Part shown: one piece after another, positions 1 to 64,000 of the stretch
How the letters are laid out: every line of letters begins with the position of its first letter
Position numbering within the stretch: position 1 is the first letter of the stretch
From: Telmatactis stephensoni
Taxonomy: Eukaryota; Cnidaria; Anthozoa; Actiniaria; Isophelliidae
Assembly (NCBI GenBank): GCA_029948255.1
Contig: JALIZF010001691.1
Coordinates: 1 to 64,000 of the forward strand
DNA: 64,000 nucleotides
Reading direction: 5' to 3'
Position numbers and translations under genes: made by a program
Notes under the pieces: generated by a model
The model's input: the letters and a program-made list of their open reading frames with translations, nothing else
The model's database searches: none
Told to the model about the DNA's origin: nothing

Positions 1-3000
1 AAAAATGGCCCAAAATCGACCAAAAGCAAAGGCTATAGCCCATGCAAAATCATCAAAAATGGCCCAAAATCGACAAAATGCAAAGGCTATAGCCCATGCA
101 AAATCATCAAAAATGGCCCAAAATTGACCAAAATTAAAGGCTATAGCCGATGCAAAATCATCAAAAATGGCCCAAAATCGACCAAAAGTAAAGGCTATAG
201 CCCATGCAAAATCATCAAAAATGGCCCAAAATCGACAAAATGCAAAGGCTATAGCCCATGCAAAATGCGCAAAAATGGCCCAAAATTGACAAAAAGCAAA
301 GGCTATAGCCCATGCAAAATGCGCAAAAATGGCCCAAAATCTACCAAAAGCAAAGGCTATAGCCCATGCAAAATCATCAAAAATGGCCCAAAATCGACAA
401 AATGCAAAGGCTATAGCCCATGCAAAATCATCAAAAATGGCCCAAAATCGACAAAATGCAAAGGCTATAGCCCATGCAAAATGCGCAAAAATGGCCCAAA
501 ATCGACAAAAAGCAAAGGCTATAGCCCATGCAAAATGCATCAAAAATGGCCCAAAATCGACAAAATGCAAAGGCTATAGCCCATGCAAAATGCGCAAAAA
601 TGGCCCAAAATCGACCAAAAGCAAGGCTTATACCCATGCAAAATCATCAAAAATGGCCCAAAATCGACAAAATGCAAAGGCTATAGCCCATGCAAAATCA
701 TCAAAATGGCCCAAAATCGGACAAAATGCCAAAGGCTATAGCCCATGCAAAATGCTCAAAAATGGCCCAAAATCGACAAAATGCAAAGGCTATAGCCCAT
801 GCAAAATCATCAAAAATGGCCCAAAATCGACAAAAAGCAAAGGCTATAGCCCATGCAAAATGCGCAAAAATGGCCTAAAATCGACAAAATGCAAAGGCTA
901 TAGCCCATGCAAAATCATCAAAAATGGCCCAAAATTGACCAAAAGCAAAGGCTATAGCCGATGCAAAATCATCAAAAATGGCCCAAAATCGACAAAATGC
1001 AAAGGCTATAGCCCATGCAAAATGCGCAAAAATGGCCCAAAATCGACAAAAAGCAAAGGCTATAGCCGATGCAAAATCATCAAAAAAGGCCCAAAATCGA
1101 CCAAAAGCAAAGGCTATAGCCCATGCAAAATCATCAAGAATGGCCCAAAATCGACAAAAAGCAAAGGCTATAGCCCATGCAAAATCATCAAAAATGGCCC
1201 AAAATCGACAAAATGCAAAGGCTATAGCCCATGCAAAATGCGCAAAAATGGCCCAAAATCGACAAAATGCAAAGGCTATAGCCCATGCAAAATCATCAAA
1301 AATGGCCCAAAATCGACCAAAAGCAAAGGCTATAGCCCATGCAAAATCATCAAAAATGGCCCAAAATCGACAAAATGCAAAGGCTATAGCCCATGCAAAA
1401 TGCGCAAAAATGGCCCAAAATCGACCAAAAGCAAAGGCTATAGCCCATGCAAAATCATCAAAAATGGCCTAAAATCGACAAAATGCAAAGGCTATAGCCC
1501 ATGCAAAATGCGCAAAAATGGCCCAAAATCGACAAAAAGCAAAGGCTATAGCCCATGCAAAATCATCAAAAATGGCCCAAAATCGACAAAAGCAAAGGCT
1601 ATAGCCCATGCAAAATGCGCAAAAATGGCCCAAAATCGACCAAAAGCAAAGGCTATAGCCCATGCAAAATCATCAAAAATGGCCCAAAATCGACAAAAAG
1701 CAAAGGCTATAGCCCATGCAAAATCATCAAAAATGGCCCAAAATCGACAAAATGCAAAGGCTATAGCCCATGCAAAATGCGCAAAAATGGCCCAAAATCG
1801 ACAAAATGCAAAGGCTATAGCCCATGCAAAATCATCAAAAATGGCCCAAAATTGACAAAAAGCAAAGGCTATAGCCCATGCAAAATGCGCAAAAATGGCC
1901 CAAAATCGACAAAATGCAAAGGCTATAGCCCATGCAAAATGCGCAAAAATGGCCCAAAATCGACCAAAAGCAAAGGCTATAGCCCATGCAAAAATCATCA
2001 AAATGGCCCAAAATCGACAAAATGCAAAGGCTATAGCCCATGCAAAATCATCAAAAATGGCCCAAAATGGACCAAAAGCAAAGGCTATAGCCGATGCAAA
2101 ATCATCAAAAATGGCCCAAAATCGACCAAAAGCAAAGGCTATAGCCCATGCAAAATCATCAAAAATGGCCCAAAATCGACAAAATGCAAAGGCTATAGCC
2201 CATGCAAAATCATCAAAAATGGCCCAAAATCGACCAAAAGCAAAGGCTATAGCCCATGCAAAATCATCAAAAATGGCCCAAAATCGACCAAAAGCAAAGG
2301 CTATAGCCCATGCAAAATCATCAAAAATGGCCCAAAATCGATAAAAAGGAAAGGCTATAGCCCATGCAAAATCATCAAAAATGGCCCAAAATCGACCAAA
2401 AGCAAAGGCTATAGCCCATGCAAAATCATCAAAAATGGCCCAAAATCGACCAAAAGCAAAGGCTATAGCCCATGCAAAATCATCAAAAATGGCCCAAAAT
2501 CGACAAAATGCAAAGGCTATAGCCCATGCAAAATGCGCAAAAATGGCCCAAAATCGACAAAATGCAAAGGCTATAGCCATGCAAAATGCATCAAAAATGG
2601 CCCAAAATCGACCAAAAGCAAAGGCTATAGCCCATGCAAAATCATCAAAAATGGCCCAAAATCGACAAAATGCAAAGGCTATAGCCCATGCAAAATGCAG
2701 CAAAAATGGCCCAAAATCGGACAAAATGCAAAGGCTATAGCCCATGCAAAATGCAGCAAAAATGGCCCAAAATCGACAAAATGCAAAGGCTATAGCCCAT
2801 GCAAAATGCATCAAAAATGGCCCAAAATCGACAAAATGCAAAGGCTATAGCCCATGCAAAATGCGCAAAAATGGCCCAAAATCGACAAAATGCAAAGGCT
2901 ATAGCCCATGCAAAATCATCAAAAATGGCCCAAAATCGACCAAAAGCAAAGGCTATAGCCCATGCAAAATCATCAAAAATGGCCCAAAATCGACAAAATG

Positions 3001-5150
3001 CAAAGGCTATAGCCCATGCAAAATCAGCAAAAATGGCCCAAAATCGACAAAAGCAAAGGCTATAGCCGATGCAAAATCATCAAAAATGGCCCAAAATCGA
3101 CAAAATGCAAAGGCTATAGCCCATGCAAAATGCGCAAAAATGGCCCAAAATCGACCAAAAGCAAAAGCTATAGCCCATGCAAAATCATCAAAAATGGCCT
3201 AAAATCGACAAAATGCAAAGGCTATAGCCCACGCAAAATGCGCAAAAATGGCCCAAAATCGACAAAAACCAAAGGCTATAGCCGATGCAAAATCATCAAA
3301 AATGGCCCAAAATCGACCAAAAGCAAAGGCTATAGCCCATGCAAAAACATCAAAAATGGCCCAAAATCGATAAAATGCAAAGGCTATAGCCCATGCAAAA
3401 TCATCAAAAATGGCCCAAAATCGACCAAAAGCAAAGGCTATAGCCCATGCAAAATCATCAAAAATGGCCCAAAATCGACCAAAAGCAAAGGCTATAGCCC
3501 ATGCAAAAACATCAAAAATGGCCCAAAATCGATAAAATGCAAAGGCTATAGCCCATGCAAAATGCGCAAAAATGGCCCAAAATTGACAAAAAGCAAAGGC
3601 TATAGCCCATGGAAAATGCGCAAAAATGACCCAAAATCTACCAAAAGCAAAGGCTATAGCCCATGCAAAATCATCAAAAATGGCCCAAAATCGACCAAAA
3701 GCAAAGGCTATAGCCCATGCAAAATCATCAAAAATGGCCCAAAATCGATAAAATGCAAAGGCTATAGCCCATGCAAAATCATCAAAAATGGCCCAAAATC
3801 GACCAAAAGCAAAGGCTATAGCCCATGCAAAATCATCAAAAATGGCCCAAAATCGACAAAATGCAAAGGCTATAGCCCATGCAAAATGCGCAAAAATGGC
3901 CCAAAATTGACAAAAAGCAAAGTCTATAGCCCATGCAAAATGCGCAAAAATGACCCAAAACCTACCAAAAGCAAAGGCTATAGCCCATGCAAAATCATCA
4001 AAAATGGCCCAAAATCGACCAAAAGCAAAGGCTATAGCCCATGCAAAATCATCAAAAATGGCCCAAAATCGACAAAATGCAAAGGCTATAGCCCATGCAA
4101 AATGCGCAAAAATGGCCCAAAATCGACAAAATGCAAAGGCTATAGCCCATGCAAAATCATCAAAAATGGCCCAAAATCGACCAAATGCAAAGGCTATAGC
4201 CCATACAAAATCATCAAAAATGGCCCAAAATCGACCAAATGCAAAGGCTATATATAGCCCATGCAAAATGCGCAAAAATGGCCCAAAATCGACAAAATGC
4301 AAAGGCTATAGCCCATGCAAAATGCGCAAAAATGGCCCAAAATCGACAAAATCCAAAGGCTATAGCCCATGCAAAATGCGCAAAAAGGCCCAAAATCGAC
4401 CAAAAGCAAAGGGTATAGCCCATGCAAAATCATCAAAAATGGCCCAAAATCGAGAAAATGCAAAGGCTATAGCCCATGCAAAATGCGCAAAAATGGCCCA
4501 AAATCGACAAAAAGCAAAGGCTATAGCCTATGCAAAATCATCAAAAATGGCCCAAAATTGACCAAAAGCAAAGGCTATAGCACATGCAAAATCATCAAAA
4601 ATGGCCCAAAATCGACAAAATGCAAAGGCTATAGCCCATGCAAAATGCGCAAAAATGGCCCAAAATCGACAAAATGAAAAGCTATATTCCTTCAAAAATG
4701 CACAGAAATGGCCCAAAATGGACAAAATGCAAATACTATAGCTGGACATGCAAAATGGTCAAAAATGGCCCAAAATCGACAAAATGAAAGGGCTATAGTC
4801 GATGAAAAATGCGCAAAAATGGCCCAAAATCGACAAAATGCAAAGGCTATAGCCCATGCAAAATGGTCAAAAATGGCCCAAAATCGACAAAATGAAAGGG
4901 CTATATTCCTTCAAAAATGCACAGAAATGGCCCAAAATGGACAAAATGCAAATTCTATAGCTCGACATGCAATGGTGAAAAATGGCCCAAAATCGACAAA
5001 ATGAAGGGGCTATAGTCGATCAAAAATGCGCAAAAATGGCCCAAAATCGACAAAATGCAAAGGCTATAGCCCATGCAAAATGCGCAAAAATGGCCCAAAA
5101 TCGAAACAATACAAAGGCTATAGCCCATGCAATGTGTAGTGAAATGAGAA
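1..5150. repeat. 54-bp satellite array
   Basis: About 95 head-to-tail copies of a 54-bp unit. Each unit carries the perfect 10-bp palindrome GGCTATAGCC and the core ATGGCCCAAAATCGAC. Two positions vary between discrete states: CGACCAAAAGC, CGACAAAATGC or CGACAAAAAGC in one place, and AATCATC or AATGCGC in the other. Because 54 is 18 codons and the unit has no stop in several frames, long open frames run on both strands. They are repeat artefacts with 18-residue periodicity, not genes. Units are near-identical to about 4670 and more diverged after that. The array continues off the left edge. Confidence 0.97.
4680..5070. repeat. Higher-order repeat at satellite edge
   Basis: At the right edge the 54-bp units are diverged and arranged in a longer period of about 219 bp, roughly four units. 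The distinctive stretch GCTATATTCCTTCAAAAATG occurs at 4681 and again about 219 bp later. Each time it is followed by the same order of variant units (TGGACATGC or TCGACATGC type, then GTCGAT type). Confidence 0.75.
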
Positions 5151-5239
5151 GGCTTTAGCCCATAGAAATTACTGAAAAATGGCCCATAATGGACAAAGTT
5201 TTATAGCGATATATGGATTTTTTCCCCCATTTGTTGGCC

Positions 5240-5810
5240 ACGTTTGAATGTTTTGGAGGAGCTATAGCCTTTCAATTTTTTTTTCAATTTGTGCCTTTTT
5301 TTTTTCGTTTTGTATGAGTAAAGCCTTTGGAGTTTTGCCCATTTTTGATTATTTTTAATGGGTTAGAGCCTTGGCATTTGTTTTTTCATTTTTCGATTTT
5401 TATTTTCGGATGATTTTGTATGGGTTATAGCCCTTGAATGTCTTATCCATTTTTGATTATTCTTTGTTATAGTCTTTGCATTTTGTTCTATTTTTGCCCA
5501 TTTTTGATCGCTTTGTATGGGCTATAGCCTTTAAAGTTTTTCGCCATTTTTGAGCATTTTAAATTGTCTATAGGCTTTGCATTGTTGTGTGATCTTTTGG
5601 CTATTTTTTATCATTTTCTGTATAGGCTATAGCCTTTTCGTTTTTGTTCATTTTTTTGGCCATTTCTGATCATTTTTGTCGATTTTGGTGGGCTGTAGCC
5701 TTTGCTACAGTTTGCTGCATTTTTTTTCTTTATGCCATTTTTTAGCATGTTGAATGGGGTTTTTGGCCATGTTTTGATCATTTTGTATGGGCTATAATTA
5801 CACTCGATAT
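5240..5810. repeat. Diverged satellite copies in inverted orientation
   Basis: T-rich sequence with spaced cores such as GTATGGGCTATAGCCTTT and GCCATTTTTGAGCATTTT. These are the reverse complement of the 54-bp satellite core, heavily mutated but still at about unit spacing (examples near 5430, 5515, 5630, 5690 and 5790). The orientation flips between about 5200 and 5250. Confidence 0.85.
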
Positions 5811-6274
5811 AAAAGTATGCGTGTTACTCATTAAAGACATTTCTTATTTGCTGCTAAAGGCTAAGGATTACATAAAAGACACTTCTTTGATGTAAAAAAA
5901 TACTAACTGGGGAATAACATTCAGCTCTCAATGCTTCACGGGCTTCCTCTGCACATATAGCTCAATCCACGAGTTATGTCCACCCTTGTTGGGTTGATCT
6001 TTAGATTTAGTCCTAGGTTAACGTTAATTGTCTTTCGAACAACCGGGTCCGGGTTTTTATCGAAGAATTGAGAACAACAGGGGGAATAATGGACGTATTT
6101 TATTAATGATGTTATCACTAAGAATCAAGTTATTTTGAAAAGAATATCTGCCTTAAAGTCAATAACTTGTCTATCTCAACTCCTTTTCGTTCTCTTCATA
6201 TCAATTATACGTCGTATAGATGAAATGTCAGTCAAAGATGATCGACAGCAAGCACCTGAGGACAGAAAGGTAAC
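5811..6274. other. No recognised feature
   Basis: Unique-looking sequence between the satellite and a microsatellite. The short open frames at 5936-6118 (minus) and 6135-6332 (plus) show no family motif, no splice context and no codon signature I could support. Confidence 0.5.
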
Positions 6275-6752
6275 CAGTAAATCATTATCATTAATCATTA
6301 TCATTAATCATCGACGCAAAGGTAGCCAGTAAATCATTATCATTAATCATTAACACAAAGGTAACCAGTAAATCATTATCATTTTAAAATCATTATCATT
6401 AATCATCAACGCAAAGATAGCCAGTAAATCATTATCATTAATCATTAGTATTAGTAGGGCACCTGTGCCCGGCTATAAGATTAGAGACGTTAATAAAGTT
6501 ATTATCATTAATCATTATCATTAATCATTATCATTAATCATTATCATTAATCATTATCATTAATCATTATCATTAATCATTATCATTAATCATTATCATT
6601 AATCATTATCATTAATCATTATTAATCATTAATCATTATCATTAATCATTATCATTAATCATTATCATTAATCATAATCATTAATCATTATCATTAATCA
6701 TTATCATTAATCATTATCATTAATCATTATCATTAATCATTAATCATTAACA
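6275..6752. repeat. 13-bp (ATTATCATTAATC)n microsatellite
   Basis: The first part (6275-6450) is an imperfect longer repeat mixing AAAGGTAACCAGTAAATC with the 13-mer. From about 6500 to 6750 the 13-bp unit is nearly uninterrupted, with a few shortened units. Confidence 0.95.
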
Positions 6753-7249
6753 CAAAGGTGGCTGTTTTTTATGGCACCCCTAATTCTGGGCATGCGATCC
6801 TATCATTTTTGGCACCGCACCTTAAATTATCACCGTGCGAGCAGAACATCTGTTGGCCTTATAGGGGTGTGTACCCAAAATAATCGCCAGGAATAAAAAA
6901 GAATGACGTTACAAAAAAAGGTTGTCGTGTAAATCGTTTCTAACCAGCATACGCCTATCCTTGGTTAAGACGTGTCAAAATCAAACCACTTTTTACCTAT
7001 CCAACGTGCTCCATGTGATATCCAGTCGGGTACACAATCTGCGATTTTGATGACTTGACCATGCCACCTGAAGTATAAAGGCTTTGTTACGGTCACGTGT
7101 TGGCGGCAATGTTTGATGGGACGAACCCGATAAACCCATCATTTCAGTAGACATTTAAACTAATTCCATCTTGAATAAATTGAACTGACGTATACAATAT
7201 TATGGACGCCCACGGGGAAAACCTTACTTGATTAGCTGTAAGTATGGAG
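6753..7249. other. No recognised gene
   Basis: Ordinary-complexity sequence. I found no coding motif, RNA gene or clear repeat boundary. Confidence 0.5.
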
Positions 7250-7527
7250 GGGTTAGACCATTTCACGGTTCTCGCGGATTAAAATATCCCAATTGATATT
7301 CGCGCTATATAAGTTAATAATAAATCGTGGTTCAACCTCAGCCTCGACAGCATCTAATTATATTCTTTAGAAATTGACTACAAGCCCATGCTAATGTAAG
7401 GAATGCACACATCAAGAAACAATCGAAACACTTCAAAATTCCACGTGCTTTAGTCAAACTCTAAAGAATATACTACATGCAGTTGACGCTGAGTTGAATG
7501 ACGAGAACCGTAAAATGGTCTATTTTC
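7250..7527. mobile_element. Foldback/MITE-like element
   Basis: The ends are imperfect inverted repeats: TTAGACCATTTCACGGTTCTC at the left and GAGAACCGTAAAATGGTCTA at the right. An inner stretch with TTCTTTAGAAATTGAC also pairs with the right half. There is no coding capacity and the target duplication is unclear. Confidence 0.6.
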
Positions 7528-7645
7528 GAAGAAAATTCTTGCTTTCGAGATGAAAAATTGTTCCATCTTCACAAAATGGTTAGTACGAAAACTGGCATTT
7601 TCACGATGGTCGGTTGCTAGGCCTTTTCCTCCCGCAAGGTTCTTA

Positions 7646-7880
7646 AATTCAATTTTTGGCTCACAGAGGAATAATTTATTTTCCAAATGAAGCAAAATAT
7701 TAGAACCTGTTCATTAGAAAGAAAATCCTTAATTTTTCTGCAGTTGTAAAGGTATTTTGGAAGTTTTTTTTAATTATGACGTCATTAATGATGCCTATTT
7801 TTGGTAACAACATCAAAAACTTGTTAAGCAATGTTCAAAACTTTACAGACATTTTTACTACTCAAAAAGAACGTTTATAG
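7646..7880. other. Spacer between outer and main inverted-repeat matches
   Basis: Lies between an outer inverted match (7602-7645 with 10042-10086, sharing CACGATGGTCGGTTGCTAG) and the main inverted-repeat arm. The corresponding right-hand spacer is only about 32 bp, so one side gained or lost about 200 bp. No gene is seen. Confidence 0.5.
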
Positions 7881-10009
7881 TGAAAACCCCATCTCAATCA
7901 GATAAAAAGGTACGAAGTTACAGCTAATGAAAGAAATTCAAATTTCCCGCCAAATGACCATATATGGTCAAAATTAAGGCTATTTAAACGCCTATACAAT
8001 GAATGTATTGGCACAGCGGCAAACACAAAGTTGCATAAAATCAAAATTGTAGTTTTTTCAATTTGGGATGTGTGGTGTTATGACGCGTTTTCGTCATAAA
8101 AAACGTCATTATGACGTGCTAATTTGGTCATTTGGCGGGAAATTTGAATTTCTTTCATTAGGCTGTAACTTCGCACCCTTTAAGGTGTTTCAAAGTAGTT
8201 GTTGACGCGCTACACCTCTCATTTTAAATTCGCGATTTCATGGACTTCTTCTCGTCGGATCAAAATATCCTTTGGACAAATTATCAAGCAAAGATTGAAT
8301 TTTTGAATGATAGTAATTTTAAGTCAATCTGTGATTTTACAGCAAAGATAATCAATGATCGTTTAAATCAGTCTTTCTAAAATATCTCCCGTTTACGATG
8401 AGCTTTTGAAAAACGAAAACATAGGCCTAAAACTTCACATTCATGCACACATACTTATAGTAAAATCAGACAGTTTAAACAGAGCGATTTTGAGTACTAG
8501 ACGCAAACATTTTTTATGCGTATTTTGCGTCGCAAAAACTAAGGTATAGCTTGTCATGCAGAAAAGAAATACTCAGCGCTCAAACATATGCGCCAAAATA
8601 CTGAAAACACGTTGCTATATTGTTGTTCTTTCCCTCTGGTAAATTGCACTGGTTTAAGTGTTCATTTGGCGGAGTTATGATTTTTCTTCTGATAGTATAT
8701 GGGATTCACTAGCTGCGACAATTTTAACTTTCAAGCGGCGTAAGAGATATCTCTTCAAGTCATCACTGTTTAGAGCCCAAAATCACGGCTATACTTACTC
8801 AAAGTATCATAAAACACGCAGCAGAAATTTATTAAATTTGATATGTAAAGCAACATTTTTAAATTTCACTTGAATACAGTGCTTCAAACGCGCCGGAGTC
8901 GAATCAAACCCGTGTGTACAAATGCATGACGATGGCGTGATGCTTGCTGATTATGTCACGCTACATTCCTTCGCACCCGTGTTACGATGCATTTGCATAC
9001 CGCGGTTTTATTTGAACTAGGATCACACAAAACTCGAAATTGGAAAAATTAGTTGCGGCTCCTCCATCTTTTTTCTCTTGCCAAACGTGCAGCAAGTCTA
9101 CGGTTTTTCTTACTTCTCGAACTTTTAGTTGCAGGCATTGCATCGAAATGAAGTGTAAAGGCACTATATGCAAATGCGTCGTAACACGGGCGCGAAGGAA
9201 TGTACCGTGACATAATTAGCAAGCATCACGCCATCGTCATGCATTTGTACACACGAGTTTGATTCTACTCCGGCGCGTTTGAAGCACTGTATTCAAGTGA
9301 AATTTAAAAATGTTGCTTTACATATCAAATTTAATAAATTTCTGCTGCGTGTTTTATGATACTTTGAGTAAGTATAGCCGTGATTTTGGGCTCTAAACAG
9401 TGATGACTTGAAGAGATATCTCTTACGCCGCTTGAAAGTTAAAATTGTCGCAGCTAGTGAATCCCATATACTATCAGAAGAAAAATCATAACTCCGCCAA
9501 ATGAACACTTAAACCAGTGCAATTTACCAGAGAGAAAGAACAACAATATAGCAACGTGTTTTCAGTATTTTGGCGCATATGTTTGAGCGCTGAGTATTTC
9601 TTTTCTGCATGACAAGCTATACCTTAGTTTTTGCGACGCAAAATACGCATAAAAAATGTTTGCGTCTAGTACTCAAAATCGCTCTGTTTAAACTGTCTGA
9701 TTTTACTATAAGTATGTGTGCATGAATGTGAAGTTTTAGGCCTATGTTTTCGTTTTTCAAAAGCTCATCGTAAACGGGAGATATTTTAGAAAGACTGATT
9801 TAAACGATCATTGATTATCTTTGCTGTAAAAACACAGATTGACTTAAAATTACTATCATTCAAAAATTCAATCTTTGCTTGATAATTTGTCCAAAGGATA
9901 TTTTGATCCGACGAGAAGAAGTCCATGAAATCGCGAATTTAAAATGAGAGGTGTAGCGCGTCAACAACTACTTTGAAACACCTTAATCTGATTGAGATGG
10001 GGTTTTCAC
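7881..10009. repeat. Long inverted repeat, 841-bp arms
   Basis: The left arm (7881-8998) and right arm (9169-10009) are reverse complements of each other, separated by a 170-bp spacer centred near 9083. An identical 71-codon open frame occurs at 8658-8873 (plus) and 9293-9508 (minus), so that stretch has not diverged at all. The few differences I could see elsewhere are single bases. The left arm is longer by exactly the 277 bp of an inserted MITE plus its target copy. No protein family is recognisable in the arms, and the duplicated open frame is probably not a gene. Confidence 0.93.
7907..8179. mobile_element. 273-bp MITE with TTAA target duplication
   Basis: The ends are imperfect terminal inverted repeats of about 55 bp (left AAGGTACGAAGTTACAGC, right reverse complement AGGGTGCGAAGTTACAGC). 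The right flank is TTAA (8180-8183) and the left flank is TAAA (7903-7906), probably a mutated TTAA. The other arm of the long inverted repeat, read in reverse complement near 9980, has the uninterrupted site CAATCAGATTAAGGTGTTTC with a single TTAA. TTAA duplication is known for piggyBac and Kolobok superfamilies. The ends start AG rather than CCC, which favours Kolobok or another group over piggyBac. No transposase is encoded. Confidence 0.88.
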
Positions 10010-10129
10010 CAGAAATTTGTCTAAGACCTAAAACTCTCAATTTTGAGGCTTCCGGGAGGAAAAGCCCTAGCAACCGACCATCGTGTTTTGAGGGGATTTC
10101 CTGATACGACACGCATGACTGACTCCGTG

Positions 10130-10475
10130 GGAATCCCACGGTACGGACACTAGTGAAAAACGTCTGCGCATGCTCGTACTCAAGTCTTCGTGCTTTTGTA
10201 AACTTATGCAAATTTCGCTTTTACGCTTGCCTTCAACAATGGTTTTCACAAAATGTCAAAACTTAAGGTTATTTCTTGAAACTTAGGGCCAGTATTCATA
10301 TAATGTCTTCATTAATGCAACATCTTTGTCTTACAAAAGTATACAAGAGAAATTTTATGTATACACCGAGAACACGAACATTTCATTTCAAGCTAAAACT
10401 CACACATTTCTTAAGAAAACATCGTAATATGCACGCATGCGCAGACGTTTTTGACTAGTGTCCACGGTACGTGAC
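10130..10475. repeat. Short inverted repeat pair
   Basis: Sequence at 10141-10172 (GGACACTAGTGAAAAACGTC then TGCGCATGC) is repeated inverted at 10435-10470. The intervening 260 bp has no coding signal. It could be a small foldback element; no target duplication was seen. Confidence 0.5.
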
Positions 10476-10504
10476 TTGGCCAAAACACCGGAAAGCACTA
10501 CCCA

Positions 10505-11430
10505 TTTATGAAACCTGGCAATATACCTTTGTATGTACACAAAAAGAGCAATCATCCACCAAATATCATTAGAAGCATCCCAGAAAGTATCGATACTTTC
10601 TGGGATGCTTCTAATGATATTTGGTGGATGATTGCAGGCTCTCCGAAATATCGTCAGATCAAACAGTTTTTCACAAAGCAACACCAGAATATCAAGCAGC
10701 TTTAGAAAAAAGTGGATACGAATTCAAGTTGGCCTTCAAGGAAAAAGAAAAGAAAAGAAAAAGAGAACAAGAAAAAGAAACATCACCTGGTTCAACCCTC
10801 CTTTTGACATGCGAGTGAAAACAAACTTGGGGAAACAGTTCTTACGAATCGTTGACGAATGCTTTCGCAAAGGGCATTTGTTAAGACCAATATTCAACCG
10901 CATCACACTTAAGATCTTGTACAGTTGCCTAGTGCCTAGTGTAAAGAGTGTGATCGACTCGCATAACAAGAAAATACTGCAACAATCGGAAGAGATCAAG
11001 CCTGAAGAAAGATTATGTAAATCTCCGGCCAAAAGCAAAGTTGCCCTCTGGACAACAAATGCCTGATGAAGGGTATCGTATACCAAGCGACGGTAACAAC
11101 AGACGAAGGGAGTGGAACGTATGTAGGTCTAACAGACACGGATTTCAAGTCTAGGTACGCCGCTAAGCACAAACAATCAAGAAAGAAACATGCGAAAACC
11201 AGACGGAGCTGAACAAATATGTGTGGAAATTGAAGAAGACCAAGAAAGACTATAATATCAAGTGGAAAATTCTAGGCAGAGCACGATCTTACTCAACATA
11301 TGAAAGGTGTAACCTATGCATACTAGAGAAGTATTATGTTATTAGGGACATGGCAACTTTGAACAAAAGATCTGAGTGGGCCAATAACTGTAGACATGTT
11401 AATAAATTTTTGTTAAAGCACACATAGCTA
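10505..11430 (+). pseudogene. Penelope-like element remnant (RT tail plus GIY-YIG)
   Basis: Decayed 3' part of a Penelope-like retroelement, read on the plus strand in at least three frames. In order: a stretch with [13 protein letters not shown] (about 10540-10590), a foldback interruption, [17 protein letters not shown] (10680-10735), ITWFNPPFDMRVKTNLGK (about 10785-10840), SHNKKILQQ (10950-10990), then PLDNKCLMKGIVYQATVTT (11045-11100) with YVGLTD, which are the GIY and YIG-like segments, and finally RCNLCILEKYYVI and TLNKRSEW...CRHVNKFLLKH (11300-11427). These segments belong to the GIY-YIG endonuclease region typical of Penelope-like elements. Frame changes near 10760, 11040 and 11200 and an inverted duplication show it is dead. 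The 5' end is missing. Confidence 0.85.
10548..10635. repeat. Perfect 88-bp palindrome
   Basis: Zero-spacer inverted repeat. GCAATCATCC at 10548 matches GGATGATTGC ending at 10635, with the axis between 10591 and 10592 in TATCGATA. All 44 base pairs match. It sits inside the Penelope-like coding remnant: the left half encodes [15 protein letters not shown] and the right half is its mirror copy before the coding sequence resumes. Confidence 0.97.
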
Positions 11431-11945
11431 TCCAAGCGTGCGTGCCAATCCAAACAACGTATTCATGTAAACGAAGGGATAAACGCTACGTAAAGAATTC
11501 GCTGTGAAACAAACTAACCACACAAGTACCTGATAACCGTTGAAAATAAAGCCAATTACGAAAATTGAAGTTCAAGGATTCAGAGTAAGAAAAGTTGTGG
11601 AAACAGTGAGTACACGTGAACAAGTTCATCTACTTAAAGTGAGCTCATTGCAAAGTTTAAAAGAAGCAAAAGCCGCCAAAAAACATTAAGTACAAAAAAA
11701 ACTTCTTGTAAGAAAAAAAAATCTTTATCTAGTAAATTTATCGTATTTAAAACTGTTGAAACTTAGAAGAATATCATTTAGGAATAACTTTAATTTAGTC
11801 TTTAAGTATAAACTTTATATATATAGTATTTATATAATATCTACATTATCTATAATATCCTTAGTAATTTATTTACCAAGAAACTACATTTGCTTAATTA
11901 ATACTTATTTATCTTATGATATTTAGTTGGTTTATAATAAGTAAA
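11431..11945. other. AT-rich, no recognised gene
   Basis: Probably the untranslated 3' remainder of the Penelope-like element followed by AT-rich sequence. I saw no coding exon on either strand, and in particular no terminal homocysteine methyltransferase exon. Confidence 0.5.
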
Positions 11946-12057
11946 AGTATTTGTGTTTTTTTGTTTGGTCTTGTTTTCTTACGGGGAAGACGTGAAGGAT
12001 GGGGACTGGGGTGTAGCCTGCGGTGCGGGTCTCGTGACAAAGCAAAGCAAAGCTAAA

Positions 12058-12606
12058 AAAAAACAGAAAAGAAAAAAAAAGAAAAGAAAAGAAAAGAAAA
12101 GAAAAGAAAAGAAAAGAAAAGTAAAGAAAAGAAAAGAAAAGAAAAGAAAAGAAAAGAAAAGAAAAGAAAAGAAAAGAAAAGAAAAGAAAAGTAAAGTAAA
12201 GTAAAGAAAAGAAAAGAAAAGAAAAGAAAAGAAAAGAAAAGAAAAGAAAAGAAAAGAAAAGAAAAGAAAAGAAAAGAAAAGAAAAGAAAAGAAAAGAAAA
12301 GAAAAGAAAAGAAAAGAAAAGAAAAGAAAAGAAAAGAAAAGAAAAGAAAAGAAAAGAAAAGAAAAGAAAAGAAAAGAAAAGAAAAGAAAAGAAAAGAAAA
12401 GAAAAGAAAAGAAAAGAAAAGAAAAGAAAAGAAAAGAAAAGAAAAGAAAAGAAAAGAAAAGAAAAGAAAAGAAAAGAAAAGAAAAGAAAAGAAAAGAAAA
12501 GAAAAGAAAAGAAAAGAAAAGAAAAGAAAAGAAAAGAAAAGAAAAGAAAAGAAAAGAAAAGAAAAGAAAAGAAAAGAAAAGAAAAGAAAAGAAAAGAAAA
12601 GAAAAA
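12058..12606. repeat. (AAAAG)n microsatellite, about 550 bp
   Basis: Nearly uninterrupted AAAAG pentamer, with a few GTAAA interruptions near 12120 and 12190-12205. The long minus-strand open frames of LFFSF-type repeats are artefacts of the pentamer. Confidence 0.98.
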
Positions 12607-12619
12607 AAGAAGAAGAGGC

Positions 12620-12698
12620 AATTGCAAGTCGCGGGAATCGAACCCGGACCATTAGATCCAAAGTCACTGGACCAACAAGTTGCGCCACCGTACAACGT
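12620..12698 (-). mobile_element. tRNA-derived SINE head or tRNA pseudogene
   Basis: On the minus strand there is an A-box-like TGGCGCAACTTGTTGG followed by a B-box-like GGTCCGGGTTCGATTCCCG at tRNA-like spacing. The acceptor strands do not pair and the T-stem pairs over only four bases, so a working tRNA is unlikely. The T-rich end abuts the pentamer tract, as expected for a SINE whose tail expanded. Confidence 0.55.
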
Positions 12699-12768
12699 AA
12701 TTTGCACAACAATAGACAGTCCATTCACACGATACACTAGGTTATTTTGTCCTCCAAATCCCTCAGTA

Positions 12769-13010
12769 GGCCAGTTAGTCTAGTGGTAAGGTGCAGTCAT
12801 TTACGGCCTAGGATCCGACTGTTTCCTCCCTCTTTGACCGCGAAGCTCGCTGCGTTCTACCGATAGCGCGGAAGGGGCCGAAATCTCCTTCCTATACGTA
12901 ACATGCGATGATTCAGCGACTTGTCTGGATGCATGGTCGATTTTTTAAGATTTTGCATAAAATTAGAATACTAATTTCTTTATGGTCGTGGGTTCGAGCC
13001 TTGGTACGTC
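12769..13010 (+). mobile_element. SINE-like repeat, copy 1
   Basis: Begins with an A-box-like CAGTTAGTCTAGTGGTAAGG and ends near a B-box-like GGTCGTGGGTTCGAGCC. Between them is a block of about 150 bp that recurs near 14608: GGATCCGACTG, then TTTGACCGCGAAGCTCG, GTTCTACCGATA and CTTCCTATACG. A tRNA-like sequence appears split by the block, or a composite SINE is present. Confidence 0.6.
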
Positions 13011-13139
13011 TGACTTTTTTTTTTTCGCTTTTTTTTGAAATTTGTTTTAATTGATTTTGCTTCCTTTTTTCCTCTCTCTCTCTCTCATTATACTTATTAG
13101 CATTATTATTATTATTTTGAAGTGTTTCTTTTAATTGAT

Positions 13140-14335
13140 TTCGCTTCCTCTCTCCTTGTATGGCATAGTCATACTGATATTATTTTGAAAAAAGCAAATC
13201 GCTCACTTGGACTTGTTAAACGTCCTTGCGGTTGGGGTGCGGCTATTGTTGCTAAGAAATTACTTTACATCTCCCTAGTTCGTAGCAAGTTAGAAGATGG
13301 AGTCCCAGTTTGGTCTGCTCATCGCAAGCGTAATCATCTTAAGCTTGAAGTGTTCAGCGAGGAGCCATCAGGAATATCCTACGCTCCGACGCTGATTACA
13401 AGTCTAGACTCATTTCTCTCAAGCTTTTGCCCCTGTCCTTGTGACGAGAATTGTCATATATTAAAGCCCCATTCACCCATATTTTTTTTATTTTCGGCAA
13501 ACTCAGTTCTTGTTGGAGAGCATAGTGAAGATCTTTTACCTGTTTTTCCTGGACCCATATTTTCTGATATAAAGGTATTTCAAATGTGATGACGTAAAAG
13601 AAGTCAACACTGCCAACTATAAAATGATAACTGGAGTTTTCACTAAACAACAGGTTTTACCAATGGGAAGAATTTACAAATGGAAAAATTCAGGTATCTT
13701 AAATTATCTTGTTTTTGTATAATAAATGATGACTCCTTTTACGTCATCAAACTTGCATTTTGATATCTGAAACCCTTATATCTCAGAAAATATGGGTCTA
13801 GGAATAACAGGATAAAAACATCTTCACTATGCTTGCCAACAAGAACTGAGTTTTTGAACATAAAAAAATATTGGTGATAGGCACTTTAACTTTTTATACA
13901 CATGCAGACTAGCAGACTGGAGCTTTACGACTTAGATTTATCAAAATTTATACGCGCTTACAAACTACCTAAACCCACAAGGCGAGCAGATACGGGACCA
14001 CTCTATCACTTAAGACCGAGACCTTTGCCTCGTCTTCCTTTAATCGTGTAGTTCCATTGTGCTCAGGCAACATACTAATGTATCTACCTTTAAGCGTTTA
14101 CTCTATAGTTATTATTTCAACAAATTTTTGTCTTCTTTTGAGACTTAGCTAAGCCTTGTTCTTGGGTCGCAAAATGCCGCTGCTCTAATTATTTCATTTA
14201 TTATTTACTTCTTTGATATGTTAATTTAATTCCTTAAAAATGTTTTTCTTAGTTTTATTTGGAGACTATCTTATAGGTGATATCACCTGTTTAGTGCTCC
14301 TCAACAGCCTCTTGGAAGTTTAATAAATCTATCAA
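13140..14335 (+). mobile_element. Non-LTR retrotransposon 3' end, MITE-interrupted
   Basis: Reverse-transcriptase C-terminal tail of a CR1/L2/Jockey-type LINE. Readable pieces include ANRSLGLVKR, KKLLYISLVRSKLEDGVPVW (13260-13315) and, in a shifted frame, ADYKSRLISLKLLPLSL (13390-13440). After a MITE insertion the sequence resumes with LYDLDLSKFIRAYKLPK and a stop (near 14050), then a 3' untranslated region ending in simple repeats. A frameshift and an in-frame stop show it is inactive. Confidence 0.85.
13465..13885. mobile_element. 421-bp MITE in LINE, TTAA flanks
   Basis: Flanked on both sides by TTAA (13461-13464 and 13886-13889). The terminal inverted repeats are about 150 bp and imperfect: left AGCCCCATTCACC, right reverse complement AGTGCCTATCACC, and both arms contain CTCAGTTCTTGTTGG and GCATAGTGAAGAT. 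The interior holds an open stretch with FTKQQVLPM and YKWKN. It interrupts the LINE coding tail after RELSY. A related truncated copy lies at 25223. TTAA targets suggest a Kolobok- or piggyBac-type transposase acted in trans. Confidence 0.9.
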
Positions 14336-14505
14336 TCAATATTAATTAATTAATTGATTAATTGATTAATTAATTCATTCATTCATTCATTCATTAATTA
14401 ATTCATTCATTCATTCATTCATCCATCCATCCATTCATTCATTCATTCATTCATTCATTCATTCATTCATTCATTCATTCATTCATTCATTCATTCATTC
14501 AAATT
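14336..14505. repeat. (ATTA)/(ATTC)n microsatellite
   Basis: TTAATTAATTGATTAATTG grading into (ATTC)n with a short (ATCC)n interruption. It directly follows the LINE 3' end and is probably its expanded tail. Confidence 0.95.
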
Positions 14506-14599
14506 AATTTATCCACTAGCTTTTCATGGACAGCCTTAACTTTCAGGATTCACTAAACCTCCAATGGTTTTATTTAAAAACTTAATTCCGATTTGATGC

Positions 14600-14765
14600 C
14601 ATTATACATGGCCTGCCGGATCCCATCGTTTTATCCTCCTTTGATTGCAAAGCTTGATGTGTTCTAGGGATACCGTGAATAGGGCCATAATCTTCATCCT
14701 ATACGAAACTGACGTTTTCTCATATTCTTTTTCAATTCATGTCGAGCAACGGGCAGGGAGGATTG
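14600..14765 (+). mobile_element. SINE-like repeat, copy 2
   Basis: Diverged second copy of the block seen at 12810-12910. It shares the order GGATCC, CCTC.TTTGA..GC.AAGCT, GTTCTA..GATA, GGGCC.AAATCTTC and CCTATACG. The A-box head is not present in this copy. Confidence 0.6.
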
Positions 14766-15100
14766 TTTTCTTTCTTCTTTCTTCTCCTTTATATATATAT
14801 ATATATATTCTTAAGTTTTTTCTTAAATGAGTAGCACGGTGCTCAGGCTCCCCTATACCCTTTTGCAAAACGAAATCACTCAAAAATATTTGGTCTTTTC
14901 ACGCTTATAATTAGTTAAAAAATCTCTTTCACGTTCACAAGAAAATCAAAAGTTGCTTTCATGTGGACGCAAAAAGATTTTTTAGCTGTTATTATTGGAT
15001 TGAAGTGAATCGGATTTTCTGTCGATACCTCACCATAGCGATAAAACGATATGAAACTCTATGATAATGATAACTAACCAATGAAAATTGTTGTTCGAAC

Positions 15101-16338
15101 CTGCTGTCAATCCATTGTTCTCCACTGTTAGGATAAGCTACCAATGGTAGTGTGGTGCGGTCCTTCAGACTCTCCATTAAAGACTGGGAAATATAAAAAT
15201 GTACGACATTTTACACTTTTCTCTCGCTAAACTTGTCGTCAATTTGAAGAGATTATTTAACAAAGGCTTTAAATGAAAGGCTTTTCCTAGTAACAATAGG
15301 CCCCTTGCAGCACGTGGGAATGCAGCTCAATTTGGAGGACAAAACAAAAGAATTTCATGTCCAGAGAACTGGAACCTATTGTTTTGCCCTCCAAATTGAG
15401 CTGCATTCCGACGTGCTGCAAGGGGCCTATTAAAAAGAAAAAACAAGAAGTTACAGCATGTTTGAACATACCATAGCACAGCACACCAAACCACACCATA
15501 CTATACCATTATACCACACCATACCATACCATATCATACTATACCACATCACACACCATACTATACCACACAATACCATACTATACCACACCATATACCA
15601 TACTATACCAAACCACACCACACACCATACTATACCACACCATACCATACTATACCACACACACACCATATACCATACCATACTATACCACACCACACAC
15701 CATACTATACCACACAATACCATACAATACCACACCACACCATATACCATACCACACTATACCACACTACATACCATACTATACCACACCATCCATACCA
15801 TACTATACCACACCACACACCATACTATACCACACCATACCATACTATACCACACACACCATATACCATACTATACCACACCACATACCATACCATACCA
15901 CACCATACTATACCACACCACACCATATACCATACCATACCATACTATACCACATCACACACCATACCATATACCATATTAATAATAATAATAATAATAA
16001 TAATAAGGACTTTCTATAAATAGACAACCTGAGTGGAGATTTAATTTCACACTACAGGTGTAAAATACCACTTAGCCTCAACCCCATGACCTGGGGCTTA
16101 GAGACTAAGCACTCTCTGCAGAATGAGGGTGGTGCCAATGATTGCAGATGTCTGCATGCCACCCAGCACATCTGGAATACCGAGATCTTTCAAGTACCCC
16201 TCAAGATTGCTTGACACGACCCCTAAAGTGCCAACGACCAATGGAATCACCTTAGTTTGTTGATACCCGGTGCAACTTTCGTATCTCCTTTGCAAGAGGA
16301 GAATATTTGGCAATTTTCTCCTCTTCCTTCACCATCAC

Positions 16339-16426
<88 letters not shown>

Positions 16427-19400
16427 TAATAATAATAATACACACTTATTATGCGCTTATCCATTTCTGCTCTAAGCACAAAAAATAAAATTTAAATTTA
16501 AATTTAAAAAATTTTAAATTTTAAAATTAAAAAAAAAAAAAAGAACTATGTGAATTATGTTAATTAAGTTCCAAGTTAAATGCAGACTTGAATAAGTAAG
16601 TCTTCACAGCTGACTTGAAGGTTGAAAGGGATGATTCTGATCTTATGAAGGGAGGAAGGGCGTTCCACAGTTCAGGACAACACACAGAGAATATACGATG
16701 ACCATATGACTTTAAGCGAAATTGCTGGCCATGATTAAGTTGAATAGAAGATGAGGATGGAAGGTTTCTTGATGGCTTGTAACGAGAAATCAAGTCAGAG
16801 ATGTAAGATGAAGCCAGATCATATTATACCATAACATACCACACCACATCACACACCATACCATATACTATACCATACCATACCATACCATACTATAGCA
16901 CACCACACACCATACCATATACTATTTAACAAATAGATTCCATTTTTCCGTGCGTCTGTACTCTAATCGATGCACAGATGACGTCAAAATGTGGTGAGAA
17001 CAAAAAAGTACGCCACGAGACGAAGTCGAGTGGCGTGACTGTTGTTCTCACCACATTTTCACGTCTTCTGTGCATCGATTAGAGTACAGACGCACGGAAA
17101 AATGGAATCTATCTGTTTTATATAGTATTTATCGAAACATTCCAACCAATCAGAGCGCGCATAGCATTCGATGACGCCATCTATGTGTGTGTACTCTAAT
17201 CACACATGGTTGTTCGACCAATCAGAGTGCGCGTAATATGCCAATTATTATTTAAACCATACTATACCATACTATAGCACACCACACACCATACCATACC
17301 ATATACTATACCATACCATACCATACTATAGCACACCACACACCATACCATACCATATACTATACCATACCATACCATACTATAGCACACCACACACCAT
17401 ACCATATACCATACCATATTTGGTAAAACATGAAACAATTTGTCAGAAAAGCCCATTTTACTGAGCACAATTAATATAACACACCTTCACATAAACTGGA
17501 GAACAGCAATTAACTCCAACAGCAACCATCTACCAAAACAATAATATCTGCAATTATCAGTTGATATGTCATAAGAATAACAGTGCTTATGTGCACTGAA
17601 TCTATGTGAAGAAAAATGTATTTATTTTGTCTATTCATGGAGGCAAAATAATGTTTTATGCACAAAATATAAGAACACAATGTACCTGGTTTGATATCGA
17701 TAAAGCAGATAATACAGCAGAAGAGATTTCTTCCTTATGAACAGTACTTTTGTAATCCTAGATATAATAAATAATATTATTCACATATATTATAATAGTT
17801 ATTATCAATTATTAATTATAATATAATATTGTGAATAACAATATTTATTATTTATGAATTGTTATTAATTATAATGTAATATCATTCACAAGATGATATC
17901 ATATCATATGCTTACAAATTATTGACCTTACAACTGAATGATAGCCATGCTTTTGTTGAAGGGAATTCCTTTAGAAGACTTGCCAATGCTTCTGCTTCTT
18001 TCTAACATATTTATACAAATGGTGGGTCAAAAGGAATTTTTAAAGGGAAACAATTTAGTGGGTGGGCTGAAGAGGTGTGTGGTCAGGAACCCATGGATTG
18101 GTGAATTAGAGGGGAAGATTGGTTAGCCATGGTAGATTTAGTCAATGGGGTTGTGGAGTGGCAAAGCAGAAGGGGACGAATTTGATGTTTGGATTTGGGA
18201 GTGGCTAAGTGGAGTGGAATGGGTATAAGGGAAGGGTGGCTTGCCAGGCAAAAAAGAGATTGGAGTTTGGCCTTAAGCTGGGGTTGGACAATATATTGGG
18301 GGTGATGGCTTGAGAAGGAGCAAGGGGTAAGAGTAGAATTTTGGCATTAGCATTTGGAGGGGGTTAAGTTGAGTGGTGTAAGGAAGAGTAAGGTAGTATT
18401 AGGTTAGGTGGATTGGGAATAGGTAAAGAGAGACAAGGGGGTGGTGGACAGGGTAAGTTGGTTTAGAGAGTAGGATGGGATGGAGTGTTGGTAATGTGTT
18501 GGTGAGAGTTGGGTTGGGAAGGGGCAAATAGGTTAGGGTGGAGTAGTTGCATGTGTTGGGATGCAAAGTGACAAGGTGGGGTGAAATAGTTTAGGTTAAG
18601 TTGAGCATGGCGATATTGTGTGTGTGTGGGGGGGGGGGGGGAGGGTTGGAAAGAGACAAAATGGGTAGAGTGTTGGGACAGTATTTGGTCTGATGGATTG
18701 ATGAGGGATAGGTTATGTTGTACCTGGGCTGGTATAGTTTCTAAAGCCAATAAATCTACACCACTATCAACAAGTGCTGACATACGTGGTCTGTGCCAGG
18801 ATTTTAGTTGCTGGATAAAAAATTGAAAAACAGAACAATATGTTAGTCGCCAAATTTCTGCTTTAGATGACACACTGGTTCAGCAATAAAGAATATGATC
18901 TAGTTGCAAAACACAATGCAACATAAAAGAGGACACATTCCATGCAAATGACTGTTGATGTTGTCAACATCAAAAAAGGATACAAAATCAATGGCATCTT
19001 GAATATTGTGAATGATCATCCTGTTCTTGCATTGCATCACATTTGCTAATCAGCAATAATGACTATCAACATGTCTACGTACTGTTAAGTACCACACACC
19101 TCTACTGACATGCAATCAACGTAATTTCCAGTATACTCAGAGCCATTATGTTGACAGGCACCATAAGGACCAACAGACCCAGCTATAAGTGGTTTTATTC
19201 TTGTACTTCCCTGAAAACAATGAGATGAATAACAATTTCTGTTTATAGATTCCAAGGCTGATCAAATTATCATTTCTGAATCAGCCTCATTTAAAACCAC
19301 TAGTGACTATAATTATATATATAATCATTAGTGACTGACCATTTAAGACTTTAGTAAACTGAATAAATTTATTATTGGTCGAATTACAGCTTAAAGGATG

Positions 19401-22400
19401 TTATGTGGGTTTCGTTTGACAGCTAGTTTTCTGTTTTTTCTTTTTCTTTCTTTTTCTCCTGTGCAGGAAAATGCACAATACAGAAAAACAATGGCATCAT
19501 ATGATTGGCTCTAACTTAATTTAGAATTACAGGGCAATCAACTACATGGCATCATAGGATGGGCTCGAGACTTCCAAGTCATGAGGTAGACAGCTGTCGA
19601 TATAGCTGTCTTCATTATAAAGGTCATGATTTGTAACATATCATGTTGAAGCTGATGTAATCAAAAATTTTTAAAAGGTGTTTCTTTTGTGTTTTAATTC
19701 TCTTCTCAGACCTTCAATAACAGTATTAAAATGCTTGAGAAGCTGCCATTAAAACTAGCCTGTGTTATAAGGGGTATTGTTCGGCTGTAACACAAGCTAT
19801 TAATTAAAACCAGAATGTACTGAAGCTGAGCTTGGGCTTCCTGTGTAATGCTTGGTAATTCAACTTAATGCTCAGTTGAGCATCTTGTTTATTATTTACC
19901 TACAAAGTTTATTGTTATTTTTATGAATTTATTATACATTTAATTTATATTACTTATTTATTATTGTTATCATTATTTTTTTAAATCCTTGTGACACTTG
20001 TGATCTTAAGGATTAATAAATGTAGATGTACAGTAGCTAGATGTAGATGCAAGATGACAAAATTGTGTTGACACAGATACAATTACAAATGCAGATCACA
20101 AGAGGCTTTTCTTTTCTTGTATTTACTTTATACATCACTAGTGAAAACCATGCAATTGCTTTGTATGAGATATGATTGAACCAATACTGACAGTATAATG
20201 AAAATGGTCAATTGAAGGGGTCAGGCTACCACAAAGTATTTTGGACATTGTAGCACCAGTTTGTCCCACGGCACACACAGTCTCTCTATACATGTACAAT
20301 TACAATATTTAGTACAATACCAACAATTGCTGGTCAATTGAAGGGGTCAGGCTACCACAAAGTATATTTTGGACATTGTAGCACCAGTTTGTCCCACGGC
20401 ACACACAGTCTCTCTATACATGTACAATTACAATATTTAGTACAATACCAACAATTGCTGCACTCACTTTTGATCTGCTCTGTTTATCCCAAAATGCATT
20501 ACATGCTTCTTTTGCAAGATAGACACTTTTTTTAATAAGGTGTTGGGCTTCCTGTGGTGTTATTTCAAGCTGGTTACAAAATCCCTCTATACTGGCCTAC
20601 AAACACATAGAAAAGAATACACAAATGAGAAATGTAGGATTGAGTGGAAAAGAAAAAAGTTGAAAATGAATTACCTGGTAAGATGCAGTAATGATGACAT
20701 CAGCTCCACTCTGCAGGAAACTAACAAATTAACAGCACAGATAGCATTTGAACTCAAACCCTTAGGACATAATTATATAATTTAGCTAAATTTGGAATAA
20801 TTATTGTGATTTTTGCAAGTAAAATCATCATAAATTGTATCTGAATTCCAGATCTTCTTGTTGCTACTTGCAGCTTGTATTTTCACCTAACCGGCCCTTC
20901 AATTAATTGTCTTCCAGTGTTGATCTTGTTGGTAGCTAGTATATTTGTTGTAACTCAAAAACAAATTTTTACAAGTTACAACAAATACTACCAACACGAT
21001 CAACACTGGAAGATTATCAACTGAAGAGGCCGGGCTAGGCAAAAATATTTTCGAAAACCAAATAAACTAAAAAGCCGCATATGGCATAAGTAGAATAAAA
21101 GAGATCAAGCTGCAAGTAGCAATTAACAAGAAGATCTTGAATTGATATAAGGTATGACTATTTCATTAGGGAAATGTGTAATATTAGGATTGTCAGGGAC
21201 TGAATGGTCTAGGACTATATGCTAGACTCCAGGAAAAATGGGCTGGAAAACATTTTTCATCTGCACTTAATTCGACCTGTCTTTAAAATTCAAGACTTCT
21301 TCTTATAAAATAGAGACTTCAACGTCAACAAAGTTTCACTGAAGCTTTGCAAAACTCTGACATTTTTGCAGGCACCACTCATGGATTCACCTTTTGAATA
21401 ATACTCTATCACTATGTAACATTACACAGTCTGATTGATCTCTCTTCCTATTTTAAGCCTTCAGGAATGTCAAATGGTCAAGGCAAGACTTTGCATACCC
21501 AAGAGTAGGCTTTCTGATGGGAATACCATCAACTGAATCCTACCTTTGATGTACTTGTTTTATAGCATCTGGGTTATCAGCCAAAACCCTGGCACTCCAT
21601 AATGGATCATTCTATAGATATAATAAAAACGTTAACAGTAGATGATAATATGCCCTTTGCCGATAACATAAAAGACTGAATGAAATTCAGGGGACAATGG
21701 GCAGTACAGTACTGTCTACTCCCAGGGGCAGGGGGAGGTGGGAGGTATTCCAGGTTTAAAGTGATGGGGAGTTGCAAATCAGGTATAAATTCAAACCCTC
21801 AAAATATTCTCTTGGACTTGAAATGAAACCCCAAGAAATCCCCTGAACCAAAATTAAACCCCAATAATTAAATCCTATATTGCTGGAATTTTATACCATA
21901 ACAAAAGTATTTTAAAGAACAAACAAAGAACTACAGCTAGAACAAAGTGTTGTTTTATGTCACTTTGTCATCATATTTTACTATCTGCAAAGGACTTACA
22001 TCATGTAGTCATAATATTCTCATGAACTAAATCTGTTCAAACAGCACATTATCAGAATCAGATGTGTATACATGTACTATTAATATTATTTTGCCAAAAG
22101 GGTATATACTATTTATATTATTTATTTATATATAATATTATTTACTTCCATAGCTCTACCCATCCTACGAACCACAACGCTCTTTTACCACAAATTTTCC
22201 CAATTTTTTTAATACTCAAAAACATCCCTTGTAAAACTACCCCAAAAAAATTCTAGCCAAAATTATCTTTCCCAAAAAAGGCCTGACATCAAAAATTTAT
22301 TCCCTGTAACTTTAAACCTGGATTACTCCTGGATGTCTTTCACTATTTTAAATGTGGCTAAAGGAAATTGAGGCAAAGTTAAAATAATAAATTATATATA

Positions 22401-23459
22401 ATAATAATAATGTCTTTATTTAACGAGGGTAACACATAATAGTTAAAACTAATAAACTAGTGGCCCTTAAATTAAACTTGAGATGTTTGCTGGCTTGTGC
22501 CTATGGGTCCCATGTTCGCTGTATGGGCAGTACCCCATGGGTACGTAGTTGCTACAGGGTGACCCCTGTATTGCCTGCTTTTTCTGCCTTGGTCAGCGGT
22601 TCATCATGTAAATGTGGGGCAGCCCATTATTGTGCAGGGCCCCCATGTGAGTCCATCACTACGGATCTGGCGATCCTCATGCTAGCTCAAAAGCTAACAT
22701 TTTGCTGTCGTTTGTTGCCCTCCCCCCTACCCTTGGATGGCCTTTAGGTGAGTATGTCAATTTCCACTGACCCGGCAGTCAGTGTGACAGGTGCTAGGTG
22801 GTGTACCATGGTTGGTTACCATGGTTACTGCCTTGCTGCTGGGGACAGCACATCCCTAGAGGCAGCATCTAGGCACCTCACCCAACCTCATCACCGTTGA
22901 TGAGTTTTAAACTATATTATATATTGACACATGTGGATACAGGGCTGCAACAAGGATGTGAGAATCAAACAACAACATGGACTGGTCAAATCATGCTTGT
23001 CCATATATGCTTACTCATAAAATGATCACCTTCCTGTACATTATACAGGCTTTGCATTTATACATATTATTTTTCTTTTACTTTTTGTCTTACTAATTAT
23101 TCTAGAGCTAATTGGACAAACATTGACCCTTTCACAATGATAGAAAGCCAAAACCAAAATGAACATCCATTGATTACATTGTTTTAAAGAAGTGCGTGCA
23201 TGTGATCATTTTAAACAGCAACTGATATTTTGGTATTGTTATATTATGAAGCGGTTTATATAATGCATTCATAATCAAGATGAAAGATAAACATGTAATC
23301 ACTGATTACTAGTGTACCCTGCAGGAGCCATTCTAAATTCCATGATTATAGAAAAAGGTCAATGTGCAACGATCATTTCATACATACATCGATATCAAAG
23401 CCGTGTTTTATGAGCTCTGTAGCCAATCCTCCATCCAGAACAAGAAAATCAGATTCCAT
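15101..23459 (-). CDS. Homocysteine S-methyltransferase, 10 exons, 3' exon not found
   Basis: Transfers a methyl group from a donor such as S-methylmethionine to homocysteine, making methionine; a zinc-dependent cytosolic enzyme of the mmuM/HMT (BHMT-related) family. Exons, all with GT-AG borders and compatible phase: 23459-23388, 21611-21544, 20720-20675, 20596-20468, 19210-19100, 18810-18724, 18001-17927, 17757-17686, 17529-17485, 15183-15101 (262 codons plus 2 nt). Family motifs in order: VLDGGLATEL, NDPLWSARVL, SGADVIITASYQ, IAGSVGPYGACQHNGSEYTG, HRPRMSALVDSGVDLLALET, TKAWLSFSCK, MVAVGVNCC with the first zinc cysteine (C228), and PLVAYPNSGEQW. The terminal exon, which should carry the GGCC zinc ligands and about 50 residues, was not found left of 15101. 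The gene may be truncated, or the exon may lie farther away or off the window. Introns hold several transposons. The start ATG at 23459 fits the family N-terminus. Confidence 0.92.
15295..15431. mobile_element. 137-bp foldback MITE
   Basis: Inverted arms of about 51 bp with two mismatches, starting AATAGGCCCCTTGCAGCACG and ending in its complement, around a loop of about 35 bp. It has no coding capacity. It lies in the last seen intron of the homocysteine methyltransferase gene, or just beyond the gene if truncated. Confidence 0.85.
15470..15978. repeat. (ACCAT/ACTAT)n irregular pentamer array
   Basis: Pentamers of the CCATA, CTATA and CCACA type mixed without a fixed higher period. Related tracts at 16818-16925 and 17258-17422 look like pieces of the same array separated by insertions. 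The WYGMVWY-type open frames on both strands are artefacts. Confidence 0.93.
15979..16340 (-). mobile_element. Non-LTR retrotransposon 3' end
   Basis: On the minus strand, EKIAKYSPLAKEIRKLHRV is followed (after a frame change near 16255) by KVIPLVVGTLGVV, YLKDLGIPDVLGGMQ and IIGTTLILQRVLS. This matches the C-terminal tail common to several LINE polyproteins. The stop is followed by a 3' untranslated region ending in (TTA)n at 15984-16013. Broken, so not active. Confidence 0.75.
16340..16442. repeat. (AAT)n microsatellite
   Basis: About 100 bp of AAT with one AAC. It separates two minus-strand LINE ends and is best explained as the 3' tail of the LINE at 16480-16800. Confidence 0.95.
16443..16800 (-). 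mobile_element. CR1-type LINE C-terminal fragment
   Basis: The minus-strand frame 16793-16560 includes RFLSSYGHRIFSV-like text (RLKSYGHRIFSVCCPELWNA), LPPFIRSESSLSTFKSAV and KTYLFKSAFN, the usual end of CR1/Poseidon-type reverse transcriptase ORFs. An A/T-rich 3' end and an ATT tail follow. It is 5'-truncated and appears inserted into the LINE at 15979-16340. Confidence 0.82.
16818..17425. repeat. ACCAT repeat tracts split by a foldback element
   Basis: Pentamer tracts at about 16818-16925 and 17258-17422 flank a foldback element and its unique-looking right neighbour (17111-17257), which contains ACCAATCAGAGCGCGC and ACCAATCAGAGTGCGCG. Confidence 0.85.
16935..17110. mobile_element. 176-bp foldback MITE
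   Basis: Near-perfect arms of about 70 bp starting AGATTCCATTTTTCCGTGCG and ending in the complement, with a short loop containing GCCACGAGACGAAGTCGAGT. Probably a DNA-transposon MITE nested in the pentamer array. Confidence 0.9.
18002..18723. repeat. Strand-asymmetric G/T-rich intron
   Basis: From about 18060 to 18700 the plus strand is rich in GGGTTGG, GTGGAG and GGGTAAG-like runs, with a run of G near 18630, and has few C residues. The transcribed strand of the methyltransferase intron 6 is therefore pyrimidine-rich. G-run spacing would allow quadruplex formation. No gene is present; the short open frames are composition artefacts. Confidence 0.7.
20205..20460. repeat. Tandem 126-bp duplication
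   Basis: Two direct copies starting TGGTCAATTGAAGGGGTCAG at 20205 and 20331. The second has a two-base insertion (GTATATTTTGG versus GTATTTTGG). The second copy ends directly at the 3' border of exon 4 (20468-20596) of the methyltransferase gene, so it is intronic. Confidence 0.95.
20835..21155. mobile_element. Foldback element, about 320 bp
   Basis: Outer arms share AAGATCTTCTTGTT and GCTACTTGCAGCTTG in inverted orientation. Inner arms share TTCCAGTGTTGATCTTGTTG and GTTGTAACT with their complements. It lies in an intron of the methyltransferase gene and has no coding capacity. Confidence 0.82.
22395..22920 (-). mobile_element. LINE/SINE 3' tail, minus strand
   Basis: On the minus strand the end reads GGGCCACTAGTTTATTAG, then TACCCTCGTTAAATAAAGAC and (ATT)n. 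The same tail order is seen on the plus strand after the LINE at 25690-26030. The upstream 400 bp (GC-richer than its surroundings) is probably part of the same insertion, but I recognise no protein in it. Confidence 0.65.
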
Positions 23460-23820
23460 AAGTAATCTATAATATATATTAACGAGCAGCAAAACACGGT
23501 TATGCTTAATTTTACTCCAAATCCATTTGTGCCAGGCGTTCCAAAATCCTTCTTATGAACACTGGAACTAGTAGAAAAGCACAGGAACCCCAAATTCGTA
23601 AAAATTCAAAAAGAGACATTCGACACTCAATCGAAATATATTTAACTTATGCCCGTTTCTTTATTGTCTAAGTACTGTTTTTAATTTTATTTCTTGCTTC
23701 CCCGAACGCGGGATTGCATCAGAGGAAGGTACAAAATTATGCATTTTTCGTATCCGGACTGCAACAAGACGTTTCGCCGGCACAAGAACAGGAGGTTTTA
23801 TAGATTTTGCTTTGTTCTAA

Positions 23821-24023
23821 CACTGCAAAAACGCGCAAGTAAATATGATTTTGATACTCAAACGCTTGAGTAAATCAGTGCATCCACAGAAACTCACTTA
23901 TCCGAGTATTTACTCAGTTATTTTAGTAAATGGCACGCAGTTACTCAGTTATTTGAGTAAAGGGTACCGAGTCACCGATTTACTCAAGTTTTTGAGTAAA
24001 TTTACTCGTGCGTTTTTGCAGTG
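23821..24023. mobile_element. 203-bp MITE with CACTGCAAAAAC ends
   Basis: Starts CACTGCAAAAACGCGCAAGT and ends with the complement GTGCGTTTTTGCAGTG. The interior is built of repeated TTGAGTAAAT and TTACTCA palindromes. No clear target duplication. The CACT terminus is compatible with CACTA/EnSpm-type or other superfamilies; the assignment is open. It lies just upstream of the methyltransferase start. Confidence 0.75.
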
Positions 24024-24128
24024 AAAAGACACTCTGTGTTTCAGCTATTGATAACGTCTCAAAGTTTATATCACCTTTAAAAGTCGTATAACCGGCTAGC
24101 AGTTGGGGAGTGTTCATTATTTATGGTT

Positions 24129-24132
<4 letters not shown>

Positions 24133-24159
<27 letters not shown>

Positions 24160-24321
24160 GTTTTGTTTTGTTTTGTTTTGTTTTGTTTTGTTTTGTTTTG
24201 TTTTGTTTTGTTTTGTTTTGTTTTGTTTTGTTTTGTTTTGTTTTGTTTTGTTTTGTTTTGTTTTGTTTTGTTTTGTTTTGTTTTGTTTTGTTTTGTTTTG
24301 TTTTGTTTTGTTTTGTTTTGT
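24133..24321. repeat. (TTTTG)n microsatellite
   Basis: About 37 uninterrupted TTTTG pentamers, followed shortly by a run of 15 G. The FVLFC-type open frames are artefacts. Confidence 0.98.
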
Positions 24322-24339
24322 TGGGAGGGGTCGGTAAAA

Positions 24340-25218
24340 TTATGGGGGGGGGGGGGGTTTAGGTACGTTGATGGGGTTCATTAAAGTTTAAAGATTGTTG
24401 TAGGTGAGGTCATAAAAGTTTTCTCAGTTCATCCTACAGATATAAGGGGTTTTTATTAAAAAAGACCAAACATTTTTTGCTGCACATGAAAAATCAAACG
24501 TTGAAGAGTAGTTAGATCTTGTTTAATGTTTCTCATGTTGTCAAGTTTGCATTGTAAATTAGCTTAAATATAAAATTATTATACATTGTATATTCAGTCA
24601 TACAAATCTTGTGAGGACATTGTAGTATTAGTTTTAAAAAAGATCAATATTCTCGAATTTTAATCAGTCATTCAACAAAGAGCTAGTAAGTCCAGATGTG
24701 ACTACAAAGACTGTTTTGTTTTATAGAAAGTTGTGGTTTACCTAGTTTGTCATTTCAACCTTGTAATATATAATTAGGAAGCATTTTCATCATTAAGCGG
24801 AGAAAGTCTTAGCATTTAACTGAAGAAGTAGTACAATTTCAAAAGGAGCAGTTAACAGAAGTCATTCAGTCAAGGAGTAAGTTTCTTAACCCAGGAATAG
24901 CTAGGAGTCAAGATCGGACGTAAGTGTTCATTTACATTTATCTAAATTACTAGTTGTAAGCCTTTAACGTTTAGAAGCTTAGAGAATTGTGTATATTTAT
25001 TCTGTAGTTTTTACCGCATGAAGGTGCATGTAAGCGCAAAGTAGCACACGTAAGAAGCTATAGTCAGACGAATAAAGTAGTCCATTACAGCCCTACATGT
25101 TATAAGGTGGTTATTACTGGCGAACTCCGGTGTCCACGGTATAGGGAACGCGACACATGTGGTTTTTATCATTGAACAGCTACATAGTGCATCTGGGCGT
25201 TTCATTTCCTTGATCGCT
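24340..25218. other. No recognised gene
   Basis: AT-rich sequence after the pentamer and poly-G tracts. The minus frame 25205-25011 has no family motif. No repeat boundary was seen. Confidence 0.45.
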
Positions 25219-25222
25219 TTAA

Positions 25223-25480
25223 AGTCCCTATGACGGATAATATTATATTTTCAAACTCAGTTCTTGATAGAAAGCATAGTAAAGATCTTTTAATCTTGTT
25301 TTTCCTCACTCCATATTTTCTGAGATATAAAGGTTTAATTTCAAATTTCAAAATGCAAATGTGATGACGTAAGAGGAGTAATCATTTATTATACAAAAAC
25401 AAGACAATTTAAATTACTTGTATTTTTCCATTTGTAACTCATTTCCATTGGCAAAGCCTGTTGTTTAGTAAAAAATCTGG
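25223..25480. mobile_element. Truncated copy of the TTAA MITE
   Basis: Follows TTAA (25219-25222) and starts AGTCCCTATGACGG. It then contains CTCAGTTCTTGATAGAAAGC, TTTTCTGAGATATAAAGG, GATGACGTAAGAGGAGT and ATACAAAAACAAGACAATTT, which match the reverse complement of the right half of the MITE at 13465-13885. The far terminus is missing. The minus strand carries the shared peptide stretch FTKQQALPM...YKWKN, ending in a stop. Confidence 0.8.
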
Positions 25481-25689
25481 CTCTCAAATTGAAGTCCTCT
25501 TTTTGTAAAACCCATGAGAAATTTGCAGTGTTGCCTCCTCTTACCCAGGGCGAAGGGGGAGGGGGAGGACCGGCGAAGGACCGGAGGGGGAGAGACCGCC
25601 ATTGGGAAATGTACGTTGGCCTACAAAAGAACTCAATCGCAAAATGATGTTTCTTAATACTTATCATGATTAAAGGAGAACTTAATATT

Positions 25690-26030
25690 CAATTCCCAAA
25701 TCCACAACAGAGACCTCATGCCCAGGAACTTTAATAAGAATTTTTTGTGTCTAAAATTTAAACGTATTACTGAAGGAGGAAAATCATTTTTAGTTTCAAC
25801 TTGTAAATTATGGAACTCTTTACCGTTAGACATCAAGAAGAAAGAATCAATCAGTTCATTTAAAAACGCGCTCAAGAAGCACTACTTAGAAGTACAAAAA
25901 GAAATACCTCATTTTCTATATTTGTCGCATGTTATCTTGAACTTTGTAAATAGACTGAGGGCCACAAGTTTATTAGTATTCTATGCTATTACGTACTACC
26001 CTCATTAAATATAGGCTTTATTATTATTAT
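25690..26030 (+). mobile_element. CR1-type LINE 3' end
   Basis: The plus frame encodes RITEGGKSFLVSTCKLWNSL, PLDIKKKESISSFKNALKKH and a stop, then a tail with GGGCCACAAGTTTATTAG, TACCCTCATTAAATA and (ATT)n. This is the usual C-terminal end of CR1/BEL-like LINE proteins in invertebrates, 5'-truncated. Confidence 0.85.
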
Positions 26031-26429
26031 ATGTGTCAAGATTCGTAAAATGTAATTCAAAGTGCGACAGTTATTTCAAAGTGAGTTGGAACACTGACTG
26101 GCATCAAAGAAAGTCAAAACGTGAGTTCTTCCGTAACACCTTATGTAACAACTAACGATACGTGAGTTAGCACGTTCTTTTTCACGATGACGTCATCGAC
26201 CTTCATCATCATTGGTAATTTGCAGTTCGACGCGATGGAAAATCCTTCCGTCCAATGACTTAGATTTACTGGATTACACCATGGTTTTGTCTACTGATTT
26301 AATATCCAGTGGCGCCTTCCTTTCGTGTAACATCGTGCATCAGTAAATGTTGACATGCTTTCCGTGTTGTGCGTGAGGTTTAAATGTATTAAACATGTTA
26401 TCAGGTAATATTAGTTATAAATAGATATG

Positions 26430-26665
26430 GCCAATTCAAGTCCTCTAATCTTTACTGTCCATATAAATCCACTAGAGTTACCCCCCCTAAAGCCAATTCG
26501 ACCATGTTTGCCGATGATACAACTGTTCTTGTGTCGGGGCCCTCTATGTCTTCAATTACTACCTAACTGATGTTACCAAGGCTGTTTCCACATGGGCTGA
26601 CAATAACAAGATGTCACTGAACACAACCAAAACTAAATCTTTACTTATCGCGACTTGAACAAAGA
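26430..26665 (+). mobile_element. Reverse-transcriptase fragment (FADD box)
   Basis: Contains MFADDTTVLVSGPS, the catalytic FADD motif, with upstream LIFTVHINPLE and, after a frameshift and stop, DVTKAVSTWADNNKMSLNTT. This is the palm region of a non-LTR reverse transcriptase. It is short and frame-broken. The flanking 26040-26430 holds nothing I recognise. Confidence 0.85.
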
Positions 26666-26742
26666 AGAAATGAACCATAACCGTAAAAAAGCCTAAAACC
26701 GTAGAGGCCGCCACCCCCACTGAGACCCTTAATTCAGCAATC

Positions 26743-26851
26743 GCGTGTTACTCAGTTAGCAATGTTGCACGAATAAGTTCTCGTCAAACAATCCGCTTCG
26801 GAAATGCGTGCAACAATTCTAACTTCTACTGAACGAGTAACACGCAAAAGC
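26743..26851. repeat. Small inverted repeat
   Basis: GCGTGTTACTCAGTTAGCAA at the left is mirrored by CTGAACGAGTAACACGC at the right, with an inner match around TGTTGCACG and CGTGCAACA. A possible miniature foldback. Confidence 0.55.
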
Positions 26852-26917
26852 TGAATTACGACGCCGCGGACGCCTTGACCAGTTAATCGATACGGCTTGC
26901 ATGAACAGCTTTCCTGC

Positions 26918-27267
26918 TCCGCTTCGGTAAAAGAGTCCAGAAAACGCATGCGTTCCATGCACCAATCAGTCACCGTAAAATTTTGCCCGGTGTGACCTGG
27001 TTACAAGGCTTTTTGACAAGTCATACTTGCTCGAATTTGGGTAATACTGAACTGCATCAATGAATTCGTTTACAAAATGAGCCCCATGTCAGCCATGTGC
27101 TGATTTAGTTCCGATACAGTTTCGTCTAACCCTTCGTAAAGAGCAGCCATATTAAACGATATAGCTTGTAACCAAGTCACACCAAAATTTTACGGTGACT
27201 GATTGGTTCATGGAACGCATGCGCATGAAAGTTCTTCTGGACCCTGTTTTACCGAAGCGGAGAGGGG
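26918..27267. mobile_element. Foldback element, 350 bp
   Basis: Arms of about 90 bp. The left contains CTCCGCTTCGGTAAAA, CGCATGCGTTCCATG and CCAATCAGTCACCGTAAAAT; the right contains the complement in reverse order. No coding sequence. Confidence 0.82.
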
Positions 27268-28055
27268 TAAAAAGAGGCCTAGGTCCTGACTATGCCGTGC
27301 AGTGACCATAGCGTCTATTTCTTGCTATCAATAGACGTCATATCCTGTCTCGTGCGGAATTTTTACCAGCTGAATTACAAGTTTACAAAAGGACTATTTA
27401 TGGATGAGAGCTTTTGCCCCCCAGTCAAACCGGTTTTGCCATCCAGTCAAGACGAAAATAATGAGATTCAACAGCTAATTGATAGCGAGTAATTTGTGAC
27501 ATGACTTGTACTCTAGGAGTATGGTACATACGCCATTCATAAACAATGGCAATGCGATTAAAATATTGAAATCTTACCAAATTAACAGTACTACAGTATT
27601 ATGATATCTTGGTTGCATGCGGTTATTGTAGATGGCTTGTACCACATGCATATTCTGTTTTAAAGTACATATTGTCAATATAATTATGTAAAAAATGTAA
27701 ATTAATGGTACTGAATAAAAATGTATTGTATTGCATTGTATTTTATAAAATAACTGTGATATAACACGCGCTCTGATTGGCCAAAGGACGCGCGCGTGTC
27801 GCGCGTTCTCTATGAGAACACACAGCACGCGCGCGCACATTTTCAAACTTTCTCCAACGAAACTTCAATTGTATTTTATAAAAGAAATAGAAAACTCGGC
27901 AGCAGAGTGGTATGTTGAGTTATAGAAGCACTTGGGAGTTATAAGAAGACTCGAGAAGTGTTAAGAAGCACTCGGCTACGCCTACAGTATTGCTACTGAT
28001 TGACGGACTGACAGACAGACAGACTGACTGACTGACAAACTGACTGACTGCCCGA
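27268..28055. other. Unassigned, ends in GACT repeats
   Basis: The plus frame 27292-27492 (66 aa) has no recognised motif. Near 27765 is GCGCTCTGATTGGCC followed by CGCGCGCGT-type sequence, also seen in related form near 49860 and 17150, so a dispersed repeat is likely. 28005-28050 is (GACT/GACA)n. Confidence 0.5.
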
Positions 28056-28059
28056 CTGA

Positions 28060-28608
28060 TTACTGTGATATTGTGTGGGATAATTTGCCTAGCACCTTGG
28101 CTGAAAGACTCCAAAAGTTACAAAATCGAGCAGCACGTATTGTGACTCAACAAGGTTATGACGTCAGATCCTGCGACATCCGTAATACTCTTAAATGGGA
28201 AACACTTGAGGAAAGGCACTTTAGACACAAAGCCATCATGATGTATAAGACTCAACATAATCATGCACCTGTTAGTTTACAAAATCTATTCACAAAAAAG
28301 GATAATGCATACAATCTTCGTGATCACGATAATCAACTGGTTCTTGGCAGGCCTCGAACCGAAAACTTGAAAAAAGCTTTTATCTATGATGGTGCTAAAT
28401 TGTGGAACCAACTTCCAGACCACATAAAAGAGGCTGAAAGTTTGTCGTCTTTTAAGAGAGAGCTCTCATCTGTCAAGCCATTTAATTATTTTTTATCAAA
28501 CATACAGTTTAAATTACTCTTAACAGAATTAAGCTCGGCTTCCATGAAAAACAATTGTACATTGATAGGAATACCGAGGGTAAATAAAGTTCCACTTCAC
28601 TCCACTCC
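28060..28608 (+). mobile_element. LINE RT C-terminal fragment
   Basis: The open frame from about 28064 to 28612 encodes VWDNLPSTLAERLQKLQNRA, ARIVTQQGYDVRS, LKWETLEERHFRHKAIMMYK, LWNQLPDHIKEAESLSSFKR and a stop. This is the C-terminal part of a CR1/L2-type LINE reverse transcriptase protein, intact over about 180 codons. The 3' end is AATAAAGTTCCACTTCACTC. The 5' part is absent. Confidence 0.88.
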
Positions 28609-29090
28609 ATAGTCCAGTCCCAGACTCTCTTTCTTGCCGCTCCAGGACTCGCGGAGAAAGAGAGTCCAGTATAACTTGCATGCGCATGTGCAAAATGAGC
28701 CAATCAATTAATTAATTAGTATTTTGCGAGCTTGCAATATGCAAATGTCAGTGTTTGGTAGCAGTGGTAGTGATGCGTATCGAAAAATTCACAAATACGT
28801 CTTTCACAACTGTCCATCCGTAAATGGCCTGTAACTGCTCAAACTTTGGTAAAAGATTATAGTTGGTTTTTCCAAGTGCATAGCTCACTGAATCAACAAA
28901 TGGCTTTCCGAAATGAGACTGATATCGTGTATACAAAACACTTTCTTCTTCAGCCATCTTGAATCATTAGATGACTTTAGGATTTGTAACCACGCGATCA
29001 CCACATGAATGTGGTGATCGCGTGGTCACTAAACTGACATGCGCATGCGAGTCCTGGAGCGGCAAGAAAGAGAGTCTGGGACTGGACTAT
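28609..29090. mobile_element. TIR element with a helicase-like fragment
   Basis: 482 bp with perfect 44-bp terminal inverted repeats starting ATAGTCCAGTCCCAGACTCT. Inside, on the minus strand, a 69-codon frame starts at 28957 in the context AAGATGGCT and includes VSYALGKTNYNLLPKFEQLQ then AIYGWTVVKDVFV. This resembles the start of a RecQ-type helicase fold, just before the Walker A motif (LPTG.GKS) that would follow; the motif is absent. A second hairpin around ACCACGCGATCACCACAT lies at 28990-29030. TCACTCCACT stands on both outer sides and may be a target duplication, although the flank is itself repetitive. Probably a non-autonomous DNA transposon that captured a gene piece. Confidence 0.72.
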
Positions 29091-29501
29091 TCACTCCACT
29101 GACTGACAGACAGACAGACAGACAGACTGACTGACTGACTGACTGACTGACTGACTGACTGACTGACTGACTGACAGACGCATACACGAACAAACGAATG
29201 AATGAGTGAATGAATAAATGAATGAATGGATGGATGGATGGATGAATGAATGAATGAATGAATGAATGAATGAATGAATGAATGAATGGATGAATGAATG
29301 GATGGATGAATGAATGAATGATGAATGAATGAATGAATGAATGAATGAATGAATGAATGAATGGATGAATGAATGAATGAATGAATGAATGAATGAATGA
29401 ATGAATGAATGGATGGATGGATGGATGGATGGATGAATGAATGAATGAATGAATGAATGAATGAATGAATGAATGAATGAATGAATGAATGAATCAGTCA
29501 G

Positions 29502-29550
<49 letters not shown>

Positions 29551-29552
29551 GG
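29091..29552. repeat. (GACT), (GAAT), (GGAT), (CAAT) microsatellite block
   Basis: Four tetranucleotide tracts in succession, differing by single substitutions, over about 460 bp. Confidence 0.97.
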
Positions 29553-29860
29553 CTCATTCAGTCGCTAGACACTCATCATCCGGCCGGAAGCAGTAGAAAA
29601 AGTATCATATTTCTCGCCCTAATTTCTTTTTCTTTTTGCATCTACATTTATTAATTGACAACGCTTTCGCATCTAGTCAATACAAAATAAATAATAATAA
29701 TAAATAATGAAACATATTTCTATCAAATATTCTCGTCAATCATGAATCACGTTTATGTGTAAGAGTCACGGTTTCTGAGTCACATGTCACGTTTGAATAA
29801 TAAAACCTTTCATAGCCATGTAACCTGATTTTCCTGTTTTTGTATGAGATCAATACATTT
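29553..29860. other. Upstream region of lipase gene
   Basis: AT-rich with no coding signal. It probably holds distal regulatory sequence, but no specific site is recognised. Confidence 0.4.
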
Positions 29861-29863
29861 TAG

Positions 29864-29920
29864 CCAATCAGAACGCACGTAGTAGACAGTTGAAATGCTT
29901 GCCTGTCAAAATAAGCCAAT
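29864..29920 (+). promoter_or_regulatory. Paired CCAAT boxes
   Basis: Two AGCCAATCAG matches (CCAAT at 29864-29868 and 29916-29920), the NF-Y consensus context, 120-175 bp upstream of a TATA box. Confidence 0.55.
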
Positions 29921-30037
29921 CAGTGAAGAGCATTTTGTTCTTTCTAGGGATGGGGAGGGGGTGTGTTGTAGGAATGGTTTGTGTGTTTTGATTACAAACG
30001 TACGTGTCGATGGAGCAAGTAGCATGTAAAGTACGCC

Positions 30038-30045
30038 TATAAAAA
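30038..30045 (+). promoter_or_regulatory. TATA box of lipase gene
   Basis: TATAAAAA in CGCCTATAAAAACGCC, 69 bp before the ATG. A start of transcription near 30065-30075 would give a short leader. No splice acceptor lies between it and the ATG. Confidence 0.65.
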
Positions 30046-30106
30046 CGCCATTTGAAGCTAGAGTTTAGTCGTTTTAACCTACTACTTGCTAAAGAAGGAT
30101 AGAAAA

Positions 30107-33100
30107 ATGAGTGAAGAAAAAGATCTCAACCTTACATTCTCAGGATGTGGGTTTTTAGGGATGTATCATCTTGGAGTAGTGTCGTGTTTGAAAGACAACG
30201 CACCCGCTTTTTTGAAGAGAGTGAAATGTTTTGGTGGCACGAGTGCCGGCGCTTTTGCCGCTACAGCTTTAATGATGGACTTAAACGCTCATGATATGTG
30301 TGAATTTGCTCTTCGTTTAGCTAAGAGAGCGAATTCTCTAACTCTTGGGCCTCTACATCCTCAATTTCGTATCGTGCAAACAGTCAAGAAATCGTTTGAA
30401 AGAACTCTCCCTGAAAATGCTCATGAAATCGCCAGTGGTCGTTTACATATATCACTAACAAGAGTTACAGATTTGAAGAATATTATTGTATCAGAATTCC
30501 TCTCAAAAGAGGACTTGATCGAGGTAAGATCTGTTGTGTTTTAGGTCTTTTGAAATGTGATTGTAGCGTGAATAATGAGTCATTTTTGTAAACACATGTT
30601 ACGTAAAACTTGCGTGATGGATAACTTATATTCTCTCAAAGGGCAAAGGATGAACAACAACACACGAGATCTTTAGTTAACTACCTATAATTTCCAATCT
30701 TTATATGCGCTTTGTTGTTAAGTTACCTTTTCGACAGAAGTTTTAACGTTAATATAACTAAAACTCGCAATATCGACCGAACTAGATTGCCGATTGCCGC
30801 GAAAATTTCATGATAAAATAATAAAAATGTATTTATATAAAAATGTATTTGTTTTAATACATTTTCACATTATTTCCTGCCGAAACGACCCAAGCGATAA
30901 AAATATAATTCGCTAAAAAGTTTTTTTATTTGTCATCGTGCTATCAGACAAAACTACCCGCAGACTTCAGCCAAATACATATACAAATACATGTAACATA
31001 TATTTTTCGTTTGTAACACATTTACCGGTGGGCTTTTAATTTCAAATTTTAAACTTTATTTATCAAAGATTTCAAGTATCAGAGATTAGTACTCTTAGCT
31101 TATGATTTTTGGCATAAATACAAGGCAAACAATAGCATGCCGTGGCATATATTACAATTATACTTAAATTTTCTCGATAATACAGCCTGTGGGGACTTAA
31201 ATGAGAGAAGTTCCTATTTTCAGGCTACTTGGCTCCCCGAATAATAGCCGTTCTAAACATTGCAGAATTGTGTTTTAGCAAATCTTTAATACATGCAATT
31301 TAATAGCCGAAACATTTCAAAGTTGGGCGTATAGAAGGTTCGCTTTTTGTACAATTTAAGCCGGTCATACTGTGAGATTGTCACTTTGCCAAGAGTTTCA
31401 CACTCTGGATAATGCTTTTGTTTACTGTTAATTTGTGTGTGTTCTCGAAAAAAAATTGTTTTTAGAGATGATTAACAATAATTTTGTTTATTTGAATTAC
31501 TTAAAATGTGCAGAACAGACTGTAGTTTCACAAAGACTGGTTCATTTTAGATCAAATCCACATGTTTTTACTGGATAAAACCCTATCAAGGTCGTGTAAT
31601 AATGAGTGCCTTAAGATGAACGATGAACGATTTCATTCCAAAGAAAGTCCATAATGACTCTAAAAGAGTCTTTCAAACTGCAAATTAAAATGAAAACAAG
31701 AGAGAGTTATGTGTAACTTTACAAATCCTGTAAGTTATAGAATTACATTCTTAGTCTTTCTGTTATGATAATTAATGCATGGATTTCACAATTTTGGAAT
31801 GTTGTCATTCCTATAAGGTCAAACATATTACCCTTGACTTCCTGCATACCTTTCACTTTTACTAGCTTTGTGCACAGTTCCAGTGTGCTGACACGTGTTA
31901 GAATTAAGAACATGCCTAATAAAACTTGTATTTCCCATGGAAATTACAGTGAGGCTGTACTGTCAGAGAAGTGCATAATTAAGTACTCTGTAATTAACGT
32001 TATCAAACTCATTAATAATTCGTTAGAAAACACAAAGAAAATCATGATATTGAAGGAGTTTGTATATTGATACGGAATCGTCCTGCTTTGCATAAAGTTT
32101 AGTTTTCATTTTCTTGGCCAGATAACACTTTTATTCCTAAAATTTTAGTAAAAAAAGGAATAACTAAATAATCTAGACATTTGATAAGTAAATATACAAT
32201 ATTGGTGTCCGTGTTGTAATTTACGATATAAAATCACTCGTCTACAACTCATGTTTGTATGTATCATATACAACATGGCCACTCATATTAATTGCATATA
32301 TACATTGTATTACATTAACACTCTAAACCACCAGAAATTATATATAGTCATATAGGTGACAGATGAATGTCAACACATTCGTGGTATAACCACCATATGA
32401 CGTATTGGTTGCATGTTTAGTCTGGACAGAACATTCATGTCCAGACTAAACAAATAACAAATAAATTATTTGTTATCTTGTTAATGCAAATTAGGGATGT
32501 CAAAATTTGGGTAAAGACAGACTTTGTGAAACCCAAGACTATGCAATTCTTATTTATATGTTTTTGCTAGCCCAAGACAGTTTTTCCACAATTTTCTTTG
32601 TAATCAAAATTCAATTAAGACCCTGAGATGGCTTTCGAGATTTTGAGACCTGTGAATATTAATTTGACTGAAATAATTTTGTGAGGCTAAGTTTTTGAGG
32701 GGACTACTAGTTGTACACTTCTAGAATTGGTATATTAAATTATTAAAAGGTGTTTAATGTTTCTTTAGGCTCTCCTTGCCACATCCCATGTACCATTTTA
32801 CTCTAGTATACTACCTGCAAAGTTTAGAGGAGTGGTAAGTGCGATACTAATTATTAGTAGTTTAATTGTTATTAGAGGAGTGGTAAGTGCAATACTAATT
32901 ATTAGTAGTTTAATTGTTATTAGAGGAGTGGTAAGTGCAATACTAATTATTAGTAGTTTAATTGTTATTAGAGGAGTGGTAAGTGCAATACTAATTATTA
33001 GTAGTTTAATTGGTGTTAGAGGAGTGGTAAGCGCAATACTAATTATTAGTAGTTTAATTGTTATTAGAGGAGTGGTAGGTGCAATACTAATTATTAGTAG

Positions 33101-36100
33101 TTTAATTGGTGTTAGAGGAGTGGTAAGCGCAATACTAATTATTAGTAGTTTAATTGTTATTAGAGGAGTGGTAAGTGCAATACTAATTATTAGTAGTTTA
33201 ATTGGTGTTAGAGGCTTCACGTAAACAGGAAAAGGCAGACGGCAGAGAAGATCATGCATTGTGAGGTGCATTTGCACATGAGTGTGAGAGTAACTTCATT
33301 GTAGCCTAAGTTACATCCAACTTGAAATCTACGTCAGAAACAAAAAGAACTAAGTCACCTGGTCCACTCTGCCATTTCCCATTTATGTTTAGCTTTTAAA
33401 GCTCTCTTCAGATTACTATTTTTTACCTGGATAGTACATACACCTGTACATACTGATTTCTCTTTCAGTATTACATTGATGGTGGGATCACAGACAACTT
33501 GCCGCAGCATTTCAAAGAAGGAGAAACAATTACAGTCTCACCATTTAGTGGAGAAAGTGATATTTGCCCACAGGATGGCTCTCCCAATCTTGCGTCCTTT
33601 GATTGGCGTAATACCAGTGTCCAGTTCACCTTACAAAACCTGTATCGATGCTCTAGAGCATTCTTTCCTCCCGATATGGAAGTACTTTGTGAAATGTGCA
33701 AACAAGGATACAGAGACACCTTACGATTCCTTCAAATTCACTGTAAGTCATGCCAATTGTTTAATACCTGTATTACTAATATAACCTTGATTCACCTTTA
33801 AGCAGTCAACCTGCACTGCTGTTTCTACCATGTGAAAATGTATGTGAAAATTAATTCCTATACATGTGAAACTGTTTTAAATTTAATAAAACCAAGACAA
33901 CATGATTTTCAAACATGCACTAATTTGTGAACTAAAATGTGAAAATATTTTCAATTAGACTAATTGGTCTAATTTGAAAGTTGCAACTTGTTTCCCCCCC
34001 AATATAATGGTAAAGACATCTAGTCTAGCCCTATAACAATTGTACCTATACATACCAAATTATGTGATAGCTGGTATTTCAGTGTTTCCAAATATTAATA
34101 AAAAGTTAAAGTGCTATTATATCCAGGGATCAGAAAATAATAAAAAGTCTTCGTGAATGCCAGGGTATGATTGCCAACGCATGATCCTGATCAGCATGGC
34201 TGGATCATCTTCATGTGCGTATGGAACTTTTTTGAATCCATCTTTTCTCCGTGGAAATCTCTTGGATGACACTTATTGGTATAACAATCTTTTCAAAGCA
34301 AGTTTTCAGTGTCCAAATGATCAACTCGTTCAATCATACTTGTTTCATCCAAGCCCATGCCTCTAATAAGCAGGACGTAATTGTTGCTGTTAGAACTTTT
34401 CAACAATTTTTGGTTATATCCATTTACATTCATCTTACAACCTTGAAGATTTCAGCAACAGCAACAGCAACAGTAATTAATTTCCGTTCTTGTTTGGATA
34501 AACTTCTACTGTTTAACGAGACCAAGCTGTATTTTGAGTATGCAAGCCGCTTGGCCAGCGGTGCTACGGAATGGACCAATTACTGAAGAGTATTCTATCA
34601 CGTGACAGCATTCAAACGGTTTTTGGCGCATTTTACTTGAACTATTCACAGCGGCTTGTTATGGTGAAAGTACCTACATGTTTTACAGTTTTTGTTGGTG
34701 TTCAAAGGAGCAAAAAAGGACAGCAATAGCTGCAGTTCTAAAGACATTGTTCTGGAGAATATCAGGACATTAAATATGGAGAAGTTTGACCTATATATCT
34801 CTGGAAGAATTCATCGTTGACAATTATCAGTACGTCAGAGCCAATGCAAGTAACTTAATAATTATTTTTCTTGGTGAGTTTCTATGCTCAAGCTTAAACT
34901 ATTCTCGTTTTTTTAATTGTTTTTAAGTCCGTGATTGTAAAACAACTATGATATGGAAAAAAATTCTAGTATTGGAAGATGGATCCTGATAATTTTGGCA
35001 GCCACTTCATGATCACACTTGAGCCTTTTGCTTGAACGTGTATATATGTATACACGTAGATGACATGAAACTGGAGAAACAGATTATTTCTATACAATGT
35101 AGAACTAACTATTAACTGATAACTGAACACTACAGAGATGCTAAAGTAAAAAAAAATATTTGTGTATGTAATTTGCATGGATTTCACATAAATGTTTAAA
35201 ATAAATTTCACTTGGTTTTTCGCACAATCTCACAGAATTTAATTTATTTAAGCTTATAGTTTAAGCTTATAGTTTATGGCAAATTTCACATGCTTTTTCA
35301 TACACATTTCACGTTTCAGGATATCTTTGGCAAATTTCACATGCCTTTTCATACACATTTCACATGTTTCAGGATATCTTTGGCAAATTTCACATGCCTT
35401 TTCATACACATTTCACATGTTTCAGGATACCTTTGGCAAATTTCACATGCTTTTTCATACACATTTCACATGCATGTTTCATGTGTTAACGCAACAATTT
35501 CACGTCCTTTTCACATGGTTTTTAACATGTGAAAAGGATGACACCATTTCACATGCCATTTCACATCAATTTCACATGTTTTACCATGTGAAAAAAAAAG
35601 TGAAATGTTCACATCAATTTCACATCAATTTCACACATTTCCTCCCAGTAGTGTATGGAATAATGGTTGGCTGAGAGCAAGGAGGGCTGAATGGCTAATT
35701 TTATTCTATTTATTAAGTCAGTTCAGTCTCCCCAGACAATGTGATGAGGGTGACCATTTAATACAGGTTTGACCCATGAAGGATTGAGGGAGAAGTTGTC
35801 ATGAATGATAGTAACATTAACTTACCTTTTTAGACCCTGAGACTTTATCAAAAGATGCACCAAGAAAAAGGCTATCTACAGTGTTCACTCCATCAGGATT
35901 TGGAGGACAAGATGATTCCATCTTAACTAACCATCTCACTGGTTCACGTCACTCAAGAAGTAGCAGTCTTAGTTCAATGTCAATGTACAGTACATGTAGT
36001 AGTAATGCAGAAGCAGATGTCTTCTCAACTGAGCAAGATGGCCAGGAAGAGGATGGTAGTGGTGATGATGATGATGCCTTAGAAGGAGAATCAAGACTTA

Positions 36101-39100
36101 GTATAAGTAAGTATGACTTCATTAAAAGCCTAAAAACCTATCCTGCAGTCTCTGACACCTTAATTATCACGATATTACAATGTAGGCAAATTTAGCATAA
36201 TATTATATAATATGTTGGGCAAATTTATATATATGTAACAAGACATGAGGGTGCATTAATTTAAATAAGATGACAAATAACAATTTTAATCTATTGTTAC
36301 ATTAATTGTTATTTATTTGTGTTTGTTTTTCCGGTAGTGCTGGACAAGACACAGCGTGCCATTACAGAGACTGAGCTTTGGTCTTGTTACTTGATTCGTA
36401 AAGCAGTGTGGGTGTTCAGGATGGCAGCAAAACCATGTGTGTTATCAATGCAACAAATTACTAATATTGCTAATGCGTAAGTTAACCAATTGGATATAGT
36501 GTAGAGTAAATATACTTGTAAAGCATGTTTAAAATAGCAACATGACAATGATAATTTGCTATTTTAGGCACACAATGATTGTTTTTGTTAACATATCATT
36601 AACTGCCATCTGTACTAAATTATGAAGGTGACATTCTATACCCTTCAATCAACAACCAAGTTTTCTGACTCACTATTAGTCCATCTTAAGAGTTATGATA
36701 ACTCTAATGCTATAACAAGATGGACTAATGAGTTGAAAAATGAAAGAAAACGAATGGATGGAAGGTCAATTGATTGACTTCAGTCTATTTTTCTATGTTT
36801 TTCAGGATTCTAGAGTATTTGCCAGTAATAGAGAAAACAGGCATAGAGTTTATGGATCAGTTACTAGCCATGATACATGTTATGATAAACACCTACAAGG
36901 ACAGACATCAAGTACACCACAGGTATACCATACACTAGTGTATTTCTATTATACAAGACACCATGTGATGGACAGACAGACAGATGCCCTCCTACTGGAC
37001 AGAGACCTACGTATATATATATACATTGTAGTCCAGGAAAATGGTGCAGAATTGTTCAAATTTGTGTATTAAACAAGCATGAAAATTGGCACACTGATAG
37101 AGGTTTATGTCTTTGATGGACAAGTCTAGCTATAAGACAGACATGAGTGACCTCTTTATGGCATTTTTAGATCTAAACATATCTTATTTTTGTTACATGT
37201 ACAGTAATATTGTTAATGGACAGACAATTTTGCTGTAATTATTAATAATAGAATTTAACCATTGGTTAACTGTTTGATATTTGATGTCCAGGAGATATGC
37301 TATCATGGCAACAAGCCCAAAGCAAAAGCCATTAACCATATCACAAGCAACAATACAAGAAGGTAAAGAATTAAGGTAGCTCACTATAGTTTAGTGTGTG
37401 CATGCCTAAAGATCATGAGCATGCATGCATAACACTGAAACTTATGCAGAATTTTTATTTGTCTGATGTCATGTCATACAGTTGATCTTTTGGAGCAAAA
37501 ATCTCCAAAACTAATGGTAAAATCCTTTCTTTAAAATGAGTACAATAATAGTGAGTACCTTAACCCTTTCGCTCCTACAGCGCCCGAAACCGGCCGTCAA
37601 AATTCTACTCGTCTAAAAAATTACTTCTTCCTAAAAAAGGACAACTCATACTCAACTTTGGTACGAAAGTAAAGTCTAGTAAATGAGCCAAGTTTTGAAA
37701 ATCAAACATTGTGAAACAACTGGCGATTTCTGCAGAAATTTGTCATTTCAAGGCAAGGAAAGGAAAAAATCACCATTTTGGGCTCAAGTTTTCATCCTTG
37801 AAAATCACACATTTTGGACCTCAATTTTTCTCAACAAATTATCCTTTCCTGCACACGAAACAGCATTAACAACCAAATTCAGTCCTAGTCTTGTGTTCTC
37901 ATGGACTTTTTGGCCTTCTTTTCCTTTCACGGACACAGCTGCGGCTGATTCATTGTGGCCATTTTGCAAGCACGTGTTTTGGGACTTTTACGACCTAAAT
38001 GCATTCTGGGTAATTCAGCTCCTACGCGACAGCCAAAGCCCTTCCCTCCATCTTTTAGAGTTTTTAGTCAAGTCTCGAGCCCCCTCGGAATTCTGCCCAA
38101 ATTTCGCGCTTGCTGTGTTCCTTAATCGTCACAACTCCCAAAAAATGCCATGGCAGGTCCGAGAAATTGCCCTTGGACGAGCTTCAAAGCACACTTCGTC
38201 TTGGCGCCACTCAAAATTCACCCAGTCAAAGCTACGAGCCAAAATGCCTACGAAGTGTTACACCTTGACGAATTCTTACGGCAAGTAAGCTCTCTGCTAC
38301 TTCCAGGCTTAATGATACCCAGCCAGTTGACCAAAGGCGAAAAAAGGCTCGAAAATTCACAGAAATCCAAGTTTTCTGGACTTTCAAACGCCACCATGAC
38401 TTGACCAAAAACGCGACCGCTTCAAACTGGTTTCAACCGGTTAACTTGAGCCCTCAATAGTACAAAACAGCAGAAGTTTCTATGGTTACTCCAGTAAGCA
38501 GGCGAAAAAATACACAAATTGATTATGACCTCAAAATCGCGTAAAAACCTCAAAAATCCCCAGTAGCGAAAGGGTTAAATAGATAGAGCCATTCTAACTG
38601 TCCATTAAAAGAGCCTCTATAAGGTAGTTCCTTTGAAATAGAAAGAGAAATGTCATTTTCCCCAGATTTTGTGTAGCTGCTCTTTAAACCATAGACATTT
38701 AGTAGTCTCATATTCCCCAAGGTTCTACCACAAGGGTAGGGGTGGGTGCCACTCCTATCTCAACTTTTACTCCAGCAATACTAGTACTCATTTATACAGC
38801 TGAGTAGTGTCATATTCCCAAACTTAAGGTTCTACCACAAGGGTAGGGGTGGGTCCCACTCCTGTCCCAACTTTACCCCAGCAATGCTGGTACTCATTAT
38901 TTTATACAGCTGAGCAGACAATAAAGTGTCTTACTTAAGGACTCAAACAGTTATTTGCAGTTTTGACCTGAGCTCAATAACTAACCTAACACTTGTTTGT
39001 TTTTTAATAGCATCCATTGAGCTCATCCCAAAATTGAGAGAAGAAACAGCACACTATGAATGTACAGCCCACCATAAACCACCCGCACCATGCGATTCGT

Positions 39101-39426
39101 CCAGCGACCATGAGTCTGTACCTGAAAACAGTGACGACATTGAAGTTATCAATGATGACAGTTTCCATAGCAACACGTCCGATTATGACATATGTGAGCA
39201 AAGTCTGTACATGTCTTATAGCATGGTAAAAAAACACACCGTGTCTGACGAGCAGCTTGAGATAACGCTGGGACAGTGGGAGTCTGAGGGAGGGGCGTGT
39301 CCCCTGAGATCACAGAGTAACTCTGATGCGGACTACATCATACTCGATGGTTATGATACAGATATTGAATCCATTAGTAGCGATAATGGTGAAGAGATGT
39401 TTTCTTCTTTAGAGAGTAGTATGTAA
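30107..39426 (+). CDS. ATGL/PNPLA2-type patatin-like lipase
   Basis: Predicted triacylglycerol lipase of the lipid droplet. Exons: 30107-30523, 32769-32834, 33469-33742, 35834-36106, 36338-36476, 36806-36922, 37292-37362, 39011-39426. All borders are GT-AG and phases join without error to 590 codons plus stop. Patatin domain (about 6-180): glycine-rich [13 protein letters not shown] (oxyanion loop), nucleophile elbow GGTSAGA with Ser46, and [12 protein letters not shown] with catalytic Asp165, at the positions expected for animal [20 protein letters not shown] and [15 protein letters not shown] are hallmarks of the PNPLA2/3 group. A Ser/acidic-rich linker spans about residues 285-340, then a conserved helical part (about 343-430), then an acidic C-terminal tail. 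The start ATG follows GAAAAA and heads the patatin fold. Introns contain a splice-donor minisatellite, tandem repeats and a piggyBac-like element. Two small exons could still be missing, but the frame needs none. Confidence 0.94.
30524..32768 (+). other. Lipase intron 1
   Basis: 2.2 kb AT-rich intron with GTAAGA donor and TTTCTTTAG acceptor. The only structure seen is a hairpin at 32415-32451. The open frame at 31765-32070 has no support. Confidence 0.85.
32415..32451. repeat. 14-bp stem hairpin
   Basis: GTTTAGTCTGGACA, nine-base loop, TGTCCAGACTAAAC: a perfect stem within lipase intron 1. Confidence 0.85.
32826..33212 (+). repeat. 48-bp minisatellite repeating the exon-2 splice donor
   Basis: Eight copies of a 48-bp unit overlap the end of lipase exon 2. 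Each unit contains GAGGAGTG followed by a donor: GT at 32835, 32883, 32931, 32979, 33027, 33075, 33123 and 33171. Five read GTAAGTGC, two GTAAGCGC and one GTAGGTGC. The unit is 16 codons, open in the lipase frame, and the frame stays open past the last donor. Use of donor n would add 16 x (n-1) hydrophobic residues between residues 161 and 162. Confidence 0.95.
35276..35480 (+). repeat. Tandem repeat, about 57 bp x 3-4
   Basis: Unit TTTGGCAAATTTCACATGCC then TTTTCATACACATTTCAC and GTTTCAGGATATC, in lipase intron 3. Diverged TTTCACAT-rich sequence continues to about 35640. Confidence 0.9.
37564..38574. mobile_element. Non-autonomous piggyBac-like element
   Basis: 1011 bp flanked by TTAA on both sides (37560-37563 and 38575-38578). 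The ends are CCCTTTCGCTCCTACAGCG and the inverted CCCCAGTAGCGAAAGGG. TTAA targets and CCCTTT ends are characteristic of piggyBac. A 201-codon plus frame (37683-38288) shows no transposase motif and is probably fortuitous. Inserted in lipase intron 7. Confidence 0.85.
38705..38918 (+). repeat. Two-copy tandem duplication, about 110 bp
   Basis: CATATTCCC, GGTTCTACCACAAGGGTAGG, CCACTCCT and TACAGCTGAG(T/C)AG occur in the same order at 38709-38808 and 38812-38915, about 90% alike, in lipase intron 7. Confidence 0.9.
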
Positions 39427-39623
39427 TTATATATAGATACGAATCGTAAAGGGTGGTGAGAGGTCCTCCAAAAACCTCAGGGACTCACAAAGTCAAATTT
39501 GATCGGTCTTGAAGTCTCATTTTGTTAAGGTACTTGGACTGCCTAAAAATGGTCTCATTTGATCAAAATTACTTTAGAATTAATACTAAACCCTGATAAA
39601 AACTATTCTTCATATTAATATTC

Positions 39624-39629
39624 AATAAA
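39624..39629 (+). terminator. Candidate poly(A) signal of lipase gene
   Basis: AATAAA about 200 bp after the lipase stop, followed by T-rich sequence. Other AATAAA-like hexamers lie farther downstream (near 39870). Confidence 0.4.
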
Positions 39630-39649
39630 TATCCTTCAGAAATATTTGT

Positions 39650-39780
39650 TCAAAGGTGCGATATTTCACACCTGAGGTGTCAAAATTGGACAGGGAATCC
39701 AAGGCATTATTTCAGAAAAAGTGCAATATCTGAACTCGAAATAAAATTTTGAAGCATTTAATATTGCACCTTTAAACTAC
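39650..39780. mobile_element. Small MITE-like foldback
   Basis: AAAGGTGCGATATTTC at the left and the inverted AATATTGCACCTTT at the right, with TTAA at the right border. The end resembles the AAGGTACGAAG/AGGGTGCGAAG end of the MITE at 7907, so it may belong to the same TTAA-targeting group. Confidence 0.55.
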
Positions 39781-39796
39781 TTCACATAAGTAGCAA

Positions 39797-39910
39797 AAAC
39801 TAAGCAGCCCCCATCAAAATGTGTAAATCGGTGTCTTCAAGTGCGTTCTTTGCTACGGTGGCTGTAAAATAAAATCTGAATGCCTTAGTGCTGGGGGCTG
39901 CTTAAAACTT
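39797..39910. repeat. Inverted repeat, about 110 bp
   Basis: TAAGCAGCCCCCATCA mirrored by GTGCTGGGGGCTGCTTA. A small foldback in the space between the lipase and the MBD-transposase gene. Confidence 0.65.
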
Positions 39911-40191
39911 TATTTATAAGGCCTGCTTTATCTTTGTGCAAAATTACAAAAAGATCTGTTACATACTGATTGAATTATTGATGAAAGCGTTTTCATTTCA
40001 GCCATTTTCTATGTTTAAAGGACGATAATTCGGGCTAGAATTGTTATTCTTCGCCAAAATAGCCGCCATCTTGTATCCCATACTGCATTACACAATACTT
40101 CACGAAATTACAACGATTCAAGCACGGAAAGCCACGAGTATCCTCGGAAACGTGCTCTCCATTGTTTTCGTGATGTTTGCTCTAAAAACAA

Positions 40192-40210
40192 TTACGTCAT
40201 CCATAGCAAC
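40192..40210 (+). promoter_or_regulatory. CRE-like and X-box-like overlap
   Basis: TTACGTCA (CRE-like) overlaps GTCATCCATAGCAAC, one mismatch from the RFX X-box pattern GTNRCC-spacer-RGYAAC, about 170 bp upstream of the MBD-transposase ATG. This could mark its promoter. Confidence 0.35.
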
Positions 40211-40374
40211 GGCTAAGAGCGCATGCCCAAAATCGTGAAACACGAAGCCACCAAATATCCGAAGTATTGTTCAAGAGTTTATCGAAATATTTGTATCTAA
40301 AGTCGTATATATTCATAGTTTTCTTCTAAATTTTCCATAAAATAGCATTCTTTATAGTGCTTTGTATTTGAAAT

Positions 40375-43300
40375 ATGCAAAGTAGAAAAGCACATCTTGC
40401 TCGTGGACTTGGATCTTCTTCTCGTCTTCCATTTTCGAATGACGATCTTGAAGTGCGTGGTTGGAAAGTTGAAAAGCTTCCTAAAGGATTCAAATGGACT
40501 GAGCCGACTGGAAAAAGAAGTTTTAAATCATCAAAAGCTGTTGCTGAATTCCTGGAAAGCCAGGAAGCGGCATCAAGTGAAAGCGAGTACGAGCCAACGA
40601 CCAGTGATGACTGCCAAAGTTCCCCTATAAAGAGCAGCTTCTCAGGCTTCTCACAGACTCATGCCACTGGAAATAGCAATCCAAAACGGTAATTTATAAA
40701 GAAAGAGTTGAAACTACTACTTATAATTAATGTAATATAACTTACTTTGATACTTTTATGATAGTTTGAAACTGGAAACAAAAATACAAGCCGTAAAGCT
40801 TCCCAGTAAATACCACATCACCATGACTACTCAACTGCAAACATTAATCGAAGAGATCAATGAGACACGAAGCTGCTCCATTGTCGAGGGATGCGAAGGT
40901 AGGGTACAGTAAACGTTTATATCGTACTTATATTTGGATTCTTGGGTTTTTGATTGCTTTTACCCTATCGCATGGAATTTTCAGCTAGAAAATATTGACT
41001 CCATTATCCAAATAAAAGTTAGGAGCCAAAAGAATGAATTTGCTTATTACTACAACATGAAACACTGACTTGAGTTCTAGACTTTAAATAATTGTTGTGT
41101 TGAAAAGGAAACTTTTATCAAATGGTAGTGACCAGTTTTTTATCCACCAGGAGACTGTGATTTGCTTGTATGTGTATATAAACTTCAGCTCAAAGGAAAA
41201 CTTATTGAATATTTGAATTCCAAAATGGAACTTGCTATAATTGCTAATCTACAAAAACACTGTGAAATATGTAGAATAAACAAATTCACAGTTAAAATTT
41301 TTGTCCTCTTGTCAAATTTACTTTGTATTGCTGTCATAGAAATAGCAGAATATCTCTCTTTCCACTAAAAAGATCCCATACAATATACTTTTCTTGATGG
41401 GGTTTTGCAAGAATGGTGTTACATTTATTTTCTAATTGTCATAGAAGTAGCAAAACATATCCTCATTCCAGAAATAATATCCCATTCAGTATATTTTTCT
41501 TGATGTGCTTTTGCAAGGATGTTATTACCACAACATGTTGCCAATGTTTCTGCATTTGTGAATTTGTGAATCAAAGATATTTTAACAAAAAAAATATACA
41601 AACAAGTGAAGTGATTGCAACATTTCGATTGTACATAACATCTACAGCTGTTCTTGAAAAGGTTGTCAAGATAAAAAGACATTTAGTCATTAATAAACTC
41701 ATTTGCATATATCACATTTTCAATAGTGATGCTTCATGTGAACTAAGCCGTTATCATTCATGTGCAAACCAGAGGGTGAGTAGCTGTTTTTGCAAAGCAA
41801 CTTGTGAAATGTCCTTGTGAAAATGGTTGGCACATCAGCATTGCAATTCGCTTGTTAGTAAACATGAAGTATCGCTATATTCTGTCAAGAATGCTAAACT
41901 TTAGCTGCAAAACTATTTTATAAAATATGTGATATGCAATGTACTTTAGTATTATAAATTGCTGAACGAAAATCAGTTTGCAAATGAGTATATTTATTAC
42001 TAAATTTATTTTTATCTGGACAACCTTTTCAAGAATGGCTGTATGTTTCATAACCAATGAATAATCATATAGACTAGCCCAATTGACATTTAGTGAGTGT
42101 TGCCTAATGATCTATTGAAATGCATGATTGCATAAAGAACACGCAATAGATGTCCTCCAGCATGGCAGCACCATATTCTTTGTAAATATTGAGCATATAA
42201 AATCACTTATATCTCTGCAATAAATACTTGGTTCAGCTCAAATTCCAGAGTTACAGACTTTTAATTCGACTTTTACATGAAAGTAATTCTATTTTATGCA
42301 CCAGCTGTGAAACCCTTTGTTGGAAACTGTTGGTGCCCGTGGAGCAATAGAAACATGAATTAAATTTTGTCATACATTTCTTACTGAAAAAATAGCTTAT
42401 CATATCGCTAATATCTTTGTAAAAAATACTTGTTTTAGTTAAAAATGTTGTGGAGCTACATAGTTTTGCTTGCTGTTTCACTTGGATATACTTGAATTTT
42501 GTTTAGGACTAAAATAATTTTCGATGACTTAGAATTCCCTTTCCCCCCCATGTCATTGAATAACTCGTTAACATTTGCCTGTTGTTAAAGATTCAAATCT
42601 CAAAAACACGAAGCTGATCATATAATTGGAAAATTGACAAAAATGAGTTCTTCTAATACGTGCCTACTTGTTTGACTATCAATGATCGACTGGTTTTCCA
42701 CGTGAAGAAAAAGGCATTGTGCTAGGAAATAACTTTGCATTATGGGATAGCAAGAACAAAGAAATCTGTTGTTTTTTCCTCACTCGCTAAGCATTGTGGT
42801 TGTATTCGAATCTCGATATTAGTTAGCTACTGAAATAGAGATGCTGCCTTGCTCCATTCATTCAGGCTCACCCTGCTGCGGTAGCAAAAATGCACTTGGT
42901 TCTTTTAGTTTATAGATAAGTGGGTGCGTTGTTCACATGAGTATCTCTTTTTCTAGGTAAACTACTTCCAGTAAAGATACATGAACTTGGTCTTGGTGGA
43001 GCAGTGAAAATACTTTTTGCTTGCTCTGGCTGTGGAACACAGATTAACTATGCAAGTAGTGAAGTGTGTATGCTTTATCGACGCCGTAACTGTGTTTCTT
43101 TGGCGACAGCATTATGCTTTCTCATATATGGCCAGGGGTATCCCACCTACTACAAAGTCCTCAAGCTTGGCCTTGGAATTGATGTTCTTGCAAAGAGCAA
43201 TTTCTATAAGGTAATAGAAATTGCATACCCTCATGTAAAGACTGTTCTAGATGAAATGTGCGATATAGCAAAGAACAAAATGAAAGCACGTGATCCCTCT

Positions 43301-45562
43301 AAACTTGGAAGCTGGCAAAGAGCCGTAACAACGTCTGATGGCTGCTGGCTTATACGTGGATTTCACAGCCAGTGTGCCACATTTGCAATTATCGACTTCC
43401 TGACTGGAGGAATTTTGTATTATGGACACCTCTGCATGAGAGGAAGTAATAACATTTGTGATGCTGACCTATGGGAGGGTACTTCCAAGGCTGCTGAAGG
43501 CCACTTGGCCTACGTTCTCTTTCAAAAAGCTAAAGATGATGGAATGGCCATTGAAATCAACTGGCAGGACCAGGACTCCACTTCCAGCCAATCATTTAGA
43601 AGTGTATTCCCAGATGGTGACCTCCACAGAGTGATGTTATGTGGTGGTCATGTGGGCAGGTCACATGGAAATAACCTCAAAGAATACATGAAGAAGAAAA
43701 TAATTGAAAAGGGGTTTATAGATAAGCATGGCAAGACCTACCCACAGCTGAATAATGTGAAGTGTGTCTGCTCTGGCAAAAAGCATTCAAAGACCTGTGG
43801 CTGCTTGAAGGAGAACTTTATAGCTGCTGCCAAGCGTAATCACTTTTCAGCACTGAAGCAGTGTGGCAATGATCCTGCTGAGTATGCCAGAAGAATGGAG
43901 GTCCTTGGGAGATATCACAGTCGTGATATCCACTCCTGGGTAAATGATGAGGGTGAAAATGAGGAATGTGGTTTTCACCCATTGACAGTATGTTCTTGTG
44001 GAGAGTGTGGAAAAGAAAGTCAAAATGAAGTGAGAGATGCCAATGAAGAGTGCAGTGAGGAGGAAGGTTGTAGTGTGGAAGATAATAGTGGAGAAAGTGG
44101 ACAGGTTGGCAGTGCTAACTGTGATGAGATTGTAGATTGTGGTAGCGATGGTAATTGTTCTGATGGTTATGATAGAAGTAATAGTTCGACCGGCAGTGAT
44201 GTCGAGAGTGATGTTGATAGTGATGATGATAGCGACGAAGGTAGTAATGATGAGGGTGATGATGATGGTGATAACGACGAAGGTAGTAATGATGAGAGTG
44301 ATGATGATAGCATTGAAGATAGTGATGATGATGGTGATAGTGAAGATTTGAGATGTAGTGGAAAGCCGTACAAAACTAGACTTGTTCTAACATGCCCCCT
44401 TCATGCCCTACTCTACGAGATCGAGTGTGGTAGGGTTGCGGATAAAGCCAAGGAGGTGATCCACTCTGAAATGGGACGTGGCCATTCAAATTTGCCAGAG
44501 AGCAAATTCCACGTGCTCACAAGATTCCGACCAAAGAACGTCAATCTGCATCAACTGCATTACGAATTTTCAACAAATGCTGGTCTTTGTCAGAGTAATA
44601 TGACATTTATGTATAAAACAGTTGGCAGTAAATATCACTGGATGAGGGAATTACTGCTGGGCATGGGATTGCCAATTCCTGATGGAATTGAAGAAATATG
44701 GATGGGAGAAAATGAGCGACGGATGAAAGGTCTCAAACAGCAGCAAACAGACAAAGCAAAAACAGCCCGTGCAAAGAGGAAACAGAAACGACTTCAAGAA
44801 AGCAGAGAAAGGTAGGGATATGTTTAGCATGAAACAAGTATCACCATGATGCAACAGTTCAATCCATCTTTATTTTCATCTGTCCAGTCTATCCAGTTGT
44901 AATTAAAATGTTATTCAAAATATTTCTCAAATTAGCTGTTACATATGTAACATTTTTGTAAAGTTTGGGTCAATTCAGTACCAATGCCTCAAGAGAGCAG
45001 GTGGACAGAGTTTTACAAGGGAGTAGCGCATGGCTGTTGAGTTTTGCGGCAAAAAGTAGTTGAACACTGCTTGGAAAATTCAACTTACAATAATTGTACA
45101 GACTCCATGTTATTTTCCCCATACTGTATATACTGTAGAAGTATATGTAGTATATATAAAGCAGCAGTGATTTGTCAAGGATAAAAACCCAAGTCATGTG
45201 CAGCAGATATAGACACTCACAATTTTCATTGTTTGTATTATGAATTGCAACTGCAGTTGCTGATTTAAATCATTTATTTCTATTGTAGGGGTAAATTTAG
45301 CAGGAGGCAAAAGATCATCCACAGTTATGGAGATGGAAATGATGACGACATTGATGAGGAGGAAGCAATAGAGAAAGTCACTAAAGAAAGAAAACAAAGA
45401 CCTTCAGAAGTTGGAAGTATAGAGGTTAATCCACCAAAAGGTGCTAGAGTTAATATTGGGAACAATATGCCAGTCAAACAATGTAGATGTGGCAGCAACA
45501 CACATTCTAGAGTAACAAACAAGGCATGCAAATTTTATAAACCTAGGAAAGTGGTTAGATGA
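40375..45562 (+). CDS. MBD-like domain fused to Mutator-like DDE transposase
   Basis: Four exons with GT-AG borders and perfect phase: 40375-40688, 40765-40898, 42957-44811, 45289-45562; 858 codons, no internal stop. Residues about 24-62 (GWKVEKLPKGFKWTEPTGKR, then SF.S...VAEFLES) match the methyl-CpG-binding domain pattern (GW, then P.GKRF.S...V..FL). Residues about 168-440 resemble a Mutator-like/Kolobok-type transposase core: CSGCGTQINY, TSDGCWLIRGFHSQC (Asp277), INWQDQDSTSS (Asp354 or Asp356), CGGHVGRSHGNNLK (His381), then a Cys/His cluster CVCSGKKHSKTCGC (419-432) and FHPLTVCSCGECG. An Asp/Ser/Gly-rich acidic stretch follows (about 505-620), then a conserved block with HSNLPESKFHVLTRFRPKNV. 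The C-terminus ends in a zinc knuckle CRCGSNTHSRVTNKAC. No terminal inverted repeats were found, so it may be an intact transposon whose ends I missed or a domesticated gene. Probably nuclear. I cannot name the third catalytic acid. Confidence 0.82.
40899..42956 (+). other. MBD-transposase intron 2
   Basis: 2.06 kb intron between GTAGGG and TTTTTCTAG. From 41170 to 42480 it holds several diverged blocks with ATTCTTGAAAAGGTTGT, GAAACACTGTGAAAT and similar words in both orientations, suggesting old repeats. The open frames here (for example 41413-41820) lack motifs. Confidence 0.7.
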
Positions 45563-46148
45563 ATGTTTGCGGTAGAATTATTTTGTGTTCTCTTTGTGAA
45601 AATAGATCAATAATGATAAAACTATTTTATAGTCAGTGTATTTGTAGACCAAAACATGGCAGTTGAGTTTATGACTGACATTGCTCGAGCTTTTTGAAAG
45701 AAAGTGAAATCTTATAAAATTAGATTTCAAAATTACATTCATAAGATATTATTTATTAAAAAAATAATCTTTTCACTCTACTCAGGTGATTTTACATCAT
45801 ATTTGAAGCAATAAGTAAACATTCAAGTACACAATAATTTAGTCTGTAGGCTTTGTCCTCTTTGAAATTTATTACCTTAGTAATCACCACTGTTCTTGTT
45901 CTTTTTTGATTATTCAAAATCAGTTAGCATTGCTTCATATCAAAATCTAAAGATGATATGCACAGAACTACAACTACAAATATACAAAAGTTCTCTAGTT
46001 GTTCTCATGAGCAAATATTAATTTTTATTTCATGATGCTGAATATAGTAAGCAATGATCTGCAATAAGTACTGCAATAATGCAACCACAAAAGAAAGACA
46101 AAACAGGTTGATTGCAATCAATGTAGTTGTCACAAGTCAACCAAGAAT
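45563..46148. other. No recognised gene
   Basis: AT-rich 3' flank of the MBD-transposase gene. No obvious AATAAA close to the stop and no terminal repeat pairing with the 5' side was seen. Confidence 0.45.
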
Positions 46149-46325
46149 AATAGACCACTTCAGCTTCGTTGTTTGTTTACCCATTTCAGACCACATGATG
46201 GCACTCTTGGGTGTTAATTCTTTCACATGAAATATTTTAACACGTTCTTCATAAAAGAACAATTCCCAAGAGAATGTCACGTGGTCTGAAATGGGCAATT
46301 TGCATACGAAGCTAAAGAGGTCCAT
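46149..46325. mobile_element. 177-bp foldback MITE
   Basis: AATAGACCACTTCAGCTTCG and inner CCCATTTCAGACCACATGA at the left pair with TCACGTGGTCTGAAATGGG and CGAAGCTAAAGAGGTCCATT at the right. No coding sequence. Confidence 0.88.
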
Positions 46326-46519
46326 TGCTATGTTTTGCTATATTGCTATATTGAAATGAGTGTAGTAAGTTATTGTTAGCAATTTTATTGCCATGTAACA
46401 GCCAGTAGTAATCATTTTTGGCAAATCAACAATGCTTTATTGCAACTGGTTATTGATAACCAACACTAGTGTAATCAAAACATTTTTTACAAGCTGAAAA
46501 GGATCTTTATTAGATCATT

Positions 46520-47160
46520 ATCTTTCAGTACAAACTGTACAAACTATAAGAAATACTTTGAACAATACAATTCTGAATGTTGTATTTGACAAATGGAAGT
46601 GATTGGATTTGAATTGAACTTGCTAAATTGAACTCTATTAGTTCTCTCATTACAAACTATGAGAGATATTTTGAAACAGTATAATGATAATTCTGAATTT
46701 TGTATCTGACAAATCAATAAAAGTGATTGGATTTGAATTGAACTTGCTAAATTGAACTCTATTAGTTCTCTGTCATTACAAACTATAAGAAATATCTTGA
46801 AACAATATAATGATTCTGAATTTTGTATTTGACAAATGGAAGTGATTGGATTTGAATTGAACTTCCTAAATTGAACTCTATTAGTTTGTTCTCTGTCGTT
46901 ACAAACTATAGGGAATATCTTGAAACAGTATAACAATAGCCCATTTGCACGATGGCGTCATTTTACTACCACTACCAGAATGGTTTACGAATTTTCTTAT
47001 TCAAATTTTTATTACATCTTGAGAATAGTAGAACAATTAGCATTAATTATTTCACAAAAGAAAGTGGGCAAAGCATTCTGGTAGTGGTAGTATATGATGC
47101 CATCATGCTAGTCGCCTATTCTGAATTTTGTATTTGAGAAATGGAAGCAATAAAAATGTC
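46520..47160 (+). repeat. About 108-bp tandem repeat x 4, interrupted
   Basis: Units share ATTCTGAATTTTGTATTTG, GGATTTGAATTGAACTTGC, TAAATTGAACTCTATTAG and ACAAACTATAAGAAATA. The last unit is split by the MITE at 46935-47120 and resumes with CTGAATTTTGTATTTGAGAA. The minus-strand open frame of SLYCFKI-type repeats is an artefact. Confidence 0.92.
46935..47120. mobile_element. 186-bp foldback MITE within tandem repeat
   Basis: Left arm AATAGCCCATTTGCACGATG with TACTACCACTACCAGAATG; right arm CATTCTGGTAGTGGTAGTA to GCCTATT. Neighbouring tandem units provide the empty site. Confidence 0.88.
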
Positions 47161-47448
47161 TTAAAATATTTTAAATAGAATCTGTAGATGTGACCTTTTT
47201 TGAACATTAACAATTGTTTTGGCAAGTTCCCTCTGAATTGAGAAGCTTGAATGAGACTAGGAATAGATTTACCTGGTACACTTTTGCTTACACCTTGCCA
47301 CATAACAACAATTTGAAATATTGCAGCCTTTTGTTCTTGTTGGCCGATTGTAAGCAAGTTGTAGGGTTGTAGCATGTGACAAATTGAAATCCAAAATTGT
47401 ACCAGGTATATTTGTCTTTTAGGAAACTCCCTATTCAGTAAATTGACA

Positions 47449-48616
47449 TCATTTCTTTGATTTCTTTGGCAATGGCCAGCGTGCATGGAACAAATCTTCT
47501 AAGGTTACATGGTATACCTGGCAATAAAAATACATGGGAAATTGTGGTAATGAATAAACAAATTGAACTGAATTAAATATCCATATATATATATATATAT
47601 ATCGAGGGGGGGGGGGGGAGAGAATTGAGTATTTTGAGTCTGCAGGGAAGGTAGATATCGATTTCAGCCTTGTGTATGTTTTCATGCTTGATTAGCCAAC
47701 AAAATGGGGAAGAGTGTTCAAGAGATTTTACTTACAACTATTACCTTCAATTATTGCCACAAGACGTGTACCAGCAAAATATAATTTTGGTCAAAATGGT
47801 GAAATGTGAAGGTAAACTTTGGTCACAAGTTCACATTGAAATATAAACAGTTACTAGTCCATAATGATAATTCTTACCGATTTTGTTTGGGGATCAGCAT
47901 AGTCCCGAAGATCGTCCTCTTCGGCAACAACCCTGATGACTTTTTTGAGGCAATCAGGGAAGACATATGTTGGTGAGCGATCTCCACTGACTTTGCCCTC
48001 TCCAACATGATTTCCATACTGCAGAAACACAAAAGTCACAATTACAATGATTTCATGTAACTCGTGTTTGACATTCAAAGCGCGCGAAACTGCACACTCC
48101 ATTTGAATAATTTATCAAAACCTGGAATGACTGAATGGCTTGGTTTTATGTAAAAGCGCATTTATTTAGTGATATCATAAAGTCTAGAAAATTGAGAAAC
48201 TTTGCTAGCTTTCAACAAAGATGTGTTAGACAAAATGAACTTCCGATACAAGCTTGTTTACCACTCGAGAACTCACAGCATTCAGGGCTTCTAGTAAAGC
48301 TTCGTATGTCATAAAAATAAGAAACTGTAAACTTACCCACAGTATTCCAAAGAAACGCTTATACAAGCGTTTTCTGGCAGCTGCTGGCGATTCACTCTCT
48401 TTACGGCTAAATCCTTGAAGAATATTTTTCAAGCCATCTGGTATGCCAGCAAAACTACAACAGCAAATATAGCCAAATTGAGCGGGTGTTTGAAGCTACG
48501 ACTCAACATTTTCTTGAAATGCAGTGCTAATGAGAATTCCAATTGATAATTACTTACTCTTTCTTAACGAATTCTTCTCCGAAACAAAGAATTGCATGTT
48601 CTTTAAGCGTCTCCAT
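47449..48616 (-). CDS. Unrecognised 128-aa protein, four exons
   Basis: Exons on the minus strand: 48616-48558, 48454-48337, 48018-47878, 47517-47449. All have GT-AG borders (donors GTAAGTAA, GTAAGTTT, GTAAGAAT) and joining phases, giving 128 codons and a TGA stop. The start METLKEHAILCFGEEF is the first ATG of the frame. The rest contains a basic/Ala segment (ESPAAARKRLYKRFFGILWY), GNHVGEGKVSGDRSPTYVFP, an acidic segment (VAEEDDLRDYADP) and the C-terminal LEDLFHARWPLPKKSKK, which may be a nuclear localisation signal. I do not recognise the family. It is convergent with the MBD-transposase gene, about 1.9 kb apart. Confidence 0.72.
47580..47622. repeat. (AT)n and poly-G tract
   Basis: ATATATATATAT followed by a run of 13 G, in the last intron of the 128-aa gene. 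Confidence 0.95.
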
Positions 48617-49424
48617 TGCTTGGAAAGAACGACTGTATTGTTCGTCTTCTACTTGAAGTAGGTGCGAACTTGTCAATTCTTAGCATAACTCCACGCGTGG
48701 ATAATGACTGCTGGTCTGGAAGACGCATGCTCAGGAGATAATATTACCATGTTTCAGCTCTCAGATTTCACAAAATGGCTTCCTTGGAAACCATTTTTCG
48801 CTTTATTTTTTAAAGCAAGGACAAGACATAGACATCTAAAATCACATGAAATATGTTCAAGAAGTCCCAAATGAGCTAGGGAAACCGAGAAAAATGATAT
48901 ATTTTTTTAAAATCTGAGCCAGTTCTAATACCTTAATAAAGACAGTCAGTGAAAAAATATCTCAAGTTTGCAAAAAAAAAAACCACTTGTCTTGCAAAGT
49001 CTTGCCAGGACCTTTCACCACCCATAAACAGCAATAAGCTGATAGCCTGCATGGTAAACTCTGCGTTGGGGGGAGAGGGGTGGGAGAAGGGAATTCGAAT
49101 CTCTCTTTGTTAGCTGTGAGTGACAAATGATATAAGATGCCTAGATATTTTTAAGTAGGCGTTATCGTAAATACCTAACTAAATATCCGACTAAACTGGA
49201 CAAGCCCTGAATAGGTGTTAATATACATGGAATACAGAATGGGTCATCCATAAGTTAGACAGTTAACTTGATTGCCTGTAATTGATTATGTGGTGATTTT
49301 TTTTTTTTTTTTTTTTTTCATTTTGAATCATACCCGAAAATCGATAAACAAAATTGAGTTAACTCAAATAATTGTTGACTAACCTCATGGAAGTCAGTTT
49401 ATTATGGCTTACGGTAAATTAAAC
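48617..49424. other. Upstream of the 128-aa gene
   Basis: No gene recognised. A run of 22 T lies near 49295. The first 200 bp should hold the promoter of the minus-strand gene, but no core element stands out. Confidence 0.45.
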
Positions 49425-49582
49425 CCATTCTTGGTGAAGTAAACCATGGTAATTATGCCATGTACCATGATACGTACCCATTCTTGGTGAAGTAAACCAT
49501 GGTAATTATGCCATGTACCATGATACGTACCCATTCTTGGTGAAGTAAACCATGGTAATTTTGCCACGTACCACGATACTTC
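49425..49582 (+). repeat. 53-bp tandem repeat x 3
   Basis: Unit CCATTCTTGGTGAAGTAAAC then CATGGTAATTATGCCATG and TACCATGATACGTA, three copies; the last is slightly diverged. Confidence 0.95.
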
Positions 49583-50515
49583 CATGTTTTGTCTTTCATG
49601 ACGAGATTATTATAAAACTATTTTAAACATATGACCACGTGCTAAACACGATTTCACAGTGCTTCTGATACTGTTACATAACAAAAGCACTTGCAGTGCT
49701 GATGTCTTTTATGAAATACAACAGTCGCGGTCTTATTAGAACTTTTCACTGTAGTTACGTGTGTATCTCACTTCTTAACAGTAGTCGAGAGTTAACTAAC
49801 TACTGCTCATCTTCAAATAAGACCGAAGGCAAGTTACAAAAAGTTTCAAAATATGCGCGCGCATGCAGTTTGCTCTCATAGAGCACGCGCGACAATTTGA
49901 CCAATCAGTACGCCCGTTAGATCATAGTTATTTTAGAAATGGCTTTATTGAAATTTCAGATATTTTATGGAAACTTATCTTTACTATTTGCACGACAACT
50001 ACTTACTTTAAACAAACTGTTATTTGCAGTTTAAAAATATGGACTTGATACACGGGCCGTGCCTAAATGTCAATTTACTTGACTATTCTGTACATTTTAA
50101 CATGTACATATATTTTAATTCAAAAATTATCAAATGTTATAAAGTTCGCAGGTATCATTTATCGCTCTTATGTTTTACATGGCTGTGATCCTTGGGTGTT
50201 AATTTTTGGGGCCAGGCTGATTTCAGTTTTATTCTTCGGTTATTCGATTCAAATACGAAACTTAATTGTGGATATAAATATGTAAATGTGTTACGGTATT
50301 TGCCTAAATTTTTATTTTTTAAATAATATTTGTAAATAATAAAGTTTCTGTAAATAACAACCAAAAATGTTAATTATATCGTAGAGAGAATAAATAGATT
50401 TAAATATCACTTACACTGGTGTATTTGAGTTGTTCATGTTATGTACGCGGTTGGATCGAAGAACAAATCTGCTGCTACATTCAACTGGTTAAATTTAAGC
50501 TTCATTCATTCACTC
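49583..50515. other. No recognised gene
   Basis: Contains GCGCGCGCATGCAGTTTGC and ACGCGCGAC near 49855-49895, similar to the dispersed GC-rich repeat near 27770. The short open frames lack motifs. Confidence 0.45.
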
Positions 50516-50640
50516 ATTAATTCGTTCGTGCGGTTTTTCTTTCTTTCTCTCTCTCTCTTTCTTTCTTACTTACTTTCTTTCTTTCATTCTTTCTTTCTTT
50601 TATTCTTTCTTTAATTCATTCTTCATTTCTTTCAAAGCTT
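50516..50640. repeat. (TTTC)n-rich microsatellite
   Basis: Imperfect TTTC/TTTA tetramers for about 120 bp. Confidence 0.9.
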
Positions 50641-51764
50641 TTCTGAAAACCACGCTCGAACTCGTCTCACGCGTTGCAAGCTAGGGGCGCACACGGTGCA
50701 ATTAACAGTTACATACAAACTATATACTGGTAAACACAATCGCGCGCGGCGCTGTCTACCGTAGTGTACGTACCTTGAGGAAGTAGATTTCCTCAATACC
50801 TCATGAAGATGATGCAGTGTCATCAATGGCCATAATAGCACGATGAAGAGCCAGTGAGCTATTATTTCGGACAGACTGCGAATCATACAAGTCTAATTGA
50901 ATATTATAAAGGTATAAAGTATATATAGTTTACTGCATAGAATTATATATGTAATAAAAATTATAAAGATATCTCGAAGACCAACTTATTTTTAGCTGAT
51001 ATAATTGTTTTTAATTCAATGACTATGGCTTCGCTACATGTCGAACATAACGTGCACAGTTCTTGGTTCTCCCTTTGGGCGTTTGACATTCTAATTATAC
51101 ATTTTGCTTTTTCGTGCTTAATCTTAGATCTTCGTACGTGAGGAAAAATAACATTTTATAAGAAACTAAATTCCTGGTCTTTTATTTCAATATAAGATTT
51201 ACTCGGCCAATCTTACACTGATAAAGGAAGTGGGGCATGCTGATTATCATGCAAAATTGTTATCATCTCATGCAGTAAATCACGTAGCAGTCAACTGTAA
51301 CAGGTTGCTTCAGCTGTACAAACTAAATTTAGCTGCGTGGGATTATCTCGTAAGCCGTAATCAAACCCGCTTTGGGGATTTTAGGAGTATCTAGATCCAA
51401 ACTGTTGAAAGACCGCAAAGTAGGGTGTTTTGAAGCCAAGGTCTCAATTCAAAGTTTGAGTTATGTTTGAAAAGACAATATAGTTTAGAGGCGGGAACTG
51501 AGCAAATAAATAAATAAAAAACGTCCAAACGAAAAATAAACAATTCCGACTGAAAGAGAACGGCGAAGTATCACTTTAGTATTAAAACTCATTAAAATAA
51601 CGGGAAATACTTTAATGAATGAATTTTTATGTTCTATCATGAATAAGTACCATGTTACACAGAATTCGTGAAGTTTCTGTGAATGATGATGATAATTTCC
51701 GATACGTAGTTCAAGGATAAATCCAGTAATCTGTCATTACTAATGTTTATTTATAGTAATGGCC
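50641..51764. other. No supported gene
   Basis: A minus-strand stretch ending at AAG/GTACGTAC near 50770 could be an isolated exon, but it has no partner exons or family motif. Otherwise AT-rich unique sequence. Confidence 0.4.
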
Positions 51765-52032
51765 CCATTCACACCAACCAGTTAAACATGTTTGAGTGGG
51801 TAAATTACTGAATAAGGTTAAAAATTAGTTGCTCATTCCACGAGTATCACACAACTAAAGCAAGGTAAAAACCTGTTTAATCAAGGCATCTTAGCCAGGC
51901 GATTTATAATCTGTTCAGTACCTATAAGATGGGGTCCATATAAGATGCCTGAATAGTAACTAGTCTAAAAATGGCAAAAACCTTAATCTGGTTTAGTTAA
52001 ACAAGTTTAGTTAGTGTGAATGGAGTATAACT
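51765..52032. mobile_element. MITE, about 268 bp
   Basis: CCCATTCACACCAACCAGTT at the left and the inverted AGTTAGTGTGAATGGAG at the right. An inner inverted pair is CAAGGCATCTTA with AAGATGCCTGA. No coding sequence. Confidence 0.75.
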
Positions 52033-52317
52033 TATCTCGGTTATGAGGCACTGGTGAGCAGCTATAATAGCTGCTAATAGCTGTACATATCCACGAGTTA
52101 TAAAAATGTCTCGAATTGGTGTCAGTGTCCACGAGTAAACAACAAACGGTGCGCGGTACTAACTAGTACTCTTAACTGGATTATTTGTTTACATTTACGA
52201 TGATGCATTTACATTCATCAATGAAATTAATTCACAAAGGTGTTATCACCCTTGATATAACTGTAGTTATCTCACTCTTAACAGTGGTTGTGAACATGGT
52301 AAACATTGATTGTACGT

Positions 52318-52992
52318 TAAGGTAACTGACTACGTTGAAGAGGCGCCATCTTGGAAATTAAAGACCGCATGGCATTATGGTCTGTACCATGATACCAAGC
52401 GGTCTTCATTTTTCCAAGATGGCTTGCTTAGCTTGCTGATATGACTATTTTCGCTGTTTTCACACCTAGCCTTTGACGGTTAAAAACGTTTCATTTTTGC
52501 ACGGGAGCCTTGACATTTTTTGTACTTGTTTGAAAAAGTAGCCTGATCTCAGCCATATCAAATTTGTAGAAAAAGTTAATTACTCTAACCTATGAGAAAA
52601 TGGATTTTTGTAGTAAATTTTGTTCGACTTCAGGAGACTTTTTGATAGAAGTCACGGTACAAAAGTCAAGAAAAATAGATATATTATAGTCATTACATCA
52701 AAAATGTTTATGTCATTATGTAAAATATACCTATGGCTAGTACTTGTGCAATTGTGGTCGTCTTAGAAGTATTATCTTGTGATTTGTAATTTTTTTCCTT
52801 AAGACTTGCGGTAGCGCTATTTTTGCCCTATAATTTGTAAAAGGGTATCCATTCAAAGCTGATTATCTCGAAAACGAGCATGGGACACCCCATTTTTCTT
52901 TTTATTTTAGGAATCAGCATTAAATTTTGAATAAAAAATTAAACGTTGAAGTGGAGGATTTTTTATTACTTTTTGCCAACGTAGTCAGTCTC
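52318..52992. mobile_element. TIR element, about 675 bp
   Basis: Starts with ACTGACTACGTT and ends with AACGTAGTCAGT. An inner hairpin pairs CATCTTGGAAATTAAAGACC with GGTCTTCATTTTTCCAAGATG. It lacks a transposase. A TTAA precedes the left end. Confidence 0.6.
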
Positions 52993-54850
52993 TTTCATAA
53001 AGGTGAGTTGACCACAGTTCAATGGTCTGACGTAGCCATGAACCACAAAACTCATAAACCAACGCAGTTGTCTTATCAGTTTCTACAACTCTCTGACTGA
53101 CAGTTTAATATTGAATTCAGTTTCCTGACTTTATGAGAAATCGATGTTTATGATTTTTTTGGCAAATGTAAAAAAGACACATAAAGTCTACTTTGCGCCT
53201 ATCGCAACTATTACTGCACAGATGCATGTAATGGTCTATTGTTGTTCATATATATTCTTAGTCTAGTACACAGTCTATAACTAGATGCCTTATAACTTGA
53301 TCAATTATTCATGATGCATTGTTTTCTGGGGAACACTGAAAAACCAGTTTGGTAAAATCAGCAAGACAAATTAAGGAATTATGTATTGTTATGCTCAGTG
53401 AATTAAGTATTGTAAACAAAAATCTTCTCCTCCAAGAGGATTGAAAAAGAAAGCCATTGAGACCAGTTAAACTGATTTATTTTTAGAAAGATCACTGACA
53501 GTGGTCAGCCTCATATTCAGTATTCAATTAAAAAGGAAAACACATGCCGATTGACTGAGATTTTCTTGCAAAGAATAGAAACAATGGTGTAGATGCAATT
53601 GATTTGAATTAAAGGGCGAAAGCAAATAAAAATGGTCTTTCAACTTTAACAGTGTATTGCCAAGTATTTAACTACATTTTTTTCAACCAAAAATGATTTT
53701 TGTTTTTAGTACATGATCATCGATCCTATTGCATCAATAACAATGCATTTAACCGCAATTCTGTATTTAAGACTTTTCCTATCACTAACAAAGTGAGGAG
53801 AAATAACGAGTGGCGCACCTCGCATCACTCTTATAAAATAGCGAAATGAAGAGAGGACAGAAGAGAAAAGGACGCATGGGATAGAAAAGAATGAATGGGA
53901 TAGTAAATGGATGGAATAGAAAAGAAAAAAGAGAGGAACAAGAAAAAGCGGTCGAAATAAAAACATAGATAGCTAGAATCGAAAAAAAGAAAGAAAAACG
54001 AATCAGAGAAATGAGTAACTATGGAAATTTAAAAACTACTAATGCATCAATGCCAAAGTTGTTAAGGTTTTAGTGGGAAAACACGGAAGTACTAAGCCTT
54101 TTACTGTCTAATGTTTTAGTAGCTAATCTTGTCATTTTTGTCATTGTAAATTGTTTATTTCCTTTAAAAGTGGAATAGGCAGCCTGAGCGTTATCAGTCT
54201 TAGACAAAATATCGGCCAATTGCTAGAGATTTGCTGACTGGAACAGTTTCGTAGAACAAGCAACATATATACAAAGTTTCTGCTCATTTGCAGTACATTA
54301 GTGAGTCTGTATGTTGCTTAAGACTCAGTGCTGCATTTATCTCATAGAGGTTAGCAAAGACAAGCACTACTAATGAGCAGTACATTACTGTGTGAGGGAG
54401 TTTAAAGCAGCATTTCGACTTGATTTTGATTTAGCCAGGTGTGATGATGAGTATACTAAAAGCATTCGAACATCATGACGTGGTTAAGATTGCTAACCCT
54501 GTTTCGGTGCGACAAAATCTGATAGATTTGAGCAATGTTGTAGACATCACTGTCAGTGGCTGTGTTACATGATTTGCTCTTCGATTTCATAAGCCCGCAC
54601 AATCTAACCTTTAACTTTAAACGATGTTATGAAACACCCTAGCTGCAACCGTTATGACTAGTGAATCCATTAAAGCACAATGTTATTATCAACAAATTTA
54701 TTGTACAAAAAATGACCTTACTAAATTTGCAGTATACTCATTTCTATTCTACTTTCTTGACAAAAATTTATATACACATAGGAAAGGAGTGGATTGGATT
54801 AAAAAATAAAAACGAAAAGGCGAATTAAAGAAAAAAAGAGGAAGGGATAA
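52993..54850. other. No recognised gene
   Basis: AT-rich sequence with a purine-rich patch of GAAAAGAAA type (53850-54000). The minus-strand open frame 53966-53706 reflects that composition. Confidence 0.45.
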
Positions 54851-54879
54851 AAAGGAAGAAAGAGAGAGAATGAATCAGG

Positions 54880-55112
54880 AATGAATGAATGAATGAATGA
54901 ATGAATGAATGACTGACTGACTGACTGACTGACTGACTGACTGACTGACTGACTGACTGACTGACTGACTGACTGACTGACTGACTGACTGACTGACTGA
55001 CTGACTGACTGACTGAATGAATGAATGAATGAATGAATGAATGAATGAATGAATGAATGAATGAATGAATGAATGAATGAATGAATGAATGAATGAATGA
55101 ATGAATGAATGA
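54880..55112. repeat. (GAAT)n-(GACT)n-(GAAT)n microsatellite
   Basis: A GACT block of about 105 bp inside GAAT blocks. The SFIH/SVSQ repeat frames are artefacts. Confidence 0.98.
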
Positions 55113-56786
55113 TCCTATGGTCAATGAAAACCACACTACCAAATGTACGATTAATTAATGTGGATCAGTGACTGAAATGTGGCTAACCTGGTCATAATAC
55201 AAAACAATTCTCAATAAATCCATAGTACTTCTATTACAATATTGTAACTAAGCCTTCATAATTCCTAAAAACTCCAAAAGCATGACATAGACATGTCTAG
55301 TAAATCAAACTGTTTGCACTTAGTGTGTGGGAGGGTTAATGAGCGAGTCGTCGGTGCGGTATTGGCTGCAAGGGGTTGGAGTGTATTTAGTATGTCTTTG
55401 ATAAATCTATTCACATATTGAAAATTTCATGCTGATTCAATTAATTGAATGTTTCATAGAATTATCTTGCAATGTTTTATATCAAGAATCATGCTGTTAC
55501 CGAATAATGCAGATTTGTTTCGTCCACGGGTCAATTTTACTACTGTTGCATGCTTTCATTGCAGTTTTTCTTGTAGAGCATTTGATTTGTTACTAGTATG
55601 TTGAGTTTATTTGTTGTGGTAGTTTTTTTACATAACTCAGTGAGCTGTCACTTTCGCTGGGTTTCATCGACTGTCTTCTTCTACACTGCGGTTTTCGTTG
55701 CAATTCATTTTGTGGTAAACTTATTCAATGTATCTGTCTTTGCAGTGTTTTGTCTTTGAATTCTCACTGGCCTAGTGTGGTAATTCACTTCTCAATATCT
55801 GTCTCTGCCTCGTTTTTTTGTGGGTGTTTTCTTGGGCCGTAATTTTCAGTGTATTTTGCTTACACAATATATTTGATCTTTTTCTTTATCAGGCTGAGTA
55901 CGTGCTTAGCTCTAGGCACGCAGTAGTAAATAAAATTGTCACTATTATCTTCGCCCACATGCTTTCTTTTCGACTAAGCTTTACTCGAAGGACAATGAAT
56001 GATATTTTCATTCTTTTTTTAGTCTTTCACAAGTGTTCCTACCATATCGAGGAGTGCAGAGGGCTAGAGTTGTCTAATTATCTTCGCCTACGACTTTTGC
56101 ACTGTATTCACTTTTACTACAATCTAACTATAACAATAACTTTCAACTTTCTCTCTGACAGCCTTTTTCACGTCCACCCATTTTCTCTTGATGTTTAGAG
56201 TTTTTGTTCCCACACATTACGGATGTTCGAGTTTCCTAGTAGAGTTACTTGAATTGATGAATAGGCCCACTGCTCCTTTTCAAATCACCTGCAGACTTGT
56301 TTTAGAATCAAAATCAAACTTCAAAACATCGTCACTGTCTCCAGTGTCTCAGTGGAAACTCGAGTAATGTTTTTGATTCTCAACCCATTCAGCGTTGCAT
56401 TTAAATTACTCAGCGTTCTTTGCAGTATTTCGTATCATTGCCGGAATGTTCACTATAATTCAAGTTTATCTACTCAAAAAATCACCATTAACTACAGTAG
56501 AAAATCTTGTCAAGTTCCTTGGGTTTATTTCGGCCTCAGGCATTCCATCCTCAATATAAGCAATCAATTCAGTCATGAATAACATTATACTGTTTGTCAA
56601 TTTGCTCGGCAATTTTCTCCAGATTTTTTGACGTTGTTACGTCTTCCGGTCGCTAAAGAACGACTGTTTCTCCATACTATCCATAGTTTTCTCAATCGCT
56701 CTGCAAGATAACTTCCAGGACTTCAATAATTGCTAGCAAACTAATAATGTCAGGAGTCTTCAATATATAATTCCACATCAAATGCT
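55113..56786. other. No recognised gene
   Basis: T-rich on the plus strand. The open frame 55818-56198 is hydrophobic through composition and has no motif. The minus strand is A-rich and broken by stops. Confidence 0.45.
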
Positions 56787-57191
56787 TTAGACCCACTCAC
56801 TTTCCATGATTTCATTTATCCTATCGTCCAACACTGCAGTACTCACTAACTTAAACAATTTTTTCCAGTTTTTTTCTGCATTGCTTCCACCATTCTTGTA
56901 CAAGGCAAATCTAACCATTTCTTTTGTTAGTTTAGGGCTTGTGATCTCTTGTGGCACCGAGATTTGTTCGCTAGGTTTAGCGGCTTTCTTTATCGTGTTG
57001 TTGGCTTTGTTACGCTTATTCTTGTCTCCGATGTGGTTCTGGTATTTTTCGTTGTTTTCAGTGTCTATAAAGTCCTTTTCCTTGATAAAGTAGCGAATTT
57101 CCTCTAATTTTTCGGCCCATTTGACTCTCTTTGCTGCATTGCAGTTCTTGTCTTTCGATGTAAAGAACAAATGAATGTCTTTCCAAGACAT
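56787..57191 (-). CDS. Hypothetical lysine-rich 134-aa ORF
   Basis: The longest non-repetitive open frame in the right third. It begins MSWKDIHLFFTSKDKNC after AGAAAATG and ends with INEIMESEWV and a stop. It is rich in Lys, Asn and Glu with a helical look (VKWAEKLEEIRYFIKEKDFI). No homology recognised, no flanking exons identified. It could be an intronless gene, a single exon, or part of a decayed mobile element. Confidence 0.35.
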   Translation of the reverse strand: MSWKDIHLFFTSKDKNCNAAKRVKWAEKLEEIRYFIKEKDFIDTENNEKYQNHIGDKNKRNKANNTIKKAAKPSEQISVPQEITSPKLTKEMVRFALYKNGGSNAEKNWKKLFKLVSTAVLDDRINEIMESEWV

Positions 57192-57776
57192 TTTCTTCAG
57201 ATAAAATCAGTTCTGAACGTATTCTTAATACTGTGCTTCACAGACTTTTTAACAAATTCTGCATGGATTTTCTCTGATTCTTTACGAACGTTGTCTTCAC
57301 GATAGTGCTTCACAAAATGAACTCCACGCTACGAATCACGATATATATATATATATATCACGAATGTCACGCTCTCATATTTCACGAAAGTTTGTCTTCC
57401 CACACACACAGAATTGTAAGTGTATTTCTGGAATGTTATCGGTAGCCGAGATTGTGCGTGACCTGGCGTGTGACAAGCGATACGTGCAGATTTGCGTGAA
57501 GATATACCATAATCTGGAAGTGTCTTTCTATGACTCAGCGCCGACCATAAAGTACTTGTTTTATTAAATCCTGATATCATGTTTCTGTATTTTATTCCAA
57601 TTTGGTAGAAATTTGATAACCTGTTTAACTTGATTTTGATCGCCATGCTTTGTAATACCACTCGTTTTACTTGGTTTTAAGAACTTATTTTTTGGATTTA
57701 AAAACTGCAAATCATAATCAAAAAGACAAATTTATGTTGCTGGTGAATGCAAAACGCTGAAGATCATTTGCGTCGT
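57192..57776. other. No recognised gene
   Basis: Contains an (AT)n tract at 57340-57358. The short open frames on both strands lack motifs. Confidence 0.4.
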
Positions 57777-57950
57777 CGTCTTCTTTTTCTCCTTCTCCTT
57801 CTCCTTCTCCTTCTCCTTCTCCTTCTCCTTCTCCTTCTCCTTCTCCTTCTCCTTCTCCTTCTCCTTCTCCTTCTCCTTCTTTCGTCGTCTTCTTCTTCTT
57901 CTTCTTCTTCTTCTTCTTCTTCTTTCCTTTTCGCTTTTTCTTCTTCTTTT
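57777..57950. repeat. (CTTCTC)n and (TTC)n microsatellite
   Basis: Hexamer TCTCCT/CTTCTC to about 57880, then (TTC)n. Pyrimidine-only on the plus strand. Confidence 0.97.
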
Positions 57951-58389
57951 TTCCTAAGTGAAGGTTTGGGCGATTAATTGATTAGTTAATACGTATTTAT
58001 AGCTATCAAAGAAGTCTGGTAATAACTTGGACAATTAGTGAACCAAAACACCCCCAAATGATATTGGGTGAGTGTGGGATTGGTGAAATAAATAAGGGTT
58101 ATTATAATGATGATAAATAGGCCGACTCAAGTACATTGCTTAGCGATATATCTAAAAAAACATGTCTAATGTATATTAAGATTAGCTCTACAATAAGTCG
58201 ACTTATTACTGAATACAGCCTATGTTACAACTAAAAGGAAAACTACAATTCTTCTTGTAAAAATCGCTTCAAATGTTATTTTCCCCTAGATATGCACAAA
58301 ATTTGTTTTGAACAGAAATGATATATAACTTGGCACAATACTCATCGCAAGTCGATCAAAAGTTCCAGTATGTATACACCTATTTCAAA

Positions 58390-58645
58390 AAAGGTTGTCG
58401 TACGAAAGGTCTCAAGCCTACACGACAAGGCCGAAAAGGAGTATGGGTAGTAGGCAAAAAATTACTTTCGTTTCAGGTTTGGTCTTGATTTTAGCACCAA
58501 CAAGTGAAGTTCTATAGTGTCTAAGGTCAAGGTAAGCTATTTTGAGTTGTCGTATGGCTGATTTGTGTGGTTTTATAGCTTTAGTAATTTCTACCCATAC
58601 TCCCTTTCGGGTGAGTCGCGTAAGCTTTTGCCGACAACATTAGAG
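58390..58645. mobile_element. Foldback MITE, about 255 bp
   Basis: AAGGTTGTCGTACGAAAG at the left and CTTTTGCCGACAAC at the right. An inner pair is GAAAAGGAGTATGGGTAGTA with CTACCCATACTCCCTTTCGG. Confidence 0.75.
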
Positions 58646-58649
58646 AGAT

Positions 58650-58870
58650 TAAGCATCACGTACACGGCAAACGGCAGACAGGAACACGTGACCTACGAAT
58701 TTCGCACCTGACGTTGCGCATTTGGTACTCAAACGAAAGAGCGACTTTTCACGTTTACGGCAAACGTAAAATGACCCATCCTCGCGTTGGAACAGCAACG
58801 CCAGACGCGAAAAAAGCAGGTCACGTGATCCTCCAGTGGTTTTTCAAATTCACGTGAAACCGATACATAT
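58650..58870. mobile_element. Probable MITE with ACGTGAC arms
   Basis: GGAACACGTGACCT and GGTCACGTGATCC form an imperfect inverted pair around CGTTTACGGCAAACG-like sequence; CACGGCAAACGGCAG also recurs. Boundaries are uncertain. Confidence 0.45.
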
Positions 58871-60575
58871 GGATGAGGATTTGAAAGATCTTTTCCGTTT
58901 AATTAGTAAAAGTCAAAATTAATTATGGGATTAAAATAGATTAATAGAAATAGAAATAAAGAAATGAAAAGGATATGGTAGTAGTTACTAAGAGACGTTG
59001 AAATTAATGTTCCATGCAAAAATAACTAATCCATGGGAAATACGATTAATACTCGAACAAATAGCTTATTTGTGACCATTTGTCTTCATTGAGCAATCGA
59101 GACAGAATGTCAGGAAGTAAGAGGGTAAAAAGACGAAATTAAAATGTATGATATCCAATGAAGAAAATTTAGGAGATAGAGAAAATGCTGGATCGAAAAA
59201 TAATTAAAATTGGAAACCAAATATACATGAGGTTATATTAGAGTAAAGTTTGGGCACGAAGAATTTCCAAAAAAAATCGTGTTCTGTTTCTCTTGACTTT
59301 TCTTAATTCTGAGCGAATCCCTCCGTCCCTCACAATGATTCAATAACCTTTGATTCCTTCCCTTCCTAACCCGCTAACTTTTAGTCAGTTTCGTATTCTT
59401 TTTTCCGTGAATCAGTTTTGTAATACTTATCTCGTCTTTTCTCCAGTGGGCAACTCGTTTCCTAATGATGATTGTTATCATACAACGACGTTCCTAGACC
59501 TTAGCCTTCCATTACACAACCAATTGTCTTTAGTTGTTTTTAAAATGAAGTTACGAGACACCTTTACAAACTTACTCGATGTCTGACGATATTACAACAA
59601 AACACATGCCGTGTTTTTGTGATGATTATAGCAATATTTTAAGGGAATAAAATATAGTCATGATTTCTACGCAAGATAAGATAAGATAAAAACATGAAGT
59701 AATAACGATGTAAAACCACCTATAAAAACGCCGTAGTTACATCTCCGATGCACGTCGATAAAAGCTTCGAAAAAGAGATGGCAGTTTTATCAGTGTATCA
59801 TTTTTTTAAGACGATTGTAGTGAAAAAGGAAAATATTGAGGTAACGCTTTCAAGTGAAAATTTACTTTCATTTTTCCATTTCAAATCTTCTTTCTCATAT
59901 TTACAGCATATGCACATGGTATCTTTATCATTTATAGAACTTCGTTGAGCGATGTCACCTCACGAAAATCAGTGGAACTAATATTAACTGTTCTTGAATG
60001 AGTTCTCTTCACAATCTCGTTATTCGTTCAATTGCTATTTTGAACTGATAGTTTTCAAAAGTTGAACTGTGACAAGCTGTTATCTATAGCAGTGATTTAC
60101 TAATTGTTGCAAACCAATCAAACATTCGAATATTAGACCGTTTGAACTTCCATTTGTTTTATAGTCAAGTATTCTGGGAATATTTGTGATTATGTGTTCT
60201 GGAATTGATGATCAAATATATTCGCAACGATCAGTCATTTTGTAAAAGATTTTGATCAAATATGTTCTTTTTGAATAATATTCTGGAATTATTGTTGATC
60301 AAGTATTCTCGAATTGTTGATCATCAAATATCATCAAACATTCGCACTATAAGACCTTGGATTTTCCTGCTTTTGCGTGCTTTGATACATTATACAAACT
60401 GATTACTTTTGAGGAATATGTAGAATTAAAAGCTTGTTGATCCTCTTATTCTGAGTGCTTTAGGCAATGTTAACGTTGATGTTAGAAGAAGTTAAAAGTC
60501 CTTGCAGCCAGCAGCGAAAACATAGACAGCAGGAAAGTATGACGGATGTTAATAAAGGAGAATACACCACCACCC
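58871..60575. other. No recognised gene
   Basis: AT-rich. CTATAAAAACGCC near 59722 matches the lipase TATA context and precedes an ATG at 59748, but the 66-codon frame there has no motif, so I do not call a gene. 60180-60350 repeats ATATTCTGGAATTATTGATC-like words. Confidence 0.4.
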
Positions 60576-60735
60576 ACTCCTCTCCCCTCCCCCCCCCCCC
60601 TCCTTAGAAGGTGTGGTTAGTATGAGACACACTCGAAGATTAGACAGCAGAGCGGAGACAACGTGTTAGCAGCAGCAGCAGCAGCAGCAGCAGAAGAAGA
60701 AGAAGAAGAAGAAGAAGAAGAAGAAGAAGAAGGAG
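60576..60735. repeat. Poly-C and (AGC)n(AAG)n microsatellites
   Basis: A run of 12 C near 60590, then AGC x 8 and AAG x 14 at 60668-60731. Confidence 0.95.
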
Positions 60736-61555
60736 AACAAAAGAACTACGTATTTGATTTCGTATTGTAATGATTTTTTAAAAACAAATGTTTTTGTAAT
60801 TAAGAATATTCTCATTAAATTTTAAAACGGTTCAAGCGTATTTCGCGTTCAGTTCGAAATATTTAGCTCAAGATCAATTCTGATATTAATTCTTCGCCGA
60901 GTTAAGAATGATGTGGTTAATCTAAAAAAAGCTGACATCAACTATACGTGAACAATATGGCGTCGATCGAGACGATTAGTTCCACATTTAACAGCTTATC
61001 CTCTTCCCTACACACATTCCCTCCCTCGTGTTCATTGTCTTGTACTTTACTTTTAATTTTTATTCAGCCTACACCGTCGATCAGATTGGCTTGTTTAATT
61101 TACATTGTACCAGTAAGTGATGAGCAAGCAAGGTGTATATAGTCTAAATTATGGAAGAGACACGCTTAAAGAATCGAAAAATAACCCATACTATTAAACA
61201 ACCTCTCACGAAATGCAGCGATGTACACGATAATTTCCGTGTAGTTTGGCGACCGAATAGTACTAAATATGAGAAGTACATTATGCTAATGCCACTTATA
61301 AAACACGCGCGCGTATGTATGTGAGAAAAACATGCTGGCAAGTGCCTAACACGAGAAAAGAAATATGAATGTTTCTCTTGTGAGTTTGAGTCACACAATC
61401 AGTCTTTGTTATTTAACAATTTTACACTGGTTTCCATAGAAACCGTGCCTGCTGTAAAATAATTACCAATACACATTTCTAAACAAACGGCACTAATATT
61501 AATAAGACCAAGTACACTAAATCAGCAATATATCATGATCTATAGTTCACAACAA
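60736..61555. other. No recognised gene
   Basis: The short frames 60948-61142 (plus) and 61398-61144 (minus) show no motif or splice context. Confidence 0.4.
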
Positions 61556-61559
61556 CATT

Positions 61560-61576
61560 TATATATTATTATTATA

Positions 61577-61615
<39 letters not shown>

Positions 61616-61616
61616 A
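61560..61616. repeat. (ATT)n microsatellite
   Basis: ATT x 14 after a short ATTATTATATATT lead. Confidence 0.95.
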
Positions 61617-61894
61617 CAATAGTTTTAAATCTGTAAAATTTGTTAATCTCTCAATCAGTTGCCTCGGAGTTTTCTCGACTGAATGTACTTCTTTTTTAGA
61701 CATGATAGATGAGCTAGGATTTGAGAAGAAATATAAACTGTACATAATTAGGAAAATAGTCAACATTGCCATTAGATCAACGTATTTTATCTTTTGTAAA
61801 AAAAACAAAGATTGGGAAAATCCCGAATTGATGAAATTTTAAGTTTCTTTATTATTTCATTTGTTTTGTTTTTTGTTTTTGTTTTTTTTTCGTT

Positions 61895-62003
61895 TTGTTT
61901 AGTTTCATATTAATCGCTTTCATTATAAATGTCAATTTCAAGTAGCCAATTGTAAGTTACCTTTTATAGAGAGATTTACAATGAAAAATGAAAATAAAGT
62001 TTC

Positions 62004-62055
<52 letters not shown>
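61895..62055 (+). mobile_element. LINE 3' tail
   Basis: TTTATAGAGAGATTTACAAT, AATAAAGTTTCC and (ATT)n are typical of CR1-type LINE 3' ends. No coding part is recognisable upstream. Confidence 0.55.
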
Positions 62056-63200
62056 AATAAAGAAAGCATATAAATTATCTAAAGTAAAGAGAAGAATATT
62101 TCCAATTTCCTTATAAAGGTCATAAGAGACTTCGTTTCATTTTGGTGTCGGAAGCTTGTTCTACATCGGCTCCAGAGTAATTTCCAGTACAGAAACACAA
62201 GCGACCGGATTGTATATATAAATAATACGTTCACCATGCTTGTTATTATATCTCCAATATTCTATGTTTTTTAATCAGTGTAAAATATCAAACGGTTTTG
62301 TGACTGTATGTTTCGCGCCCTCACGATGATCTTGATCCAGATCTCTTGCGTGTGCACAAATTAAATGCCTCATTTTGGATTGGATTTCTAAAATGCCCCC
62401 CCCCCCCCCCTCCGTGTCCCCTGTCATAGAGATCCTGTTTACACTTTTAACCGTGAATAAAAGTTGCTTGTCAAACTGACAAACGTGGAAGTAGAATAAT
62501 ATCTAATTGAAAATATAGCGAAGTCCTTACACACTACACGCATTATCTTGATGGACGTTGTGACATATTCGACGTAAAACCAGAGTAAAAAACATTTTAT
62601 GGATATTATCGATCCATAAAAAGGCGTCCTTAGCCTTTCGATTTTGTAGATTAAATATTCTTCATTTGGTATAATGACCCGGAATTGATAAGACAAGTAT
62701 CCTGAAATTGTCCCGGATTATGTATACCGTAATCCTGAGACTAAAATGACTAAGTTTTCTAAAATTGTTAAGTGAAATTGTGCGATGATCACGAATTTCG
62801 GGATGGGGCCGGGGCAAGTGTGATGAAGACTTTTGAAATGTTGATAAATAAATTAACAACAATTATCAGAGACTGATTTTTTGATCAAGTCTTCACGTGG
62901 CAATGCTTATGATCGAGATCAAGTACTCCGTATTCTTGACAACATCAGTGTTATTGTTGGATTTCAACGTGATTCTATTCTCACGTTAAGATCGAATCTC
63001 TATTGATTTTGCTGCGGAGATCTTATTGATAAATATCTTACTAGCTCCAGGAAGTCATTCTGTTTTGTTTTTTAGTCTTCACCTTGAATCTAGAATTTAA
63101 TTTAAAACGTGATATTAGATAGCACGTGTTTGTTAAATATTGGTAGTGTTCTTTTTTTAACTTGACCTAAAGTAAAATTCGAAATATTGTGGAATCTAAG
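62056..63200. other. No recognised gene
   Basis: AT-rich unique sequence with a poly-C tract near 62396. Words of TGATCAAGTATTCT and GAATTGTTGATC type recur here, around 60200-60350 and around 63600-63720, suggesting an old dispersed repeat. Confidence 0.4.
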
Positions 63201-63210
63201 TTTTCAGTTG

Positions 63211-63259
63211 TGTTTGTTTGTTTGTTTGTTTGTTTGTTTGTTTGTTTGTTTGTTTGTTT
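63211..63259. repeat. (GTTT)n microsatellite
   Basis: GTTT x 12. Confidence 0.97.
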
Positions 63260-63267
63260 TTGTTGTT

Positions 63268-63378
63268 GTTTGGCGTTATTACGCCGCAAAAATGTGGAAT
63301 TCACCGCCAAATGAAATTAGAATTTTTACAGTACAATCAGTAAAGAAATTAACGAAAGAAAAACTTTCTTACTAAGAA
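63268..63378 (+). mobile_element. LINE C-terminal fragment
   Basis: The plus frame reads YYAAKMWNSPPNEIR then SVKKLTKEKLSY and a stop, the terminal motif (..AAKLWNSLP..IR..) of CR1/L2-type LINE proteins. Only about 35 codons remain. Confidence 0.65.
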
Positions 63379-64000
63379 TGTTATTACATGTAATTAGTAA
63401 TTAATCCTCAGTTTCTCTGGCTGTCATTGGAATGATTTCTAAATTTAAATTTTAGATTCTAAATTTTTAATATATTCTAAATATTTTGTTTTGCTATAGT
63501 TTTTAATTGTATTATTTTTCATCTTTCAGGTATTTACATTAGTATGCATGTTGTTTTCACCGCGTGAAGGGTTTATACTCAATAATAACTGTTCTAATAT
63601 TCTGGAATTAGCAATTTTTGATTAAAAACTCTAGAATTGTCAATAATCAAGCAGTAACTTGAAAGTGGTAGAATTGTAAGTGGACGAATGAAAGGTCAAA
63701 TTGTTAACGATCAATTGTAGCTCATGGTTTGTTATTCTAGACTCAGCAAATATTTTGAACGTTTGTTAGCTCCTTATCTCGATAATATCTTAGCAAGTCC
63801 TTTAGGAAACGGATGATGCTTGCTTTTCCATCATCCGTTCTTTGTCTGAATGAAGGGAAATGAGGAACGACTGTCAGCACTAATTATTCAAAGTAACAAA
63901 TTTCCATGATTGATTTGGTTTTTAATGCAATATCATTTGACTCAAAACGTGATGCCTGTTGCTCGTGTTTGGTAGGTACTCTTTAATTGTTTTTAGTCTT
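63379..64000. other. No recognised gene
   Basis: AT-rich. A hairpin with stem AACGGATGATG and CATCATCCGTT lies at about 63809-63840. The window ends without a recognisable boundary. Confidence 0.5.

Follow-up and report, generated by a model that had tools for sequence, protein, structure and literature searches.

Does a transposase gene of the sea anemone Telmatactis stephensoni carry a domain that reads DNA methylation, and does the gene still belong to a mobile element? The question is raised by a locus in a 64,000-nucleotide stretch (assembly GCA_029948255.1, contig JALIZF010001691.1, positions 1 to 64,000 of the forward strand), hereafter called the window, in which a sequence-only reading had described a methyl-CpG-binding (MBD)-like domain fused to a transposase. 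The explanation that we regard as probable is a Kolobok-type TTAA transposon, with at least six copies, whose transposase has at its N-terminus a domain of the MBD/TAM fold that binds DNA without reading methylation.

The four-exon frame proposed earlier was borne out. The window translation gives 858 codons and a stop, with GT...AG introns and phase kept throughout, and all the motifs named from the letters (GW, GKRSFKSS..VAEFLES, TSDGCW, INWQDQD, CGGHVGRSH, a Cys/His cluster, an acidic linker and a C-terminal knuckle) were found. The gene is composed as follows:

40375..40688, + strand: exon 1, with the N-terminal RG.G..SR motif, the MBD/TAM-like domain and an acidic/SSP stretch; 100% identical at six genomic places
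40438..40563, + strand: MBD/TAM-like domain (residues 22-63), built of a short helix, two strands, a short bridge and a helix (AlphaFold2 model, VIA-align)
40765..40898, + strand: exon 2, a linker with conserved QL..LIEEINETRSC...GCEG
42957..44811, + strand: exon 3, with the DDE core, Cys/His cluster, acidic linker and last acidic residue
43337..43339, + strand: Asp277 (TSDGCW), proposed first catalytic residue; nearly invariant column, on the first strand of the core in the predicted RNase H fold (D274 of the Exaiptasia protein P0001)
43568..43576, + strand: Asp354 and Asp356 (WQDQDS), region of the proposed second catalytic residue; invariant in the 13-sequence alignment, right after a strand
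43640..43651, + strand: CGGH, residues 378-381, the C/DxxH signature as given in PMC9587614; Cys378 and His381 nearly invariant
43763..43804, + strand: zinc-type cluster CxC...H...CGC (residues 419-432), located after CxxH and before the last Glu; nearly invariant columns
43997..44356, + strand: long acidic linker, predicted to be disordered
44498..44500, + strand: Glu664 (NLPESKF), proposed third catalytic residue; nearly invariant, in a helix of the model (P0001 E680)
45289..45562, + strand: exon 4, with a C-terminal CxC...H...C knuckle (45482-45529), then the stop

We infer a catalytic triad made up of Asp277, Asp354/356 and Glu664, in a nuclease predicted to have an RNase H fold. The residues of the putative zinc cluster that are nearly invariant in the 13-sequence alignment are C419, C421, H426, C430 and C432.

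A protein search with the window transposase matched 59 proteins. The top match is P0001 (869 aa), whose alignment takes in 99% of the query, with 58% identity. When a profile of the N-terminal domain was compared with these 59 matches, the domain was found to be retained in P0001, P0010 and P0011; the remaining 56 scored E 0.34 or worse against it, many of them being partial gene calls that start inside the core. Given the match of P0001 and the N-terminus kept in P0010 and P0011, the frame is more than a product of chance. A search with residues 1-110 alone returned no match and is judged insensitive, since it missed the domain present in P0001. In another Exaiptasia gene model, P0060 (609 aa, LOC110234965 isoform X2), a core of this type is joined to the other version of the N-terminal domain. 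A single transcript spanning exons 1-2 and exon 3 is predicted from the Exaiptasia models P0001 and P0060 and from the recurring exon order. The closest named relatives come from sea anemones (Exaiptasia, Actinia, Actinostola and Nematostella), and no relative was confirmed among the viral contigs examined.

The fusion recurs within the genome. Matches to window exon 1 at E<=1e-3 amount to 38 rows, or 35 exons once split rows are merged. For 27 of these 35 exons, a transposase exon follows on the same strand at a distance of no more than 12 kb; the other eight have none. This pairing took 68 of the 102 transposase rows, the other 34 being weaker or C-terminal pieces; on the contigs of the eight unpaired exons, the omitted rows (on C1110 and C385 only) include none within 12 kb downstream of the exon. 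Counted from the transposase, loci of the near type (57% identity or more) have the N-terminal exon in 27 cases out of 34, and several of the seven others (on C177, C308, C33, C385, C454, C68 at 145 kb, and C855) are fragments. A far group, with 42-47% core identity, has the domain upstream at 13/13 loci read, that of L068 being split by a frame break; the profile for this search was derived from two of those 13 loci. L017 and L018 both carry the N-terminal domain, and three copies of one far-group family, which differ in their flanks, begin with TTAA followed by GGTATTTGCCCTGGC. Among 65 pairs of N-terminal exons, dS is mostly saturated or high, or the pair nearly identical; in the two pairs whose dS is near 0.85, and which have one partner in common, dN/dS is 0.17 and 0.20, and pN is lower than pS in every pair except the near-identical L060-L061. 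Judged by these sequences, the fusion is general and kept across related families.

In a tree of the core, the near and far groups form two distinct clades, the far one adjoining relatives in whose predicted proteins the domain is absent. A forced single clade is rejected (p 3.2e-10), under a constraint that also excluded relatives of unknown N-terminus. The N-terminal domain may have been gained twice, or once with subsequent losses, and the clade test does not decide between the two; the shared RG.G..SR motif would favour one origin of the domain.

Is this domain an MBD? The MBD likeness claimed for the N-terminus holds in the predicted fold and in profile-profile comparison, but stays below the Pfam cut-off. 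The search against PF01429 (MBD, gathering score 21 bits) that had been proposed as a check gave no match with the window domain at E<=10, and one of four near-group members reached E 0.12. A genomic relic on C5 with a near-canonical loop comes closer, at E 0.0019 and 18.3 bits, which is still below the cut-off; as it also scores 44 bits against the near-group profile, it bridges the near group and PF01429. In the comparison of the AlphaFold2 model by VIA-align, MBDs are the best match, weakly, with 25 of the 45 listed chains. Frame-broken rows (L053, L068) and near-duplicates (L021-L023, L033, L051, L059, L061, L067) were left out of the profiles. PDB sequence searches with the window exon alone and with the C5 relic alone gave nothing at E<=10. 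The N-terminus likely has the MBD/TAM fold, as a remote relation suggested by models and profiles.

The rival at this point is an unrelated small beta-beta-alpha domain, for DNA binding or interaction, that resembles MBDs by chance. It would account for the low VIA Z and for the window domain having no significant match in Pfam or by Foldseek; it would also fit the non-MBD chain that ranks first with a four-sequence profile, and DUF7028, which outscores MBD for some members. Chance sits poorly, however, with the comparison of the family profile to MBDs, in which none of 200 column shuffles reached the observed score, with the PDB profile search using 18 N-termini, in which MBD4 chains ranked 1-4 (each individually insignificant), and with the two scores of the C5 relic. 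We consider a chance likeness unlikely, although it is the strongest of the alternatives.

The further claim that such a transposase can read DNA methylation finds little in the residues themselves. Methyl-CpG recognition depends on four essential residues, R111, D121, Y123 and R133 of MeCP2, according to PMC8811898. The corresponding set (RF1 Arg, Asp, Tyr and RF2 Arg) is kept in none of 17 sequences, eight near and nine far. All eight near-group sequences have Lys at RF1, and at RF2 they have Tyr (six), Phe (one) or, in the window, Lys (one). In the far group, Arg occurs at RF2 in 5/9 and at RF1 in 3/9, never both, and the Asp and Tyr never. Compared with the MBD/TAM domains measured, the near group also spans only 16-17 residues from Trp to Gly, as against 22-23 from Trp to Pro, and most of loop L1 is thus missing; the closest known domains of this kind are those of MeCP2, MBD2, MBD4, AtMBD5/6 and BAZ2A. 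The C5 relic, though loop-bearing, has S, H, K and K at the four positions. By contrast, in the MBD gene of the genome itself, two of the three repeats have the full set, and the third has Phe at the Tyr position. The closest working parallel to the window domain is the TAM domain of BAZ2A, which has K, E, W and K at the four methyl-contact positions, where methyl-CpG readers have R, D, Y and R, and which binds DNA independently of methylation.

The other evidence on methylation comes from the unit in which the gene sits, the span given for the gene by the sequence-only reading being part of a larger whole:

39525..39528, no strand: left TTAA target-site duplication; all six copies read ...TTAA followed by GGTACTTGGACTGCC, and the sequence outside differs
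39529..48932, + strand: whole transposon, 9,404 bp, from GGTAC... to ...ATACC, with an imperfect terminal inverted repeat
48933..48936, no strand: right TTAA target-site duplication; all six copies end in ...CAGTTCTAATACC followed by TTAA

The terminal inverted repeat is poor, with matches at 14 of the 21 outermost bases. Counted inward, the first CpG is reached at 131 bp on the 5' side and at 46 bp on the 3' side, the outermost 130 bp and 45 bp being free of CpG. The observed/expected CpG ratio is 0.49 in the element against 0.74 in most of the remaining window, and a domain that recognised methyl-CpG could steer insertion to or away from methylated DNA or find the element's own methylated copies, whose methylation the CpG-poor sequence could mirror. 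The kilobase before the element is equally CpG-poor (0.46), however, and a predicted MBD-like fold with profile similarity, which also speaks for such a reader, is offset by the loss of the contact residues. Given this loss and the CpG-free ends, canonical methyl-CpG reading by the domain appears unlikely, and we hold that explanation to be distinctly improbable. Slightly less probable still is a mobile Kolobok lineage that co-opted a chromatin-reader fold and would still sense the state of DNA, through a non-canonical methylation contact or through its own CpG-depleted methylated copies, in the choice of donor or target.

The window gene is the transposase gene of a TTAA-flanked DNA transposon. 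Six copies were compared over window positions 41459-46309 and at both ends; for C118 and C587 the comparison also took in most of the 5' part. Any two differ by 7-29 substitutions per ~4.84 kb, and the exon 3 protein is 100% identical at five of six places, the sixth having one TAG. The C118 copy can be aligned to the window from 42958 outward as far as 39525 and no further. All six 5' flanks differ; five different 3' flanks are found, those of C587 and C252 (505-515 kb) being alike at 99.6%, so that at least five independent insertions are counted. Six is a lower bound for the number of copies. Such near-identity suggests that the element moved recently. Outside the transposase, its largest ATG frames have only 135 and 127 codons. 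That the host has kept the transposase as a domesticated chromatin factor, for which the long intact frame and the full-length Exaiptasia relative could speak, is very improbable, and for the window copy it is contradicted by the six near-identical copies, all of which have the two ends and the TTAA duplications.

The transposase had been called Mutator-like. It is indeed an intact DDE-type transposase, and the likeness to the Pfam family PF20700, 'Mutator-like transposase', persists through P0075, a relative of the far-group core that matches this family at E 1.8e-19; the window protein itself has no match to it at E<=10. The hallmark of Mutator (MuDR) elements is a long target-site duplication of about 9 bp. 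Here the duplication is TTAA only, which rules out membership by target site. The element shares with the Kolobok superfamily, as described in PMC9587614 and PMC6004289, the TTAA target, RR...YY ends, a DDE-type core, C/DxxH and, ahead of the last Glu, a zinc cluster. The 4-bp TTAA duplication is present on both sides of six copies. The ends are of the 5'-RR and YY-3' type, unlike those of piggyBac, and read GG...CC in all six; these termini and the C/DxxH signature are given as Kolobok criteria in PMC9587614. CGGH lies between the second Asp and the last Glu, and a zinc finger, putative from its residue pattern, lies between C/DxxH and the last Glu. In TTAA, GG...CC ends, CxxH and the zinc cluster the element fits Kolobok, and it is neither Mutator by target site nor domesticated.

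It departs from the usual Kolobok plan at the N-terminus. Kolobok transposases 'usually possess' a THAP DNA-binding domain, in the wording of PMC6004289, and the lineages described in PMC9587614 differ by accessories (KolX, an exonuclease, a His-Me nuclease and RecQ). A Pfam scan of the window protein at E<=10 gave no match to THAP, as present in Xenopus XKol, and the place usually taken by THAP is occupied by the MBD/TAM-like domain. The term 'MBD' is absent from the main text of both papers, and the literature searched, which does not include Repbase or most subscription journals, showed no Kolobok transposase described as having an MBD-like domain.

In the Kolobok explanation that we favour, the core nuclease, with its RNase H fold and Asp277, Asp354/356 and Glu664, would excise the element and then insert it at TTAA. 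The N-terminal domain would be the DNA-binding module, in place of the THAP domain of Xenopus-type Kolobok transposases, and might grip the element ends or the target DNA through a face of the MBD-like sheet. With the methylation-sensing residues absent, it would probably just grip DNA, independently of methylation, in the manner of the BAZ2A TAM domain. The nearest engineered likeness is MBD-Tn5 (CmeCUT&Tag, PMC13385352), which also joins a domain of the methylation-reader type to a transposase, but is man-made and chosen for methylated DNA, whereas the fusion in the window is natural and the contact set absent. Should the element sense the state of DNA after all, it would be a natural counterpart to these engineered fusions.

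A predicted MBD/TAM-fold domain at the place of THAP, in two sub-lineages of elements that seem to have been mobile recently, would mean that the MBD fold serves transposons as a DNA-binding module, and would show how an MBD-type domain behaves when stripped of its methyl-sensing residues. Since intact copies are at hand and their ends are known, excision and binding are open to direct assay. The finding also raises the question of whether some MBD-like domains of hosts came from transposons, or the reverse.

The search for N-terminal exons in genome G000 returned seven rows at a spacing of about 1.29 kb on contig C5, and a separate frame carrying MBD domains lies on contig C217 of the same genome.

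C5:1718459-1726377, repeated units with an MBD-like stretch, two of them within locus L085
C217:309010-310311, frame of 570 aa holding a tandem array of three MBD domains (L001, L002 and L004)

Both C5 units that were read contain a transposase fragment with an N-terminal MBD-like stretch, in which the loop is of near-canonical length. These units are the best bridge from the MBD-like domain of the transposase to the Pfam MBD family (PF01429). All three tandem domains of the C217 frame exceed Pfam's cut-off, and this frame is presumably a host methyl-CpG-binding gene.

Accessory domains are also found in related transposases. PHD-finger or Ulp1-type peptidase domains are present in P0043, P0046, P0048, P0050, and P0055, and in two of these, P0043 and P0055 (the latter from a sponge), they are seen behind the DDE-type core. 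A chromatin-reader domain has been gained in relatives at the protein end opposite to that of the MBD-like domain. Two other relatives, P0056 and P0057, carry an exonuclease domain (PF00929), and in this they resemble the KolobokD lineage of PMC9587614.

Two further features belong to the element or its surroundings in the window.

38914-39426, open frame of 170 codons, ending about 100 bp ahead of the insertion
41628-41707, first arm of an 80-base inverted repeat within intron 2
41979-42058, second arm of this repeat, 81% complementary to the first

The element may follow closely on the last exon of a host gene, which the 170-codon frame would represent. Around two other copies (C587:259197 and C252:514765), the 3' flanks are 99.6% identical over 504 bp and the 5' flanks differ; the common 3' flank could be repetitive sequence or the product of a rearrangement or of a join made in assembly. 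At the start of the window, a very strong AT skew (0.54) with a GC skew of about -0.2 over positions 1-4000 suggests a repeat array.

The CpG observed/expected ratio of the element (39529-48932) is 0.49, versus 0.74 in most of the remaining window; the kilobase preceding the element is about as low (0.46). The low CpG content of the element might be a trace of its methylation over its history.
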